Positions 1 through 64,000 of a stretch of 64,000 nt of DNA are shown piece after piece (positions within the stretch are counted from its first letter, which is position 1; the number at the start of each line of letters is the position of its first letter). A program made the translations under genes and the position numbers. The DNA lies in NCBI RefSeq assembly GCF_007625075.1, contig NZ_QMIE01000005.1, positions 62,001 to 126,000 of the forward strand. Direction: 5' to 3'. This DNA comes from Oceanidesulfovibrio indonesiensis. GTDB lineage: Bacteria; Desulfobacterota; Desulfovibrionia; Desulfovibrionales; Desulfovibrionaceae. The notes beneath the pieces are model-generated. The model did not search any database, was not told where the DNA came from, and saw only the letters and a list, made by a program, of their open reading frames with translations.

Positions 1-1243
1 GCATGCAGCGTTCAGGCTCGGTCTTGCGGGCAAAGGAGAGCAGCTTCTGGGTGATGTCCTTGCAGCGATTGCCCTGCGTCTTGATCTGCGCGATGGAACG
101 CTTGATCTCCACGGTGTCGCAGGAGCCGCCCTCGGGGGTGTCATCGAGGATATCCTGAATCCAGCCTGCCTCTTCCACCATGACCGCGACGGGATTGTTG
201 ATCTCATGCGCGATGCCGGCTGCCATCTCGCCCAGCGAAGCCATTTTGGAGGCATGGATCACCTGCTCGTTCATCTTTTCCTTGTCTTCGTCGAGCTTGG
301 CTATGTAGGCCACAACGCGCCGGGTCAGGATGATGGCGGTGATGATGATGCCCAGCGAGCCGAGGGCGAGGACCGAGAGCAGGATGAGCCGGGCATGATA
401 GATGTCGCGGAAGGCGTCGCGGGTCATCTGCTCGTAGAATAGCACCCAGTCGCCCTGCTTGAGGGTGGCGAGCACGAACACCGCATCGGAGTCGGTTTCG
501 CACGCCTTGTCCTCGGTGACCACGAGCAGGGGACCCATGGGCTTTTCTGAGGGCAGCAGGGATTTGATGAGGTTGAGCAGGAAATTTTTGCACTGGGAGA
601 AGTCTTCGCGCGGCTGGGTCTGGAATGCCCCCTCGCGATTCACGATGAAGGCGTGCCCTGTTTCGCCGATGCGGATGTTCTCCACAAGCCGGGTGAACGA
701 CTCGAAATCGATGGTTGCGCGCAGAATGTACCGCCTGCCGTCCCAGTCGCGGCTTGCGGCCACGATGAAATGGGGCTGGTTGCGGATGCCCATGAAGACG
801 TCACTTATATGGTGGTCGTTCTCCATGGCGTTCTGAAACCATTCGGATTGCCCGTATTGAGCATCGCCCAGTTGGAATGGGCCGGCGTAGGCTATGAGCG
901 CGCCGGTGTCGTCGACGAGTCCGAGGTCCACGAACGCCCGTCCGTATTGGGAGTGCAGCGTATACAGGAGCTCCTTGAGGAACTCCGTGCGTCTGAGGTC
1001 ATTGAGCGGACAGACGTCCATGAGGGTTTTGATGGAGGCGAGCCGTTCATGCAGGTGCGCATCGACGATCTCCCGATGCTTGCTTACCACTTCTTCCAGA
1101 TGCGCGATGGTCTTTTCCTGGTATGCCGTGTGGAAGAGGTGCGCGAATATCCCGCTCACCACGATAAGCGGTGTGAGCGAGACAAATATGATCAGCAGGC
1201 TGATCTTTTTTGAAAGCGCAGAGCTCAATGAAGGTGTCGCCAC
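1..1243 (-). CDS. Cache-domain sensor histidine kinase, 3' part missing
   Basis: Membrane histidine kinase whose gene runs off the left edge. Translation from the GTG at 1243 gives a membrane segment at residues 13-33, a long extracytoplasmic region of the double-Cache type (about 40-280), a second membrane segment near 285-307, a short linker and an H-box reading GIAHEINNP with the phospho-acceptor at His346. The ATPase domain lies mostly beyond the window. The start is a GTG because the upstream ATG frame stops at once; a GGAG sits about 11 bases before the GTG. It lies 230 bp downstream of an NtrC-type regulator gene and has its own sigma-54 promoter, so it is probably a target of that regulator rather than part of its transcript. 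The ligand is unknown, though Cache domains usually bind small organic molecules. Family is secure; specificity is not. Confidence 0.88.
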   Translation of the reverse strand, partial: MATPSLSSALSKKISLLIIFVSLTPLIVVSGIFAHLFHTAYQEKTIAHLEEVVSKHREIVDAHLHERLASIKTLMDVCPLNDLRRTEFLKELLYTLHSQYGRAFVDLGLVDDTGALIAYAGPFQLGDAQYGQSEWFQNAMENDHHISDVFMGIRNQPHFIVAASRDWDGRRYILRATIDFESFTRLVENIRIGETGHAFIVNREGAFQTQPREDFSQCKNFLLNLIKSLLPSEKPMGPLLVVTEDKACETDSDAVFVLATLKQGDWVLFYEQMTRDAFRDIYHARLILLSVLALGSLGIIITAIILTRRVVAYIAKLDEDKEKMNEQVIHASKMASLGEMAAGIAHEINNPVAVMVEEAGWIQDILDDTPEGGSCDTVEIKRSIAQIKTQGNRCKDITQKLLSFARKTEPERCM

Positions 1244-1305
1244 GGCAAATCACTCCGGATTCATTTTGGCAAAGGCGGGACGCAATGGCCCCCGCAATGC
1301 TGGAA

Positions 1306-1323
1306 AGGCAAGCGGCATGCCAA
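1306..1323 (-). promoter_or_regulatory. sigma-54 (-24/-12) promoter
   Basis: On the minus strand the sequence reads TTGGCATGCCGCTTGCCT. It matches the TGGCAYG-N4-TTGC consensus with exact GG-to-GC spacing. It points at the Cache kinase gene and would give a leader of about 55 bases before the GTG at 1243. The adjacent upstream gene encodes a sigma-54 activator, which supports the call. Confidence 0.72.
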
Positions 1324-1426
1324 ACAGGACTGCGCTTGTGAAATTTGTAACAGACTGGAATAAAGGCAGAAAAAATGACCCGAGGCAAAACCCGGCCGCA
1401 GCCGAGATACCGCGGTGTCAGCTTCT

Positions 1427-1441
1427 TTTACAGTTTGTAAA
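1427..1441. promoter_or_regulatory. Palindromic upstream activator site candidate
   Basis: A perfect 6-3-6 inverted repeat (TTTACA, 3 bases, TGTAAA) lies about 115 bp upstream of the -24/-12 promoter at 1306-1323, the usual distance for an enhancer bound by an NtrC-family protein. A weaker copy of one half (TTACAAA) occurs about 90 bp nearer the promoter. The likely binder is the regulator encoded at 1474-2916. Binding is inferred. Confidence 0.5.
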
Positions 1442-1473
1442 GGCGGGACTGTATGCGAAAGGGAAACAGGAGA

Positions 1474-2916
1474 TCAGGAGTCGGATTTGGGTCCGGTCAC
1501 TTTGGTGCTCATCGCCAGCCGATGCTTGTCGATCTTGGCCAGAAGCGTGGGCCGGGTGAGCCCGAGCAGTTTGGCCGCGCGGGTCTTGTTGCCTTCGGTC
1601 ATCTCCAGGGCGCTCTTGATCAGCAGGGCTGAAATGACATCCATGGCTTCTTCGTAAGGCTTCTCCGACCGGGAAGAAAGCAGAGTATCTCCAGCCCACT
1701 GGAAAAGGGCGTCTTCTGTATCAATCGGCGGAGTTTTTCCGTGCGGTACGGGCTGGCGTAGCGAGGATTCAATATCCTTTTCACTCAGCGGCGCGCCTTT
1801 GCTGAAAATGATGGCTTTCTGCAAGCAGTTGGACAGCTCGCGCACGTTGCCCGGCCACTGGTAGCGCAACAGTGCGGCTTCTCCTTCCGGAGAAAGCCCG
1901 GGATTGGGCAATTCCATCTCGTGGGCGTGGAGGCTGAGAAAGTGGCGCGCCAGCAGGGGAATGTCGTCGATGCGCTCGCGCAGGGGCGGCAGGGTCAGGG
2001 TCACGACCTTGAGTCGGAAATAGAGGTCCTCCCGGAACACGCCGTCCTGCACGGATTTTTCCAGTTCGCGGTTCGTGGCGGCGATGATCCGCACATCCAC
2101 GGGAATAGCCTGGTTGCCGCCGAGGCGTTCTATGGTCCTTTCCTGGATCAGGCGCAGGATCTTGGCCTGGATGGACAGCGGCATGTCTCCGATCTCGTCC
2201 AGAAACACCGTGCCCTGCTGGGCCAGCTCGATCTTTCCGATGCGGCGCGACCCGGCGCCGGTGAATGCTCCTTTCTCGTAACCGAAAAGTTCGCTTTCAA
2301 GGAGGGTTTCCGGAATGGCCACGCAGTTGATGATGCTGAAGGGCTTGTTGGCCCGCGAGCTGTATTTGTAAATGGCCCGCGCCACGAGTTCCTTGCCCGT
2401 GCCGGACTCTCCGCAGATGAGCACGGTCGCATCCGTGGGCGCGGCGCGGCCGATGGCCTTGTACACCTCCTGCATGGCCGGGGAGCGCCCGAGAACGGCG
2501 TCCATGCTGGACCGGGCCTCGTCGAGTTGCCCTCCGGAAAGCTCCTTCTTGCGCTTGGCTGTTTCGAGGGCCTTTTCGATGAGTTCGAGCATCGCCGGTA
2601 TGTCGAACGGTTTGAGCACGTAATCATATGCTCCGAGCTTGGTGGCTTCCACGGCGGTTTCCATGGTGCCGTACGCGGTCATGACGATGACCTGGGGCGT
2701 GGGCTCGATGTCGCGCAGGTGGCGGAATGTTTCCAGGCCGTCCATGCCCGGCAGCCGGATGTCCTGGATCACCAGGTCGATGCCGCCTTTGCGGGCGCGC
2801 TCCAGGCACTGCTCGCCTGAGGCGGCGGTTTCCACCTCATAACCGCGTTCCGTGAGCAGTTTGCTGAAGCTGCGCCTGAGTTGGGCGTCGTCATCCACGA
2901 TGAGTATGGTGTTCAT
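1474..2916 (-). CDS. NtrC-family sigma-54-dependent response regulator
   Basis: 480-residue transcription activator. The receiver domain (1-120) has the acidic cluster near residues 8-10, phospho-acceptor Asp52 and the signalling Lys102. The AAA+ domain follows, with Walker A GESGTGKE at 169-176, the sigma-54-contacting GAFTGA loop at 216-221 and Walker B FLDE at 238-241. A Fis-type helix-turn-helix (about 440-467, EGNKTRAAKLLGLTRPTL) ends the protein. Its ATG overlaps the stop of the upstream kinase gene by 4 bp (ATGA), so the two are translationally coupled and surely form one two-component system. A perfect palindrome and a -24/-12 promoter just downstream suggest that it activates the Cache kinase gene that follows. 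All key residues are present. Confidence 0.95.
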   Translation of the reverse strand: MNTILIVDDDAQLRRSFSKLLTERGYEVETAASGEQCLERARKGGIDLVIQDIRLPGMDGLETFRHLRDIEPTPQVIVMTAYGTMETAVEATKLGAYDYVLKPFDIPAMLELIEKALETAKRKKELSGGQLDEARSSMDAVLGRSPAMQEVYKAIGRAAPTDATVLICGESGTGKELVARAIYKYSSRANKPFSIINCVAIPETLLESELFGYEKGAFTGAGSRRIGKIELAQQGTVFLDEIGDMPLSIQAKILRLIQERTIERLGGNQAIPVDVRIIAATNRELEKSVQDGVFREDLYFRLKVVTLTLPPLRERIDDIPLLARHFLSLHAHEMELPNPGLSPEGEAALLRYQWPGNVRELSNCLQKAIIFSKGAPLSEKDIESSLRQPVPHGKTPPIDTEDALFQWAGDTLLSSRSEKPYEEAMDVISALLIKSALEMTEGNKTRAAKLLGLTRPTLLAKIDKHRLAMSTKVTGPKSDS

Positions 2917-4394
2917 GCCGGAGCCTCCATGCGGGGCAGGCCGATGACGAATGTGGCTCCCCGTCCTGTCTCGGAGGTGGCGTGCAACCAGCCGCCGTGC
3001 TCCTCCACGATGCGTTTGGAAATTGCCAGCCCCAGGCCGGTGCCGTCTTCCTTGGTGCTGACGAACGGTTCGAACAGGTGCGCCCGGACATTGTGCGGCA
3101 AGCCGGGCCCGTTGTCCGCCACCCGGACGATGGCCACCCGTCCGTATGGTTCCATCACGCCTTCCTCTTCGGTGATAGTCACGGCGCCGCCTTCGCCCAT
3201 TGCTTCCATGCCGTTGATCAGCAGGTTCACCAGTACTTCCTTGAGCTGGTCCGGGTCGCCGAGCACTACTGGCAGGGGCTTCTCACGGTGCACGGTCACG
3301 TCTATGTGCATGGACTCGAGCTTGTGGCGGAGCAGTTGGAGGGTCTGGTCCACGACCGAAGAGAGGCTTAAAGGCTGGGGCTTGAGTTTGGGCGGTCTGG
3401 AGAATTCGAGGAAGTTTTTGAGGATCGTGTCGATGAAGTCGATCTCCTCGCTGATGACGTCCAGGTCTTCGCGCGTTTCCGGAGTGGACGGCAGGCTGCG
3501 CTCCAGGGTGAAAAGCCGCATCTTTACCGAAGTCAGCGGGTTACGCACGCTGTGCGCGACACCGGCGGCCAGCTTGCCGATTGTGGCGAGTTTCTCCGCC
3601 TGCAGCAGATCCTCCCGGCTTTTGGCGAGTTTGTCCTGCGCCTGGCCCACGTCTTTGAGCAGAATTTGAATTCTGTCGCCGAGATACTCCACTTCGTCCA
3701 GGACTTCAGCTTCCTGGGCAGATTTGTCGACCCGGTTGGAGAGAACGTCTTTGAGCCGGTGAATCGGCGCGAGCACACGGCGCATGATGAGGATGGCCAG
3801 CAGCAGGCCGAGAATGGCGGCCGCCGGTATAGCCGACCAGGCGAGCCAGCTGAGGATCTTGAACTTGGTCCTGTAACCCTCGATGAGCGAGGTGATGTTC
3901 TTTTTCTGGCGCTGTTTGAACTGTCGGCACAGGTCGTTGACCTGGAAAAACTTCTGGCGCGCTTCGGCATGCAGTTCCACACTGCGTTGGCGATCGCCCT
4001 GCCGGAAGATATTGATGACCCGCTCCTTGAGCACGGAGTAGCGGACATATTCTGACTCTATGGCGAAAAGCAGGTTCCGCTCGTCCTTGGTTCGCGCCAT
4101 GTCGAAAGACGTGCGCCACCACATTTCGAAATCATCTTTGGATTGTGCCAGGCGCTCGAGCCAGGATTCGTCGCCGTCCATGAAAAAGTAGCTGACGTAC
4201 CCGCGTTGAGAGAGCAACGCACGTTGCATCTCCTGCGCGGCGTCCAGTGCTTCGGCGCCTTGCTCCATGGTTTCGGAAAACAGGGCCTGGGTGCGCTGCA
4301 CGTACCACAGGGTGACAAGCGCGCCGGTAAGGTTCACGGCCACAAGTATTCCCAGAAGGATGAAGATACGGCTTCGCAAGCCGAGAATTCGCAT
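2913..4394 (-). CDS. Sensor histidine kinase, partner of the NtrC-type regulator
   Basis: 493-residue membrane kinase. It has a membrane segment near residues 8-30, an all-helical extracytoplasmic domain with many charged residues (about 35-180, like four-helix-bundle sensors), a second membrane segment (about 185-206), a HAMP-like linker, an H-box VAHSVRNPL with His281, and an ATPase domain with an N-box, DNGPGL and GTGLGLAIS. The H-box has Ser in place of the common Glu after His. The ATG at 4394 is preferred over a TTG 15 bases upstream because GAGG lies 6 bases before it. The gene overlaps the downstream response regulator by 4 bp. The signal it senses cannot be told from sequence. Confidence 0.93.
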   Translation of the reverse strand: MRILGLRSRIFILLGILVAVNLTGALVTLWYVQRTQALFSETMEQGAEALDAAQEMQRALLSQRGYVSYFFMDGDESWLERLAQSKDDFEMWWRTSFDMARTKDERNLLFAIESEYVRYSVLKERVINIFRQGDRQRSVELHAEARQKFFQVNDLCRQFKQRQKKNITSLIEGYRTKFKILSWLAWSAIPAAAILGLLLAILIMRRVLAPIHRLKDVLSNRVDKSAQEAEVLDEVEYLGDRIQILLKDVGQAQDKLAKSREDLLQAEKLATIGKLAAGVAHSVRNPLTSVKMRLFTLERSLPSTPETREDLDVISEEIDFIDTILKNFLEFSRPPKLKPQPLSLSSVVDQTLQLLRHKLESMHIDVTVHREKPLPVVLGDPDQLKEVLVNLLINGMEAMGEGGAVTITEEEGVMEPYGRVAIVRVADNGPGLPHNVRAHLFEPFVSTKEDGTGLGLAISKRIVEEHGGWLHATSETGRGATFVIGLPRMEAPA

Positions 4395-4720
4395 CGAAGA
4401 CCTCACCAAACCAAAAGTTGAGTCGGCTGTTTCAGTGGGTGCCTCTGTGTATGGACGATAACGTCGCAGCCTTCAAGCCCGTATTTTTGCTGAGCGATCC
4501 GAAAAAAAGCCTGTTGGAGGTATTGCCCATTGTCTGCCTTTGCACCATATGAAAAAACGTATCGGTATCCGAGCAACCGGTATTTGCCGGAGCACACAGC
4601 GCTGATACGCTGAGGCCCCCCCGGCACTTGTCGCATGGAGCCATGCAGGACGTGGTCGTCATTGCGCCAGCCTGTACGATATTTCTGCCCGCGGCAATTT
4701 ACTCAAGGACAGAACGCCAC
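4395..4720. other. Divergent intergenic region
   Basis: About 326 bases separate the kinase gene (minus) and the sigma-54 activator gene (plus) and must hold both promoters. No clear -24/-12 or strong -35/-10 was found. A short inverted repeat GCATGG-AG-CCATGC at 4633-4646 is the only obvious dyad. A TTG at 4628 could extend the rightward gene, but it has no ribosome site. Confidence 0.5.
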
Positions 4721-6244
4721 ATGCCCACACGAAGCAAGACCGCGAACTCCAACGGAGGCGGTATCCGTTCGTCCGCTCGACGCGCCATGCTTATCGCAAC
4801 TTCGCGCGGCGAGGAGCTGGAGCAACTGCGGTCCGCGCTTGCGGGCCAGTGGCGGATCATGAGTTGTATCGACAGCGGCGAGCTGTTGTCCATGTCCCTG
4901 GCCTCGCCGTGCTTTGCAGTGCTCGTGGATGTGGATTTTTTGCGTGACGTCGCCTCGCAGGATTCAGGGGCGCAGGCAGGCGGCGCCGAGGCGGGCCTGC
5001 ATCTCCTGTGGAAGCGCGTTCCAGGCGCTCACGTGGTCATACTTGCCGGAGCCGGGGACATGCGCGAGGTCGTGGCCACGGTAAAGAAGGGTGCCGACAA
5101 CTATCTGACGTACCCCATTCACCCCGATGAGGTCCGCTACGTGCTGGAAAGTCTCGAAGCAGCGCACCGCATGGAGGGGGAACTCTCCTATCTGCGCGAC
5201 AGCTTCTGGGGCGAGGACGTGAAACGGCTGACCCGAACGGAAAGCCCGGCCATGCGCGAGGTCCTGACCAAAGCCAAGGCCGCCGCTCCCACGAGTGCGC
5301 TCATCCTGCTCACCGGCGAATCCGGCACGGGCAAGAGCTCCCTTGCCAAGCTCATCCATGCGCATTCCATGCGCAAGGATAAGCCCTTTGTAGCCGTGCA
5401 CTGCGGCGCCATTCCGGACACCCTTGTGGAAAGCGAACTCTTCGGCCACGAGAAAGGCGCCTTCACAGGCGCAGTGCGCCGCAAGCTCGGAAAATTCGAG
5501 ATCGCCCACGGCGGCACCCTTTTCCTCGACGAGGTCGGCACGCTGTCCATGGCAGCCCAGGTCAAGCTGCTCCAGGTCCTGCAGGAGAAAACCTTCCATC
5601 GCGTGGGCGGGGAGACGGACATCCTTACCGATGCCCGGGTCATCGCAGCGGCCAATCAGGATCTCAAGGCCATGGTGCGCGAGGGGCGGTTCCGCGAGGA
5701 CCTCTACTACCGGCTCAACGTCTTCCCCCTGGACATCCCGCCGCTGCGCGAGCGCAAGATGGACATCCCATTGCTGGTGGCGAGCTTTCTCGAACGGCTC
5801 GGCAGCGAGTACGGCAAGCAACTGCACGGCGTGACTCCGGAAACGCTGGAGGCCCTCGCCCGCTACGACTGGCCCGGGAACGTGCGCGAGTTGGAAAACC
5901 TCGTGGAGCGTGCCTTCATCCTGGAAGACTCCCACATGCTCACCCTGGACAGTTTCCCGGTGGAGTTCCATCCAGCCCATGCCTGCTACGCCGAGCAGGC
6001 GCAACGCAGCGTTGGTGCGGAGATGACCCTGGCCGAAGTGCGCGAACAAGCCAGGGACGCCGTGGAAAAGCAGTACCTTCAAGACGTGCTCGCCATGCAC
6101 GGCGGCCGCATCAACAAAACCGCCGCCCATGCCGGCATCACCCCCAGGCAGCTGCACAAACTCATGGCCCGTCACGGCCTGGACAAAAAGCAATATAAGA
6201 ATGCCTCCGGCGGCCAGGGGATCATTGACCCCCAGGCCCCCTGA
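4721..6244 (+). CDS. Sigma-54-dependent activator with degenerate receiver domain
   Basis: 507-residue enhancer-binding protein. The N-terminal 150 residues keep the outline of a receiver domain (LVDVDF in the phospho-site strand), but the acidic pair after the first strand is replaced by ATS and the signalling Lys-Pro is replaced by YPIHP. It is therefore probably not switched by ordinary phosphorylation. The AAA+ core is intact (GESGTGKS at 199-206, GAFTGA at 246-251, FLDEVG), and a Fis-type helix-turn-helix closes the protein (GRINKTAAHAGITPRQL). The start is the ATG at 4721, preceded by AAGGA. It is an orphan with no kinase on the same strand. The next operon (aminomutase/ATP-grasp genes) starts 205 bp downstream, behind a hairpin, and its possible control by this protein is only a guess. 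Confidence 0.9.
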   Translation: MPTRSKTANSNGGGIRSSARRAMLIATSRGEELEQLRSALAGQWRIMSCIDSGELLSMSLASPCFAVLVDVDFLRDVASQDSGAQAGGAEAGLHLLWKRVPGAHVVILAGAGDMREVVATVKKGADNYLTYPIHPDEVRYVLESLEAAHRMEGELSYLRDSFWGEDVKRLTRTESPAMREVLTKAKAAAPTSALILLTGESGTGKSSLAKLIHAHSMRKDKPFVAVHCGAIPDTLVESELFGHEKGAFTGAVRRKLGKFEIAHGGTLFLDEVGTLSMAAQVKLLQVLQEKTFHRVGGETDILTDARVIAAANQDLKAMVREGRFREDLYYRLNVFPLDIPPLRERKMDIPLLVASFLERLGSEYGKQLHGVTPETLEALARYDWPGNVRELENLVERAFILEDSHMLTLDSFPVEFHPAHACYAEQAQRSVGAEMTLAEVREQARDAVEKQYLQDVLAMHGGRINKTAAHAGITPRQLHKLMARHGLDKKQYKNASGGQGIIDPQAP

Positions 6245-6250
6245 CTTGGC

Positions 6251-6292
6251 CCAGGGAGCATAGCTCCCTGGTGGGGGCCGCGGGCAAAGCCC
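6251..6292 (+). terminator. Bipartite hairpin, probable terminator
   Basis: A 9-bp stem CCAGGGAGC / GCTCCCTGG with an ATA loop starts 7 bases after the stop codon at 6244. A second short stem GGGC-AAA-GCCC at 6282-6292 follows. There is no T-tract, so termination is inferred from position. The second half (GGGC, three bases, GCCCTCGGA) recurs near 22838. Confidence 0.5.
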
Positions 6293-6357
6293 TCGGAGGC
6301 TATGGTCGGTCCTCGCATTTCCGTATTTCCATCGAAATTCGGAACTTTGGGTTCCCT

Positions 6358-6390
6358 TTTATTCTGATTTTTTCAAAAAAACAGAATAAA
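6358..6390. repeat. AT-rich inverted repeat upstream of the aminomutase operon
   Basis: Two 16-base arms (TTTATTCTGATTTTTT and AAAAAAACAGAATAAA) separated by one C pair at 15 of 16 positions. The patch is strikingly AT-rich for this genome and lies about 60 bp before the first gene of the operon at 6449. It could be an operator or a two-way terminator for the preceding gene. It also creates long A and T runs typical of bent promoter DNA. Confidence 0.55.
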
Positions 6391-6448
6391 TACAAGGTCA
6401 TGCAATGTGGTCCGCCCTTTGCTGTGGGCGAAGCGTCGAGGAGGCCCC

Positions 6449-6787
6449 ATGAACGCGCACCAGGCTTTAGAGACATTCACGGGCATCGTTTGCCCGCTGG
6501 TCACCAACGAATACGGGTTCGTTTCCGACATGGTGCTCGCCTGTCCGGGCGAGCGGGACGTCCACATCCATATGGACAGGGAAGGCAGGGCGCTCGCGCG
6601 GGCCTCGCTGACCAGGGAAAAGGCGTCCATAGTGCGCGTGCACGGGGTGGTCGAGCCTTCCGACGACGGCGATGTCAGCGGACACGGCGTGGTTCTCCAT
6701 GTCCGGCAGTTCGAGGTCCTTTGCGTTGCGGGACCGGAGGAATCGCATAATCCATTTCCAGACCAGGAGGTCATGGAACCGTCATGA
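6449..6787 (+). CDS. Conserved-looking small protein heading the aminomutase operon, unknown function
   Basis: 112-residue protein not recognised. The ATG at 6449 has a strong GAGGAGG ribosome site. Its stop overlaps the start of the radical SAM gene by 4 bp (ATGA), so the two are translationally coupled. The sequence is soluble and beta-rich. The stretch at about residues 53-88 alternates hydrophobic residues (SIVRVHGVV, then VVLHVRQFEVL) as in a small OB-fold or beta-barrel, but that is only an impression. There is no signal peptide, no membrane segment and no metal motif; Cys12 and Cys90 are isolated. Coupling argues that it is needed with the enzymes, as a subunit, substrate carrier or regulator. 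Confidence 0.7.
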   Translation: MNAHQALETFTGIVCPLVTNEYGFVSDMVLACPGERDVHIHMDREGRALARASLTREKASIVRVHGVVEPSDDGDVSGHGVVLHVRQFEVLCVAGPEESHNPFPDQEVMEPS

Positions 6788-8079
6788 CGAGAGACAACGA
6801 GTTGGAGGCGTTCGAGCCTCCCAGCGGCGGAGCAGCCGCACACGTCGTCAGGGCAACCGTCCCGATGCCGAAACGCGCGAAATACGCCAGCGGCGCTGAA
6901 AGGGACGCCTTCCGCAAGAGCTTCTTTCCCGGCGCGACTCGCGCAGAATGGAACGACTGGCGCTGGCAGATCGCCCACCGCGTGACCTCGCCGGCCGAGT
7001 TGTTCCGGCATATCAACCCCACTACCCAGGAAACGCTGGCGCAGTCCGGCGAGTTTCCACTGGCCGTGACGCCGTATTATCTGAGCCTTGTGGACGGCGG
7101 CGATCCCGCGTGCCCGGTGCGCCGAGCCGTGGTCCCCACCATGCAGGAGGCCGTGCTCGGCCCCGGCGAGGCCGACGACCCCCTGGGCGAGGAGGGCCAC
7201 AGCCCCACGCCCGGCATCGTGCACCGCTACCCGGACCGTGTGCTCTTCCTGGCAACGGACTTCTGCTCCACGTACTGCCGTTACTGCACGCGTTCGCGAC
7301 TGGTGGGCCGTGGCAATGCGGGGTCGGTGCGCGCCCGGTGGGACAAGTGCATCGAGTATATCGCAGCCACGCCGACTGTCCGCGACGTCATCGTGTCAGG
7401 CGGCGACCCCCTGACCATGCCTGACGAAGCCATCGACTATCTGTTGGGCCGGCTCCAGGCCATCAGCCATGTGGAGATAGTCCGTCTGGGCACCAAGGCG
7501 CCGGCCGTGCTGCCGCAACGCATCACCCCGGGCCTGGTGCGCATGCTCAAGAAGCACCATCCGTTGTTCATGAGCTGCCACATGATGCACCCCAGGGAGC
7601 TCACGCCCGAGACCAACCAGGCTTTCGAACGACTTGCCGACGCGGGCATTCCCCTGGGCAGCCAGACGGTGCTGCTGGCCGGCGTGAACGATGCGCCGGA
7701 CACGCTGGCCGCGTTGTTTCACGGTTTGCTCAGGGTGCGCGTGCGACCGTACTACCTGTATCAGTGCGATCCCATCCGCGGTTCGGCCCATTTCCGCACC
7801 ACGGTGTCCAGGGGCATCGAACTGATGACGTCCCTGCGAGGCCATACCTCGGGCTACGCAGTGCCCACCTACGTGGTGGACGCGCCGGGGGGCGGCGGCA
7901 AGGTGCCCATCTACGCGCAGACCATGCTCGGCTATGATGAAAACGGCCTGGCTCTGGTGAACTACGAAGGCCAAGTCTACCATTATCCGAATGCGCAGCT
8001 GCCACTGGCGGCAACGGCGGGGCAGATGGCCCAGCCCGCGGCTGTGCGTTCCGCAATGCCTGCCATGGAGACGTCATGA
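6784..8079 (+). CDS. Radical SAM lysine 2,3-aminomutase-like enzyme (KamA family)
   Basis: 431 residues. The radical SAM cluster is CSTYCRYC (Cys161, Cys165, Cys168), followed by Arg170, which matches the carboxylate-binding Arg of clostridial lysine 2,3-aminomutase. The PLP lysine is Lys373 in DAPGGGGK. Two acidic residues that hold the substrate side-chain amine in the lysine enzyme (Asp293 and Asp330 there) are present as Asp329 (YQCD) and Asp366 (VVDAP), with identical spacing to each other and to the PLP lysine. Glutamate 2,3-aminomutases replace them, so L-lysine to beta-lysine is the likely reaction. The N-terminus is longer than in EpmB, and no EpmA/EF-P gene is nearby, so translation-factor modification is unlikely. 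It overlaps both neighbours by 4 bp in an operon with ATP-grasp ligases and acetyl-transfer enzymes. Confidence 0.9.
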   Translation: MTRDNELEAFEPPSGGAAAHVVRATVPMPKRAKYASGAERDAFRKSFFPGATRAEWNDWRWQIAHRVTSPAELFRHINPTTQETLAQSGEFPLAVTPYYLSLVDGGDPACPVRRAVVPTMQEAVLGPGEADDPLGEEGHSPTPGIVHRYPDRVLFLATDFCSTYCRYCTRSRLVGRGNAGSVRARWDKCIEYIAATPTVRDVIVSGGDPLTMPDEAIDYLLGRLQAISHVEIVRLGTKAPAVLPQRITPGLVRMLKKHHPLFMSCHMMHPRELTPETNQAFERLADAGIPLGSQTVLLAGVNDAPDTLAALFHGLLRVRVRPYYLYQCDPIRGSAHFRTTVSRGIELMTSLRGHTSGYAVPTYVVDAPGGGGKVPIYAQTMLGYDENGLALVNYEGQVYHYPNAQLPLAATAGQMAQPAAVRSAMPAMETS

Positions 8080-9086
8080 CGACCATCGCCCTGACCTTTG
8101 ACCTTCGCGACGACTATCTTGCTCGCGGGTTCAGCGAGCAGCAGACCGCGGAGTTCGACCGCGCCGACACCATCGACGCCATCGAGCGAGGACTCGCGCT
8201 CCTGGGCTACCGCACCGTGCGCGTGGGCAACGCCTACGATCTCATCGCAGCGCTGGCCGCCGGTGCGCGGTGGGACCTCGTGTTCAACATCTGCGAAGGG
8301 CTCTACGGCTTCGGCCGCGAATCCCTCGTGCCGGCGCTGCTGGACCACTACCGCATTCCGTACGTGTTCTCCGATCCGCTGGTCCTGGCCATGACCCTGC
8401 ACAAGGGCGTGGCCAAACGCGTGGTGCGGGACCAGGGCGTACCCACGCCGGATTTCGCCGTGGTGGAGCGCATGGCCCAGCTGGACCGGCTGGCGCTGCC
8501 GGCCTTCCCACTGTTCGTCAAACCGGTGGCAGAAGGCACGGGCAAGGGCGTGGCCTCTTCCTGCCTGGTGACCGACAAGGCCGCGCTCACGGAGCGAGTC
8601 GCTGCGCTTCTGGCCGAGCATGAGCAGCCGGTTCTTGTGGAAACGTATCTGCCGGGCCGCGAGGTCACCGTGGGCATTACCGGAACCGGAAGCCGGGCGC
8701 GTGTGGCCGGCGTCATGGATATCGTGCTCAAAAAAGGCGCCGATCCGGCCTGCTACACCTACCGCAACAAGGAAGAGTGTGAAGAGCTGGTGGAGTACAG
8801 GGCCGTGACCGGGACGCCGAGCGAGGAGCCCGCCAGGGTTGCCCTGGCCGCCTACCGGGCCCTCGGCGTGCGCGACGCCGGCCGGGTGGATCTGCGGCAG
8901 GACGCGCAGGGCCGGTATCAGTTCATGGAAATCAATCCTTTGCCCGGCATGCATCCTGAACACTCGGATCTGCCGATCCTGTGTTCGCTGTGCGGCATCG
9001 GGTTTCTCGATCTGCTTACGCGGATCATGGACTCGGCAAGCGAACGCATTCCCTGTATGAACCGGCCGGACCGGAAAGCGGCGTAG
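8076..9086 (+). CDS. ATP-grasp ligase, D-Ala-D-Ala ligase-like (first copy)
   Basis: 336-residue ATP-grasp enzyme. The N-terminal part carries a Ddl-like VFNICEGLYGFGRES segment. The central part has LHKGVAKRVVRDQGVPTPDF and the ATP-binding FVKPVAEGTGKGV. The C-terminal metal/phosphate site is MEINPLPGMHPEHSDLP, where Ddl has EVNTLPG. Such enzymes join a carboxylate (as acyl phosphate) to an amine. The position directly after an aminomutase and the lack of peptidoglycan genes nearby suggest a dedicated ligation of the beta-amino acid rather than cell-wall synthesis. The start overlaps the aminomutase stop by 4 bp. The substrates are inferred, not shown. Confidence 0.87.
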   Translation: MTTIALTFDLRDDYLARGFSEQQTAEFDRADTIDAIERGLALLGYRTVRVGNAYDLIAALAAGARWDLVFNICEGLYGFGRESLVPALLDHYRIPYVFSDPLVLAMTLHKGVAKRVVRDQGVPTPDFAVVERMAQLDRLALPAFPLFVKPVAEGTGKGVASSCLVTDKAALTERVAALLAEHEQPVLVETYLPGREVTVGITGTGSRARVAGVMDIVLKKGADPACYTYRNKEECEELVEYRAVTGTPSEEPARVALAAYRALGVRDAGRVDLRQDAQGRYQFMEINPLPGMHPEHSDLPILCSLCGIGFLDLLTRIMDSASERIPCMNRPDRKAA

Positions 9087-9093
9087 GTGGCGT

Positions 9094-10131
9094 ATGCGTA
9101 TAGCAGTGGTGCATTCTGATGTGGGGTCCAAGCCATCGCCAGACGACCTGGACACTCTCGTCCAGGCCGAAGCCGTAACCGCGCGGCTCGCAGCGAGCGG
9201 ACACGAGGTATTCACCCTTCCGGTGCGCCAGCCGGTGCGGCATACCCTGGAGCGGTTGGCCCGCAGCCGGGTGGAACTGGTGTTCAACCTGGTGGAGACC
9301 CTGGGCGGCACGAGCGAGAGCGCCTATCTGCTGCCTTCGACCCTGGAGCAGGCCGCGGTGCCGTTCACCGGCGCCGGGTCGCAGGCTCTGCTGGTGACTG
9401 GCAACAAGCTCGCGGCCAAGCGTCTTATGCGCAGCGCCGGCATCGCCACCCCGGCGTGGGAGGAGGCCGGGTCTGAATTCGGAACAACGAGTTCCGATTA
9501 TGCGTTCCAGCCCGGTCCCTACCTCGTGAAATCGGTATGGGAGCATGGCTCCCATGGTCTGGACGGCGATTCCGTGATCTCGTTCGCGGACAAGGCCGCG
9601 GTCCGCAGCGCTCTGGTGCGCAAACAGCGCGAGCTTGGCGGGGCCTGGTTTGCGGAGGCGTATGTGGCCGGCCGCGAGTTCTGCGTGGGCATGCTGGAGC
9701 GGGAGGGGCAGCCGTGCGTGCTGCCCACGTATGAAATACGTTTTGAAGGCGACGTCGGGTCTCCTTGGCTCGTGGACTATGCCGCGAAATGGGACGAATC
9801 CTCGGCCATGGCGCAGGCAACGCCCAGATGCTGGGATTTTCCGGCGGAAGACGGGGGGCTGGTCAAACGGCTGGAGGCGGCGGCGCTGCAATGCTGGCGC
9901 CTCTACCGTTTGTCCGGGTACGCGCGGGTGGACATGCGCGTGGACGCGGACGGCGTGGTCCATGTATTCGACGTGAACGCCAACCCCTGCCTGAGTCCGG
10001 ACGCCGGCTTCGCTGCGCAACTGGAGCGCGGCGGCCTGGGGTTGAGCGGCGGGTTGGAACTCATCGTGGCCGCGGCCCTGGATAACCGTGAGACCCCGTT
10101 TTTCCACAGTCCTTCGCGGCAGGCGGCGTGA
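9094..10131 (+). CDS. ATP-grasp ligase, D-Ala-D-Ala ligase-like (second copy)
   Basis: 345 residues, clearly distinct from the preceding ligase. It shows the same order of elements: VFNLVETLGGTSES at about residue 64, GNKLAAKRLMRSAGIATPAW, an ATP-lid region with LVKSVWEHGSHGL, and a C-terminal FDVNANPCLSPDAG metal-binding stretch. Two consecutive ATP-grasp enzymes of different sequence suggest two different bonds, that is a three-unit product or two alternative partners. Its start lies 7 bp after the previous stop, and its end overlaps the next gene by one base. Family assignment is good; the acceptor is unknown. Confidence 0.86.
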   Translation: MRIAVVHSDVGSKPSPDDLDTLVQAEAVTARLAASGHEVFTLPVRQPVRHTLERLARSRVELVFNLVETLGGTSESAYLLPSTLEQAAVPFTGAGSQALLVTGNKLAAKRLMRSAGIATPAWEEAGSEFGTTSSDYAFQPGPYLVKSVWEHGSHGLDGDSVISFADKAAVRSALVRKQRELGGAWFAEAYVAGREFCVGMLEREGQPCVLPTYEIRFEGDVGSPWLVDYAAKWDESSAMAQATPRCWDFPAEDGGLVKRLEAAALQCWRLYRLSGYARVDMRVDADGVVHVFDVNANPCLSPDAGFAAQLERGGLGLSGGLELIVAAALDNRETPFFHSPSRQAA

Positions 10132-11885
10132 TGTTCCGAATCCGACGCGTGTTCGACGACCTGCTGCCGCGGGACGCACGGACCATTGGCCAGGTCCAGG
10201 CGTTGCTCCGCGACCGCTTTCCGGCAGTAAGCGAGCAGGAAGTGCGCCAACTGCCGGCGCAACTGCGCGATCCGCTCAAACATCGTTTCCGCACCGTGCT
10301 GTTCGCGGCCGAATCGGCCGAGCGGCTGGCCGGCTTCGCGCTCATGCTGCACGTGCCGGACGTGGGGTTCTGCTGGCTGGACTACATAGCCACGCAGGAG
10401 GGAGTGGCAGGACGCGGCGTTGGCGGCGCATTGTACGAACGCGTGCGGGAGGAAGCGCGCTTTCTCGGCGAGGCCGGGCTGTTCTGCGAGTCGTTACCGG
10501 CCGATGCGGAGCATTGCCGCGATCCTGACATCCGCAGGGAGAACCGCGCCAGACTGCGCTTTTACGAACGGCTCGGGGTGCGCATCGTGGCGAACACGGC
10601 GTACGAAACACCGCTTATCGAAGAACCTGCGCCGTGCCCGCCCCACCTGCTGTTCGATCCGCTTTCGGCGGACAGACCACTTTCTCGGGACATCGCCAGG
10701 CGCGTTGTCCGCACCATCCTGGAGCGCAAATACGGCGAGCGCTGCCCGGAAGGATACATCGATGCGGTGGCGGAATCCTTCCGGGACGATCCGGTGCGCC
10801 TTGCCGAGCCGCGGTACGCCAAACCATCGAACCATGCGCTGCCCAGGGTCTCGCCGCAGGTCGTGCTTACGGTGAACGACCGCCACGACATTCACCACGT
10901 GCGCGAGCGTGGATATGTGGAGTCGCCGGCGCGTATCGACGCCATTCTCAGAAAAATCGAGCCTTCCGGTCTGTTCGAACGCATCCGAGTGCGGCAGTAT
11001 TCCCTGCGCCATGCCACGGCCGTGCATGATGCCGGGATGGTGGGCTACTTCCGCGCCGTATGCGCAAAGCTGGGAGAGAAGGAGGCGGTCTATCCGTACG
11101 TTTTCCCCATCCGCAACCAGACCAGGCCGCCTCGCGAACTGCCCAGACGAGCCGGATATTACGTCATCGACACATTCACGCCGCTGAGCCGTAACGCCTT
11201 CCTCGCCGCTCGACGCGCCGTGGACTGCGCCCTCACCGCTGCGGACGCTGTTCTCGAAGGCGTCCGTCTGGGCTACGCCCTGGTGCGTCCGCCTGGCCAC
11301 CACGCGGAGCGACGGGCCTTTGGCGGGTTCTGCTATCTGAACTCCACAGCCATCGCGGCCAACCATCTGGCGGAGTTCGGCCGAGTGGCCGTGCTGGACG
11401 TGGACTTCCACCATGGCAACGGCACGCAGGACATCTTCTATGAACGCTCGGACGTGCTGACGATCTCAATCCACGGCCACCCCAACGGCGCATATTCATA
11501 CTTCTCAGGATTCGCGTCGGAGCGCGGGGAAGGCCAGGGCCGGGGGTACAACGTGAATTTTCCCCTGCCGGACGGTGTGGATGGCGAAGGGTATCGCGCA
11601 GTCCTGAACAGGGCCGTCAAACGCATCGCCCGCTTCAAGCCGCGGTTTCTCGTGGTGGCTCTGGGGCTGGATACGGCCAAGGGCGATCCCACGGGCGCGT
11701 GGGGGCTCATTCCGGCGGATTTCGAGAAGAACGGCCGCATGCTCGGCCATCTCGGCCTGCCCACGCTGGTGGTGCAGGAGGGCGGCTACCGGACTGCGAG
11801 CCTGGGCGCCAACTGCCTCGCTTTTTTCCGCGGGCTCAGCGAAGGCGTGCGGGAGCGGACGCGGAACACTGAGCAGACGATATGA
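10131..11885 (+). CDS. Fusion of GNAT acetyltransferase and acetylpolyamine-amidohydrolase-like deacetylase
   Basis: 584 residues with two opposing activities. Residues 1-165 form a GNAT N-acetyltransferase with an acetyl-CoA loop near GVAGRGVGGALY. Residues about 240-580 form a zinc deacetylase of the histone-deacetylase fold. It has the His pair 390-391 (RPPGHHAE), zinc ligands Asp425 and His427 (DVDFHHGNG), Asp514 (GLDTAKGD) and transition-state Tyr553 (EGGYR). Motifs such as LGLDTAKGDP and the DTFTPLSRN segment resemble acetylpolyamine amidohydrolases more than histone deacetylases, suggesting a small acetylated amine such as an N-acetyl-lysine derivative. An ATG at 10131 (one-base overlap) and a GTG at 10128 (four-base overlap) are both possible starts. 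A protect-then-deprotect scheme on one polypeptide is an attractive inference. Confidence 0.88.
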   Translation: MFRIRRVFDDLLPRDARTIGQVQALLRDRFPAVSEQEVRQLPAQLRDPLKHRFRTVLFAAESAERLAGFALMLHVPDVGFCWLDYIATQEGVAGRGVGGALYERVREEARFLGEAGLFCESLPADAEHCRDPDIRRENRARLRFYERLGVRIVANTAYETPLIEEPAPCPPHLLFDPLSADRPLSRDIARRVVRTILERKYGERCPEGYIDAVAESFRDDPVRLAEPRYAKPSNHALPRVSPQVVLTVNDRHDIHHVRERGYVESPARIDAILRKIEPSGLFERIRVRQYSLRHATAVHDAGMVGYFRAVCAKLGEKEAVYPYVFPIRNQTRPPRELPRRAGYYVIDTFTPLSRNAFLAARRAVDCALTAADAVLEGVRLGYALVRPPGHHAERRAFGGFCYLNSTAIAANHLAEFGRVAVLDVDFHHGNGTQDIFYERSDVLTISIHGHPNGAYSYFSGFASERGEGQGRGYNVNFPLPDGVDGEGYRAVLNRAVKRIARFKPRFLVVALGLDTAKGDPTGAWGLIPADFEKNGRMLGHLGLPTLVVQEGGYRTASLGANCLAFFRGLSEGVRERTRNTEQTI

Positions 11886-12379
11886 AGGCGCTCACCATAC
11901 GGACAGAACCGCTGTCCGGGGATGCCGGACGGGTCCGCAAACTCGTGGAGGCTACGGGCTTTTTCCGGCCGGATGAGGCGGACGTGGCCGAGGAGCTGGT
12001 GCTGGAGCGTCTCGGCAAAGGGCTCGCGAGCGGCTACCATTTTCTCTTCGTGGACGCGTCGAACGAGGATCGCCTCGATGGCTACGCCTGCTACGGCCCC
12101 GCGCCGTGCACTGTCGGCACGTTCGACCTCTACTGGATCGCCGTGCATCCGGAAGCGCAGGGCCGAGGGCTGGGCCGTGAACTGTTCGAGGCAGTGGCAG
12201 CCGCCGCGCTGGAGCAGGGCGGCCGCATCCTCATTGCCGAGACCTCCTCGCGGCCGCAATATGCACCCACGCGGCGATTCTACGACCGCTGCGGGTGTGA
12301 GGTCGGCGCCATCGTCCGGGAATTCTACGACGTGGACGACGACAAGGTAATATACACGCGCAAGCTGGCTCGTCCATGA
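11882..12379 (+). CDS. GNAT-family N-acetyltransferase
   Basis: 165 residues forming a single GNAT domain, with the acetyl-CoA pyrophosphate loop at about residue 95-106 (HPEAQGRGLGREL) and a C-terminal beta strand plus FYDRCGCEVGAIVREFY typical of the fold. The start overlaps the upstream fusion gene by 4 bp, and it is the last gene of the operon. In methanogens a GNAT enzyme (AblB) acetylates beta-lysine at the side-chain amine after an aminomutase (AblA). A comparable step is plausible here, but this protein is shorter and only the family is certain. Confidence 0.87.
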   Translation: MKALTIRTEPLSGDAGRVRKLVEATGFFRPDEADVAEELVLERLGKGLASGYHFLFVDASNEDRLDGYACYGPAPCTVGTFDLYWIAVHPEAQGRGLGRELFEAVAAAALEQGGRILIAETSSRPQYAPTRRFYDRCGCEVGAIVREFYDVDDDKVIYTRKLARP

Positions 12380-12411
12380 CAGTCTGTTGAAAACCCTCCG
12401 ATCGTTGCGTC

Positions 12412-12521
12412 ATATTACCGGGAGCAAGAAGTTAAAAACTTCCTGCTCCGGCCCCGCCGGAGCGTGGCCGTCCTCAGAACTGGGGCGCGAAAATGCAGGA
12501 ATTTTCTGCTCCCAGTAATAT
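12412..12521. repeat. Dispersed palindromic element, copy A
   Basis: 110-bp element bounded by inverted ends: ATATTACCGGGAGCAAGAAG on the left, and on the right the complement of ATATTACTGGGAGCAGAAAA. The GC-rich core contains GGAGCGTGGCCGTCC and GGGGCGCGAAAATG. Related copies lie at 17398-17523 (same orientation) and 45622-45748 (opposite). It encodes no protein. It could be a MITE-like mobile element or a large REP-type palindrome. Confidence 0.75.
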
Positions 12522-12667
12522 CTTTCACACGCACTCGCGCACCTCCTGATCGTCTCACGCATTGCCGATCTCTACGAGCGCATGGCCCGTCGCGGGCGCG
12601 TACATCCCAGTGCCCAGCGCATGGGCTTGCAGGAAAAAAGAAGAACCCGGGGCGGCCTTGCATATTC

Positions 12668-12695
12668 GGCGGGTTGATTTTAAGGCTAACCCGCC
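12668..12695 (+). other. Stem-loop in the leader of the TonB-receptor gene
   Basis: A perfect 8-bp stem GGCGGGTT / AACCCGCC with a 12-base loop lies about 100 bp before the receptor start. The palindrome GCCGATCGGC follows at 12697. No known riboswitch core was recognised. The rest of the 413-base gap 12380-12792 holds repeat copy A and, at about 12530-12670, a frame with coding-like codon use but no start codon that may be a gene remnant. Confidence 0.4.
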
Positions 12696-12792
12696 GGCCG
12701 ATCGGCATGTGTTTACCTCGCTGCAAGGATAGAGCTATTTCGCGCAGGGAATCGCGCTGTGTGGGATTCTCGGGCAAAGGTACCGTATTACG

Positions 12793-14952
12793 ATGACGAA
12801 AAATTTTCTTCACTACATGCTCTCGACTCTGGGTTGCCTGTTATTGCTGCTTGCGGGGCAGGCGTTCGCGCAGAGCGATTCGGGCGCATCTGATGTTGAT
12901 CTCACGGAGTTGTCGCTCGAAACGCTCATGAGCATCCAGGTCGTGACGGCATCGCGCGAGGAGCAGGCGCTATTCAAGACGGCGTCGGCTGTGTACGTCA
13001 TCACCTCAGAAGATATCCGGCGTTCCGCCGCCACCTCCATACCGGACATCCTGCGCACCGTGCCCGGCGTGAACGTAGCGCAGATCAACGCGAACACCTG
13101 GGCCGTCACCGTGCGGGGTTTCAATCAACGGTTCTCCAGCAAGCTCCTCGTGCTCAAGGACGGCATGACCATCTACACGCCCACGTTCTCCGGCGTGTAT
13201 TGGGACATCCGGGACACGCTGATCGAGGACGTCGACCGCATCGAGATCATCCGCGGCCCCGGGGGCGCGCTGTGGGGCGCCAATGCGGTGAACGGCATCA
13301 TCAACATCATCACCAAGAACGCCGCGGATACCCAGGGCGGTCTCGTGGCCGCGTCCGGCGGCACGGAATCGGGCTCTGTGGCCGGCCGCTGGGGCGGCAC
13401 GGTGGGAGACGATCTCGCGTACAGGATATGGGCCGAAGGCGAGTTGCATGACGCCTCGGTGCATGACGACGGCTCACGGGGACAGGATGAATGGGAATCC
13501 CTGAAAGGTGGCATTCGTGCGGATCTCAGCCCCACGGACGACGACCGGGTGACGTTCATTGCAGACTTCTTCACCGGCCATGTCGGGCAGAACACCTGGA
13601 TCCCCAGCCCGAACGCGCCGGGCAGCCTGTACCTGGACGAGTACGAAAGTCCGTACTGGGGCGGGAACATGCTGCTTCGCTGGGAGCACGACTTTTCGAA
13701 AGACGTCGACCTGGCCATGCAGGTTTTTTTCGACACCGTGGAGCTGAAACGACGTTTCAAACCCGGAATTTACGGGCCTTCACAGAAAGCTCGCGAGGCG
13801 ACATACACGCTGGATTTCGACTCCCAACTCAGTTTTCCGCTCGGTTCGCGGCACGATGTGATCGTGGGATTCGGCTACCGCTCCATCTGGGATTCCTTTG
13901 ACGGCGATCCGTACTGGGTGCTCACGATGTCGCCGTCCCATCTGCAACGCTCCATCTTCAGCGCGTTCATTCAGGACACCATCGCCCTGTGGGAGGATCA
14001 GTGGTCCCTCATTCTGGGATGCAAGGTCGAGCACAACGACTACACCGGCTTCGAGGTCCAGCCTTCGGCGCGGCTGCTGTGGACGCCCAACGACCGACAC
14101 ACCGTATGGGCGGCGGTGTCCCGCGCCGTACGCACCCCCTCGCGCGTGGAGCGGGATGCGCTCTACATGCGCCAGCCCGCAATGGAGGTCGCGAACATGG
14201 GGCTTTCGCCGGCGGCCGCTGCATTCGCATCCATGGGCGGCCTCAGATCGTTATTGGCCCTCGGAACGGCGACCGGAGGCTTCGGTATGGGCGGTCAGGC
14301 GTCCATCCCGGTCGTGCCGGAGCTGCAGGGCAGCGGCGACTTTGTTTCGGAAGAGCTCATCGCCCTGGAGCTGGGCTACCGCATGCAGCCCGCGGACGAG
14401 TTCAGCCTGGACGTCGCCGGTTTCGTGAATTTCTATGAGAAGCTTATGACCATGGAGGCGAACAACCTCGTACTGGGTCCCGGATATGCCCTGCTGGGCG
14501 TGAAGACCACCAACGACCGCAAAGGCGTGGGATACGGCGTGGAGGTCTCGGCCAAATGGAACGCCACGGACTGGTGGCGCCTTGAGGCTGCATACAGCTT
14601 TCTGGAGGTCGACAGCTGGGTGAACACGGTGGGCCGCAACCTGCTGCCGCAGTTCGAGACGGAGCAGAGCCCGCAGCACAGCGCTTCGTTGCAATCGTCC
14701 ATGGACCTGCCCCACAATATCGAGCTCGACCTGATCGGCCGCTACACCAGCGAGCTGGACGGCCTGGATATCGGCGACATAATGGAGATGGATGCGCGTC
14801 TCGCCTGGACGCCGTACGAGAACCTCGAAATAGCGTTGATCGGCCGCAACCTGCTCCACGACCACCACGCCGAGTATAAGGACAGGATCGTCTATCTCGG
14901 CGATTCCCAGATCGAGCGCAGTGTCCTCGCCAAGGTGACGTGGCGTTTCTGA
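12793..14952 (+). CDS. TonB-dependent outer-membrane receptor
   Basis: 719 residues. A signal peptide (about 1-26, cut after QAFA) is followed by a short segment ending in LMSIQVVTASR, then a plug domain with PDILRTVPGVNV, VRGFNQR and the end motif VDRIEIIRGPGGALWGANAVNGIINIITK. A long beta-barrel follows, ending in the terminal aromatic WRF needed for outer-membrane insertion. It would import a siderophore, vitamin or other large ligand using TonB energy; the ligand is unknown. It is followed with a one-base overlap by a YfiR-like gene and a CHASE8-type kinase, an arrangement suggesting that receptor and signalling genes form one operon. The start at 12793 gives a clean signal peptide. Confidence 0.95.
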   Translation: MTKNFLHYMLSTLGCLLLLLAGQAFAQSDSGASDVDLTELSLETLMSIQVVTASREEQALFKTASAVYVITSEDIRRSAATSIPDILRTVPGVNVAQINANTWAVTVRGFNQRFSSKLLVLKDGMTIYTPTFSGVYWDIRDTLIEDVDRIEIIRGPGGALWGANAVNGIINIITKNAADTQGGLVAASGGTESGSVAGRWGGTVGDDLAYRIWAEGELHDASVHDDGSRGQDEWESLKGGIRADLSPTDDDRVTFIADFFTGHVGQNTWIPSPNAPGSLYLDEYESPYWGGNMLLRWEHDFSKDVDLAMQVFFDTVELKRRFKPGIYGPSQKAREATYTLDFDSQLSFPLGSRHDVIVGFGYRSIWDSFDGDPYWVLTMSPSHLQRSIFSAFIQDTIALWEDQWSLILGCKVEHNDYTGFEVQPSARLLWTPNDRHTVWAAVSRAVRTPSRVERDALYMRQPAMEVANMGLSPAAAAFASMGGLRSLLALGTATGGFGMGGQASIPVVPELQGSGDFVSEELIALELGYRMQPADEFSLDVAGFVNFYEKLMTMEANNLVLGPGYALLGVKTTNDRKGVGYGVEVSAKWNATDWWRLEAAYSFLEVDSWVNTVGRNLLPQFETEQSPQHSASLQSSMDLPHNIELDLIGRYTSELDGLDIGDIMEMDARLAWTPYENLEIALIGRNLLHDHHAEYKDRIVYLGDSQIERSVLAKVTWRF

Positions 14953-15548
14953 TGATGCAGCAAGCAGTTATGACGGGGATGCGAAAGTTTCTGCCGACGC
15001 GAAGGATAGCCTGCGCCGTTGCGGCCGTGGTTCTCCTGGCGTGTCTCGCCATGCATCCCTTGACGAGCAGTGCCGGGGATGTGCGCCAGCCCACCGAGCA
15101 TGAGGTCAAGGTGGCGCTGCTGTACAAGTTCGCCAACTTCGTGGACTGGTCCGAGGATGCGATGCAGGGCGCGGAAACTTTCCGCCTGTGCATGCTCGGT
15201 GAAAGTCCCTTCGGCGATGCGCTTGAACTGCTCGAAGGCAAGCGGATCAAAAATCGTCCTCTGGAACTGCTCTTCGCATCCAGTCCCGAGCATGCCCGTG
15301 GGTGCCATATCATATTCGTCAACCAGAAATGGAACAGCCGCCTTGGCGAAGTGCTGGAAGTGCTGGGTTCGCAGGGCGTGCTGTTCGTGGGTGACGGCTC
15401 AGGCTTCGCCAGGCGCGGCGGCGTGCTTGAATTCGCACTGGAGGGCGGCCGCGTGGGATTCGTCATCAATCCCGAGGCGGCGCGCCGGGAAGGGCTCGTC
15501 GTCAGCTCGAAACTGATGCGCCTGGCCCGCATCGTCGGGACGGACTGA
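14952..15548 (+). CDS. YfiR-family periplasmic protein (DUF4154)
   Basis: About 198 residues. A hydrophobic signal segment (around residues 10-35) is followed by the family's hallmark start EHEVKVALLYKFANFVDW and by motifs such as GCHIIFVNQKW, LFVGDGSGFA and GGRVGFVINPEAARREGL. In the Pseudomonas YfiBNR system, YfiR is a periplasmic repressor of a CHASE8 diguanylate cyclase. Here the partner is the CHASE8-type kinase encoded 14 bp downstream. The ATG at 14952 overlaps the receptor stop by one base; an ATG at 14970 is also possible. Confidence in the family is high, and the partner role is inferred from the known system. Confidence 0.9.
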   Translation: MMQQAVMTGMRKFLPTRRIACAVAAVVLLACLAMHPLTSSAGDVRQPTEHEVKVALLYKFANFVDWSEDAMQGAETFRLCMLGESPFGDALELLEGKRIKNRPLELLFASSPEHARGCHIIFVNQKWNSRLGEVLEVLGSQGVLFVGDGSGFARRGGVLEFALEGGRVGFVINPEAARREGLVVSSKLMRLARIVGTD

Positions 15549-15562
15549 AAGGTCGCCCGGAT

Positions 15563-17131
15563 ATGCACAGCTTCCGCACACTTTCCATCGGCCGCAAGCT
15601 TTTGCTGGTCATCATGCTCACGAGCATGACGGCCGTGGTGCTCGCTTCGGGCGCGTTGCTGCTCAACGACTACCTTTCCTTCCGCAAGGGCATGGCGCGG
15701 GACCTGGGCGTGATCACCGCGATCATCGCCGAGAATCTCAACGCCGCGCTGTACTTCCAGGATCCGGACGCCGCTCACGAAACTCTGTCCGCACTCGACA
15801 CCAATCCACGCATACGCGGCGGCTGGCTTTACGCCGCGGACGGCTCGCTTTTCGCAGCCTACGCCAGGCAAGACGCGGAGGTGGCGCGGATGTTCACGAG
15901 TCTCGGCATCCCCATGTTCGGCGACGGCATGCGCCTGGAGTCCGACATCATGGCCAGATATCTGCCTGTGCACGTGCAGGGCGAGCGCGTGGGCACCCTG
16001 TACGTGGAGAGCGACCTGCAGGAGCTCGAGAACCGCCTGCACGCCAATCTGGGCATCGCGCTTCTCGTCTTCGCGGCGGCGTCGTTCGTTGCGCTTGTGC
16101 TTTCGGCATTCTTCCAGCGGCTCATATCTCGTCCGGTCTCGGCCCTGGCCGAGACTGCCCGGCGCATCTCGCGCGACAAGGACTACACCCTGCGCGCCGA
16201 GTTGTTCGGCGAGGACGAGCTGGGCCAGTTCGCCATGACGTTCAACGAAATGCTCGACGAGGTCCAGCGCCGGGACGAAGCATTGGCGCGATACAGCCGC
16301 GAGCTCGAACTGGAAATTGCCGAACGTGGCAGGGTCCAGCAGGAATTGCAGGTGGCCAAGGAAGCTGCCGAGGAATCCAACAGGATAAAGAGCGAGTTCC
16401 TCTCCATGGTTTCGCACGAGCTGCGCACACCGCTCACGTCGGTGCGCGGATACGCCAAGCTCAGCCACAAGCGGCTCCAGCGCTTCATCTTTCCCTGCGT
16501 GCCGGACGACGATCCCAGGCTGGACAAGGTCAAGCACCAGGTGGACTCGAACATGCAGATCATCGTTTCGGAGAGCGAGCGTCTGACCTACCTCATCAAC
16601 GACGTACTCGACCTGAACAAGCTCGATGCCGGGGTTGTGGACTGGAACATGGAGGCGCACGACTTGGGCGAAATCGTCGAGCATGCCCTGAATGTGTGCG
16701 GCAACCTTTTCGACGGCAAGGACGTTGTCGGTTCCATGAGCATCGCCGAGGACATTCCGCCGGTACGGTGCGACCGCAACCGCATCCTCCAGGTCCTCAT
16801 CAACCTCATCTCGAACGCCGCCAAATTCACCAACAGCGGCGAGGTGGCCGTCCATGTGGATAGAGGCCCCGGCGAACTGGTCGTGAGCGTGTCGGATACG
16901 GGAGTCGGCATCAGGCCAGAGCACCGCGAAGCCATATTCGAACGCTTCCGACAGCTGGGCGACACCCTTACGGACAAGCCGGCGGGCACGGGCCTAGGCC
17001 TGGCCATCTGCAAGGAGATCGTGGAGGTGCACGGCGGTCGAATATGGATGGAGCCCAACACGGAGCGAGGCAGCGTCTTCCGGTTCACCTTGCCGTTTGC
17101 GGGGCAGGCGTCGTCACAGCCGGGCCGGTAA
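15563..17131 (+). CDS. Sensor histidine kinase with CHASE8-like periplasmic domain
   Basis: 522 residues. There is a membrane segment at about 12-34, a periplasmic domain (35-150) with the CHASE8 pattern AIIAENLNAALYFQDPDAA, and a second membrane segment at about 155-180. A HAMP domain, a coiled coil, His285 in SHELRTPLTS and an ATPase domain (NLISNAAKF, DTGVG, GTGLGLAI) complete it. There is no receiver domain, so phosphate must pass to a separate regulator not encoded next door. An AAAGG ribosome site precedes the ATG. Third gene of the receptor-YfiR-kinase operon, it would report receptor or envelope state to the cytoplasm. Confidence 0.93.
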   Translation: MHSFRTLSIGRKLLLVIMLTSMTAVVLASGALLLNDYLSFRKGMARDLGVITAIIAENLNAALYFQDPDAAHETLSALDTNPRIRGGWLYAADGSLFAAYARQDAEVARMFTSLGIPMFGDGMRLESDIMARYLPVHVQGERVGTLYVESDLQELENRLHANLGIALLVFAAASFVALVLSAFFQRLISRPVSALAETARRISRDKDYTLRAELFGEDELGQFAMTFNEMLDEVQRRDEALARYSRELELEIAERGRVQQELQVAKEAAEESNRIKSEFLSMVSHELRTPLTSVRGYAKLSHKRLQRFIFPCVPDDDPRLDKVKHQVDSNMQIIVSESERLTYLINDVLDLNKLDAGVVDWNMEAHDLGEIVEHALNVCGNLFDGKDVVGSMSIAEDIPPVRCDRNRILQVLINLISNAAKFTNSGEVAVHVDRGPGELVVSVSDTGVGIRPEHREAIFERFRQLGDTLTDKPAGTGLGLAICKEIVEVHGGRIWMEPNTERGSVFRFTLPFAGQASSQPGR

Positions 17132-17240
17132 CACATCTGCATGCCTGACCGATCCAAGAAGGAGCCGTTAATCTTGGGGGGCAGTGAACCGTTGGGGATC
17201 GTGCTGAGCGCTGCCGCCCCATGAGTGCAGACCGGCCGGT

Positions 17241-17371
17241 GAACCTCTGACCCTGCAGGAGAACGGAAAAGGGCGCATCGGCACGGCGATGGAGCAGACC
17301 GGCGGCACTGGGACTCAAGCCGCGCAGTTGCTGGCATTGACCGCGCCACCCTCTGGCGCAGGCTCAAATGA
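17241..17371 (+). pseudogene. Frameshifted remnant of an NtrC-family regulator C-terminus
   Basis: Translation begins EPLTLQENGKGRIGTAMEQT and continues GGTGTQAAQLL in one frame. After a one-base shift it goes on as IDRATLWRRLK followed by a stop. Together these are the typical Fis-type helix-turn-helix tail of a sigma-54 activator. No receiver or AAA+ domain precedes it. It is a decayed gene end lying 26 bp before repeat copy B. Upstream, 17132-17240 shows nothing recognisable. Confidence 0.7.
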
Positions 17372-17397
17372 TTCGATCCGGCTTGATCCGGCTTGAT

Positions 17398-17523
17398 ATA
17401 TTACTGGGAGCAAGAAATTTTAAACTTCTTACTCCCGCGGCGTTTGCCGCGTGGCCCCGCCTGAAGCGTGGCGTCCTTATTACCGGGGCGCGAAAATGTA
17501 AGAATTTTCTGCTCCCAGTAATA
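17398..17523. repeat. Dispersed palindromic element, copy B
   Basis: 126-bp copy with the best-preserved ends: ATATTACTGGGAGCAAGAAA on the left, and on the right the complement of TATTACTGGGAGCAGAAAAT. The core contains GCGGCGTTTGCCGCGTGG and GGGGCGCGAAAATG. It has the same orientation as copy A and follows directly on the decayed regulator tail. The remaining gap to 17688 shows no gene. Confidence 0.78.
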
Positions 17524-17688
17524 AAGCTTCGCATGTTGCATCCAGGAATGCTCAGGCGGGCAGGGGATGCTGCTTCTTCAGACCGCCCGCAACGTAAGGG
17601 CTTTGTCTGATGAAGAATCCGTGTAATGCGGCCCTTGCGCTCGCTCGAAATTCGTCTACACTCCGGGCATACAGGATAATCAGCGGAC

Positions 17689-18549
17689 ATGCCGAGACTG
17701 CTGCATATATTCCGCAACACCCCGTTCGGTCGGGAAACGTTGCTCCATTCGCTGTACTTTTGCGAAAGCCTGGGTCTGGACATGACGGTGTATATCCCCA
17801 GGATGCCCAGGTTTCTCATGTACTTCGAGCACGAGGCCGTGCAGGTGGACCTGGACAGCTCCTACCTTGCCGATCCGGGTTCGGCCATCGACCATCTGGA
17901 CGAGATCGTTTCTGGCCGCAGTGTGCGGCTGGAGATTCTGGAAGCTGAAGACTTCACCGCGTCCACGTTGCCGGACGTGCCCACGAACGTGGATTTCATG
18001 ACCTGTCCGCGCATCATCGCCGACCTCTCCACCAAGATAGCCCTGGGCAAGATCGGCTCCACGGTGCGCTCCATCCTCAAGGCCGCGCGGTTCCCCGTGC
18101 TCATTCCATCGCCAGCCTACAAGCCGTGGCAGAGCGTGGCGGTGTTTTTCGGCGGTTCGGTGAACGCTGTAAAGTCGTTCTATCTGGGACTGCGCGTCGC
18201 GCGGAACAGCGGACGGCCCCTGGACGTGTACACCATGGCCGGGAAGAACGAGCGGGATCAGTACGAAAGCATTCTTGCCGAGAACGGCCTGGACAAGCCC
18301 ATGGCCGAAGAGGTCCGCGACTGGCGTTACTACGAAGGCGGCGATTTCGAGAAACGGCTGTACGACGTGCCGCACGACGCTCTCGTGGTTCTGGGCGCGT
18401 ACGGCCACGGCCTGATCAAGGACGTGTTCTTCGGCTCCAAGATGGAGCTCGTCCAGTCCGTATTGCCCAATCCGCTGCTCGTGGCCGGCCCGTGCTTCGA
18501 AATGCACCCATGGCGTCATCCGGACAAAGCCCAACCCATCGAGGAATGA
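17689..18549 (+). CDS. Universal stress protein (UspA-like)
   Basis: 286 residues, about twice the length of a single Usp domain. The C-terminal half has the ATP-binding signature G-x2-G-x9-G-S (GAYGHGLIKDVFFGS), and the N-terminal half (LLHSLYFCESLGLDMTVYIP) resembles a degenerate first domain. It is cytoplasmic. The ClC transporter gene begins 28 bp downstream on the same strand, so the two are probably co-transcribed. ATP-binding Usp domains often regulate membrane transporters, which fits. Little else can be said about its trigger. Confidence 0.85.
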   Translation: MPRLLHIFRNTPFGRETLLHSLYFCESLGLDMTVYIPRMPRFLMYFEHEAVQVDLDSSYLADPGSAIDHLDEIVSGRSVRLEILEAEDFTASTLPDVPTNVDFMTCPRIIADLSTKIALGKIGSTVRSILKAARFPVLIPSPAYKPWQSVAVFFGGSVNAVKSFYLGLRVARNSGRPLDVYTMAGKNERDQYESILAENGLDKPMAEEVRDWRYYEGGDFEKRLYDVPHDALVVLGAYGHGLIKDVFFGSKMELVQSVLPNPLLVAGPCFEMHPWRHPDKAQPIEE

Positions 18550-18577
18550 ACATCACCAAGCCGGAGCACCACGGAGC

Positions 18578-20437
18578 ATGAGTCCCTTCCCGCAAGGATT
18601 ACGACAATTCTTCCGACTCCGGGGGCGGCCGCACACCTGGCAATCCACGTTCCGGTGGCTTGTGCTCTTCGTGGTCATCGGGCTCATCGCAGGGCTCGGC
18701 GCCATTCTTTTCCACACCCTCTGCGAACTGGGAATGCACTACTTCATGGACGGCATCGCCGGATACCGTCCGCCTGCCCCAGCCGGTGAGCAACCGCTGC
18801 TGCCGCACACCCATACCGAGTTCAACCGCTGGATTCTGCTCATCCTGCCGGCCGCCGGCGGCTTGGTGAGCGGGTTCATCGTCTACACCTGGGCTCCGGA
18901 AGCTGAAGGACACGGCACAGACGGCGCCATAGACGCCTACCACAACAAGGGCGGCATCATTCGCGGCCGGGTGCCCATCGTCAAGACCATCGCCTCGGCA
19001 ATCACCCTGACCACCGGCGGCTCCGGCGGCCGGGAAGGTCCCATCGCACAGATCGGCGCGGGATTCGGCTCCTTCCTCGCGACGCGGCTACGGCTTTCGG
19101 AGCGTGAGCGCCGCATCATGCTCGCCGCAGGCATGGGCGCGGGCGTTGGCGCGATATTCCGCGCTCCGCTGGCCGGCGCTCTCTTCGCTGCCGAGGTGCT
19201 TTACAGCGAGGCGGACTTCGAGTCCGAGGTGCTCATCCCGGCCGGCATCGCCTCCGTGGTGGGGTACTGCGTGTTCTGCCTCGTCTTCGGCTGGGGGTCG
19301 CTCTTCCAGGCTCCGGATTTCCGTTTCGACAACCCGCTGGAGCTGGGCCCGTACCTCGTGCTCGCCATGGTCCTGGTGGTCGGCGGCTTCATTTACGTGA
19401 AATGTTTCTACGGGGTCCACGGCATATTCAAGAAGATCCCCATCAAGAACCATTTCAAGCCGGCAATCGGCGGACTGCTTACGGGAATGGTGGGATTCTA
19501 CCTGCCGGAAACCCTGTCCTTCGGCTATGGCATCGTGCAGTCCGGGCTGGAAGGAAGCGCGCCGTTGCTGCTCCTGCTCGGCGTGGCTGCGGGCAAGATC
19601 GCCACCACCTCTTTCACCATCGGCTCGGGCGGTTCGGGCGGCGTGTTCGGCCCATCCGTGGTCATCGGTGGAGCACTGGGCGGCGCCGTGGGCACGGTGT
19701 TTCACGATTTGTTCCCCAGGCTCGTTACCCATCCTGGCGCTTTCGTGCTGGTGGGGATGGCCGGCTTCTTCACCGCCGTTTCATCCACGCCGGTTTCCAC
19801 CATCATCTTCGTCTCGGAGATGACGAACTCGTATCACCTGCTGCTGCCCAGCCTCATGGTCTGCTTCCTGTGCCACATGCTCTCCAAGAATTTCTCCATT
19901 TACGAGGAGCAGGTGCCGGACAAGTTCGAGAGCCCGGCCCACGCCGGCGAGCTGTTTGTGGACGTGCTGCAGCAGTATAAAGTGCGCGACATGCAGGACC
20001 AGATGCGTTCCGTGCGCACCGTGCCGGAGCACATGGCTTTCAGCCGGTTCAAGGAGCTCATTTCCGCCACGGAACAGCATTACTTTCCCACAGTGGACGA
20101 GGAGGGACGGCTCTCGGGCATATTCTCCCTGAACGACGTACGCTGCATCCTTTTCGAACCGCAGCTCGAGGAGCTCGTGCGGGTCAAGGACATCGCCAAC
20201 CCGAACATCATCACCACCACGCCGCTGGAAGACCTGAACACGGTCTTCAAGAAGTTCACGGTGAAGAACATCGACATGATCCCCGTGGTGCAGGACGACG
20301 ACAAGACCAGACTCCTGGGCATGCTCGGCCGGCGCGAGGTCATCGCTTTCTACAACCGCAAGGTCGCGGAGCTGTGGGGCGAGGAGCCGCCGGAAGCGGC
20401 CGCGTGCGGTTCGGAGAGCGTCCCGCCGCCGCGGTAG
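18578..20437 (+). CDS. ClC-family anion channel/antiporter with C-terminal CBS pair
   Basis: 619 residues. The membrane part (about 25-445) has the gating-glutamate motif GSGGREGPIAQ and the FRAPLAGALFAAEVLY helix, plus GSGGSGGVFGPS near the second half. Where Escherichia coli ClC has GSGIP (the chloride-coordinating Ser), this protein reads GHGTDGAI, so anion selectivity may differ. Two CBS domains follow (about 465-590), as in ClC proteins regulated by nucleotides. The gating Glu is retained, which suggests proton-coupled exchange. It sits behind a universal stress protein gene in a two-gene unit and ends convergently with the glycan genes. Confidence 0.93.
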   Translation: MSPFPQGLRQFFRLRGRPHTWQSTFRWLVLFVVIGLIAGLGAILFHTLCELGMHYFMDGIAGYRPPAPAGEQPLLPHTHTEFNRWILLILPAAGGLVSGFIVYTWAPEAEGHGTDGAIDAYHNKGGIIRGRVPIVKTIASAITLTTGGSGGREGPIAQIGAGFGSFLATRLRLSERERRIMLAAGMGAGVGAIFRAPLAGALFAAEVLYSEADFESEVLIPAGIASVVGYCVFCLVFGWGSLFQAPDFRFDNPLELGPYLVLAMVLVVGGFIYVKCFYGVHGIFKKIPIKNHFKPAIGGLLTGMVGFYLPETLSFGYGIVQSGLEGSAPLLLLLGVAAGKIATTSFTIGSGGSGGVFGPSVVIGGALGGAVGTVFHDLFPRLVTHPGAFVLVGMAGFFTAVSSTPVSTIIFVSEMTNSYHLLLPSLMVCFLCHMLSKNFSIYEEQVPDKFESPAHAGELFVDVLQQYKVRDMQDQMRSVRTVPEHMAFSRFKELISATEQHYFPTVDEEGRLSGIFSLNDVRCILFEPQLEELVRVKDIANPNIITTTPLEDLNTVFKKFTVKNIDMIPVVQDDDKTRLLGMLGRREVIAFYNRKVAELWGEEPPEAAACGSESVPPPR

Positions 20438-20471
20438 CCAGGCTGTTGAAGAAGACTCTTCCGGCCGGGTG

Positions 20472-21170
20472 TCAGGCCGTCTCGTACAGCAGCGCCTCAA
20501 GCCCCGAGCCTTCATGGGGGCCAATCTCCACATAGCGCCGGTATTCATGCTCACGGTATCGTCCCGCGACGATCAGCTCGTTCGGAATCAACTCCAGGGA
20601 ACCATCCACGTACGGCAGCCGTGGCAGGAACTGGCTGCCCGCGCCTTCAAGGCCGGAGTCGAAGGGCAGGATCGCCGCCAAACCAGCATCTACGCCGCCC
20701 TCGGCAAGTACCTGAGACCAGGGCTTGAGCCGCGCATGGGTAACGAGCCTGCCTCCTTCCATGGCAGCCAGGGGCAGAGGCTGGAGAAACGCCGGGTGCA
20801 GCCGCGAGGGAAGCCGCCGCACGCGGACGACTACGGCCGGCCCTGACGCCGCTGCACGCGCCGCCATGGCCTCCGCCACTGTCTGCAGCCGCAACGGACC
20901 GGCCAGCGGCGCGAGGACCAGCACATCCTCGGTCGCGTGCCTTTCTTTCGCGAGTCTGTCCAGAAAATTGGACGGGCCGCCTGCCGACTCCGGTAGGGTA
21001 TGGACACGCTCGAATTCATCGGGCAGCCCGGTGGGCGTGTTTTCGTTGACGAAGCACATCACCCGCGAGGGCTCGGCCGCGCGTATCGTATCCTGCAGAT
21101 GGCTCCGGACCGTATCGAGGAGCAGGGCGTCCCGGCGTGTCCGTACGCGCGCATCCAGGAGCACGATCAT
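20472..21170 (-). CDS. Unknown protein paired with cytidylyltransferase
   Basis: 232-residue soluble protein, not firmly recognised. Its start overlaps the end of the upstream cytidylyltransferase-like gene by 4 bp. The layout (MIVLLDARV at the start, DVLVLAPLAGPLRLQTVAEAM in the middle, a late ELIPNELIV and EIGPHEGSGLEAL) resembles the overall order of a nucleotidyltransferase of the same superfamily. However, the catalytic N-terminal loop (RGGSxRxPxKN) is absent. It may be a non-catalytic partner subunit or a divergent enzyme acting on the same sugar. The role is inferred only from coupling. Confidence 0.7.
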   Translation of the reverse strand: MIVLLDARVRTRRDALLLDTVRSHLQDTIRAAEPSRVMCFVNENTPTGLPDEFERVHTLPESAGGPSNFLDRLAKERHATEDVLVLAPLAGPLRLQTVAEAMAARAAASGPAVVVRVRRLPSRLHPAFLQPLPLAAMEGGRLVTHARLKPWSQVLAEGGVDAGLAAILPFDSGLEGAGSQFLPRLPYVDGSLELIPNELIVAGRYREHEYRRYVEIGPHEGSGLEALLYETA

Positions 21171-22003
21171 CCGCGCTTCTCCTTCGGCCGCGCAACGGTA
21201 TAGCCGAAATCGAATCCGTGAAGCATCTCCTCGGCCAGGGCAAAGTCCTCGTCCGTGTCGATGTCGATGCGTTCCAGCGGGTCTTCGATCTCGAAGTAGC
21301 AGGCATCGCCCTCAGGGGCGTTGTTGTCGTGGAAGCCGATGCCGATGAAATGGCCGGTACGCTTGATGTCGCCCAGTTCGCCGCTGGCAAGGTGCTCATT
21401 GCCAGGATACCGTTGGTGGAGAAATCGACGGTATGTGTTGGCGAGAATCGGTGCTGTTGCGGGCGCGTTCAGTCCCACCGCCTCCGCATCAGCGGGAACG
21501 AGCGAGCCGTCCTCGCGCTCCATGCAGAGCCTGTCCCAGCAAAACGGCACGCGGACCATGGTGCCCACCAGCGTACGGCGGCGCACTTCGTCCAGCATGG
21601 CCTGAGCACGACCCAGATTGCGGAAGGGATTGGTGGGATAGATGGTCACGAAACTGGCGAGCGTGGCGCCGTGGGATTCCAGCCAGTCCATGGCGTAGCG
21701 TTGCGCGTCCTGGAGCAGCGCCGTCTCGTGGGATATGTCCGCCGGCCGCAGAAAGGGCGCTTCTGCACCGTATTCTTTGGCTACGGTGGCTATCTCGTCC
21801 GAGTCCGTGTTCACGATGATCCGGTCCACGCCGCGCAGAGAGCGGGCCAGGCAGATGGAATAGGCGATGAGCGGCTCGTCGCCCAGCAGCCGGATGTTCT
21901 TCCTGGGCACGCGGGTGGAGCCGCCGCGGGCCGGAATGTGCACCACGGTTATGGCGTCGTCCGGATTGGCGAGGTAGCGTTGCTTGCGGGCTGCGATGTC
22001 CAT
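21167..22003 (-). CDS. CMP-sugar (acylneuraminate-type) cytidylyltransferase
   Basis: 278 residues. The N-terminal nucleotide loop PARGGSTRVPRKNIRLLG, followed by PLIAYSI and VNTDSDEIATVAKEYGAE, is the signature of the NeuA/KdsB group that activates acidic nine- or eight-carbon sugars with CTP. A late IDIDTDEDFALAE is also typical. It acts in the cytoplasm to supply an activated sugar for surface or flagellar glycans. It is followed by a coupled unknown gene and faces away from a sulfotransferase. The specific sugar (sialic, legionaminic, pseudaminic or other) cannot be decided. Confidence 0.88.
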   Translation of the reverse strand: MDIAARKQRYLANPDDAITVVHIPARGGSTRVPRKNIRLLGDEPLIAYSICLARSLRGVDRIIVNTDSDEIATVAKEYGAEAPFLRPADISHETALLQDAQRYAMDWLESHGATLASFVTIYPTNPFRNLGRAQAMLDEVRRRTLVGTMVRVPFCWDRLCMEREDGSLVPADAEAVGLNAPATAPILANTYRRFLHQRYPGNEHLASGELGDIKRTGHFIGIGFHDNNAPEGDACYFEIEDPLERIDIDTDEDFALAEEMLHGFDFGYTVARPKEKRG

Positions 22004-22126
22004 GGAAAGCGGGAGCAGTGCTCAGCGGTGTGCGTTGCTTGCGTGTTGTTTCAGGTCGTCGTATTCCGTCGGGATACTGCGAACGACACCACTGTGTTGC
22101 CACGTTCGCGCCCGCAAGAAAAGCCC

Positions 22127-22783
22127 ATGCTGCTCATCGCCACGCCCAAAAGCGCCTCCACCTCGCTCATGCGCACCCTGGCGGAACGCCTGCGCCTGCC
22201 GGCGTACATGGGGGCGGAGGGAGTGGGCCGCGAGAGCATCCAGGCATTGAAGCCCAGCCCGGGATTCCAGAATCTCCATGCATTCCACGGCTCGGATTTC
22301 AAGGAACTGTCGGCGGATGTCGTCCGTTTCATGGCCGGGCGCGGCTGCGTCTACAAAGTCCACGCCGCGCCCACCCCGCACAACCGCCGCCTGCTCGCCG
22401 ATGCGCCAAAGGTACTGCTGCACCGCGCCCCCCGGGAAATTGTGACGGCGTGGCGCCGCGCCGTCCTGCAAGGCATTCATCACCGGCTGCGGCCGTTTGA
22501 CGGGTTGCAGACCGAAGGCGAGTGGCTGGCCCGCGCCGAGGCAATCGGCGTCATTGGCAGGGACGGGGAGCTCGAACGATTCCGGGACGGCTGGCTCGGC
22601 GAGGATGTTCTGGAAATCCGATTCCGCGAACTGGTGGCGGATCCGGACCGAACGATCCGGGAGATAGAAAGGCACTGGGGCTTCGAATCGCCGGCAGAGC
22701 CCGTCATCCTGGCGCGGGAGAAGTACACTCGGGGTGAGGGGGGCAAGAAGACAAGAAGCGCTCCAAGAGTCGGAGAATATTGA
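22127..22783 (+). CDS. Sulfotransferase-family protein
   Basis: 218 residues from the ATG at 22127. The 5'-phosphosulfate loop is TPKSASTSLMRTL at residues 5-17, and the 3'-phosphate site is LLHRAPREIVTAWRRAV, both as in PAPS-dependent sulfotransferases. The open frame extends far upstream, but only because it shadows the opposite-strand gene. The ribosome site is weak. Neighbouring glycan genes suggest sulfation of a surface carbohydrate. The protein is shorter than most cytosolic sulfotransferases (about 280), lacking some C-terminal helices. Confidence 0.82.
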   Translation: MLLIATPKSASTSLMRTLAERLRLPAYMGAEGVGRESIQALKPSPGFQNLHAFHGSDFKELSADVVRFMAGRGCVYKVHAAPTPHNRRLLADAPKVLLHRAPREIVTAWRRAVLQGIHHRLRPFDGLQTEGEWLARAEAIGVIGRDGELERFRDGWLGEDVLEIRFRELVADPDRTIREIERHWGFESPAEPVILAREKYTRGEGGKKTRSAPRVGEY

Positions 22784-22835
22784 TTGTCTTAACTCATTTT
22801 CAGAGCCATGGTGCAGTGCTCCATGGAGAGAGCTT

Positions 22836-22850
22836 GAGGGCGAAGCCCTC
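22836..22850. terminator. Short hairpin between convergent genes
   Basis: GAGGGC-GAA-GCCCTC lies between the sulfotransferase stop (22783) and the convergent glycosyltransferase stop (22861). Its sequence GGGC, three bases, GCCCTCGGA repeats the second half of the hairpin at 6282-6292. There is no T-tract. Confidence 0.4.
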
Positions 22851-22860
22851 GGAACACATT

Positions 22861-23703
22861 CTATTCCTTTCCTTTCAAAAACCGACGAGCTTTTACTGCG
22901 AGTTCACTGGATTCGCGCATCAATCTGTTCCAGCTTTCCGGACTGTGGACGTCCTGCTCGCGGCCTTGGTGGCTGCGCACTGAGTACAGCACCCGCGGGA
23001 TGTGGAGGAAACGCGCCTCGGCCATGGCGAAGCGCAGGTAGCATTCGTGGTCGTTGGCCGTGTATGTCTCGTCGAAGTATCCGTGCTGATCGTGCAGTTC
23101 CCGGCGGTAGAGCTTGGCCACCCCGACCAGATACCAGTCCGCGAAGCTGTAGTGGAAGGAGTATTCAGGCAAAGAGAACCGCCGCAGAATGCGACCGTCG
23201 TCGTCCACGATGTGCATGTCAGCGTAGCTGAAGTCCGCATCGTTTTTGATGAGCGGCGCCGCCAGCTCGGCTATCATGGACGTGTGCGCGATGTCGTCCG
23301 AAGCCACGTAGGTCACGAACTCGCCGCGGGCGCGGCGCATGCCCTGGTTGTACGACCCGCCGTGGCCGACGCGTGTACCGTTCAGGATGATTAACAAGTC
23401 TCGCCCGGCCGGGTAGCGGGGGTGGATGGTACGTTCCACCGTGTCTGACTCGGCGTCGTACCGCGAGGCGTAGGAAACAGTTTCCGAGAGACCGGCGGCG
23501 TATTCCTCCAGCACTCCGAATGTTGCGTCCGGCGAAGGGTCCGCCACTACAATGATCTCGATTCGCGGGTACTCCTGGAACATGATGGAGTCGAGGCAGG
23601 CCGGCAGATAGCAGGCCTGGTTGTACGTAGGCACGACGACGGAGACGAGTGGACGCGCATCCGCTTCGGGAGCAGGACCAGTGGACATATGAATCTCTGA
23701 CAT
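22861..23703 (-). CDS. Family 2 glycosyltransferase
   Basis: 280 residues with the GT-A fold start LVSVVVPTYNQACYLPACLD at about 19-38, the NQGMRRARGEFVTYVASDD metal-site region, and downstream WYLVGVAKLYRRE and FDETYTANDHECYLRFA. These are typical of inverting transferases that build surface polysaccharides or glycoproteins. It is cytoplasmic, with no membrane segment. It is the outermost gene of the small glycan cluster 20472-23703. Sugar donor and acceptor are not predictable. Confidence 0.9.
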   Translation of the reverse strand: MSEIHMSTGPAPEADARPLVSVVVPTYNQACYLPACLDSIMFQEYPRIEIIVVADPSPDATFGVLEEYAAGLSETVSYASRYDAESDTVERTIHPRYPAGRDLLIILNGTRVGHGGSYNQGMRRARGEFVTYVASDDIAHTSMIAELAAPLIKNDADFSYADMHIVDDDGRILRRFSLPEYSFHYSFADWYLVGVAKLYRRELHDQHGYFDETYTANDHECYLRFAMAEARFLHIPRVLYSVRSHQGREQDVHSPESWNRLMRESSELAVKARRFLKGKE

Positions 23704-23900
23704 GGGTAGGGTCTGCCCCGGCTGGCCCGGAAAGTCCAGACGCCAAGAGCACTCTGTGCATTATGGTGGACGTTGCCCCCTCGGAAAGGATGGCCGCCGG
23801 AGGCGATAAGACGTTCCATGCCATCCTCGACATTGCGCTACGTAGAATCTACAAATACAAGTCGTTGACAGGTCTTACCCACAATCTGCAAGGAACACGC

Positions 23901-25148
23901 ATGATCCGTTTCGTCCACGCCGCCGATATCCATCTGGACAGTCCGCTCGTGGGGCTCGCAAACTACGAGGGCGCTCCGGTGGAACGGTTGCGCGGCGCAA
24001 CCCGCCAGGCTCTGGGCAGGCTTGTGGATTTCGTCATCGCCCAGCGCGTGCCGCTGCTGCTCATCGCCGGTGACGTCTACGATGGCGACTGGCAGGATTT
24101 CAATACGGGCCTGCACTTCAACCGCCAGATGATCCGCCTGGCCGAGCACGGCGTGCAGGTCGTCATGATCCACGGCAACCACGACGCCGACAACGTCATG
24201 ACCAGGCGGCTGCCCACGCCGGAGAACGTGCATGTACTGGACCACAAGGCTCCGGAAACTCTGGTGCTCGATGAACTCGGCGTGGCCGTGCATGGGCAAA
24301 GCTTCGCAACCAGAGCCGTCACGCAGAATCTCGCAGCAGGATATCCGCCAGGCCGGCCCGACCTCTTCAACATCGGCCTGCTGCATACGGCGTTGGGCAC
24401 GGCCGGGTACGATCCGTACGCGCCGTGCTCCATGGATGACCTCCTGGCCAAACGCTACGAGTACTGGGCGCTCGGCCACGTGCACGAACATGCCGTGCTC
24501 CACAAAGACCCGCACATTGTCTTTGCCGGATGCGTGCAGGGCCGGCACGTGCGCGAGCCCGGGGCCAAGGGCTGCGTGCTGGTGGAGGCCGAGGGCCGGC
24601 ACGTGAAAGTCACCTTCCATCCGCTGGATGTGGTGCGCTGGGATGTTGTGCACGCCGACGTCTCGGGCGCAGCCGAACCCGAAGAGGCCGTGCAGCTCTG
24701 GCGCGAGTCCTTCGAGGTGGCGATGGAGCGCGCCCAGGGCGTGTCCCTTGCGTGCCGCGCCGTGCTCACAGGCCGCTGCCGAGCGCATAGCGTCTTGCAG
24801 AAGGATGCCGGCAGCACGGCCGCCCTCGTGCAGAACGCCGCTGCCGAGGCCTCCCGCGGCAGCGCCTGGATTGAAAAGATACTCGTGCAGACCGGGCCGG
24901 AAATTGATTTCCAGGAGCTGGCACGGAGCGACACGCCCCAGGGCGACTTGTTGCGGTTCGTTGACCAGTGCGCCGAAGACCCCGAGGCGTTCGCGCAGCT
25001 CGAAGCCGACGTGACGGCCCTGGCCGGCCGCATCGCCCGCACAGGCGCCATGGTTCCGGACTTCGACGATCCGGACGAGCGGCGGCGGATCATGCACGAG
25101 GCGCGCGACCTCATCCTGCCGCGCCTGGCCGAAGGGGAGGAGGGCTGA
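23901..25148 (+). CDS. SbcD/YhaO-like metallophosphoesterase exonuclease subunit
   Basis: 415 residues from an ATG with an AAGGA site. Calcineurin-like phosphoesterase motifs occur in order: HAADIHLDSP, GDVYDG, HGNHDAD and GHVHEHAVL. These bind two metal ions for DNA phosphodiester cleavage. A C-terminal region of about 160 residues with little similarity follows. Its stop shares one base with the next start, so it is co-translated with the YhaN-like ATPase. The pair resembles Mre11-Rad50/SbcCD in design, but the phosphoesterase plus YhaN layout is a separate branch. Its likely role is processing of DNA ends. Confidence 0.9.
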   Translation: MIRFVHAADIHLDSPLVGLANYEGAPVERLRGATRQALGRLVDFVIAQRVPLLLIAGDVYDGDWQDFNTGLHFNRQMIRLAEHGVQVVMIHGNHDADNVMTRRLPTPENVHVLDHKAPETLVLDELGVAVHGQSFATRAVTQNLAAGYPPGRPDLFNIGLLHTALGTAGYDPYAPCSMDDLLAKRYEYWALGHVHEHAVLHKDPHIVFAGCVQGRHVREPGAKGCVLVEAEGRHVKVTFHPLDVVRWDVVHADVSGAAEPEEAVQLWRESFEVAMERAQGVSLACRAVLTGRCRAHSVLQKDAGSTAALVQNAAAEASRGSAWIEKILVQTGPEIDFQELARSDTPQGDLLRFVDQCAEDPEAFAQLEADVTALAGRIARTGAMVPDFDDPDERRRIMHEARDLILPRLAEGEEG

Positions 25149-28100
25149 TGCACATACGCCGGCTCGATTTGCGCGCCTTCGGTCCGTTCACGAACAAGGT
25201 TCTCGAATTCGGCGATGCCGGCGCGGGCATCCACATTCTTTACGGACCCAACGAGGCGGGCAAGAGCTCGGCCCGCGAGGCGCTCGGGGATTTCTTCTTC
25301 GGCATCCCCCGGCAGACGGACAACGATTTTCTCCACCCGTACAAGAATATGGCAATCGCCGCGGAACTGGCCTTATCCAGCGGCTCGGTCATCACCGCCG
25401 CGCGATACAAGCGGGACAAAAACGATCTGGTGGACGACGCCAACGAGCCCATCGACGAAAGCTGGTGGCGGCATACCGTGCTCGGCGGTTTCGAACGCAC
25501 CTTTTTTTCGCAGATGTTCGCCATCGGCCACGAGACGTTGCGCGAAGGCACGCGGGGGCTGCTGGAAGGCGGCGGAGCCCTCGGCGAAACGCTTTTTGCC
25601 GCGGCGTCGGGCATCGCGCATCTGCGCACTGTGCTGGACGATCTGGACAAGGAGCGCGAGGCGCTCTTCAAGAAAGGCGGCTCAAAGCAGCCCATCGCAG
25701 AGATCTCCGGCCTAATCCGTCAATTGCAGAAGGAAGAGAAGGAGCTGACTGCACGACCGGATGAATACGCCGAAAAGCAGGCCTCGCTCAGGGCGCTCAT
25801 ACGATCGCGGGACGAGACAGCCACGCAGCTGGAGGATGTGAGCGCCGAGGTCGTGCGCGTGCAGCGCCGGCTCAGCGCTGTGGAGCTTTCCCGCAAGCAT
25901 CGCCGCATTCTCGAAGAGCTGGCTGCGTATGCGGATGTGCGGTCCCTGCCGGAGGACTTCCGGGAGCGGCGCAAGCTCGCCGGAAGCGCATTGCAGACGG
26001 CTGAAGACAGGGTGCGGGAAGCGCAGGGGCGGCGGGAGCGTCTCACACAGGCGCTTGAGGACATTCAGGTGGACACAGCGGTGCTGGCGGAGTCCACGGC
26101 GATCGAAACGTTGCGGATGGAGCTTTCCTCCCACACCAAGGCCCTGCAGGACAGCAAGGCGTTGGAGCAGGAACGCAGCCGGATCGGGTTTTCCGTGCAC
26201 GAGTTGCTGAAATCACTGGGCGTCGGGCTCACGCCGGAGGATGCGGCGGCGCGGCGGCTCCCAGGAGCGGAGCGTAATCGCATCACGACCCTTGCCGAAC
26301 AGCGCCAGGCCCTGGCCGCACGTGAGGAAGGCGCGTGCGAAGCACTGGCAGAGGCGCGGGCCAACCTTACGCGTGCCGAAAGCGAGCTGGCTGCCGCCGA
26401 GAAGCCCCGGGACACCACGGAACTAGCCGCCGGGCTCGAGTTGGCAGGCATCCATGGAGACATCGATTCCCGCGTTGCCGAGCTCGGCCGCCGGGTGGCC
26501 GACGAGCGGCGCCGAATCGCAGAGTCCTTCGCGAGTCTCGGCCTGCGCAAGGCTGACGCCGCCGGGTCGCCCTCGCTGGATGATCTGCCCGGTATGCCCC
26601 TGCCTGCGGCGGATACGGTGCAGCGGTTCGACGATGAGATGACCGTCGCCGAAAACGCACTGCGTAGGGAGCAAGACGAAGTCGCCCGTATCGAAAACGA
26701 ACTGGCCGCAAAGCGCCGGGAGCTGGAACGCGTTCGCCGTGGCGGCGACCTTCCGACGCAGGCGGAGCTGAACGCCGCGCGCACACTGCGGGATTCGAGC
26801 TGGGAGCTCATACGCCGGCGCTGGCTCCATGGCGAGCCTGCCGAACCGGAGGTACGACAGTTGCTCGACGACCTGCGGACGGCAGGAATCGTGACGCCGT
26901 CTACGGATGACGCCTCGGAAGCGCTCGCTGACGGGTTCGCGGCGGCCATGCACAACGCCGACGCCGTGGCCGACGGCCTGTGGCAGGGGGCGCGGCAGCT
27001 CGCTGTTGTCATGGAACTGGAATCGGACGCCGAACGCCTGGCCGAAGAACTGAAAACAGCGAAGTCCCGCTTGGAGGACGCAACAGCGGCGCTTCAGTCG
27101 CTGCGCAGCCAATGGGATGATCTGTGGCACCCGGCCGGGATACGGTCCGGGCGTCCACGGGAGATGGCAAGCATCTTACAGCGGGCAATATCTCTGAGAG
27201 AGCGGTTGGAGACCCTGCGCGACGAGGAAACAACCCACGCCGGACTCAAGGAAGAGCGGGATCGCATCCGCGCCATGTTGACGCGTGGCCTGGAGGCGGT
27301 GGAGGCGTTGGAAGTAGGCGCCGGACAGGATCGTTCCGCTGCCGCGCTCATCGCCCTGGCCCGGCGGCTGATGGAGGAAATGGCCGAGAAGGGCCGCCGC
27401 CGGAAAGCGCTTGCGGACAAGGTAGCCGAGTGCAAGGCCGCGCAGGCGAGCAGCGAGGCGAAGGCCGGGCGCGCCGCCGAGGCCATTGCTTCCTGGCGGA
27501 AAAGCTGGGCGGCCGCCGTGGCGCCGCTGTGTCTCGGGGCGGATGCCTCCACCGAGGAGGTTCGCGAGTATGTTGATGCCATCGAGGCCATTTGCACCAG
27601 GCAGGCCGAGATGGCGGATAAGGAGCGCCGCATCGCCGCCATGCGCGAGGACCATGCCGACTATGCCGCGAGGGTCCGCGATGTTGCCGGGCGGGCGGCG
27701 CCTGATCTCGCTGAGGACACTTCGGCCGGGACGGCCATTGTGGAGCTTTCACGCCTGCATAAGGAAGCTGCCGACGCCAGAGCCGAAAAGGCGCGGCTGG
27801 AAAAGCAGCTTCAGGATGCGACGGCCGAGCACGAGTCTGCCACGCGCGCCAGGGAGCAGGCGGAGGCCCAGATGACGGCTCTGGTGGTCGAGGCCGGCTG
27901 TGGGGACGCGGCCGAGTTGCCCGATCTGGAGGAACGCTCGCGGAGAAAGATCGAGCTGGAGCGGGAATGTGTCTCTCTGGAGCGCGAGCTTACCGTACAC
28001 GCCGCCGGCGAGGAGCTTTCGAGGTTCATCGAGGATTCCCTGGCCAGGGATCAGGATCAACTGGCCGCGCGGCTGGAGCAGGCAAAGGAAGACCAGGTGC

Positions 28101-28723
28101 GTCTGCTTGAAAGCCGGGACGAGTATCTGAAGCAGATCACCCTCGCCGAGGGCGAACTGGCCGCCATGCAGGGGGAGTCCAGGGCTGCGGAGGTCCGGCA
28201 GCGTATTGCCGCGGAGGCAGCGAAGTTGCAGACCGAGGTGGACCGTTACGTGCGCCTTACCGTATCGGCCCAGGTGCTGCGCAAGGAGATGGAGCGCTAC
28301 CGCCGGGACCATCAGGGACCGGTGCTGCGGGCTGCCGGCGTGTACTTCAGGGCCATGACGCGCGACAGTTTCATCGGGCTGGAGGCGGATTACGACGAGA
28401 AGGGCGATCCGGTCCTGGCTGGCGTGCGCCCAGGCGGCGACCGTATCGCGGTGCCGCAGATGAGTGATGGCTCACGGGACCAGCTCTACCTGGCGCTCCG
28501 GCTCGGCGCGCTGGACGGGTACCTGAAGCGGAACGAGCCGCTGCCTTTCATTGTGGACGACGTGCTCGTTCATTTCGACGACGATCGCTCCGCAGCCGCA
28601 TTCTCCGTGCTTGCTGAGATCTCCCGGCGCACACAGGTCGTGTTCTTCACGCACCACGAGCATCTGACAGAGCTGGCGCGCAGCGCCGTGCCGCCCGAGC
28701 TTCTTTCGGTCCAGACCTTGTAG
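25148..28723 (+). CDS. YhaN/SbcC-like SMC-type ATPase
   Basis: 1,191 residues. The N-terminal ATPase half reads MHIRRLDLRAFGPFTNKVLE and has the P-loop GPNEAGKSS near residue 35. About 900 residues of Ala/Glu/Arg-rich coiled coil follow. The C-terminal half has a signature MSDGSRDQLYLALR and Walker B PFIVDDVLVHFDDDR with the H-loop FFTHHEHL. No zinc-hook CxxC is evident in the middle. It pairs with the phosphoesterase upstream to form a nuclease-ATPase machine. The first 60 residues match the AAA_27/YhaN group better than SbcC. Confidence 0.91.
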   Translation: MHIRRLDLRAFGPFTNKVLEFGDAGAGIHILYGPNEAGKSSAREALGDFFFGIPRQTDNDFLHPYKNMAIAAELALSSGSVITAARYKRDKNDLVDDANEPIDESWWRHTVLGGFERTFFSQMFAIGHETLREGTRGLLEGGGALGETLFAAASGIAHLRTVLDDLDKEREALFKKGGSKQPIAEISGLIRQLQKEEKELTARPDEYAEKQASLRALIRSRDETATQLEDVSAEVVRVQRRLSAVELSRKHRRILEELAAYADVRSLPEDFRERRKLAGSALQTAEDRVREAQGRRERLTQALEDIQVDTAVLAESTAIETLRMELSSHTKALQDSKALEQERSRIGFSVHELLKSLGVGLTPEDAAARRLPGAERNRITTLAEQRQALAAREEGACEALAEARANLTRAESELAAAEKPRDTTELAAGLELAGIHGDIDSRVAELGRRVADERRRIAESFASLGLRKADAAGSPSLDDLPGMPLPAADTVQRFDDEMTVAENALRREQDEVARIENELAAKRRELERVRRGGDLPTQAELNAARTLRDSSWELIRRRWLHGEPAEPEVRQLLDDLRTAGIVTPSTDDASEALADGFAAAMHNADAVADGLWQGARQLAVVMELESDAERLAEELKTAKSRLEDATAALQSLRSQWDDLWHPAGIRSGRPREMASILQRAISLRERLETLRDEETTHAGLKEERDRIRAMLTRGLEAVEALEVGAGQDRSAAALIALARRLMEEMAEKGRRRKALADKVAECKAAQASSEAKAGRAAEAIASWRKSWAAAVAPLCLGADASTEEVREYVDAIEAICTRQAEMADKERRIAAMREDHADYAARVRDVAGRAAPDLAEDTSAGTAIVELSRLHKEAADARAEKARLEKQLQDATAEHESATRAREQAEAQMTALVVEAGCGDAAELPDLEERSRRKIELERECVSLERELTVHAAGEELSRFIEDSLARDQDQLAARLEQAKEDQVRLLESRDEYLKQITLAEGELAAMQGESRAAEVRQRIAAEAAKLQTEVDRYVRLTVSAQVLRKEMERYRRDHQGPVLRAAGVYFRAMTRDSFIGLEADYDEKGDPVLAGVRPGGDRIAVPQMSDGSRDQLYLALRLGALDGYLKRNEPLPFIVDDVLVHFDDDRSAAAFSVLAEISRRTQVVFFTHHEHLTELARSAVPPELLSVQTL

Positions 28724-28875
28724 ACGCGCTTGCCGGGAGCAGAAAATGCCCTCCAGCATCAAGGACGGCAACGCCCCGGGCAGGCATCGTTTTTCTCCTG
28801 TCGTCCTCCGGCTGGTTTGAGGGTTTCAGTCCTTCCGGGTGGAAAAAGGAGGCGTGCACCTTCTGACCATACGTG

Positions 28876-28911
28876 AAGCGCCCCACTCCGACTGTTCGAA
28901 GCGGGGCGCTT
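28876..28911. terminator. Strong stem-loop between convergent genes
   Basis: A 9-bp stem AAGCGCCCC / GGGGCGCTT with an 18-base loop lies between the YhaN-like gene and the cytochrome b gene and can serve both strands. The rest of 28724-28947 holds no gene. Confidence 0.6.
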
Positions 28912-28947
28912 GTTGTGGGGCAGGGCGCGTGATGACGGGTGCGCAGA

Positions 28948-29592
28948 TCAGGTCGAGGCGCGTTCCTCGGCAGCGCATGCGCCTTCCACCTCCTCCCAGC
29001 CGGTGCACATGGCCTTGATGTGGCAGAACACCGTGTGGCCGGTGGTCGTCATGTAGACATGCACGATGAGGAAAACCAGGAAGGCGAACGCGCCGATGGT
29101 GTGCAGCGCGGCCATGAAGCCGAGACCAAGACCCTCCAGGCCGATGGCGGCCCAGTCGTTGTAGTAATAGTAAAGGAAGCCCGTAATCATCTGAAAGGGT
29201 ATAAGGACACTGACGATTCCCAGGTAGGTGAGGCGTTGCAGCGGGTTGTGCTTGGCGCGTTCGGACTTGGGCACGGGATGCGGCTCCCCGCGGAATATGC
29301 CGATCATGTAGTAGTGCATCACGTCGTACAGCTTGCGGAGTGTGGGCGTGTACTGACGCCACTCGCCGGTGACCGCGAGGTAGAAGATGTCGAATATGAA
29401 GAGCACCAGCCATGTCCACGCGCAGAAGTTATGCACGTCGAAGGCGGTCTCGAAGCCAAGCAGGCTATAGGTTCCGTGGATCTCGAATCCTGTGACGAGC
29501 AGCGTGAGCACCAGAGCCGCCTGGACCCAGTGGTTGATGCGCTCGAACCGGGAGTAGAGAAAGATACGGCGTGTATCGGTGGATTCGCTCAT
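28948..29592 (-). CDS. Membrane cytochrome b subunit (PhsC/hydrogenase b561 type)
   Basis: 214 residues with four membrane helices. His residues fit haem-b ligation: FERINHWVQA in helix 1, DVHNFCAWTW in helix 2, and two late His in LHTIGAFAFLVFLIVHVYM. The family passes electrons between quinol and periplasmic partners. The gene starts one base after the octahaem cytochrome stop, with a GGAG site inside that gene, so it is translated from the same message. It is the last gene of the module and probably links the octahaem protein to the menaquinone pool. Confidence 0.9.
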   Translation of the reverse strand: MSESTDTRRIFLYSRFERINHWVQAALVLTLLVTGFEIHGTYSLLGFETAFDVHNFCAWTWLVLFIFDIFYLAVTGEWRQYTPTLRKLYDVMHYYMIGIFRGEPHPVPKSERAKHNPLQRLTYLGIVSVLIPFQMITGFLYYYYNDWAAIGLEGLGLGFMAALHTIGAFAFLVFLIVHVYMTTTGHTVFCHIKAMCTGWEEVEGACAAEERAST

Positions 29593-29593
29593 C

Positions 29594-31240
29594 TCAGCTG
29601 CTCCTTCTCTTACAGGCCACGTACCGCACCAGGCCGTGGCCGATGACGGCCAGCAGGGCGAGGATGGCGGCGGCGTAGCCGAGGGTGTCGATCATGGCGA
29701 AGTGGTCGCGGCCGGGCACATAGAAGCCGGCGAGCTTCGCAAGCCTGCCGTCCGAGGAGTGGCAGCTTTCGCATTCGAGCCTGTTTTCCTGCGGCGCGAC
29801 CATGTGCGTGGTGGGGTAGTAGTAGGCTGTTTCCACGAAGTCGTACTCGCCGCTGTACTCGAGATTCTTGGCCTTCTGGCCGGCGGCGATGGCCTTGCCC
29901 CAGTCGTAGTTGGCCCAGTATGCGGTTTCGTCCTTGCCGAAGAGGTGCGGGATGACCATGCGGTTCAGACCGGAATCATAGGGCTGCTTGCCGCGGTGCA
30001 TCTTGAAGGGGTAGATGCGCGACCGTGTGTCATCGTAGCCGCCTACGGGCCAGTTCAGCTCTACCACCTCGGTGGGGTCGATCTCGTCGTTCAGGGTCAC
30101 GTAGAGCATGGTGCCGTTGAACCAGCGGTATTCGGGAACCACGTTTTTTTCCCAAACGAAATCCCCTTTCTTGGTGTCGTACACGCTCTTGCCGTAGGGA
30201 CCCTCTTCCGCATAGGGCTTACCGTCCTTTTTCTTGCCGGCGGTGGACCAGTCCCACCACATCTTGGTGGGCTCGGCGCGGGCCATGGTGGGAATATGGC
30301 AGGCCTGGCAGGAGACCTTGTCCGTGTGGTCGTTGGCCTTCACGCCGGGCTTGTGGGGCGTGGCCGTGTGGCAGGACTCGCATGCGATGCGCGTGACCTG
30401 GTCGTCGTCGATAAGGCTCTTGCGTTCCACGTGCGCGGGGTTCTTGTAGCACCGGCCGGCTATCTGGTGGGCTTCCGTGGTATGGCAGCGCACGCAGGAG
30501 AAGTTCGCGCCGTCCGCGGCCATGTGCACGTCCAGTTCCTTGGGCGGGTTGTACAAAGAGCTGTCGAGGTCGCCGTGTTTCACGGCGTCGCCGCCGCCGC
30601 CCATGAAGTGGCAGTCCCCGCAGTTCTTTCGGCTGGGCCGGCCAACGGATTGGGCCACCTTGTTCCAGTCCGGGGGGAGATACTCCTTGCCGTCGCCCGG
30701 AAAGACCGTGGGTTCGGAAACCGGATTGCCGGCGCCGGCCGGATGCTTCTCATAGGTTCCGGTCTGCTCGTGGCAGACGAGGCAGTCCACCTTGGTGGGA
30801 TCGCTGAAGTCGAAGCTCGCGTCCTTGAAGCCGTAGCCTATGTGGCAGGAGGTGCAGCGGGGCTCGTTTGAGGGCACGGCCACGCAGAAGTTGTTCAGCG
30901 TGAGGCCGTATTTGCCCATCTCCTGCTTCTCGTCGTGGGGGCAAAGCCATGTCCAGTGGATGGTTTGGTGCACCTGTTTGGCGGCCTCGTTGTGGCAGGA
31001 CAGGCACGCCGTGGTAACCTCCGGTCCCGAGGTGAAGTTGCCCTGCAGGGCCTCGTGCTTGGAGTGGTCCGTAGTGACCCAGCGCGCAGGCTGCTGCGTT
31101 CGCGCCCGGGCCTCGTCCGCGCCGTAAGTTTTTTGCGGCTGCTCCTGTTGCGTGGCGGCGACGACCGGCCATACGCACATGAACGAGAGCGCCACGAGCG
31201 CGAGGATCGTCCAGATGCTCGCTGATCGGTTGCGTTTCAT
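29594..31240 (-). CDS. Octahaem c-type cytochrome (tetrathionate-reductase-like)
   Basis: 548 residues. A signal peptide with AAT near residue 30 precedes eight CxxCH haem-binding motifs (CLSCH, CTSCH, CLVCH, CGDCH, CVRCH, CESCH, CQACH, CESCH). A C-terminal hydrophobic segment (GYAAAILALLAVIGHGLV) would anchor it to the membrane facing the periplasm. Layout and length match the octahaem tetrathionate reductase family, whose Shewanella member also reduces nitrite and hydroxylamine in vitro. One further Cys (WLCPHDEK) is not part of a haem motif. An AGGAG ribosome site precedes the ATG. The true substrate in this organism is unknown. Confidence 0.93.
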   Translation of the reverse strand: MKRNRSASIWTILALVALSFMCVWPVVAATQQEQPQKTYGADEARARTQQPARWVTTDHSKHEALQGNFTSGPEVTTACLSCHNEAAKQVHQTIHWTWLCPHDEKQEMGKYGLTLNNFCVAVPSNEPRCTSCHIGYGFKDASFDFSDPTKVDCLVCHEQTGTYEKHPAGAGNPVSEPTVFPGDGKEYLPPDWNKVAQSVGRPSRKNCGDCHFMGGGGDAVKHGDLDSSLYNPPKELDVHMAADGANFSCVRCHTTEAHQIAGRCYKNPAHVERKSLIDDDQVTRIACESCHTATPHKPGVKANDHTDKVSCQACHIPTMARAEPTKMWWDWSTAGKKKDGKPYAEEGPYGKSVYDTKKGDFVWEKNVVPEYRWFNGTMLYVTLNDEIDPTEVVELNWPVGGYDDTRSRIYPFKMHRGKQPYDSGLNRMVIPHLFGKDETAYWANYDWGKAIAAGQKAKNLEYSGEYDFVETAYYYPTTHMVAPQENRLECESCHSSDGRLAKLAGFYVPGRDHFAMIDTLGYAAAILALLAVIGHGLVRYVACKRRSS

Positions 31241-31369
31241 CGCTCCTGTCCCCCTGTTGTATGGTTGACCGCTCCGAGAGCGGTTGGCTGGCAGACTGTT
31301 TGGTTTGTTTTCACTTTACACGAAATTCGGATATTTCCCAACCATGTCGAAGGTGAATATGCGCACGTG

Positions 31370-31813
31370 TCAAGTCTCCCGGGAAATCTTTACATAGGCG
31401 CTTTTTCCGACGAGCCGCACCGCCAGGGCAGTCATTCCAAGCGCCATCACGGCGCCGAGATGGGTTATGTCCACCACCAGGGTCAGCTCCGGTCCGAGAT
31501 GCATGTCAGGCAGGTTCTTGAGCACCCGCAGGAGCCCGGTGGCGACGATGGTGGCCCAAAGCACGATACGCAGCCAGCCGGAAAGAGTGATGCGGCCGGC
31601 TACTGGAGCGAGGCGGGCTGCGGCGTATCCAAGCAGCGCCAGCAGAATGGCAGCGCCCACGTAGTGCATCGCGTGGGTGAAGTAGTAATCTGCGGTCCAG
31701 GCCATGCCGGGCAGGTCGGCCACGTAGTAGCGCTTGAAGATAGGCATCTGCCCGAAACCGCTGACGGCCATGGCGGCCATGAGCAGAATGAAGAGGAGAG
31801 TCCGCATTCGCAT
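31370..31813 (-). CDS. Small four-helix membrane protein of the respiratory module
   Basis: 147 residues with four predicted membrane helices (around 3-22, 43-65, 78-100, 113-133). His residues at THAMHYVGA and DITHLGA lie in membrane-flanking positions and could bind haem b. It is not homologous by eye to the larger cytochrome b at 28948. The start shares one base with the upstream iron-sulfur gene's stop, behind a GAGGAGG site. A 129-bp spacer with a GC hairpin (CCGCTC/GAGCGG) separates it from the octahaem gene. Its probable role is a membrane anchor and quinone-interacting subunit. Confidence 0.8.
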   Translation of the reverse strand: MRMRTLLFILLMAAMAVSGFGQMPIFKRYYVADLPGMAWTADYYFTHAMHYVGAAILLALLGYAAARLAPVAGRITLSGWLRIVLWATIVATGLLRVLKNLPDMHLGPELTLVVDITHLGAVMALGMTALAVRLVGKSAYVKISRET

Positions 31814-32847
31814 CAGGATTCCTCCTCGTGGTTGGCGCGGGCTTTGCGGAACAGCTTCAGCGCGCCGGCGGCCAGACCTGCGAGCGGCGCTGTGAACACG
31901 GCGGCGGCGAACATGTTCTCGTTCTCGAACGGTGAGCCCACCGGTTGCAGGTGCGGCCGGCCGGCCTGGTTCTGCTGTTGAGCCTGCGACCCTTTACCGT
32001 GCCCCTTGGCGTCTTTGCCTTTGTCCCGCGCAGCTTCGAGCGCTTCGAAAGGCACGGGCGAAACGTATACGGTGTTGGTGCCCCCGTTTTCCTCGATGCC
32101 GTAGATGTAGCCGCCCGTCTCCCTGACGAGCGCCTCGGCCTTGGCTATGATTTCGCTGCGAGGGCCTATCTCCTGCACGTCCATGGGGCAGGCTTCGATG
32201 CAGGCCGGCAGCTTGCCTTCGGCCATGCGGGGCTGGCAGCGATCGCACTTGTACATGACCCCGTTGCCGGCAAAGCGCGGCAGCAGGTCCAGGTACAGGC
32301 CAACGCCCGTCTGCCGCTGGGGAATGTCCCACGGGCAAACGTCCTTGCACTTGGAGCCGCCAAGACAGATGTCCGGGGCGATGGTTACGGCGCCGTTGTC
32401 TTGCTTCGCCGCAGCTCCCCACGGGCAGAGGTTGGCGCAGGGCGGATTGGTGCAGTGCATGCAGCGCCGCGGCATGTGGATTTCGTGCTCCTCGCCGCCG
32501 TGATTCACGGTGATGTGATCCACGAACAGCCAATTGTAGGGCGTCAGCCTGTCATCCACGCCGCGCTTGTCCGACCAGTCCTCGGCCTTCACGCGGGCCG
32601 GAAACATCTCGGGAAACGGCTTGGTCGGCTCGGGGTAGCGCTCGGCGTTGGCCTCGCGGCATGCCATGACGCATGCGCCGCAGCCGATGCACTTGGATAA
32701 ATCGAGGAGTGTGGCAAGCTCCTCGCCGGATTCGGATTGCCCGCCGGCGCGAGAAACCGCCGGAGCGGCGGCCAGCGCTCCTGCCCCGACAATGGCGGCG
32801 CCGCGCAGGAACGAACGCCGGGATATGGTTGATGTGTTTTTCGGCAA
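31813..32847 (-). CDS. Tat-exported four-cluster ferredoxin-type electron-transfer subunit
   Basis: 344 residues. A Tat signal (SRRSFLRGAAIVGAG) starts the protein. Four 4Fe-4S groups follow: CIGCGACVMAC, then CMHCTNPPCANLC, then a set containing CLGGSKCKDVC, and finally CDRC with CIEAC. This is the TtrB/HybA/PhsB pattern that wires periplasmic oxidoreductases. The C-terminus adds a hydrophobic helix that may hold it to the membrane. I place the start at the TTG of 32847: GGAGG lies 9 bases upstream, whereas the ATG at 32898 falls inside the sigma-54 promoter and cannot be transcribed from it. First gene of a four-gene operon. Confidence 0.9.
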   Translation of the reverse strand: MPKNTSTISRRSFLRGAAIVGAGALAAAPAVSRAGGQSESGEELATLLDLSKCIGCGACVMACREANAERYPEPTKPFPEMFPARVKAEDWSDKRGVDDRLTPYNWLFVDHITVNHGGEEHEIHMPRRCMHCTNPPCANLCPWGAAAKQDNGAVTIAPDICLGGSKCKDVCPWDIPQRQTGVGLYLDLLPRFAGNGVMYKCDRCQPRMAEGKLPACIEACPMDVQEIGPRSEIIAKAEALVRETGGYIYGIEENGGTNTVYVSPVPFEALEAARDKGKDAKGHGKGSQAQQQNQAGRPHLQPVGSPFENENMFAAAVFTAPLAGLAAGALKLFRKARANHEEES

Positions 32848-32887
32848 ACCAGATAGCCTCCATGAAATGGTGATGTGTACATGGACA

Positions 32888-32902
32888 GCACTATTCATGC
32901 CA
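32888..32902 (-). promoter_or_regulatory. sigma-54 promoter of the octahaem operon
   Basis: On the minus strand TGGCATGAATAGTGC matches the -24/-12 consensus with exact spacing. Predicted initiation near 32876 leaves about 29 bases before the TTG start. The divergent gene encodes a sigma-54 activator, and a repeated site lies about 95 bp upstream. The AT-rich stretch 32910-32945 between them, with a near-match to an IHF site, could allow looping. Confidence 0.74.
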
Positions 32903-32991
32903 TTTGGCCGAAGTTAAAAAGTTTATAAAATTTAGTTGATTGAGTTGTGTGGCAAGAAGGATGCGGCTGATGATGCCGGACTGTGATGCAG

Positions 32992-33011
32992 CATGTGTCT
33001 AGACATGTGTC
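32992..33011. promoter_or_regulatory. Repeated upstream activator site
   Basis: CATGTGTC-TAGA-CATGTGTC is a direct repeat that contains the palindrome TGTCTAGACA. It lies about 95 bp from the -24/-12 promoter at 32888, a usual place for sigma-54 enhancer sites. It is probably bound by the activator encoded at 33035. Confidence 0.5.
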
Positions 33012-33034
33012 GAATCGGTGCGCATAGTCATCTT

Positions 33035-34468
33035 ATGGAATTCGATCCCAATATCGACATCACCGGCAGCGAGGAGTTTCTGCGCACCCTGTACGACACC
33101 ATCACCGAGGGGCTTTTGGTGGTCGACCTCAAGGGCCGTATCCGCATGGCCAACCCTGCCATGGAGCGGCTTACGGGGTATCGTCTCGAAGAGCTCGTAG
33201 GCCGCGCCTGCTCGGTGCTGCGTTGCGACGTATGCGAGGTTTCGCGCAAGGAGGGCCGCGACCACTGGTGCCGGCTCTTCGACAAGGGGCTTGAGATGCG
33301 CAAGCAGTGCACCATCATTCGCAAGGACGGCGGCTGCGTGCCCGTGCTCAAGAACGCTTCCCTGCTCAGGGACGGGGACCGCGTGATAGGCGCGGTGGAG
33401 ACGCTCACGGACATCTCCGAGATCGTGCAGCGCGACGAGACCATCCGCCAGCTTTCCCAGAAGCTTTCCGCCTCGGCCGGCTTTCACGGCCTCATCGGCC
33501 GTTCTCCAGCCATGCTCAAGTTGTTCCGCGCCCTGGAACGCACCGCCCAGAGTGATGCGCCCGTGATCATCTATGGCGAGTCCGGCACGGGCAAGGAACT
33601 GGCCGCGCGCGCCATCCACGAGTTGAGCCCCCGCCGGCACGGACCGTATATCCAGCTCAACTGCGCGGCCATCAACGAAGCTCTGTTCGAAAGCGAACTC
33701 TTCGGACACGTGAAAGGCGCGTTCACCGGAGCCATACGCCACCGACAGGGCCGTTTCGAAGCTGCTCACGGCGGCGACCTTTTTCTCGACGAAATTGGCG
33801 ACGTGCCCCAGTCCATCCAGGTGAAGCTGCTGCGCGTGTTGGAGACTCAGCATATCGAACGCGTGGGCGACCACAAGCCCATCGAGGTGGATGTGCGCTT
33901 CATCGCCGCCACAAATCGCGATCTCTCAAAACTCGTGGCTGACGGGGAGTACCGCGAGGATTTTTTCTATCGCATCAATGTGCTGCCCGTGCACATTCCG
34001 CCCCTACGAGCGCGCAAGGAGGACATCCCGCTCCTGTGCGACCACTTCCTTCAGCAAAGCCGGCTGCCGGGTGATACGGGACTCGCCCCTGAGGCCATGA
34101 ATGTGATCCTCGCCTACGACTGGCCGGGCAACGTCCGCGAGTTGCGCTCCGCCCTGGAGTTCGCCCGGACCCACGCCGGGACAGGCCTCATACGCGTGGA
34201 GCACCTGCCGCCCCATGTGACGATGTCAGAACGGAACAGCGTTGACAGATCGCTGCATGGCAACGCTGTTGCGGATCGACCGGTAGCGCCAAATCCTCTG
34301 ACAACGGGCGAGGGGATGGATGCCGAGAAGTTCGAACTTCTGGATGCGTTGCGCAAAGCCGGCGGCAACAAATCCGAGGCGGCCCGGATTCTGGGCGTCC
34401 ATCGGGGCACAGTGCTCAACCGCATGCGCAAGCACGGCGTGGATCTGACCAGGACGGTCATAAGCTGA
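33035..34468 (+). CDS. Sigma-54 activator with Cys-rich PAS sensor
   Basis: 477 residues. The N-terminal PAS domain (about 10-125) carries an unusual cluster of Cys residues (CSVLRCDVC, then HWC about 13 residues on, then QCTII) that could hold an iron-sulfur cluster or form redox disulfides. The AAA+ domain is complete: [21 protein letters not shown] Fis-type helix-turn-helix ends it ([18 protein letters not shown]). Transcribed divergently from the octahaem respiratory operon, it is the obvious candidate regulator, sensing redox state or an electron acceptor. The start is uncertain: the ATG at 33035 begins the PAS region, while the ATG at 32993 lies in the repeated operator. Neither has a good ribosome site. 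Confidence 0.92.
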
Positions 34469-34773
34469 GGCGTCCGCGTGCGTTGGCGTACCAGATAGAA
34501 AATGCACGATGGTTCGCCGAAAAGGTGTCGGTTTCGTCAACGCTGCCGCCGGTAACAGACCACGGTCAGTGGGACGATGCACAATGCGTGGCGTTTGGCA
34601 GCGTGCAAGAATCTGGCAGATCGGTAGAGAGTTAGCGGGTTTTGGTCAAATGGCTGGCAACTGCAGCGAGTATGCCCACGAATGGTGGTGGATGTGCTTG
34701 GACTGACAAAGAGCAGTAACGCTTTGCCCTTACATCAGTTTTTGTGCCTGGCGGAATCTGGTGGATGGTGCTT
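34469..34773. other. Intergenic region without recognisable gene
   Basis: 305 bases between the activator stop and the 3' end of the tRNA. Short open frames lack ribosome sites and similarity. No terminator with a T-run was seen. Confidence 0.5.
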
Positions 34774-34850
34774 TGGCGCGCCAGGGAGGATTCGAACCCC
34801 CGGCCGGCGGCTTAGAAGGCCGCTGCTCTATCCTACTGAGCTACTGGCGC
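34774..34850 (-). tRNA. tRNA-Arg (anticodon TCT)
   Basis: 77-nt cloverleaf on the minus strand. The acceptor stem is GCGCCAG/CTGGCGC, the anticodon stem GCGGC/GCCGC with loop CTTCTAA (anticodon TCT, reading AGA), the T-arm GGGTTCGAATCC, and the 3' CCA is encoded. A possible promoter, TTGACC at 34892-34897 with 18-bp spacing to TAGGCA at 34868-34873, lies upstream. Confidence 0.96.
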
Positions 34851-35112
34851 GCGCGGGAAGGAACGATTGCCTACAGGAGCAGACGTCCTGTGGTCAAGCG
34901 TTCTGTATAGTAAGGTGCTTCCGCGAGGCTGACAATAGCTGGTTCGAATCAGGGCGTGTTTGGGCAATGGTCTCCGAGGATCCTGCTCTGATAGTGCCGC
35001 TCAGGCGCAATTGGTGCAGCCGCGGCTTGACTTCACGGCCTGCGCGTCGCATCCATTGCGGAACACTCACAGCCTGCGAGAATTACTCTTTCAGCGGCAG
35101 CTATACACACCC

Positions 35113-36477
35113 ATGTCAGACGCCTCTGCATATTTCGCCTCGGCAGCCGGGTTCGAGGCTTATCTCGACCGCCTCGGCCTGTTCCACATGGACCTCACCC
35201 TCGCCCGCATCGATGGAAGCCTGTCCCGCCTCGGGCTCGACCCGCCGCCGTACCCGGCGGTGCAGGTCGTGGGCACCAACGGCAAAGGCACCACATCCGC
35301 ACTCATCGCGCGCCTGGCGTCGGCGCACGGGCTGCGCGCGGGCCTGTACACTTCGCCGCATTTCCTCCATCCGCGCGAGCGTATCCGCATTATCGAGTCG
35401 GACCTCGAAGGGCAGGGTCTTGCAGGAGAACGCAGCGACTGCATTTCCGAAAACGCCTGGATCGAAGCGGCGAACGCCGTGTATTCCGCGCAGGAGGCCG
35501 CGCCGCTCACCTACTTCGAGTACCTCACGGCGCTGGCCGCGTACGCATTTCGCGCTGCGCAAGTGGACATCGCTGTGTTCGAAGCCGGCCTCGGCGGGAG
35601 AAACGACGCCACCACGGCCCTTCGTTGTCCCACGGTCTGCTTCACGCGGATGGGACGCGACCACGCCCACATCCTCGGAAACAGCCTGGAGGAAGTGGTC
35701 GCGGACAAGGCGGCGGCCATGCCGACGCATGGCACAGCGCTGACCATTCGGCAGGAGGAGTCAGCGCGCTTTATCCTGGATCGCGAAGCGCTCCGAACAC
35801 ATGCCCGGCTGCTCGAGGTGCGAGCTCCGCAGGGCATGCCCCAAGTGCCGGTGCCAGGGAAGGAGGACGAACCGGTCTATCCGGAAGATGCACTGGCGGG
35901 TCTGCCTTCCATGCTGCGCGAGAACGGCCGGTTGGCCATTGCCGCGTGGGCGCACCTGGCAACGTCGCATGGCTGGAGTTTCGATGTCGAACTCGTGCGG
36001 CAGACGCTGGGGCGCATGGTGCTGCCCGGGCGGTTTCAACATGTGTACGACGCCGGCGGCTGGCTTTTGCTGGACGCGGCGCACAATCCGCAAGCTATGG
36101 AGGCCCTGGCCCAGAGCATGGCCGAACGGGATATCGAGCCGCGCGCTGTGGTATTCACCTGTCTGGCGGATAAGGACCTTGCGGCCATGGCCGGAACGCT
36201 GGCCGCTTCCATCGATGCCCCCGTCCACGTGCCGGAATTGCCGGGTGTAGAACGGGCGCTGCCGGCAACGGACGTTTGTCGAGTGTTGCGGGAAACAGGC
36301 ATGAAGGCCGAGGCGCACACGGACACCGCCGCTGCGCTTGGTGCTGCAGTCCGCGAAGATGGATACCATGGCGGCGACGCGGGGCGGCCGGTATTGATCT
36401 GCGGCTCCTTGTATTTGCTCGCGGCGTTCTTTACACTGCGCCCCAATTTGTTGGGATCCGTAAACTGCGGGGAATAA
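35113..36477 (+). CDS. folC: Bifunctional folylpolyglutamate/dihydrofolate synthase
   Basis: 454 residues. The Mur-ligase-type P-loop is VVGTNGKGTTS at about 53-63, followed by TSPHFLHPRERI, FEAGLGGRNDATTA and DAAHNPQAMEAL. These are the nucleotide, folate and glutamate-site hallmarks of FolC. It adds glutamate to (dihydro)folate in the cytoplasm. The protein is longer upstream only if non-ATG starts are allowed. The ATG at 35113 begins the usual N-terminus, though its ribosome site is weak. The stop codon TAA shares its last base with the selA start. Confidence 0.94.
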   Translation: MSDASAYFASAAGFEAYLDRLGLFHMDLTLARIDGSLSRLGLDPPPYPAVQVVGTNGKGTTSALIARLASAHGLRAGLYTSPHFLHPRERIRIIESDLEGQGLAGERSDCISENAWIEAANAVYSAQEAAPLTYFEYLTALAAYAFRAAQVDIAVFEAGLGGRNDATTALRCPTVCFTRMGRDHAHILGNSLEEVVADKAAAMPTHGTALTIRQEESARFILDREALRTHARLLEVRAPQGMPQVPVPGKEDEPVYPEDALAGLPSMLRENGRLAIAAWAHLATSHGWSFDVELVRQTLGRMVLPGRFQHVYDAGGWLLLDAAHNPQAMEALAQSMAERDIEPRAVVFTCLADKDLAAMAGTLAASIDAPVHVPELPGVERALPATDVCRVLRETGMKAEAHTDTAAALGAAVREDGYHGGDAGRPVLICGSLYLLAAFFTLRPNLLGSVNCGE

Positions 36478-37895
36478 TGAGCGATACCTCGAAATTCTAC
36501 CGACTGCTGCCCTCTGTGGACGGAGTGCTCGACCGCCTGGCCGAAGAGCCGGACCTCGCGGCGCGGCCCAGACCGTTCCTGAAAGACCTGGTGACCGAAA
36601 CGCTGGACGAGGTGCGCAAATTGATCCGCGAAGGACGCGTGACTGAGGAAGACCTCGATGCAGCGGTGCTTTTGTCCAATATTATAGACACGGTTCGCAG
36701 GCGGTCCCGGCCGCATTTCCGCCGTGTGGTCAATGCCACGGGCGTGGTTCTCCACACCAACCTCGGCCGCTCTCTTCTTGCCGACGGCGCCGTGCAGGCC
36801 GTTTCCGAGGCCTGCGCGCGCTACTCCAACCTGGAGTTCGATCTTGAAACCGGCAAGCGCGGCAGTCGCTACAGCCATGTGGAGGATATCCTCAAGCGTG
36901 TGACCGGCGCTGAGGCAGGGCTGGTGGTGAACAACAACGCCGCCGCCGTGCTGCTCGTGCTGGATACGCTGTGCAAAGGCGGGGAGGTCATCGTCTCCCG
37001 CGGCGAGCTTGTGGAGATCGGCGGCAGCTTCCGCATTCCGGAGGTCATGGAGAAGTCCGGCGCCTTCCTGCGCGAAGTGGGCGCCACCAACCGCACCCAC
37101 CTGCATGACTACGAGAACGCCATCACGGAGGAGACCACGGCGCTGCTCAAGGTCCACGCCTCCAACTACCGCATCATCGGCTTCACCAAGGAAGTCTCCA
37201 TCCCGGAGTTGCGCACCATCGCCCAGCCGCGGGGGCTGCCGGTCATCGAGGATCTGGGCAGCGGCACTCTCTTCGACTTCGCGCCGTTCGCCTTTGGCTA
37301 CGAGCCAACGGTGCAGGAAAAAGTGGCCCAGGGCGCGGACGTCATCACGTTCAGCGGAGACAAGGTCCTGGGCGGGCCGCAGGCCGGCATCATAGTGGGC
37401 CGCGCAGAGTTCGTGGAGCGCATCAAGAAGAATCCGTTGAACCGCGCGTTGCGTATAGACAAGATGACCCTGGCCGCGCTGGAGGCTACGCTTCAGCTCT
37501 ACATGGACCCCGAACTGGCGCGGAAGAAAATCCCGACGCTGGCCATGATGACCGCCGCCTCGGAAGATTTGCGGAAAAAGGCTGATCGCCTTGCGCGGCG
37601 GCTGCGACGCACACTCGGCGACAGGGCGACCATTTCGTTGATGCAGGGGGCGTCCCGCGTGGGCGGAGGCTCCTTTCCGGAGCGGGACCTGGAAACCACG
37701 CTTGTGCGCGTGGTGCCGGCAAGTGAGCGCACTTCGCTCAAGGCGCTGCGGGACAGATTGCTCCAAGGCGACCCGCCGCTGGTGGGGCGCATCGAGGACG
37801 ATGCGTTCTGTCTGGATCCGAGAACCCTTGCCGAGGACGAACTCTCCCTGACGGCCGAGTTGTTGGGTTCGGTGTTCGGCGATCCGGAGCAGTGA
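36477..37895 (+). CDS. selA: L-seryl-tRNA(Sec) selenium transferase
   Basis: 472 residues. The PLP-enzyme core has FSGDKVLGGPQAG with Lys296, matching the PLP lysine of Escherichia coli SelA (Lys295), and motifs VVNATGVVLHTNLGRS, EVGATNRTHLHDY and EDLGSGTLFD. It converts seryl-tRNA(Sec) to selenocysteinyl-tRNA using selenophosphate. The ATG overlaps the folC stop by one base. selB lies 2.5 kb downstream with a PhnD-like gene and a peptidase gene between, so the selenocysteine genes are interrupted by unrelated ones. No selC tRNA or selD was found in the window. Confidence 0.97.
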   Translation: MSDTSKFYRLLPSVDGVLDRLAEEPDLAARPRPFLKDLVTETLDEVRKLIREGRVTEEDLDAAVLLSNIIDTVRRRSRPHFRRVVNATGVVLHTNLGRSLLADGAVQAVSEACARYSNLEFDLETGKRGSRYSHVEDILKRVTGAEAGLVVNNNAAAVLLVLDTLCKGGEVIVSRGELVEIGGSFRIPEVMEKSGAFLREVGATNRTHLHDYENAITEETTALLKVHASNYRIIGFTKEVSIPELRTIAQPRGLPVIEDLGSGTLFDFAPFAFGYEPTVQEKVAQGADVITFSGDKVLGGPQAGIIVGRAEFVERIKKNPLNRALRIDKMTLAALEATLQLYMDPELARKKIPTLAMMTAASEDLRKKADRLARRLRRTLGDRATISLMQGASRVGGGSFPERDLETTLVRVVPASERTSLKALRDRLLQGDPPLVGRIEDDAFCLDPRTLAEDELSLTAELLGSVFGDPEQ

Positions 37896-38017
37896 CAGCG
37901 GTCCGGTTTAGCCGGCGGCAACTCATGTCACGGTGGACCTTGCTAATCTCGACGATAAGTGACTTCTCTGGTAGGTATGCGCCGACTATGTCATACCTCG
38001 CTATACCTGTGAACATT

Positions 38018-38896
38018 ATGTTTCAACGAGTACTCTTCTTCGTTTTCCTGCTGCTTTTGTGCATGCCCGGCGCTGCGCATGCGGATACGATCCGCTTCGG
38101 CGTGACTGCGCCTCAGGGCTCGCTGCAAGCCCTGGAGGCGTGGCGGCCGCTTGCACAACACCTGGCCGGGGCGGCAGGTCGCCATGTTTCGTTGGTCCCG
38201 CTAGGCACCCAAAATGTTGAGATGACGGCTGAGCGTGAGCGGGTGGACATCGCCCTGGTCGGCGCGCTCCAGGCCGTCTCCCTGGTGGACCGCTGCGCGT
38301 ACGTGCCTGTTGCATCCCGCGTGGCGGCATCGGGCGATCGGTTCGGGGGCGTCATCGCGGCCTCGTCGGCAAGCGGAATCCGAACGGCGGCGGATCTACG
38401 CGGGAAGAAGGTTGCCGCCCTGGGCGCGGAGTCGGCTGGCGCGTTCCTGTTCCAGGTGAACCATCTCATGGATCGCGGCATCGATCCGCGCATGGACTTT
38501 GCCGAGTTCAAGCGCTGTTCCGGCCAGGCCGAGTGCGTGCAGCTTGTCAAAAGCGGCAGGTACGACGCCTGCTTCGTGCGCACGGGCGTGCTGGAGGCCC
38601 TGGAAGAGCAGGGCGCCCTCTCCATGGAGGAGTTCAATGTAGTTGACGCCCGCGAGGAGCCCGGCTTTGAGTATGCGCACAGCACGGAACTGTATCCGGC
38701 GTGGTATCTCGTGGCGTCCAGAAATCTGGACGCAAGCGTGCGGGAGCGAATTCGCCAGGCTGCTTTCGGAATGAGCGCGGACGATCCGGTCGCCGCCTCA
38801 ACGAAGACGCTCGGTTTCGTCGAACCGCGTGATATCGGCCCTGTTCGCAATGCGCTTCAGCGGGTGTTTGCCGCCGGTTTCGCCGATCTTCCTTGA
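38018..38896 (+). CDS. PhnD-like phosphate/phosphonate ABC substrate-binding protein
   Basis: 292 residues. A signal peptide (MFQRVLFFVFLLLLCMPGAAHA) starts it. The mature part begins DTIRFGVTAPQGS and continues with LAQHLAGAAGRHVSLVPLGT and IALVGALQAVSLVDRC, the pattern of periplasmic binding proteins of the PhnD/TctC-like group. No permease or ATPase gene is adjacent, so it is an orphan that may work with a distant transporter or with a sensor kinase. It lies between selA and the aminopeptidase gene, both on the same strand. The chosen ATG gives the signal peptide at once. Confidence 0.84.
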   Translation: MFQRVLFFVFLLLLCMPGAAHADTIRFGVTAPQGSLQALEAWRPLAQHLAGAAGRHVSLVPLGTQNVEMTAERERVDIALVGALQAVSLVDRCAYVPVASRVAASGDRFGGVIAASSASGIRTAADLRGKKVAALGAESAGAFLFQVNHLMDRGIDPRMDFAEFKRCSGQAECVQLVKSGRYDACFVRTGVLEALEEQGALSMEEFNVVDAREEPGFEYAHSTELYPAWYLVASRNLDASVRERIRQAAFGMSADDPVAASTKTLGFVEPRDIGPVRNALQRVFAAGFADLP

Positions 38897-38933
38897 ATGC
38901 GTAGCACAATAAACTATTCCAAGGGTATACAAC

Positions 38934-40352
38934 ATGTCTGACGCACCGCTGTTTTTCTCCACCACCAGCTGCTGGGAGGCCTACTCCTCCGATGAGCACC
39001 GCGCGGCCATGGACGAAATCGCCCGCCGCTATCTGGATTTTCTCACCCGCTGCAAGACCGAACGCGAGGTGGTGGCATACGTGAGCGAAAAGGCGAAGGC
39101 CGCCGGCTACTCCGAGGACCCGTCGTCCGGCAGGTTTATGCGCGTGTTCCGCGACAAGACCATCCTGCTGGCCCGAAGGGGCTCCAATGGCCCCGGCCAC
39201 GGCTTCCGCCTTGTGGGCGCGCACGGGGACTGCCCGCGCATCGATCTCAAACAACGGCCGCTCTATGAGGAAGTGGGCGTGGGCCTGGCCAAAACCCACT
39301 ATTACGGCGGCATCCGCAAGCACCAGTGGCTCTCCCGGCCGCTGGCCATCCACGGCGTCATCGTGAAGACCGACGGCGAGGTGGTTCGCGTGACCCTGGG
39401 CGAGTCCGAGGACGAGCCGTGCTTCGCCATTGCCGATCTTCTGCCCCATCTGGCGCAGAAGCAGTCCGAGCAGAAACTCTCCGAAGCGTTCGATGCGGAA
39501 AAGCTTTCGGTCATCATGGGCCACGAGCCGCTGCCGAAACCCGTGAATGGGAACGGCGACATCACAGAAAAAGACAAGGACGCCAAGGACCGCGAAGCCA
39601 ATCCGGTGAAGGCGCACATCCTGGAGATCCTGCGCGGCAAATACGGTATAGCCGAAGAAGACCTGTACTCGGCCGAGCTCCAGGCAGTACCGGCCGGACC
39701 GGCGCGCTTCGTGGGCTTGGACAGCTCTCTGCTGGGCGGCTACGGCCACGACGACCGCATCAACGTGTTCGCCGGCCTGGAAGCCATGCTCTCGCTGGGC
39801 GAGGAGCCGGAGCACTGCCAGATCGCCATTTTCTGGGACAAGGAGGAGATCGGCTCGGACGGTTCCACCGGCGCCAAGTCACGGTTCATGGAGTACTGCG
39901 TGCAGGAGCTCATCGCAGCATGGGGCCCGGGCGCATCCTTCGGCAGCGTGATGGAGAACACCAAGGCCATTTCGGCCGACACGCACGCCGCCATCGACCC
40001 GGATTACCAGGAGTTGCACGAGAAGCTGAACGCCTCGCTCATCGGGCACGGCCCCACGTTCTGCAAGTTCACCGGCCACCGCGGCAAGTACATGGCCAAC
40101 GACGCCCATCCCGAGTACGTGGCCTGGCTGCGCAGGATGCTCAACGACGCCGGGATCCCCTGGCAGATGGCGGAGCTGGGCAAGGTGGACCAGGGCGGCG
40201 GCGGCACCGTGGCCAAGCACCTGGCCGAGTACGGCATGGACATCATCGACATGGGCCCGCCAGTGCTCTCCATGCACGGACCCTTCGAGCTGGCGAGCAA
40301 GGCCGATCTGTACGCCACGGTTCTCGCCCTCAAGACCTTTTTCGCGAGCTGA
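38934..40352 (+). CDS. M18-family metalloaminopeptidase
   Basis: 472 residues. Metal and catalytic motifs occur in order: [50 protein letters not shown] and [14 protein letters not shown]. These are the His/Asp/Glu ligands of dinuclear zinc aminopeptidases of family M18, here with a long insert (about 190-235) rich in charged residues. It is a cytoplasmic, probably large oligomer that removes N-terminal acidic or neutral residues from peptides. It ends 2 bases before the selB start, so the two are co-transcribed. Confidence 0.93.
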
Positions 40353-40354
40353 GC

Positions 40355-42274
40355 ATGGCAGGACTATCCGCGCCTCTGGTCATGGGGACTGCCGGGCACA
40401 TCGACCACGGCAAGACCGCTCTCGTGCGTGTGCTCACCGGTATAGACACGGACCGGCTGCGCGAGGAGAAGAAGCGCGGAATCACCATCGAGCTCGGGTT
40501 CGCTCATCTGGATCTCGCGCCGGATCTGCGGGTGAGCGTGGTGGACGTTCCTGGTCACGAGAAGTTCGTCAAAAACATGGTGGCAGGCGCTACCGGCATC
40601 GATTTCGTGCTCCTTGTGGTGGCGGCGGATGAAGGCGTCATGCCCCAGACCCGCGAACATCTGGAAATTTGCCAGCTGCTTGGCGTGGGCGCCGGCCTCG
40701 TGGCCATCACCAAGGCGGACCTGGTGGACGAGGAACTGCTGGAGCTGGCCATGGACGACGTGCGCGGCGCCCTGGCCGGCACGTTCCTGGAAGAAGCGGT
40801 GATGATTCCTGTTTCCTCGCACACCGGGCAGGGCCTGGATGAGTTGCGCGCCGCTGTCGTCGATCTGGTGCGCGGCTACGTGCCGGAACGCCGGTCCGAT
40901 CTGGCGCGGCTGCCTGTGGATCGCATCTTCACCATGAAAGGCCATGGCACCGTGGTGACCGGCACGCTCGTCTCGGGAGAGCTGATCCTCGGCGACGAGG
41001 TACGGCTCTATCCCAAAGACACGCGCAGCAAAATCCGCGGGTTGCAATCGCATGGCCAGACTGTGGAACGCGCCCCGGCAGGGCGGCGCACGGCCGTGAA
41101 CCTCGGCGGAGTGGAGGTGGAGGACATCGAGCGCGGGCAGGTGGTGGCCCGGCCGGGCACCCTCTTTCCCACCATGGCGTGGGATCTGGAGATTTCTTGT
41201 CTGTCATCGTCGCCGCGGCCGCTTAAGCACCGTACAGAGGTGCATTTCCACCACGGTTCGGCCGAGCATATGGCGCGGCTCTATTTTTTCGACCGGGACG
41301 TGCTGGAACCCGGAGAAACCGCGCTCTGCCAGGTCCGCTTTCCGGAACCCGCAACCGCTGTCTACGCCGATCGCTTCGTGGTGCGCAGCTTCGCGCCATT
41401 GCGCACAGTGGCCGGAGGGCGGGTGGTCAATCCGTTCGGCAGGCGTGTCCGCCGCCGGGCCGAGGATATGGAAGCGGTGCGCCGTCTCGCCGAGTCGAGC
41501 AAGGAAGAGCTCGTCGCGGCGCAGTTGGAACGCGCCGGCGAGGCCGGGTTGTCATTTGTCGAGCTCATGGCCGCCACCAACATGGAGTCCAAGAATCTGG
41601 ACAAGTCTCTCCAATCGCTCTCCGGCAAGCGCCTCGCCCTGCTTTTCGACAAAGAGGAGCGTCGCTATGCCGCTCAGGCTGTGGTCGAAGAACTGTGGAA
41701 CAAGGCAGCGGCGTTTCTCGCCGCGTTCCACGAGCGGGAGCCGGCCGCCGTGGGCGTCTCCCGCGGTGCGCTATCCCAGGCCATGGGGCGCAAGATCCCG
41801 GCAAAGCTTTCGCACGTCATCGTGGAGCGCGCGCTGAAGGACGGGCAGGTGGAGCAGGAGCAGGACAGGTTGCGCCTGCCGGGCCATACGGCCACGCTCG
41901 GGGCGGATCAGGAAACCATCCGCGCGGCCATGGTGGAGCGCTTTTCCGCCGCCGGGCTCACTCCGCCCAACCTCAAGGACGTGCTGGAAGAGCTCGCGGC
42001 GCCTGCAAAGGAGGCCAACACCGTGCTCACCATGCTCACGGAGAGCGGGCAGCTGGTGAAGGTCAAGGAGGATATGTACTTCGACGCCGCAGCCATTGCG
42101 GGCCTCGTCGGTTCCGTGCGCGAGTACTTTGCCGGGAACGATGAACTCGGCCCCGCGGAATTCAAGGAACTTACAGGGCTTACGCGCAAGTACCTCATCC
42201 CGCTCCTGGAGTATCTGGACCGGGAAAAGATAACGGTGCGGGTGGGCGACAAGCGCCAACTCAGGCGACGCTGA
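40355..42274 (+). CDS. selB: Selenocysteine-specific elongation factor
   Basis: 639 residues. The GTPase domain has [14 protein letters not shown] (G1), RGITIELGF (G2), DVPGHEKFV (G3) and TKAD (G4). A beta-barrel region follows ([18 protein letters not shown]), then the four C-terminal winged helices that bind the SECIS hairpin (about 380-639). It delivers selenocysteinyl-tRNA to UGA codons. The ATG at 40355 is correct because the true N-terminus begins [18 protein letters not shown]; the open frame upstream shadows the aminopeptidase. Together with selA it shows the genome encodes selenoproteins, though none was recognised in this window. Confidence 0.97.
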
Positions 42275-42349
42275 GCAGGCAGCGGCCGAGAAGAAGCCGC
42301 TGCAAGGCTGTTCGAATGAGACGGATGCGGGCTGGGTTCGAGAGTGCGG

Positions 42350-42511
42350 CTAGTTGTGCATGCTTCGCTGGAGCATGGTCTTGAGCTTGTTGAAAGAACG
42401 ATCCCAGCGGACCACCTCGTTTTTGCGCTTTTTTGCTGCGCTGCGCCGCTCTTTCTCCCACTGAGCCATGGACCGTTCGTGCTGAATTCTGAGTTGTTCG
42501 ATATCGTGCAT
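42350..42511 (-). CDS. Small charged protein, 53 residues
   Basis: Short gene starting MHDIEQLRIQHERSMAQWEK and ending FNKLKTMLQRSMHN. It is very rich in Lys, Arg, Glu and Gln and predicted to be helical throughout, with no membrane segment. AAGGA lies about 15 bases before the start. Codon use is GC-ending as in neighbouring genes, and no other gene overlaps. It is on the opposite strand to selB, whose stop is 75 bp away. Function is unknown; coiled-coil or nucleic-acid-binding roles are possible. Confidence 0.55.
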   Translation of the reverse strand: MHDIEQLRIQHERSMAQWEKERRSAAKKRKNEVVRWDRSFNKLKTMLQRSMHN

Positions 42512-42879
42512 GACGCCACCATCCTTTTCGTTGCGGCCGGCTGGCCCGGCTTATTTTTCTGTCGAAAGGGACTACGGTCAAAAACAATTACGAATCTTGT
42601 CAAAGGGTATACCCATTCCGCCTGCGCTGAACAAATTGATTATTATAATGGGATGATAGTGGGATAAGTCAGCATCATTCCAGCGCATCGGCAGACCGGG
42701 CGTTTCCGCACGATGTGGATGCGTATTCTTTTCAACCTGCTTGGGATCATTTTGCGTGTTCCTGTGATCCATAGGCCATATCTATGGGAGTGCGTCATTC
42801 TTTCCGGGTATGGTGGACGATGTAATATGACGCCTGCACTATTGACAATATGTCCGGCGTGCCGCATCGGTTGCATATA
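42512..42879. other. Intergenic region upstream of the universal stress gene
   Basis: About 368 bases, more AT-rich than the surroundings. It holds a TATAAT (in GATTATTATAATGGG, near 42640) and a TTGACA near 42843, neither with a good partner. No gene or RNA was recognised. The usp promoter must lie here. Confidence 0.45.
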
Positions 42880-43389
42880 ATGAAAACGACACGCTTACCG
42901 ACCATCCAGACCATTCTCTACGCCACCGACCTTTCGGAGAACTCCATCCATGCCTTGAGCTATGCGGTGTCCATTGCGCAGAGCTACAAGGCGAAGCTTT
43001 CCGTGCTCTATGTGGTGCCGGACGTGTGGGAGGAGCTCGCCCAGCAGGCCGGGCTCGACCTGCCGGGTTACGACGGCCTCACCGAGTGGCAGGGGTTATC
43101 CGACGAACAGCGCCAGGAAGCCGAACAGTCACTGAAGCGGCGCATCACGGAGTTCTGCGAATCCGTAGAGGACTGTCCGGTGGAGCCGTCGGACGTCCTG
43201 GTGGAGAGCGGCCGAGCCGCCGCCGTCATCCTCAAAACAATTGATGAAGGCCGGTATTCCATGGCGGTTCTCGGCTCCCGCGGCCAGGACCGCATTACGG
43301 ACCTGCTTCTGGGCAGTGTGGCCTCGGAGGTGGTGCGCAAGTCCCCCATCCCGGTGCTGCTCGTCCCTTTGGACGAGGACGATTTCTAA
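42880..43389 (+). CDS. Universal stress protein (UspA-like)
   Basis: 169 residues from the ATG at 42880 (an ATG at 42850 is in frame). It starts with TIQTILYATDLSENSIHALSYAV, and the ATP-binding signature G-x2-G-x9-G-S is in LGSRGQDRITDLLLGSV, followed by VRKSPIPVLLVP. It is a single Usp domain, distinct from the longer Usp at 17689. It is monocistronic, convergent with the next gene, and predicted to be cytoplasmic. The stimulus cannot be predicted. Confidence 0.9.
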   Translation: MKTTRLPTIQTILYATDLSENSIHALSYAVSIAQSYKAKLSVLYVVPDVWEELAQQAGLDLPGYDGLTEWQGLSDEQRQEAEQSLKRRITEFCESVEDCPVEPSDVLVESGRAAAVILKTIDEGRYSMAVLGSRGQDRITDLLLGSVASEVVRKSPIPVLLVPLDEDDF

Positions 43390-43489
43390 CGGGCTTGCGG
43401 CCCCGCCGACATCGTCTTTGTGTCTCTCCGGCGTCCGGGGATATCGATTCCGGGCGGGCGTTCTAATGCGAAGCCTGCGCGCCGGGTCT

Positions 43490-43783
43490 TCACGTCATGG
43501 ACTGCATGGAGGTGAAGAATTTTTCTGCGTCCCAGTCCTCGCCCACCATGGGGCCGATCTCTTCGAAGAAGGCGTCCCAGCCGCTGATCTCCCCGAGCTT
43601 TCCGCCGCTTTTGAAGACCTTGAAAATGGTCCCGGCCGGGCATTTGGTGAGGTTGATCATCACGTCCGCGCCGGAGTCCATGTACTCGGTCCAGTGCGCG
43701 GACCAGGAGGTCTCGTCGCCCTCGGTCTTCTTGAATTTCTCGAAAAAGGCTTCGAATGTCTGCTGCATTGTCTGCTGGTCCAT
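43490..43783 (-). CDS. Hypothetical 97-residue protein
   Basis: Starts MDQQTMQQTFEAFFEKFKKT behind a GAGGAG site 6 bases before the ATG. It is acidic and rich in Phe, Trp and Asp, with no signal peptide or membrane segment. The middle, WTEYMDSGADVMINL, resembles a small lipid- or steroid-binding fold, but I do not recognise the family. It is monocistronic: the next minus-strand gene stops 213 bp upstream of it, the gap holding a short GCCAGG-CTT-CCTGGC hairpin at 43943. Confidence 0.68.
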   Translation of the reverse strand: MDQQTMQQTFEAFFEKFKKTEGDETSWSAHWTEYMDSGADVMINLTKCPAGTIFKVFKSGGKLGEISGWDAFFEEIGPMVGEDWDAEKFFTSMQSMT

Positions 43784-43996
43784 TGGGAAGCTCCTCGTCG
43801 TCTGGTGAGTCGAGATGTTCGAGTATGCACCATACCGAGCGAGGTGGCTGGGAGCAAGGATTGCCGGCACAGACAGAACGGACGGCTGGCTTCTTCCAAA
43901 GGGTGGTTGATCCTTGGACTCTAAACGATGGGTCCAGGGAGAGCCAGGCTTCCTGGCAAGTTGTCCCAGGAACAGCGCCTCCTCGGGGCAACAAAG

Positions 43997-44956
43997 TCAA
44001 CAGTTGCGCTTCTTCACCGGCCGGTTGGTGAGCCACACGCCCGCCATGACCATGCCGCCGCCGGCGAGCAGAGAGTGGGAGAGCGGTTCGCCCAGGATAA
44101 GAAAGCCCAGGACGACGGCGGTGACCGGCACAAGGTTGATGAATACGCCGGCCCGGGATGGGCCCACGGCCTTCACCCCTTCGTAATACCAGGAGAAAGC
44201 CATGCCGGTGGCGAACACGCCGAGATAGATGAAGCAGAGCCAGTCCAGCCAGCCCGCGTGAAACGTGACCTGGGGCAGATCGTTGGCCAGCGCCGGAATC
44301 AGCAAAAAGAGCGAGCCGAGCACGCACGACCAGGTGACTGAGGTATGTGGGGAGAAGCGCGTCATGGCGCGGCGTCCGGCCAGAGTGTAAACGGACCAGC
44401 TGGCCACGCAACCGAAAATGGCGAGATCGCCCCTGGAAAGCCCCTGATCGAATAGTGCAGCGGGGTTGCCGTCGCTCACGATGAGCGCCACGCCAAGAAA
44501 CGAGAGAAGCACGCCGGCGATCTTGCGCGGCGGAAACGGTTCCTTGAGCACGATGGCCGAGTACACTGACAGCACGGCCGGGATGGCCGCCACGATGAGT
44601 GCGGCTCTGCCCGCCGTGGTGGTTTGTAATCCCGTGAAAAAGAAAGCGTTGTAGGCGAAAACACCGGTGAGGCCGAGCAGGGCGAGCTGGAGCCAGTTGG
44701 TGCGGTTCAGCCCGGGCAGCCGGCCTTCCACGCGTTTGGTGAGCCAGAGCAGAAAGATGGACGCGATGGCGAAGCGGATGAAGGCAGCGGGAAACGGCGT
44801 GATGTGTTGGGCAAGGTAGCGGCCGGCGATCCAGGTGCCGCCCCAGAGCGTTACCGAGCCCACGAGCTTGGCGTAGACGAGAAACGGCGCGGACTCTTCG
44901 GTTGCCTGCGTCTCTGGCGAAGCGGCGGTGGTGGCGGGGCGTTGCGGTGTGGACAT
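43997..44956 (-). CDS. EamA/DMT-family membrane transporter
   Basis: 319 residues with ten predicted membrane helices in two EamA repeats (about 25-155 and 170-305): KLVGSVTLWGGTWIAGRYLA at the start of the first, and LAIFGCVASWSVYTLAGRRAM at the start of the second. Members export amino acids, metabolites or nucleotide sugars; the substrate here is unknown. The ATG at 44956 is chosen because the preceding codons form a poor leader. It is preceded by the GIY-YIG gene on the same strand. Confidence 0.9.
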   Translation of the reverse strand: MSTPQRPATTAASPETQATEESAPFLVYAKLVGSVTLWGGTWIAGRYLAQHITPFPAAFIRFAIASIFLLWLTKRVEGRLPGLNRTNWLQLALLGLTGVFAYNAFFFTGLQTTTAGRAALIVAAIPAVLSVYSAIVLKEPFPPRKIAGVLLSFLGVALIVSDGNPAALFDQGLSRGDLAIFGCVASWSVYTLAGRRAMTRFSPHTSVTWSCVLGSLFLLIPALANDLPQVTFHAGWLDWLCFIYLGVFATGMAFSWYYEGVKAVGPSRAGVFINLVPVTAVVLGFLILGEPLSHSLLAGGGMVMAGVWLTNRPVKKRNC

Positions 44957-45091
44957 GATGCGTTTGTGCGGAGTGGTTCCATGGGGGCCGGCGTGCGGCA
45001 AGGCACAAAGTTGTACTCCTGGAAAAGCGCCTGTGCAAGGGACCGAATGATCGGGGCGAAAAAGAGAAATGGGCGTGAATTGCCCAATGTC

Positions 45092-45370
45092 TCAGTTCGC
45101 AACGAATGCACGAAGAAACGCAATCTTTTCGGCCCGGGGCAAGCGTTTGATCCGTGCTTCCAGGGTGCATGCGGCGGAGCGGTCCGTGCATGCGGCGCTC
45201 GCCGCCAGACGTACCGGCCTGCGGCTGCGGGTGTACCTCGCTCCGCCGGGTAGTGTGCCGTTGTGCTCGGCGATGCGGCGTTCGAGATCTGTGGTCACGC
45301 CGCAATACAAGGTGCCGTCGGCGCACATGAGGATGTAGACGCTCCAGGAGGACTCGGACGTGTGGGCCAT
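45092..45370 (-). CDS. GIY-YIG nuclease-domain protein (UPF0213-type)
   Basis: 92 residues. The GIY-YIG motif pair is WSVYILMCADGTLYCGVTT at about 8-26, with the catalytic Arg in DLERRIAEHN and Glu in LEARIKRLPR; the domain fills the protein. Its length matches the bacterial stand-alone UPF0213 group, whose biological role is unclear (possibly DNA or RNA cleavage). It begins 7 bases after the stop of the small membrane-protein gene, so they are one transcript. An ATG at 45391 in the preceding gene is an alternative start. Confidence 0.88.
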   Translation of the reverse strand: MAHTSESSWSVYILMCADGTLYCGVTTDLERRIAEHNGTLPGGARYTRSRRPVRLAASAACTDRSAACTLEARIKRLPRAEKIAFLRAFVAN

Positions 45371-45377
45371 GATTACG

Positions 45378-45602
45378 CTACGGCTGTTCATCTTCCTGGT
45401 TGGAGGCGGCGGCTTTTTTGAGAGCCCTGGCGTTGACAAGGGTTCCGGCGACGAGGAGGGCCGAGAGGATGAGGAACTCGACGACGCGTGAGTCGAATTC
45501 TCCGTGAGCGATGAGCCGGTACAGGGCCAGCCCTATCATGGTGGCGGAAGCTGCGAATCCGAGTCCTATGGTCCACTTCACGAAACGGGGGGGTGAAGAC
45601 AT
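45378..45602 (-). CDS. Small membrane protein, two helices
   Basis: 74 residues starting MSSPPRFVKWTIGLGFAASA. Two membrane helices (about 8-28 and 40-60) and a charged C-terminal tail ending NQEDEQP. The family is unknown. It is followed after 7 bases by the GIY-YIG gene. The palindromic element copy C ends about 20 bp before its start, so that element lies in its leader or promoter. Confidence 0.7.
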   Translation of the reverse strand: MSSPPRFVKWTIGLGFAASATMIGLALYRLIAHGEFDSRVVEFLILSALLVAGTLVNARALKKAAASNQEDEQP

Positions 45603-45621
45603 GGTGTCGATCCTGATGAAG

Positions 45622-45748
45622 ATATTACTGGGAGCAGAAAATTCTTGCATTGTCGCGTCCCAGTTATGAGGACGGCCACGCTCCAGGCGGGGCCACGCGG
45701 CGAACGCTGCGGGAGCAAGAAGTATAAAACTTTTTGCTCTTAGTAATA
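45622..45748. repeat. Dispersed palindromic element, copy C
   Basis: 127-bp copy in the opposite orientation to copies A and B. The left end ATATTACTGGGAGCAGAAAA matches the right ends of A and B, and the right end is the complement of TATTACTAAGAGCAAAAAGT. It sits between the small membrane-protein start (45602) and the kinase stop (45775), so it could end the kinase transcript or lie in the next leader. Confidence 0.77.
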
Positions 45749-45774
45749 AACCAGTGGTGCGCTGGGCGGTGTGT

Positions 45775-47217
45775 TCACGCCAGCGGAAACTGCACAACGA
45801 CCGTGGTACCTTCATCGTCCGACGTTGTCATCTCCGTGCAGCCGCCCATGGCCTCGGTGCACATCTTGGCGGAGTAGGTGCCGAGGCCGGTGCCGGAGGT
45901 TTTGCCTGCCGTGGCGTATTTTTCGAAGAACCGGTCCCGCACGGCCTCGGGAACGGGCTGGGCGTTGTGGATCGCTATGGTGCAGATGGTGTCCACCGTG
46001 ATGCGCACGGTGACCTCGTCGAGGTCGGGCGTGGCTTCCAGGGCGTTTTTCAGCAGGTTTTCCAGGGCTGTGCGCATCAGCAAGGGTTCGCCCATGATGT
46101 GGCATTCCGTAATTTCCCTGGGCTGTACATGCATTGCAATGCGCTTCGAGGCATGGAAAGTCAGCAGCGAATCGGCAATGTCGCCCAGGAGCGAAACGAC
46201 GTCCACGGGCCGGGTCTCGTAGTCGTAAATGCCCTGCTCGATCTTATACAGCACGCTGGAGAGATCGAGCATGGCGAGCATGCGCTGCGCCGTCTCCTGG
46301 AGTTCGTGCACCAGATCCTGGTCTTCCTGGAAAGAGTCGCGCCAGGAGAGCATCTTAAGGCCGGCGAGCATGGCGATGACCGGGCTCTTGAGGTCGTGGC
46401 GGATGATGCGCTCCACATCCTCGCGCATGGCCTCGAGCTGTTTGCGTTCGCTGATGTCCGTGACAAAACCCTTGATATGGATGGGCTTTCCTTCGGCATC
46501 GCACATCAGCCTCACGTTTCGCATGGTCCAGAACGTGGAGCCGTCCTTGCGTCTGCTAAGGGCCTCGAAATTCGTGGCGGCGTTTTTTTCTTGAAGTATT
46601 TTCAGCAGCTGGAGTCGCCGGTTCGGGTCGGCGTACAACTGACGGGAACTGTCGCGGACGTCGTCGATCAACTCCTGCGGCGTTGCGTAGCCATGCATGC
46701 GTGCGAATTCGGGATTGACGTTCAGGTAATGTCCATCGACCGTGGACTGGTAGATGCCCACAGGCGCGTTTTCGAATACAGACCTGTACCGCTGTTCGCT
46801 TTCGCGGAGCTTCTTTTGCAGATCGTGTGCGTCCGTGATGTCTTCGACGAGGCCGAGGATGTACGGCGTACCGGTGTATGGTTCGTGAACGGTGCAGATG
46901 TGCAGAAATGCAGTGAAGCTGCTGCCGTCCGGTCGCGCGTATTCGTAGGACAGCATGACGAGATCTGGTGCTTTTTGGATGACTTCGACATCTTCAATGG
47001 GCAGATTCGGATTGTGGAATATTTGTGTGGCAATCTCGGAGAGATTGGCGCGTGTGGCTTGGGGCGATTCGTATCCCAGCATCGCGGCCAGGGCGGGATT
47101 GGCGTCGAAATTTTTCCCGTCCGGCCGGGATGTGAACACGCCGATGGGGGCTTTCTCGAAGATGGCCCGAAACAAGCTTTGATGAAAAGTGTCGTCAATC
47201 GCCTGATTGTTCGACAT
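45775..47217 (-). CDS. Two-PAS cytoplasmic sensor histidine kinase
   Basis: 480 residues with no membrane segment. Two PAS/PAC units (about 15-130 and 145-260) carry FEKAPIGVFTSRPDG and FENAPVGIYQSTVDG. A kinase core follows with His274 in RHDLKSPVIAM and a divergent ATPase domain (NLLKNALEAT, SGTGLGTYSAKM). The H-box and late G-box place it in the HWE-like/HisKA_2 border; the assignment is safe at the kinase level. A GGAGGA site precedes the ATG. It follows the radical SAM gene on the same strand with a 190-bp gap. Confidence 0.92.
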   Translation of the reverse strand: MSNNQAIDDTFHQSLFRAIFEKAPIGVFTSRPDGKNFDANPALAAMLGYESPQATRANLSEIATQIFHNPNLPIEDVEVIQKAPDLVMLSYEYARPDGSSFTAFLHICTVHEPYTGTPYILGLVEDITDAHDLQKKLRESEQRYRSVFENAPVGIYQSTVDGHYLNVNPEFARMHGYATPQELIDDVRDSSRQLYADPNRRLQLLKILQEKNAATNFEALSRRKDGSTFWTMRNVRLMCDAEGKPIHIKGFVTDISERKQLEAMREDVERIIRHDLKSPVIAMLAGLKMLSWRDSFQEDQDLVHELQETAQRMLAMLDLSSVLYKIEQGIYDYETRPVDVVSLLGDIADSLLTFHASKRIAMHVQPREITECHIMGEPLLMRTALENLLKNALEATPDLDEVTVRITVDTICTIAIHNAQPVPEAVRDRFFEKYATAGKTSGTGLGTYSAKMCTEAMGGCTEMTTSDDEGTTVVVQFPLA

Positions 47218-47407
47218 ATTTCCTCCTCCCGATGCAGGTCTGGATCATTGGTATATTCCAGCCTGATTGCGGGTGAGAAGAATGGGAAAAAAAGGACAAC
47301 TACCCGGTATCATATTTTTCGGGTTAAGAGAAAGAATTTGATTTGACAAGAAAAGTTGGCGTCTGGATGCGCGTATATACCCGAAAAAGGAGCAAGACGA
47401 AGCTGCT

Positions 47408-48475
47408 TCAATCGGACGACATATGCAGCTTCACGCACTGGAGGCAGGATGGGGCGGGAGTTCTGCCAAAGGAGCTGAGGAAGGCTTTGCGCTCGGCGCC
47501 GGTAGCGGCTGCCTTGAGCTGACCGGCGGGGTCGCTTTTGAGCTGGTCGAACTCTATAGGGATGAAAAGACGTTCCTCGCCGGCATACCAGTGGTAGCAG
47601 TTGCCTTTGACCGGCATGCGGCCCATTACGCATGGGGAGACGTGGCCGTCGGCATCGACAACCATGGTGCTGTGCACGTTCTCCGGGCAAAGCCGTCTGC
47701 GTCTGGGCCGCGGCAGTTGATAGTAAAGGTTGATTCCCTGGAAGGCGGCGGCCATGGACAGCCTGAACATGGAGCGCCGAAACGCCCGGCTCGACCTGGC
47801 CTGCTCATTGTTCTGCGGCAGCATCGACTCCTCGTGCTCCAGTCGCCAGGACGGCACGTAGCCCAGCGCGCTTATCACGCCCTCGTCCACGCCGAGCTTC
47901 GACATGAGCGCGGGAAGCCGGGAGACCTGCTCCTTGTGGGAATCGAGCAGCAGGTAAGCGATGTGCAATGTGGTTGTCCGGCCGTCTTGCTTGCGGTTGA
48001 TTTCGCGAACGAGCGCGACCGTGTGCGCGACATTCTCAAAGGGCGCCCCCGTGCGGACGGCATCGTTTTCCTCGGCGGTGACGCCGGCCAGGGAAACTCC
48101 CAGGTCGTCCAAACCGGCGTCCACAGCCGCTTCAAGGAGCTTTGGTTCGACCTTCGCGGCGTTCGTGGTGGTGGACACGCGCAGCCCGGCTTCTTTGGCC
48201 TGGCGGATGAAGTCGATGAGGTGGGGATGCAGGAAGGGCTCGCCCCATCCTTGCAGATGAACCTGCTTTGCTTCGGCCAGAGCCGGGAGCATGTCCCGGA
48301 ACAGGGCCGGGTCGATGTCCTTGTTCACCCACTGCCTTGCGTACACCGTGCGCGGGCAGTACACGCAGGCGGCGTTGCAGCGCGTCGTCACCCCAACCTG
48401 GACGACGTCGAGCCGTGGTCCGGTCGGCCCTGTGCGGGCAAAGGGCAGGGAGACGAATCGTTTGAGCAGGGACAT
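47408..48475 (-). CDS. Radical SAM/SPASM-domain protein
   Basis: 355 residues. The radical SAM cluster is CNAACVYC (Cys33, Cys37, Cys40), followed by LQGWGEPFLHPHLI. The C-terminal region holds SPASM-type Cys groups (CPENVHST, then SPCVMG, then CLQCVKL) that bind one or two auxiliary iron-sulfur clusters. Relatives mature peptides or modify nucleosides and sugars. No precursor peptide gene is evident next to it, and the partner is unknown. It is divergent from the diguanylate cyclase gene. Family is sure, substrate open. Confidence 0.9.
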   Translation of the reverse strand: MSLLKRFVSLPFARTGPTGPRLDVVQVGVTTRCNAACVYCPRTVYARQWVNKDIDPALFRDMLPALAEAKQVHLQGWGEPFLHPHLIDFIRQAKEAGLRVSTTTNAAKVEPKLLEAAVDAGLDDLGVSLAGVTAEENDAVRTGAPFENVAHTVALVREINRKQDGRTTTLHIAYLLLDSHKEQVSRLPALMSKLGVDEGVISALGYVPSWRLEHEESMLPQNNEQARSSRAFRRSMFRLSMAAAFQGINLYYQLPRPRRRRLCPENVHSTMVVDADGHVSPCVMGRMPVKGNCYHWYAGEERLFIPIEFDQLKSDPAGQLKAAATGAERKAFLSSFGRTPAPSCLQCVKLHMSSD

Positions 48476-48653
48476 GGTGTCATTCCGTCACAGTAGCGCC
48501 GGGTTGCAAGCGCAGCGCGGCGCAGGATCGAATCATACCACGGCAAGAGCGGGTGTGGAATCGCTTTGGTCCATCAAGAGCGTGCAGCGCATTTGACGCA
48601 CCCCGGAGCGGAATGTAACAAATTTCATCCATCTTTTTCTCTGGCAGAATGGA

Positions 48654-50252
48654 ATGCTCCATCTCGCGACTTTTTCCGCCCGGCTCCGGGCCTTCATGCT
48701 CCTGCTGGGCCTTTTGCCTGTCGTTCTGGGCATCATCGGCTTTTCGTTGTTCAGCCGCGACCGGATCATAGCCGACGCGCATGGCCGAATAGCCGAGACC
48801 ATCGGGTTCCAGAAACGGCTCGTCGAGGATTGGTTCCATGAACAATCCAACAACATGGATTTCCTCGCAAGGCAATATGTGGTGCGCCGGCAGGATGAAG
48901 ACGGCATCACGGCGCTGTTTCTGGACTTCATGGCGACCCATCCGGAGGTGAGCGGACTCGTGTATGTCGGGCCGGACGGCTTGACCCGGGTCGACCCTGG
49001 CAACGAAACAGGCATCGACATCTCGGACCGTGAATATTTCCTTGCAGCCAGGCAGGGGAAAAAACACGTATCGGAAGTGCTCATCGGCCGGCAGAGCGGC
49101 AAGGCCCTCGTTATAATATCGTCGCCGGTCAAGGACATCGGCGGCAGGTTCGGCGGCGTGGTGTTCACCGTGCTGCCCGTGAACACCCTGGACTCCTGGC
49201 TGGAAGATTTACGTCCCGGTCCGCATGGTGAAAGTTTCCTGATAGGCGAAGGCAATGTCCTGCTCACCGATATGGGAAGGCAGAGCGAGTTGTCCAGACT
49301 CGACAGAATTGCCGGGGAAGCGCTTGGCGCCATGGTCCGGGCAGCGGAAAATGGAAAACCATACACCGGCATCCGGGGCGGAAAAACCGTGGTGGGGGCG
49401 ACCACTACGCTGAAAGACGGCAACTGGCGCATCATCTCGGAAATGCCTCTGGAAGCCGTGCTTTCCGGAGTGGTCGGCTACACCAGGCTATTCGCCCTGG
49501 CTTGTCTGGCGGCGCTGCTCATAGTGGCGCCAGCCGGCTGGCTGCTTGTACGCACCATGGTCAGGCCGTTGCACATGCTGTCGGGATACGCCAGGGACGT
49601 CCGCGAAGGCTGGGTGGATGATGCGTGCCCGTATCTGGACAGAGGGGCGCCCAAAGAAATCATCGACCTGCACGGAGCGTTTTGCTCCATGGTCCATCGG
49701 CTTGAGGAGAACACGGAGACGTTGCGGCGCGTCGCCGTGACCGACCAGCTTACCGGACTGGCCAACCGGCGCAGGCTGGAGGAGGAAGGGATACGCCTTG
49801 TCGATGCCTGCATCCGCGCCGGGACGCCCTGCGCCGCCTTGCTTATCGATATCGATCACTTCAAGCAGGTCAACGATACGTACGGCCACGCCATGGGCGA
49901 TCATGCGCTAGAGCACGTGGCCCGTATAATCGAGGGATGCTGCCGCGGCTCCGATCTGCCGGCGCGCTACGGCGGAGAAGAGTTCGCTGTCATCGCTCCG
50001 AATGCGGATGCGGCCCAGGCGCGGACCCTGGCCGAGCGCATCCGGAGAACGGTCGAGCAATCGCCTGTGGACAACGACGGCATGCCTCTCGAACTCACCG
50101 TGAGTGTGGGCGTTGCGCAATATTCGAAAGCGCACGGCCGGGGCCTCTCCCGGCTGGAGGACGTGCTGGGCAAGGCGGATTCCGCGCTCTACAACGCCAA
50201 GGAAAGCGGACGGAACAGGGTCTGTCTGTTCCCGCAACCGGACGGTGCGTGA
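48654..50252 (+). CDS. Membrane diguanylate cyclase with Cache sensor
   Basis: 532 residues. It has a membrane segment at about 12-32, an extracytoplasmic double-Cache domain (about 35-270), a second helix near 275-300 and a HAMP region. The GGDEF domain has an active GGEEF site at 440-444 (ARYGGEEFAV) and the product-inhibition RxxD site just before it (RGSD). It should make cyclic di-GMP in response to an external ligand. It is joined to the next gene: its TGA shares one base with the sulfotransferase ATG. Confidence 0.94.
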   Translation: MLHLATFSARLRAFMLLLGLLPVVLGIIGFSLFSRDRIIADAHGRIAETIGFQKRLVEDWFHEQSNNMDFLARQYVVRRQDEDGITALFLDFMATHPEVSGLVYVGPDGLTRVDPGNETGIDISDREYFLAARQGKKHVSEVLIGRQSGKALVIISSPVKDIGGRFGGVVFTVLPVNTLDSWLEDLRPGPHGESFLIGEGNVLLTDMGRQSELSRLDRIAGEALGAMVRAAENGKPYTGIRGGKTVVGATTTLKDGNWRIISEMPLEAVLSGVVGYTRLFALACLAALLIVAPAGWLLVRTMVRPLHMLSGYARDVREGWVDDACPYLDRGAPKEIIDLHGAFCSMVHRLEENTETLRRVAVTDQLTGLANRRRLEEEGIRLVDACIRAGTPCAALLIDIDHFKQVNDTYGHAMGDHALEHVARIIEGCCRGSDLPARYGGEEFAVIAPNADAAQARTLAERIRRTVEQSPVDNDGMPLELTVSVGVAQYSKAHGRGLSRLEDVLGKADSALYNAKESGRNRVCLFPQPDGA

Positions 50253-51109
50253 TGCCGCAAGAGGGCGTTGACCCGGCGGCACAAAGCGGGAGTTCGGCCG
50301 TACGAAAATGCCTCCATTTTTCCTTCCACAAATGCCTCACGGCGTATTTCGGCGTGGTGATGCGCAAATTCTGCCGCGAAAGGGGCTGGATGTTCACCCA
50401 TTGCCAGGGCGACCTCGACGTCTTCGAGGATCTTATTCGACATGGCGAAGGGCGGCGCATCCTGAGCTTCAACAATTCCCTGCCTTCCTTTGCTGCGTAC
50501 CCGCCGTTCCGGGCGTCTCGTTTCCTGCGCGACCCGCGCGACCTCGTGATCTCGGGCTACCATTACCATCTCTGGACCAGGGAGATATGGTGCACCACGC
50601 CGGTGTTCAGCTGGGAGCCGCTCACAAGCGACCCGGTGTTCCGTCTGGAAATCGAGGGCGACTCGACGAAATGGCCGAATGGTATTTCCTTCCAGCAATA
50701 CCTGCGCAGCCTCGACTACGAACGGGGCATGGTACTGGAGATGCTCTGGCGAAGGCCCCACTTTTGCACCATGCTCGCCTGGCCCGAGCTGCCGGAGATA
50801 CTGACGCTCCGGTACGAAGAATTGGTGGGCAATGAAGGCAGAGCATTCGCATCCATTTTCCGCCACTACGGGTTCGGAGATCAGGACGCGGCCCGCGGCG
50901 GCGCCATAGCCGAGGCCCATTCCCTGAAGCACAAGCGCAAAGGTGTTCTCCGCCACACGCGCGACGGGTCGCCACGCCAGTGGACGCACGCGTACACGCC
51001 CCGGCTTGCGGAGCTTTTTGAGAATCACTTTGGAAGCGTTCTGCGCGCCACGGGTTACGAGACGGACGAATCCTGGGTGGAATGCGCTCGGGGTGTGCTG
51101 GCGCAATGA
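50252..51109 (+). CDS. Sulfotransferase-family protein coupled to a diguanylate cyclase
   Basis: 285 residues. The phosphosulfate-binding loop is CLHFSFHKCLTAYF at about 20-33 and the 3'-phosphate site SRFLRDPRDLVISGYHYH at about 88-105. It is larger than the sulfotransferase at 22127. The one-base overlap with the cyclase stop implies translational coupling, which would tie sulfation of some surface product to cyclic di-GMP output. The acceptor is unknown. The gene for diacylglycerol kinase follows 115 bp downstream on the same strand. Confidence 0.85.
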   Translation: MPQEGVDPAAQSGSSAVRKCLHFSFHKCLTAYFGVVMRKFCRERGWMFTHCQGDLDVFEDLIRHGEGRRILSFNNSLPSFAAYPPFRASRFLRDPRDLVISGYHYHLWTREIWCTTPVFSWEPLTSDPVFRLEIEGDSTKWPNGISFQQYLRSLDYERGMVLEMLWRRPHFCTMLAWPELPEILTLRYEELVGNEGRAFASIFRHYGFGDQDAARGGAIAEAHSLKHKRKGVLRHTRDGSPRQWTHAYTPRLAELFENHFGSVLRATGYETDESWVECARGVLAQ

Positions 51110-51224
51110 GGCCGGTGAGCTCTGCCGCGATTGTGGCTCCGGCATACGCGGCCAGGCCCATTATCTCGCGCATGCCGGGGCAACGGCATTGACACGGCGC
51201 CTGGTTCAGGCAAAGACCCATTCT

Positions 51225-51587
51225 ATGCGCAAACTTCTGAAAAGCGCCTGGTTCGCCTGGTCCGGCATTCGCCACGCCTACGCGCACGAGCGCAATATGC
51301 GCATCCATACCGCGATACTCGGCGTGGTCCTGTGTGCGGCGTTTCTGCTCGGGGTCTCGCGGGTAGAGCTTGCGGTCATCCTCGCCGTCTCCGCACTGGT
51401 GCTTTGCCTGGAGCTCGCGAACACGGCCGTGGAGAGTCTGGCCGACGCCTTGAAGCCGGACCGCGATCCGCGCATAGGCGTCGTCAAGGACTGCATGGCC
51501 GGCGCCGTCATGCTGGCGGCGTGCTTTGCCGTAGCCATCGGCGTGGTCATCCTCCTGCCGAAGATCCTTCACTTGCTCGGCTTCTGA
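51225..51587 (+). CDS. dgkA: Diacylglycerol kinase, small membrane type
   Basis: 120 residues with three membrane helices and the family motif LELANTAVESLADAL (the Glu-Asn-Thr-Glu active site). It phosphorylates diacylglycerol to phosphatidic acid, recycling lipid from membrane-derived sugar or teichoic-type transfers. The start is the ATG at 51225; the open frame upstream shadows the sulfotransferase. It is probably transcribed with the cyclase and sulfotransferase genes, though a promoter in the 115-bp gap is possible. Confidence 0.9.
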   Translation: MRKLLKSAWFAWSGIRHAYAHERNMRIHTAILGVVLCAAFLLGVSRVELAVILAVSALVLCLELANTAVESLADALKPDRDPRIGVVKDCMAGAVMLAACFAVAIGVVILLPKILHLLGF

Positions 51588-51728
51588 GGTCGAGCCATTC
51601 ACAGCGCTTATCCCAGCGATTCACGATTCGCGTTTGTCATACGCATTGTACTGTTCCATTCTTGAGATTCGGACTGAAACGGTCGCCGCGCATTCCGGCG
51701 GCGGCACCAAGCCTTTCGGAGGAGAATC

Positions 51729-52079
51729 ATGGAACGACAAGTGGAATTGTATGAACGTATTCACGTCCTGTTCAGGCGATACCTCGATGAAATGCCGGGT
51801 ATGGAGGACGCCTACAACGCCATGGCGAGCGAGGCCTACAAAGGCGGGGCGCTGGACTCCAAGACCAAGCGTCTCATGGCCATGACCGCGGCGGTGGTGG
51901 CCGGATGCCGGGGATGCATCCTGTTCCAGGCAAAGCACGCTCTGGACCAGGGGGCGAGCGCCGAGGAGGTGCTGGAGTCGTGCGCGGTGGCCATCAGCCT
52001 GGGCGGCACCATGGCCGCGGCCGAGACCACCCGCGTGGTGGAGTACCTGGAGGAAACGGGAGCCCTGAAGCCGAGCTGA
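51729..52079 (+). CDS. Carboxymuconolactone decarboxylase/AhpD-like protein
   Basis: 116 residues with a CxxC (Cys60, Cys63 in AGCRGCILFQAKHA) in the core helix, as in AhpD and related peroxidase partners. The His usually four residues after the second Cys is replaced by Gln67; His70 is seven on. It begins behind a GGAGGAG site. It likely acts as a thiol-based antioxidant or redox partner. Monocistronic, it ends convergently with the coiled-coil gene. Confidence 0.88.
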   Translation: MERQVELYERIHVLFRRYLDEMPGMEDAYNAMASEAYKGGALDSKTKRLMAMTAAVVAGCRGCILFQAKHALDQGASAEEVLESCAVAISLGGTMAAAETTRVVEYLEETGALKPS

Positions 52080-52095
52080 CGCGGCCGAAAGCGGA

Positions 52096-52536
52096 TCAGG
52101 TGAGGCTGCTGGGGAAGCCTGCTGCGGGCGTGCCGTTTGGCGCGCCTGCGGAGGTCATGCTGTTGCCGCTTTTGAGCTTGCCGAGCTCCTCCTGCAGGAT
52201 GGTCAGTTCCTGCCGGAGCGCCTGGACACGCTGTTGCTTCTGCTTTTCGGGCATGTCGCTCTTTTCGAGCTCGCGGATCTGCTCCTGCAACTCCTTGATC
52301 CGCTTTTCCAATTCACGGATGCGGACCTCGGATGAAGACTCGTCGCCCTCATCGGACTTGCCGGCGTTCTGCAACGCGCCGTCGAGATTCTTGGCGCGTT
52401 CTTTCGAAAGCTCTTTGGCCTGTTCCGAGATGCGGACGACATCCTCGCCGGAGCCGGCCGCTTTATCTACGGCAGGCTGAGAAGACGCGCCTGTGCGGAC
52501 TATCATGGCCGGATCGATGTTCGTGTCTATGCGCAT
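52096..52536 (-). CDS. Coiled-coil protein with disordered ends
   Basis: 146 residues starting MRIDTNIDPAMIV. The middle, about 65-125, is a heptad-rich coiled coil (EVRIRELEKRIKELQEQIRE, then KQQRVQALRQELTILQEEL). The tails are rich in Gly, Ser and Thr. There is no signal peptide. The ATG at 52536 is chosen because GAGGGAACGAACC precedes it. It may be a structural or regulatory protein. No close family was recognised; the overall design recalls FlxA-type proteins. Confidence 0.72.
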   Translation of the reverse strand: MRIDTNIDPAMIVRTGASSQPAVDKAAGSGEDVVRISEQAKELSKERAKNLDGALQNAGKSDEGDESSSEVRIRELEKRIKELQEQIRELEKSDMPEKQKQQRVQALRQELTILQEELGKLKSGNSMTSAGAPNGTPAAGFPSSLT

Positions 52537-52666
52537 GGTTCGTTCCCTCGGAGAAGCAATCGGGTCGTGGCTGCTGATATATCGGATCGGCAACCCGCTC
52601 GGAATCTTAAGGGGGGATTAAGATTCCGAGACAAGGAAGCGTCTGTTTGCGGCAGAGGAGGCCGGG

Positions 52667-53011
52667 TCAGACAGGCCGGCGGTCCCAGAGCTTGACGAAG
52701 CCGATGACGAGCCGAACCACGAGGTACACGTAGACGCCCAGCAGAATAAGGACGCCCAGGCCGATGAACACGGTGAGCATGCCTATGGCGGAAAGGCCGA
52801 GCGTCCACCAGAACGTGCGGATGAGGTAGGACATGTGGCTGTAGTATATGGTGCTCGCCGCGTCCGGGCGTTTGACGTACGCCACCACCAGGCCGATGAG
52901 CAGGGAGATGCCGGCGAAGAAGCTCAGTGCGTACAGCGCATAGATGAGAAACGTGACGTTGCGCAGCGAGCGCTCGTACTCGATCGAAGGCGGCTGAGAC
53001 GTTTGGTCCAT
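52667..53011 (-). CDS. Small polytopic membrane protein (DUF4870-like)
   Basis: 114 residues with four predicted membrane helices (about 22-44, 50-67, 72-94, 96-112) and a soluble N-terminus MDQTSQPPSIEYERSLRN. The pattern resembles the DUF4870 group of small integral proteins of unknown role. A GGAGAG site precedes the ATG at 53011 (an ATG at 53023 is also possible). It is independent of its neighbours, the coiled-coil gene lying downstream on the same strand. Confidence 0.7.
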   Translation of the reverse strand: MDQTSQPPSIEYERSLRNVTFLIYALYALSFFAGISLLIGLVVAYVKRPDAASTIYYSHMSYLIRTFWWTLGLSAIGMLTVFIGLGVLILLGVYVYLVVRLVIGFVKLWDRRPV

Positions 53012-53127
53012 GGCTCTCTCCATAGGTTTGTGGAAAGACGACCATACCATACAGTGTTCAGGTGCAGGGAACAACCAGGAGCGTATGCATGGAGGGGCAT
53101 CCGGCGGGACAGCCGTCATGCAGGGCG

Positions 53128-55797
53128 CTATGCCGCCACGCGTTCCAGGATGGAGCGCAGCTCTTCGATGCTGAATGGCTTCGTGAGAAAATGGTCCACT
53201 CCGGCGGCGAGGATGCGTTCCTGCTCTTCATGCATGGCAGAGGCCGTGACGGCCACGATGGGCAGATTGCAGAGGCCGTCGCCGAGCGCTCCATCGCGAA
53301 TGCGCTGCGCCACTTCGCAGCCGTTGACCTCAGGCATTCGGATGTCGAGCAGAAGGAGGTCGATCTCGTTTTCGCGGAGCATGTCGATGGCCTCTGATCC
53401 GTTGGAGGCGCAAACCGGCTGATGGCCGAGTATTTCGAGCATGCGGCGTAGCGCTTTCTGGTTCACAGGGTCGTCCTCGGCCACGAGAACGCGCAGCGAC
53501 CGGCCGGCGTTGTTGGCCGCCGACATGTCGGAATCGGTGGATGAGGCTGAATCCGGCGCGACTTGCAGAGGCAGGCGAACGCGGAAGGTGGAGCCGGCGC
53601 CAACAGCGCTTTCGACTTCCACAGCGCCGTGCATGAGGCTGGCCAGACTCTTGACAATGGCAAGCCCCAGGCCGGTGCCGATGGGCCTGGCATTCGCGGG
53701 GTCAGCTATCTGCGTAAAACTGTCGAATATATGCGCAAGTTTGTCATCCGGAATGCCGGGGCCCGTGTCGCTGACTTCGACGAGCACCATACGGAAGCCA
53801 TCATCGAGCTCGCCTTCCTGCGAGAAGGAAATGGTCACCTGTCCCGCTCTGGTGAATTTGAATGCGTTGCCAACCAGATTGAACAGAATCTGTTTGATGC
53901 GGGCTGGGTCGCCGATGAATCTGGCCGGCAAGGCGTCATCGAAACTGGTGCGAAGCTCCACCTCGCGTTGTCGAATGAGAGGCTGGAAAAGGGATACGAC
54001 TGATTGCGCCAGTTCGCGCGGAGAAAATTCGGTTCGCGCCAGATCCATGCGCTCAGCTTCGATGCGTGAGATATCCAGTACGTCGTTGATGATTTCGAGG
54101 AGATATTCTCCGGAGGACATAGCCAGAGCGACAAATTCCTGTTGTTCCGAATCGAGCTTGCTGTGCGTGAGGAGCTGGAGCAGGGCGAGAATGCCTGTGA
54201 GCGGAGTGCGGATCTCGTGGCTCATGTTGGCGATGAAACGGGACTTGGCAAGGCTGCCTTGCTCCGCCTCGGTTTTTGCCTGTTCGAGCTGACGGTTCAT
54301 TGTCTCCATGGCCGTAACGTCTTCGGCAACGCCCACGATCCGTCCTATTGACCCGTCCTCCGCATGCACCGGAAAGGCCCGGGCGTGAATCCAGCGGACT
54401 TCATCACCAGGCAGGACAATGCGATAGGTGACGTCGTACTCGCCCTCTTTTGTCCAGAGTCGCTCATCGGCCGCCTTGACGCGCTCCCTGTCCTCGGGAT
54501 GAACACGCTTGAGGAACGCGCCGGAGTCCTGCGCCAGCTCTGCCGCGTCCATCTGGAATATTTGCTCAAAATGCGGGGAGACATACGGCGTCGTGTAGTT
54601 GGGTTCTGCTATCCAGAATATCTCGCGGATGTTTTCCACGAGATCGCGGAAACGCTCTTCGCTCCGGGCCCGCTCCAGTTCCGCCTCTTTCATGGCGGTG
54701 ACGTTCTGAAACGTTCCGATGATGGTGACCGGGGCCGTCGAGGACTCAGGGGTGCTGAGCCGGCCTATGAGATGGAACCAGCGCCACTCGCCGAAGGCGT
54801 TGCGCATGCGGAACGTCGCTTCGTAGCGGTCCGTCTCCCCGCGGAAATGGGCGTCCCGCGCATCTCGATGCATGGCGCGGTCATCGGGATGGATGCGTTC
54901 TTCCCAAAAGGCGAGGGGCGCTTCCACCTCGCCTGGGCTGTACCCGAGAGCGCGCACGAGGGACTCCTCCAGGCGCAGCCTGCCCGTGGAGCGGTCGTAT
55001 TCCCACATGCCGACCGCGGCAATCTCCATGGCCAGGGACAAACGCTGGCTGAGGCGCCAGGCTTCCTCCTCGGCGCGTTTGCGGTCCGCTATCTCCTCGC
55101 CCAGCACCGTGATCATGGAGTGCAGCTCGCGGGTGCGGTTCTGCACCTGGTATTCCAGCGTCTGCTGAAGTCTGCGCAGCGCGTCCTCCAGGTTCTTCTG
55201 CTCGGTGTAGTCTATGGTGACCCCCCGCAGAAACGCGAGGTTGCCCTCTGCATCGTACACCTGCTCCGCCTTGGCGATGAGGAAGCGTACGCCGTTCTGG
55301 ATATGGCGAACGCGGAAGCTGAAGGGACCGACGGAACGGCCCGCCAGCAGGTCCGACCAGCACGATGCGACAACTCGCATGTCACTGGGCGGGATATGCT
55401 TGCTGAAACCCTCCCAGCCGGGTGTGAACGACTGCCGGGAAACACCGAACATCTGGTAGAGGCCGTCGCTCCACGTATACACGTCGGCGGCGACATCGTA
55501 CTCCCAGAATGCGGCGTCGGTTATGTACAGGCGGTAGTCCTGAGGGAATTCACCGCTCTCGGATTCTTCGAGCAGGTCGTCCGCGCCTGCCGGCGGAAAC
55601 AGAAACAGATTGGCGGGTTCCGTGCCAAAAGCATGCGACAGTTTTTCGATGAGCTTGAACGAGGGCGTGGCCTTGCCGCGCTCGATATTGCTCAGATGCT
55701 CCGGCGTGATGCCGAGTAGGGCTGACAGCTGCTCCTGCGTGTAGCCGTTCAGCTTCCGCAAGGAGCGGAGTCGTTTGCCAAAAGCGTGTTCGAACAT
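53128..55797 (-). CDS. Hybrid histidine kinase fused to a Cro/cI DNA-binding domain
   Basis: 889 residues. An XRE/Cro-type helix-turn-helix at 5-60 (LNGYTQEQLSALLGITPEHL) starts the protein. Three PAS/PAC units follow (about 75-510). The kinase core has His527 in NMSHEIRTPLTG and an ATPase domain (NLVGNAFKF, DTGPGI, GTGLGLAIV). A receiver domain at the end has Asp818. No membrane segment is present, so it is a soluble protein that could bind DNA and signal. It shares the N-terminal layout (LGITPEHLxNIERG...PSF...TEPxNLFL) with the kinase at 58401, so the two are paralogues. A one-component/two-component chimera of this kind is unusual. Confidence 0.93.
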   Translation of the reverse strand: MFEHAFGKRLRSLRKLNGYTQEQLSALLGITPEHLSNIERGKATPSFKLIEKLSHAFGTEPANLFLFPPAGADDLLEESESGEFPQDYRLYITDAAFWEYDVAADVYTWSDGLYQMFGVSRQSFTPGWEGFSKHIPPSDMRVVASCWSDLLAGRSVGPFSFRVRHIQNGVRFLIAKAEQVYDAEGNLAFLRGVTIDYTEQKNLEDALRRLQQTLEYQVQNRTRELHSMITVLGEEIADRKRAEEEAWRLSQRLSLAMEIAAVGMWEYDRSTGRLRLEESLVRALGYSPGEVEAPLAFWEERIHPDDRAMHRDARDAHFRGETDRYEATFRMRNAFGEWRWFHLIGRLSTPESSTAPVTIIGTFQNVTAMKEAELERARSEERFRDLVENIREIFWIAEPNYTTPYVSPHFEQIFQMDAAELAQDSGAFLKRVHPEDRERVKAADERLWTKEGEYDVTYRIVLPGDEVRWIHARAFPVHAEDGSIGRIVGVAEDVTAMETMNRQLEQAKTEAEQGSLAKSRFIANMSHEIRTPLTGILALLQLLTHSKLDSEQQEFVALAMSSGEYLLEIINDVLDISRIEAERMDLARTEFSPRELAQSVVSLFQPLIRQREVELRTSFDDALPARFIGDPARIKQILFNLVGNAFKFTRAGQVTISFSQEGELDDGFRMVLVEVSDTGPGIPDDKLAHIFDSFTQIADPANARPIGTGLGLAIVKSLASLMHGAVEVESAVGAGSTFRVRLPLQVAPDSASSTDSDMSAANNAGRSLRVLVAEDDPVNQKALRRMLEILGHQPVCASNGSEAIDMLRENEIDLLLLDIRMPEVNGCEVAQRIRDGALGDGLCNLPIVAVTASAMHEEQERILAAGVDHFLTKPFSIEELRSILERVAA

Positions 55798-55943
55798 GAA
55801 GCCCCCCGGCTTATCTATGCTCTAAACAAGGAATGTTTTTTTGAACATGAACTAATAATTCGAGTGAAACGAAGCGGGTTATGAATATGGCGATCCTGCG
55901 AAAGGACTCTGCGGCATGTAGTTGAAGCAAGGCCTTGAAATGC

Positions 55944-55979
55944 AATAAAAAAGCCGACCCGAGAAGAACTCGGGCCGGC
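55944..55979 (-). terminator. Rho-independent terminator of the PfpI gene
   Basis: On the minus strand an 11-bp GC-rich stem (GCCGGCCCGAG / CTCGGGTCGGC, one mismatch) with a 5-base loop is followed by TTTTTT. It lies 45 bp after the PfpI stop codon. The rest of 55798-56023 shows no gene. Confidence 0.85.
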
Positions 55980-56023
55980 CGTGGTCTCGGCAGGGGGCAA
56001 TTCGCCGAAATTTTTGCGGTGGG

Positions 56024-56548
56024 CTATTGCTGCATGTTCTGGATAATGGCCTTGCAGAATGCCGGCAGGTCATCCGGGGTGCGGCTGGAGATCAGATTGC
56101 CGTCCACCACGACCTCCTCGTCCACCCACTGCGCGCCGGCGTTTACCAGATCGTCGCGGATGGCGAAAAAGGACGTGCAGCGCTTGCCCTCCAGAATGCC
56201 GGCCGAAGCCGGAACCCAACCGGCGTGACAGATATAGGCCACGGTCTTGCCCGTTTCGAACATCTCCTTCACGAACTCGTTGGCCGCTTCGTAGCGCCTT
56301 ATCACGTCAGGAGCGTAACCGCCGGGGATGATCACGCCGTCGAAGTCCGTGGGATCGAGTTCGTCATAGCTCAGGTCGGCCTTGGCCGGCATGCCGTACT
56401 TGCCTTTGTACACGCCGTCTTTTTCAGGGCCGGCCAGCGTCACCGCGGCTCCGGCCTCCTTCATGCGGAAATAGGGATAGACGAATTCGTAGTCGTTGTG
56501 GTGGTCGGCCACCAGCAACACGATCTTCTTGCCCGTAAGCTCGCTCAT
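56024..56548 (-). CDS. DJ-1/PfpI-family protein
   Basis: 174 residues. Nucleophile-elbow motif TVAYICHAGW with Cys107-His108, partnered by Glu21 in HHNDYEF. These match the PfpI/YhbO/YajL group, which acts as a glyoxalase-type deglycase or stress chaperone. It is cytoplasmic. A strong AAGGAGG site precedes the ATG at 56548. A clear rho-independent terminator ends it. It lies between two XRE-kinase fusion genes and downstream of the threonine-synthase-like gene, from which it is separated by 130 bp, so it probably has its own promoter. Confidence 0.9.
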   Translation of the reverse strand: MSELTGKKIVLLVADHHNDYEFVYPYFRMKEAGAAVTLAGPEKDGVYKGKYGMPAKADLSYDELDPTDFDGVIIPGGYAPDVIRRYEAANEFVKEMFETGKTVAYICHAGWVPASAGILEGKRCTSFFAIRDDLVNAGAQWVDEEVVVDGNLISSRTPDDLPAFCKAIIQNMQQ

Positions 56549-56678
56549 GCTCGCCTCCTTCTGAGGTGTTGGTGCAAGTGGAGTTCCGTGCGGGACGGAA
56601 ATCACCAGCCACCATGCACCAAATCCGTTGCGAAGTGGAGGGCAGAAGACGGGGAAGCCCCATTCTGCACCCGGGCCT

Positions 56679-58136
56679 CTACGTGCTCGCCAGGCTCGTG
56701 AGCACGATGCCTGCGGCGTCTTTCCCTTGTACGTGGCCTTGCTGCTTGAGGGTCATGAGGCCAGCCAGCCCGGCGGAGCCCGTGGCTGAAGCCGATACGA
56801 TGGTGTGGGCCGACACGAGCCCGCGGGCTGCGGCGATGGTTTCTTCCGGGGCGATGACGGGCACCCCTCCTGTCCGCAGCACGCCGGCGGCGAGATAGAA
56901 CCAGTCGTGAGGCACTGCGTCCAGCATGCCCGCAGCGCTGCTGTGCGGGGTTCCGGCGTCCCAGGGCCACATGAACCCGGAAGGGTTGGCAACGGCCCGT
57001 GCGAGCACCCGCTGCACCTCCTCCGTGGCGAACCGCTCGGCGGCGAAGGCTGCGACATCGGCCACCTGGGCGCTTTCTTCGTCCAGGAACTCTCGCAGGA
57101 TAGCTGTTTCGTCTTCCGGGTCGGAGTCGATGTCGTACTCGAGATCGAAGGACAGACCGGCCGCATCGGCCACGTGGGCAAGCAGCAGGGCGTGGCAGCG
57201 CACGAACGGGAAACTTGCGGCCGGCTGCACGACGTGAAATCGCGGCAGGGTATCCAGCAGCCCCCACTCTCTGCATGACTCCATGGCCTCGATAGCTGCG
57301 CGGGCAAACGCGCCGCCCCCCACCTGGAGCACGAGGTGGTCGAGAACTATGCCCGCTTCGGCAAGCTGGAGCGCCAGCTCGTACCCCAGAGACCGGCCGC
57401 CTTCGATGCTCGACCAGTTGTCCGGCCCAGAGCAGGCAAAGGGAATGAACTCGCGTTCGGCCACGGCGTTCCGAAACGCGCGGTAACACGGGTCCCCGGT
57501 CTCGCCTGTCTGGCGTGCGATCTTTTCGATGAACGCGCCTTGGGAACGCAACGCCTCTTCCGTATCGGGGTTCAGGTCCGCCGGCACGAAACAGTGCAAC
57601 GGATACTCGCCGGCGCGCGCCACCACAGCTGCTGCCAGGGCTTCGTCCCCGGACCCGTGCACGGCGAGGGGCGTCTTGGCCTCGGAACCGGACAGCCGGC
57701 GGTGGGCTTCCAGGTAAAGGAGCGAGCCCATGAAATGGCGCGACTTGTTGGACCCGGCTATGTTGGCGGTTTCATCCTTGGCCAGCAGGGGGCCGTCGTG
57801 GCCGATGGCTCTGGCAATGGGGCCGGCTGCGAAAAGTGCCGTTGCCTCGAAGGTGAGGCCTTCGTAACGCATGAGGTTGTCGTTCAGGCCTTCGAGATGG
57901 GCGAGGTACCCCTGCTCGCCGGCCAGAAGGTGGCTCGAAAATGCGTTGCGAAACACGCGGAACGATCCGCGCTCGCCGTCCTCCCAGGCTTGGCGCCACA
58001 GTTCGACCTCCGGCCTGGCGCGGTGGACCTGGCGCAGGACGTGCTCGGCGTCCGGTGCGGTTTTGGGACAGCCGAAATGCCTTTCCATTATGCGATAGTC
58101 GACGGAGCAGGCCGGGCAGTGGAGAGCCATGTCCAT
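56679..58136 (-). CDS. PLP-dependent lyase, threonine-synthase-like
   Basis: 485 residues. Fold-type II PLP enzyme: the PLP lysine is Lys131 in DETANIAGSNKSRHF, followed by an AVHGSGDEAL-type loop and a glycine-rich QVGGGAFARAAIEAM phosphate cup. The N-terminus has Cys7, Cys10 and Cys23 (MALHCPACSVDYR...FGCPK), which may form a small zinc knuckle as in threonine synthase. The ATG at 58136 is favoured because TGAGGAG lies 10 bases upstream. The substrate, threonine or another beta- or gamma-substituted amino acid, is undetermined. Confidence 0.86.
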   Translation of the reverse strand: MDMALHCPACSVDYRIMERHFGCPKTAPDAEHVLRQVHRARPEVELWRQAWEDGERGSFRVFRNAFSSHLLAGEQGYLAHLEGLNDNLMRYEGLTFEATALFAAGPIARAIGHDGPLLAKDETANIAGSNKSRHFMGSLLYLEAHRRLSGSEAKTPLAVHGSGDEALAAAVVARAGEYPLHCFVPADLNPDTEEALRSQGAFIEKIARQTGETGDPCYRAFRNAVAEREFIPFACSGPDNWSSIEGGRSLGYELALQLAEAGIVLDHLVLQVGGGAFARAAIEAMESCREWGLLDTLPRFHVVQPAASFPFVRCHALLLAHVADAAGLSFDLEYDIDSDPEDETAILREFLDEESAQVADVAAFAAERFATEEVQRVLARAVANPSGFMWPWDAGTPHSSAAGMLDAVPHDWFYLAAGVLRTGGVPVIAPEETIAAARGLVSAHTIVSASATGSAGLAGLMTLKQQGHVQGKDAAGIVLTSLAST

Positions 58137-58400
58137 GAAACAGAAACTCCTCAGGATAGATATTGTTGGCAGTCTCGTTTCCCGGCTACGCACTTCCTGA
58201 TGGGAATGCAACCGCCCGGACCTGTACAGTGCAGCTTCGTCTGGCGCAGCCCCTCGGAACGCAGGGTTGTATCGCCTGACAGAACAAGGCATTGTGAAAT
58301 GAAGAAAAAGAGGACGAACATGAAGTGGCAGTTCCTACTCATACCATGCCCGGAGTGATAAACTGTCGAGACGTTCTACCAGGGGGGAAGAATACGACGC

Positions 58401-60602
58401 ATGGATATAGACGCATTTGGAAAACGAGTGCGCTATCTGCGAATGCTGGCCAAGCTGACGCAGGCGCAAACAGCTGAGAGACTTGGGATAACTCCCGAGC
58501 ATCTCGGTAATATCGAACGTGGTGTATCAGTCCCGTCGTTCGAGTTGATATATCGAATTGCGGATGTTCTGAACACAGAACCGTTCAACTTGTTCCTCTC
58601 CGCAAAGAGCAGTTCCGAAACGTGCCGCGTCAGCCAGGACAACTCCTGGTCCAGTTTCCTGTCCGGTATGGGATTCTGGGAATACGATATGGAGAGCGGC
58701 GAAATGTACTGGAGCGAATCGCTCTTCAAGCTGCTTGGACATTCTGTCAAATCAGTGAAGCCCAGCATCGAACTGATGCTCGAACGCGTGCATCCGGACG
58801 ACCTCGGGCGCATCCGTGAAAAGTGGGAGGCGTTGCTCAAGGGCAACGACATACCGCCGATCAAATTTCGAGTGTGTGACGGCGACGGCGAGTACCGGAC
58901 TGTGATCAACTTTGGTGAAGTCAGGAAGGGACGCAATGCTGTCGTGGGCTTCAACGTGGATATTACCGAAAACTGCATGCTTCTCGATGCATTCCGGGAG
59001 TTGCAGGAAGTGGTGGAAGAGGAGACAGCCGGACGAACCCGCAGCCTGAACGACATTATCCTGCTGCTGGCGTCGGCTATGGAAAAGAAGGATGCCGTCC
59101 AGGCGGAGCTAGAGGATCGTGAAACCTTGTTCCGTGGGTTCGTGGAAAACATCCGGGATGTCTTCTACGTCATGGAGCCGGGCGAGGGATTCACCTATGT
59201 GAGCCCGGTTTGCGAGGATATTCTCGGCGTGTCTGCATCGAAAATCATCGAAAATGTCGAGAATTTCTACGCGGTAGTCCATCCGCAGGACCGCGGCCAG
59301 GTTCGAGCGATGCATGACAGGCGCTTGCGGGGGGAGCAAGCGCACGGCGTGTACCGGATTATCCACAGAGACGGCGAGGTCAGACGGATGCGCTCGCGAA
59401 GCTTCGTCCTGCCGGGCGCATCCGCGCATGGATCGGTCAGGATTATCGGCGTCACCGAAGACATCACCGATGTCCATTATGCCGAGTCGGCCCGGGAAAA
59501 AGCGGAAGACCTGCTCGAACGGGTGCTCACCGCCGTGGGCGACGCCGTGTGCATCGTGGACCCGGAACGTCGCATCGTCCGCGCCAGTGAGGGAATGGCC
59601 AGGCTGTTCGGGCACGGCAAGCAGTTGGTCGGCAAAACGCCCGAAGAGTTGATGGCGAACTGCGCGAACGTTGCCGGCGCGGAGGTGTTCGAGGTGCACG
59701 CCGGCGAGCTGGCCGTGCTGGAGCAAACCACTCCCGAGGGAGACACGCGGATTCTGGAGGTCCACGAGTTCCCGCACTTTACGGACGACGGACGCCAGGA
59801 TGGCGGCGTGATCGTGCTGCGCGACGTGACCGAGAAGCATCGCGCCATCCGGACGCTGGAGCGCGCCTGCGAAGAAAAAAGCCGGTTTCTCGCGTTTCTC
59901 AGCCATGAGATACGCACGCCGCTCAACGGCATGCTCGGCCTGTTGCAACTGCTCAAGATGGAACAGGATCTGGGCGAACACGAGTACGTGGACGCCGCCC
60001 TCGCTTCAGGTTCCATACTCACGGATCTGGTCAACGGCGTTCTGGATCTGTCGCGCCTGGAAGCAGGTCGGATGGAGTTCCGCGAGGAGCCGTTCGGACC
60101 TCGCGACCTCGTGCAATCGGTGGTGACCCAGTTCGAGTGTCTGGCCGCGATGAAGTCTTTGTCGGTGGAACAGGTTTACGCAAATCCTTTGCCGCCCCGT
60201 CTTGTGGGCGACAAGAAGCGGATACGGCAGATCCTTTCCAATCTGCTGGCCAATGCCATCAAGTTCACGGACCAGGGAAACGTCATAGTCCGTGCCGAAT
60301 TGTTGTCCGATACGGGCGACAGTGAAACGGGAAGGGGAAGAAACGCCGGCGACGGTTCCGCCGGAGTATTTCGCCTCATGGTGTGCGACACCGGAGAGGG
60401 AATACCCAGGAACAAGATCGACAGCATCTTCGATGAATATGTGCAGGCCGGCGACTCACGCACCTCCAACCAGGGCTTCGGACTCGGACTGGCGATCATC
60501 AAGCGCCTCCTGGATGCCATGGGCGGCGAGGTTCAGGTGGAGAGCGAACCAGGCAAGGGATCCTGCTTCACCTGCTTCATTCCGGTCGGCCGCGATTCCT
60601 GA
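58401..60602 (+). CDS. Histidine kinase fused to a Cro/cI DNA-binding domain (second paralogue)
   Basis: 733 residues. XRE-type helix-turn-helix at about 5-60 (AKLTQAQTAERLGITPEHLG), three PAS/PAC units (about 75-490) and a kinase core with His502 in FLSHEIRTPLNG and GFGLGLAIIKRL. There is no receiver domain, unlike the 889-residue paralogue at 53128. It shares the N-terminal 60 residues' design with that protein but diverges in the sensor part. The preceding 264 bp hold a 20-codon start-to-stop frame at 58299-58358 that I do not call. Its binding site is unknown; autoregulation is the natural guess. Confidence 0.92.
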   Translation: MDIDAFGKRVRYLRMLAKLTQAQTAERLGITPEHLGNIERGVSVPSFELIYRIADVLNTEPFNLFLSAKSSSETCRVSQDNSWSSFLSGMGFWEYDMESGEMYWSESLFKLLGHSVKSVKPSIELMLERVHPDDLGRIREKWEALLKGNDIPPIKFRVCDGDGEYRTVINFGEVRKGRNAVVGFNVDITENCMLLDAFRELQEVVEEETAGRTRSLNDIILLLASAMEKKDAVQAELEDRETLFRGFVENIRDVFYVMEPGEGFTYVSPVCEDILGVSASKIIENVENFYAVVHPQDRGQVRAMHDRRLRGEQAHGVYRIIHRDGEVRRMRSRSFVLPGASAHGSVRIIGVTEDITDVHYAESAREKAEDLLERVLTAVGDAVCIVDPERRIVRASEGMARLFGHGKQLVGKTPEELMANCANVAGAEVFEVHAGELAVLEQTTPEGDTRILEVHEFPHFTDDGRQDGGVIVLRDVTEKHRAIRTLERACEEKSRFLAFLSHEIRTPLNGMLGLLQLLKMEQDLGEHEYVDAALASGSILTDLVNGVLDLSRLEAGRMEFREEPFGPRDLVQSVVTQFECLAAMKSLSVEQVYANPLPPRLVGDKKRIRQILSNLLANAIKFTDQGNVIVRAELLSDTGDSETGRGRNAGDGSAGVFRLMVCDTGEGIPRNKIDSIFDEYVQAGDSRTSNQGFGLGLAIIKRLLDAMGGEVQVESEPGKGSCFTCFIPVGRDS

Positions 60603-60611
60603 TCCACCCCG

Positions 60612-60968
60612 TCACAGCCACTCGGCCTTTCTGGTCCGCTCGCCGCCGGCATCGCCCGTGTTCACGGTTGTCGCGGGCTCGATGAGCAGGACCTCCACGA
60701 GCTCCGGCGCTACCGGTTTGTGGGCCACGCCGCGCGGCACCATGATAAACTCGCCGGGGCCGACCGTAACGTCGCCGTCGTCGAACGCCATGGTCAGTAC
60801 GCCGGAAAGCACGTAGAACAGCTCGTCTTCGTTCTGGTGCGTGTGCCGCACGAACTCGCCTTCCAGTTTGGCGAGCTTCACATGCACATCGTTCACCTGC
60901 GCCGCGATGCGCGGCGACCACGTCTCCTGTATGGAAGCGAACGCCTTGGCCAGATTCACTTTCTTCAT
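60612..60968 (-). CDS. Cupin-domain protein
   Basis: 118 residues, a single cupin barrel. Metal-site motif 1 is EFVRHTHQNEDELFYVLSG, giving His-His-Glu, and motif 2 includes MVPRGVAHKP, giving the last His. A GGAGG site lies before the ATG at 60968. It is probably a small metal-dependent enzyme or sugar/regulatory-ligand binder. It stands alone, convergent with the XRE-kinase gene and 118 bp downstream of treZ. Confidence 0.88.
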   Translation of the reverse strand: MKKVNLAKAFASIQETWSPRIAAQVNDVHVKLAKLEGEFVRHTHQNEDELFYVLSGVLTMAFDDGDVTVGPGEFIMVPRGVAHKPVAPELVEVLLIEPATTVNTGDAGGERTRKAEWL

Positions 60969-61085
60969 CGAAGTCCTCCAGTGCGATCGGATGATTTGCA
61001 CGAGGGATAGCGCCGGGGCGGGAGAAGGGCAAGCGGTGTTTCAATATGGAAGGGGCGCCGGGTCAGGGGCTCGCGCCCAAACCGT

Positions 61086-62987
61086 TCAAGACTCGTACAC
61101 ACCGGCTGCCCAGGGGCGTAGAGGCATCATCCCTCCGGAGCCGATATCGTCCGGCAGCAAGGCGCCTTCGCCGCCGAATCGTGTCTCCCCTGTATCGAGC
61201 AGTCGTCGCCATCCGGCATTGTCAGCCGCGGGCGGCATGATGATGGCGGCTTCGTCCGCCCCGAGGTTGGCCACGACGCACACGGTCCGGCTGCGGTGAG
61301 GCGTGGTCCGTGTGTAGCCTATGGCCGCGGCGGAGCCCTGGAAGACGTGGAAGGAGTTACGGTCGCAGCCGATAAGGGCCGGATGTGAACGTCGCAGATC
61401 GAGGAGGAGCGCCGAATATAAGGAGAGCATGGCGGCATGGCGTGGCTGGTCCAGTTTCGTCCAGTCCAGCCTGGATTCCACGAAGGTGGACTCGGCCTGC
61501 GGGTCCGGCGGTTCCTGCCGCCACTGGAATTTGGTGAACTCGCGTTTGCGGCCGTCACGCACGGCCTGCACCAGCCAGTCGTCCCCGTGGTGCACGAAGT
61601 AGTTGAAGGGGTTGGTCTCTGCATACTCCTCGCCCATGAACAGCAGCGGCAGGTAGGGCGCGAGCAGGAAGACCGCGGCCGCGGCGCGGCAGGCTTCATG
61701 CGGAATGAGCGCGGCCAGTCGATCCGACCCGGCGCGGTTGCCCACCATGTCGTGGGTCTGGAGGAAAATGGTGAAAGTCTCGCCGGCCAGGCCGTGAGCC
61801 GGGGCTCCGTGGCTGCGACCCATCCAGTGCGAGTACTGCCCCTCGTAGGAAAAGCCCTTTTCCAGCGCCAGGGCCGCATCCTTCGGGGCGCCGTAGTCGC
61901 CGTAGAAGCCCTCGCGCTCGCCGGTGAGCAGGGCGTGCATGGCGTGGTGGAAATCGTCGGCCCAGGCAGAGTCCATGCCCAGGCCGCCGGAGGACGTGGG
62001 CGTGACCAGGCGCGGATCGTTGTCGTGCGTTTCCGCGATGACGTGGCAGTGCCGGCCCGTGGTTGCCTCGTATTCGTCAACGGCGTCGGCAAGTTCGGCC
62101 AGGATATGCACCGGCCTGCGGTCGTAGATGGCGTGGATGGCGTCGAGCCGGAATCCGTCCACGTGGTAGCGGTCCAGCCAGTGCAGGGCGTTGGCGATGA
62201 AATAGTCGCGAACAAAGTCCGAGCCGGCGTCGTCGAAATTCACAGCCTCGCCCCAGGGCGTCTTGTAAGCGTTGGTGAAGTACGGACCGAAGTCGCGAAG
62301 ATAGTTTCCTTCCGGCCCCAGGTGGTTGTAGACCACGTCCAGCACCACGGCCAGGCCGCGTTCGTGACAGGCGTCCACGAACCGCTTGAAGCCTTCCGGG
62401 CCGCCGTACGCCTCGTGCACGGCAAAGAGGGAGACGCCATCGTATCCCCAGTTGCGTTTGCCCGGGCACGGCGCCACGGGCATGACCTCCACCCCGGTCA
62501 CGCCGAGGCCCACGAGGTGGTCGAGCCGCTTGATTGCGCTGTCGAACGTGCCACGCTTGGTGAACGCGCCGACGTGCAACTCGTAGAGGATGAGCTCGTC
62601 CAGCGGCGGCGGTGTGAAGTCCGCGACGGACCAGCCGTGCGCGTCGTGGTCCACCAGAGCCGACGGACCATGCACGCCCTCCGGCTGGCTGTGGCTGGCC
62701 GGATCGGGCCTGGTGAACCATTCGACATGGTCCTTTCTGCGCAGCCTGAACCGATAGCGGTCCCCGGCGCTTAAGCCATTGGCCGTGGCTGACCACATGC
62801 CGCCGGCCTGCTGCGCCATGGGGATGTCCCGCGACTCGGGGTCGAGCAACTCCAGCACGACATCCACGGCCCGCGGCGCCCAGAGAGGGAATATCCAGCG
62901 CGCTTCCGGGTCGTGCGTTCCCCGCGGTCCAGGCAGCCTATAAGGCCCCGCAGACCGGCGCAGTCTTGCGTCGATGACTTTGCGCAT
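61086..62987 (-). CDS. treZ: Malto-oligosyltrehalose trehalohydrolase
   Basis: 633 residues. An N-terminal carbohydrate-binding beta domain (about 10-110) precedes a GH13 barrel with the catalytic triad: nucleophile Asp282 (DGFRLDAIHAI), acid Glu319 (HVIAETHDND) and Asp413 (QTHDMVGNR). Typical TreZ motifs LYELHVGAFT and WGYDGVSLFAVHEAYGG are present. It cuts maltooligosyl-trehalose to release trehalose. It begins directly after the glgB stop with GGAAGGA as ribosome site. The usual treY (maltooligosyl-trehalose synthase) was not seen here; it may lie outside the window. Confidence 0.94.
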   Translation of the reverse strand: MRKVIDARLRRSAGPYRLPGPRGTHDPEARWIFPLWAPRAVDVVLELLDPESRDIPMAQQAGGMWSATANGLSAGDRYRFRLRRKDHVEWFTRPDPASHSQPEGVHGPSALVDHDAHGWSVADFTPPPLDELILYELHVGAFTKRGTFDSAIKRLDHLVGLGVTGVEVMPVAPCPGKRNWGYDGVSLFAVHEAYGGPEGFKRFVDACHERGLAVVLDVVYNHLGPEGNYLRDFGPYFTNAYKTPWGEAVNFDDAGSDFVRDYFIANALHWLDRYHVDGFRLDAIHAIYDRRPVHILAELADAVDEYEATTGRHCHVIAETHDNDPRLVTPTSSGGLGMDSAWADDFHHAMHALLTGEREGFYGDYGAPKDAALALEKGFSYEGQYSHWMGRSHGAPAHGLAGETFTIFLQTHDMVGNRAGSDRLAALIPHEACRAAAAVFLLAPYLPLLFMGEEYAETNPFNYFVHHGDDWLVQAVRDGRKREFTKFQWRQEPPDPQAESTFVESRLDWTKLDQPRHAAMLSLYSALLLDLRRSHPALIGCDRNSFHVFQGSAAAIGYTRTTPHRSRTVCVVANLGADEAAIIMPPAADNAGWRRLLDTGETRFGGEGALLPDDIGSGGMMPLRPWAAGVYES

Positions 62988-64000
62988 CTATTCCTTCCGC
63001 AAGAAAACGATGCCAAGCGGAGGCAGGGTAAGCGAGATGGAATCGTAGAACCCGTGCGAGGGCACGGGCTTGGACTCCACGCCGCCGAGATTGCCCCATC
63101 CGGCCCCCCCGTACTCGGTGGAGTCGCTGTTGAGAACCTCCCGCCAATAGCCGGCCGAGGGCACGCCGACGCGGTAGTTGGGACGCGGAACAGGTGTTGC
63201 GTTGAGTGCGACGAGCACGGTGCGGCCTTCGCCGTCCTTGCGCAGGAACACGACGATGGACTGATCGGCGTCGTGAAAATCGACCCAGGCGAAGCCGTCC
63301 TGGCTGAAATCCAGGGCATGGAGCGCGGGCTCTGCCTTGTAGAAGCGGTTGAGGTCCTCCATCCAGCGTTTTACGCCGTGATGGTTGTCGTACTCCAGCT
63401 GCTCCCAGGCCAGGGCGGCGTCGTGATTCCACTCCGGCCCTTGTCCGAACTCGCTGCCCATGAAGAGCAGCTTCTTGCCCGGATGCGCCCACATGTAGCC
63501 GTAGAGAAGGCGCAGGTTGGCGAACTTCTGCCAGGCGTCGCCAGGCATCTTGCCCAGGATGGAGCCCTTGCCGTGGACGACTTCGTCATGGGAGAGCGGC
63601 AGCACGAAGTTCTCGTTGAAGGCGTACCAGATGGAGAAGGTGAGCTGGCCCTGATGGTACTTGCGATGGATGGAGTCCATGGAGAAGTAGGCCAGGGTGT
63701 CGTGCATCCAGCCCATGTTCCACTTCATGCCGAAGCCGAGGCCGCCCAGGTAGGTGGGTCGGGAGACCTGTGGCCAGGCCGTGGACTCCTCGGCCATGGT
63801 CTGGGTGTCCGGGAATTCCTTGTACACGGCCTCGTTCATGATGCGCAGGAACTCTATGGCCTCGATGTTCTCGCGGCCGCCGAACTTGTTCGGTATCCAT
63901 TCGCCTTCCTTGCGGGAGTAGTCCAGGTAGAGCATGGAGGCTACGGCGTCCACGCGCAGGCCGTCGGCGTGGAACCTGTCCAGCCAGAAGATTCCGCTGG
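62988..64000 (-). CDS. glgB: 1,4-alpha-glucan branching enzyme, 5' part missing
   Basis: C-terminal 337 residues of a GH13 branching enzyme, cut by the right edge. Catalytic nucleophile Asp in [13 protein letters not shown], acid/base Glu in MAEESTAW and third Asp in [13 protein letters not shown] are all seen, followed by FMGSEFGQ and the C-terminal beta domain ending in [12 protein letters not shown]. It makes alpha-1,6 branches in glycogen. Its stop abuts the treZ start without a gap, so glycogen branching and trehalose formation are co-expressed, fitting an osmolyte or storage role. Confidence 0.95.

Follow-up and report, generated by a model that had tools for sequence, protein, structure and literature searches.

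A widespread aminomutase, ligase and acetyltransferase gene cluster in Oceanidesulfovibrio indonesiensis and its possible beta-lysine peptide product

The six-gene operon at 6449-12379 of the stretch analysed here (the window, 64,000 nucleotides of Oceanidesulfovibrio indonesiensis DNA) is not a local assembly: a related cluster is widespread over many phyla. We propose, with slightly less than even confidence, that the operon encodes a dedicated pathway, independent of nonribosomal peptide synthetases (NRPS), for an intracellular acetylated beta-lysine peptide. A fuller version of this proposal is held more tentatively: the product would be an acetylated beta-lysine di- or tripeptide whose synthesis needs neither ribosome nor NRPS and which the GNAT-deacetylase protein would switch; it would belong to core physiology in at least 10 phyla and would be under sigma-54 control in many Desulfobacterota.

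Operon layout, the first gene and sigma-54 control

All six open reading frames of 6449-12379 were confirmed in place on the + strand. The first gene, p1 (6449..6787), encodes a small OB-like protein of 112 aa. It overlaps by 4 bp with p2 (6784..8079), which encodes a KamA-family radical SAM aminomutase of the lysine type, and p2 in turn overlaps by 4 bp with p3 (8076..9086), the gene of a first ATP-grasp ligase of the D-alanine--D-alanine ligase (Ddl) type (ligase 1; Dala_Dala_lig_C, 89.9 bits). After a 7-bp gap follows p4 (9094..10131), which encodes a second such protein (ligase 2; Dala_Dala_lig_C, 41.1 bits). The product of p5 (10131..11885) is a fusion of a GNAT with a domain of the histone-deacetylase/acetylpolyamine-amidohydrolase type (GNAT-HDAC; Hist_deacetyl 246.9 bits, Acetyltransf_1 29.1 bits), and that of p6 (11882..12379), which overlaps p5 by 4 bp, is a GNAT acetyltransferase (Acetyltransf_1, 46.3 bits). 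The initial annotation, made from the letters and their open reading frames, had listed six consecutive genes with overlaps of 1-4 bp or a 7-bp gap, among them two distinct Ddl-like ligases, a GNAT-deacetylase fusion and a GNAT; coordinates and Pfam domains agree with it on each count.

Gene starts are less certain than gene positions. For p5, the ATG at 10131 gives a 1-bp overlap with p4, and a GTG at 10128 is also possible, with an overlap of 4 bp; relatives of p5 start with MFRIRR or similar. A codon-usage gene caller trained on core genes found all six genes on one strand, with later starts for p2, p4 and p6. The genes of the compared loci were also re-called by codon usage, because neighbour clusters 5, 7 and 9 resembled antisense shadows. 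Just downstream, at 12793-17131, a TonB-dependent receptor, a YfiR-like protein (DUF4154) and, judged by its sequence, a histidine kinase follow in a row and appear to form a separate signalling unit. The receptor and the YfiR-like protein were rejected as operon members, since they lie outside the conserved set in the compared loci.

No Pfam or NCBIfam match was found for p1, which had already been called an unknown small protein. Its AlphaFold2 model (pLDDT 82.7) is OB-fold-like, with weak Foldseek matches to OB folds, none of them under 0.001. The family is recurrent: the 1,529 genes called in 123 loci include 28 matches at E<=0.05, a count made with a model trained on many of these same loci; its recurrence in related clusters indicates that p1 is no chance open reading frame. 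The family is also diverse: in some loci it occurs as a pair with one secreted-looking member (from a reading of the N termini), and a PG_binding_1 domain is carried by the members in loci L063 and L132 and by a p1-like protein, assigned by resemblance, in L169. Such proteins, like the Ddl type of the ligases, would suit an envelope pathway, in which peptidoglycan, a lipid or a surface polymer receives beta-lysine or a beta-lysyl peptide, with the OB-like proteins as sensors or binders of the wall. We regard this as unlikely, for p1 is present in a minority of loci, the conserved set of the compared loci holds no glycosyltransferase, Mur-type ligase, flippase or other envelope gene, and the host genome has a Ddl of its own, encoded by another gene that narrowly passes the curated cut-off (246.5 vs 245.65 bits).

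Directly upstream of the operon lies the gene of a sigma-54-dependent activator (4628..6244, + strand; Sigma54_activat, 230.9 bits), whose true start is uncertain, the codon-usage call beginning at 4787. Between the two, 25 bp before p1, a sigma-54 (-24/-12) promoter-like site, TGGTCCGCCCTTTGCT, occupies 6408..6423 on the + strand. Its score of 16.6 is reached by 0.005 of shuffles that preserve base composition only. It is the sole exact match in the window to a pattern that had been loosened to fit it, and with one mismatch allowed the same pattern is not rare (5 found vs 5.94 expected). Relatives of the activator gene lie near the operon in many Desulfobacterota loci, and sigma-54-type sites are found ahead of the operon in 13 of the 24 loci where an activator gene is close by vs 6 of the 77 where none is, counts that are partly affected by wrong gene starts. 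When 15 hand-picked loci were re-scored, 8 had sites at p<=0.02 and 7 did not (0.05 to 0.92). Both site and gene are present in the window, neither being mentioned in the initial annotation, and the promoter may drive the operon under the adjacent activator. Riboswitch control was rejected, as no Rfam match was found in window positions 4000-14000 or in 7 related loci; a Na+ riboswitch is described before ablA of Dehalobacter in a section of PMC9337991.

Conservation of the core gene set

Among the 59 genomes around and including the host, ligase 1 is present in 29 at E<=1e-140, and any match at 1e-30 raises the number to 31. KamA and both ligases share a stretch in 8 of 22 examined GNAT-HDAC fusion loci. 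In a further 20 ligase-1 loci, KamA stands beside ligase 1 in every one and ligase 2 is present as well in 19.

Searched with a ligase-1 alignment, a collection holding one genome per species gave at least 564 confirmed relatives, of which the best 80 were kept. These loci were chosen by ligase 1 alone, so that their neighbours are a fair test of conservation, albeit for the closest ligase-1 relatives only; the counts that follow come from those of the best 80 of at least 564 whose flanking sequence sufficed. Of 72 such loci, 64 have KamA immediately upstream of ligase 1 and 69 have it within two genes. Ligase 2 is the next gene downstream, or is fused, in 66 of 70. In 53 of 58 loci a p6-type GNAT gene lies nearby in the same orientation; for the GNAT-HDAC the figure is 24 of 58, and the latter is thus not always part of the unit. 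The initial annotation had staked its reading on these genes being conserved together elsewhere, and in this set KamA, both ligases and the GNAT are kept together in 50 of 58 loci. The order of the core is fixed (KamA, ligase 1, ligase 2, GNAT), with the GNAT-deacetylase fusion often added.

The enzymes are also joined to one another. Ligase 1 is fused to ligase 2 in L129; ligase 2 is fused to a GNAT in L065, L096, L126, L140 and L165 (Pfam on L126); and the GNAT-HDAC is fused to a further GNAT in L087, L094, L114, L116, L166, L172, L174 and L183 (Pfam on L087). Such fusions make a common pathway likely. Two kinds of additional neighbour were seen. A Cys-rich protein of the CxxCxxCC type is encoded in five loci, mostly Planctomycetota records: between KamA and ligase 1 in L084, L096, L113 and L130, and ahead of ligase 1, where the contig ends, in L087. 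A CitMHS-type permease gene lies directly 3' of the operon only in L147 (11289-12467) and L165 (11618-12850).

A tree of 78 ligases from the best 80 of at least 564 relatives spans 11 phylum labels, taken from record titles, and requires 28 label changes vs the least possible 10. Bacteroidota form one group in it; several further labels appear at scattered places, a pattern that transfer, paralogy or mis-binning would each produce. Most of the records are metagenome-assembled genomes. Several titles among the same best 80 suggest, on our reading, fresh water.

In a sample of the host's phylum, 114 of 394 genomes have ligase 1 at E<=1e-80. From this list 20 further stretches were taken for their divergence or long contigs, and in 15 of them KamA, ligase 1 and ligase 2 are at most one gene apart. 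In the others, the genes are spread out (L159, L160), ligase 2 stands apart (L164) or KamA is missing (L161, L162). The last two loci encode two fused ATP-grasp domains, the second of which is ligase-1-like.

The enzymes and their known relatives

The aminomutase p2 has LAM_C (67.7 bits) and Radical_SAM (36.1 bits) domains in Pfam and passes the broad KamA model TIGR00238 (332.3 vs a cut-off of 199.2 bits). It falls under the cut-off of the AblA equivalog TIGR03820 (448.6 vs 525.4 bits) and under those of the arginine and glutamate 2,3-aminomutase models (346.5 vs 600 and 396.2 vs 650 bits, respectively). By alignment to 2a5h, its residues include C161, C165, C168, R170, D329, D366 and K373; following the 2a5h numbering, we take R170 to be the carboxylate arginine, D329 and D366 the aspartates for the side-chain amine, and K373 the PLP lysine. 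Operon KamAs called at over 280 residues were then aligned with 12 control KamAs, shorter calls being dropped, and the three Fe-S cysteines, R170, D329, D366 and K373 are kept in 118 of 118 operon KamAs. These residues support the prediction, made for p2 in the initial annotation, of a KamA-like enzyme of the lysine type, and extend it to the operon KamAs as a group. At D366, BlsG (arginine) has T and two rhizobial KamAs have C, so this column is able to separate substrates. The rhizobial KamAs with C at this lysine-holding aspartate (L009, L010) are plasmid-borne, and their substrate may differ.

On the one hand, the operon resembles the AblA/AblB system, AblA with or without AblB being treated in portions of PMC9337991 and PMC3543383: the two share a KamA-family aminomutase of the lysine 2,3 type, identical in its substrate residues, after which a GNAT would carry out acetylation. 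On the other hand, the operon has no AblB, two extra ligases, a deacetylase half and a KamA that mostly belongs to a separate clade. The AblB model TIGR03827 gave no match in p5, in p6 or elsewhere in the host genome at E<=0.001, whereas control AblBs score 274.5 and 303.1 bits. The operon is therefore not AblA/AblB, and the methanogen system cited in the initial annotation stands as a related but different route. A variant route to the osmolyte N-epsilon-acetyl-beta-lysine, with KamA, a replacement acetyltransferase and the ligases as accessories, would share its first enzyme and lysine-type residues with AblA, and p5 does turn up in the company of that system: in L042 (8460-16199) a GNAT-HDAC gene and a true ablA-ablB pair are about 4 kb apart, and three genomes of the phylum sample (L186, L189, L190) have p5, AblB elsewhere and no ligase 1 at threshold. 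Even so, we consider this variant very improbable. Neither GNAT matches the AblB model; the ligases are among the most constant parts of the cluster and are fused to each other or to a GNAT; 16 of the 59 related genomes have both AblB and the operon; and 110 of 118 operon KamAs cluster apart from AblA, in one FastTree clade with a Thioflavicoccus KamA (support 1.0). The remaining operon KamAs comprise 6 weakly placed near AblA and 2 grouped with a Leptospira KamA, unsupported.

Another KamA-family enzyme yields a beta-lysine donor in EF-P beta-lysylation (EpmB/EpmA). The operon differs from that system in that p2 scores 250.8 vs the EpmB cut-off of 369.3 bits and no EpmA-like gene was noticed in the cluster.

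Both p3 and p4 are of the Ddl type by profile comparison, and the model of p4 (pLDDT 90.9) has the Ddl fold. They share this fold and the ATP-grasp core with D-alanine--D-alanine ligases, but score far under the curated Ddl cut-off (116.7 and 57.8 vs 245.65 bits), which rules them out as orthologues of the cell-wall Ddl. As they are only about 26% identical to each other, p3 and p4 likely catalyse two different reactions. An acetyltransferase and an ATP-grasp ligase also come together, and are even fused, in the synthesis of N-acetylglutaminylglutamine amide (NAGGN), as in the ligase 2-GNAT fusions described above. NAGGN synthesis has no aminomutase, unlike the operon, and in the host genome the best score with the amidotransferase model of the NAGGN trio, 325.4 bits, does not pass the cut-off of 570.1.

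Beta-lysine and ATP-grasp ligases occur in natural products, and a secreted one containing beta-lysine (an antibiotic, a siderophore or a signal) has to be considered. A related cluster of this kind may exist on a Thioflavicoccus plasmid (L011, 6691-12172), where a KamA, a Ddl-like ligase, SbnA, an ornithine-cyclodeaminase-like gene and a diaminobutyrate transaminase lie together, the genes for 2,3-diaminopropionate among them; its ligase, beside KamA and related to the operon ligases, is annotated as a D-Ala-D-Ala ligase. For the operon itself we find a secreted product quite unlikely, given that the compared loci contain no conserved exporter or resistance gene and that the cluster is very evenly conserved over many phyla, unlike a typical natural-product cluster.

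The solved chains nearest to the HDAC half of p5 are acetylpolyamine amidohydrolases, and p5 shares all catalytic residues with these members of the histone-deacetylase family: the D-H-D zinc ligands and the His pair are kept in all 54 aligned rows and the catalytic Tyr in 53, with one gap, the window being counted twice among the rows. It differs from them in being fused to a GNAT and tied to KamA and the ligases. Of the 59 genomes around and including the host, 23 have the p5 fusion and all 23 have ligase 1 (Fisher 3.3e-11, for related genomes that are not independent). In the 394-genome phylum sample, 35 of 44 p5 genomes have ligase 1 at threshold. Of the remaining nine, two (L183 and L191) carry p5 next to a divergent KamA-ligase pair, three are the genomes with AblB elsewhere named above, and L184, L185 and L187 have no KamA called on the stretch. 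In the ninth, L188 (120-4604, on an 8.7-kb contig), a KamA, a GNAT-HDAC and a second KamA follow in a row, with no ligases. The genomic company of p5 points to a beta-lysine derivative as its probable substrate.

The kinship with acetylpolyamine amidohydrolases would also fit amine or polyamine turnover, or the attachment of a beta-lysyl peptide to a protein or another carrier in place of a free peptide, and in L155 and L156 the divergent operons come after the gene of a PuuR-like regulator (59.8 and 63.2 bits, under the PuuR cut-off of 211). We think either role improbable, as the core holds no polyamine enzyme and no constant carrier protein, and an obligatory carrier would have to be less variable and less rare than p1. 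The second acetylation protein, p6, is related over its full length to PDB 2r7h (E 2.6e-49), which is annotated as a putative D-alanine N-acetyltransferase.

A candidate pathway and its significance

The initial annotation had inferred an acetylated or peptide-linked beta-lysine compound (osmolyte, signal or natural product), and our results support that reading in part. In the beta-lysine peptide pathway that we propose, p2 would convert L-lysine to beta-lysine, as its residues suggest. The two ligases p3 and p4, which by their family would use ATP to form an acyl-phosphate, may then, one after the other, couple beta-lysine to one or two further amino acids or amines. Fusions and gene order suggest that the p6 GNAT would acetylate an amine of the product, and p5 may set or reverse the acetylation of a lysine-like side-chain amine. 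Deacetylation by p5 could serve temporary protection during ligation, or the switching or recycling of the finished compound; the deacetylase half has intact catalytic residues, so that amine protection and its later removal, as the initial annotation proposed, may take place.

Since the conserved set includes no transporter, the product probably stays in the cell. We favour an intracellular metabolite, the set looking like core physiology, and, by analogy with acetyl-beta-lysine and NAGGN, a stress metabolite such as a compatible solute would be its likeliest role. Among the 59 relatives, ligase 1 is found in 16 of 19 AblB genomes (Fisher 2.5e-4) and in 6 of 6 NAGGN genomes (Fisher 0.011). 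The association with AblB was set aside as support for an osmolyte, as it was not upheld in the wider phylum sample, where ligase 1 at threshold occurs in 1 of 14 AblB genomes, a lower bound that misses divergent ligases (L183, L191). The fresh-water titles among the best 80 ligase-1 relatives weigh in the same direction. Some observations speak against the peptide pathway: p5 without a called KamA nearby in L184, L185 and L187, ligases without KamA in L161 and L162, and signal peptides (on our own reading) or a peptidoglycan-binding domain in some p1 relatives, which fit an envelope role too.

The initial annotation had recognised no described pathway with this gene set, and our search of the full-text literature, outside which many subscription papers lie, likewise returned no account of the gene set, pathway or product. 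A 2009 work by Iyer et al. on amidoligases may mention such gene neighbourhoods. The portions of PMC3333781 and PMC4287179 consulted contain nothing on the gene set.

A gene set so constant over many phyla usually meets a common cell need. Its parts are easily misnamed, as with the related ligase annotated as a D-Ala-D-Ala ligase and the GNAT relative labelled a putative D-alanine N-acetyltransferase. Once the product is identified, the functions of at least five protein families would be settled together, and the compound itself could be a new solute, signal or wall component in sediment and sulfate-reducing bacteria.
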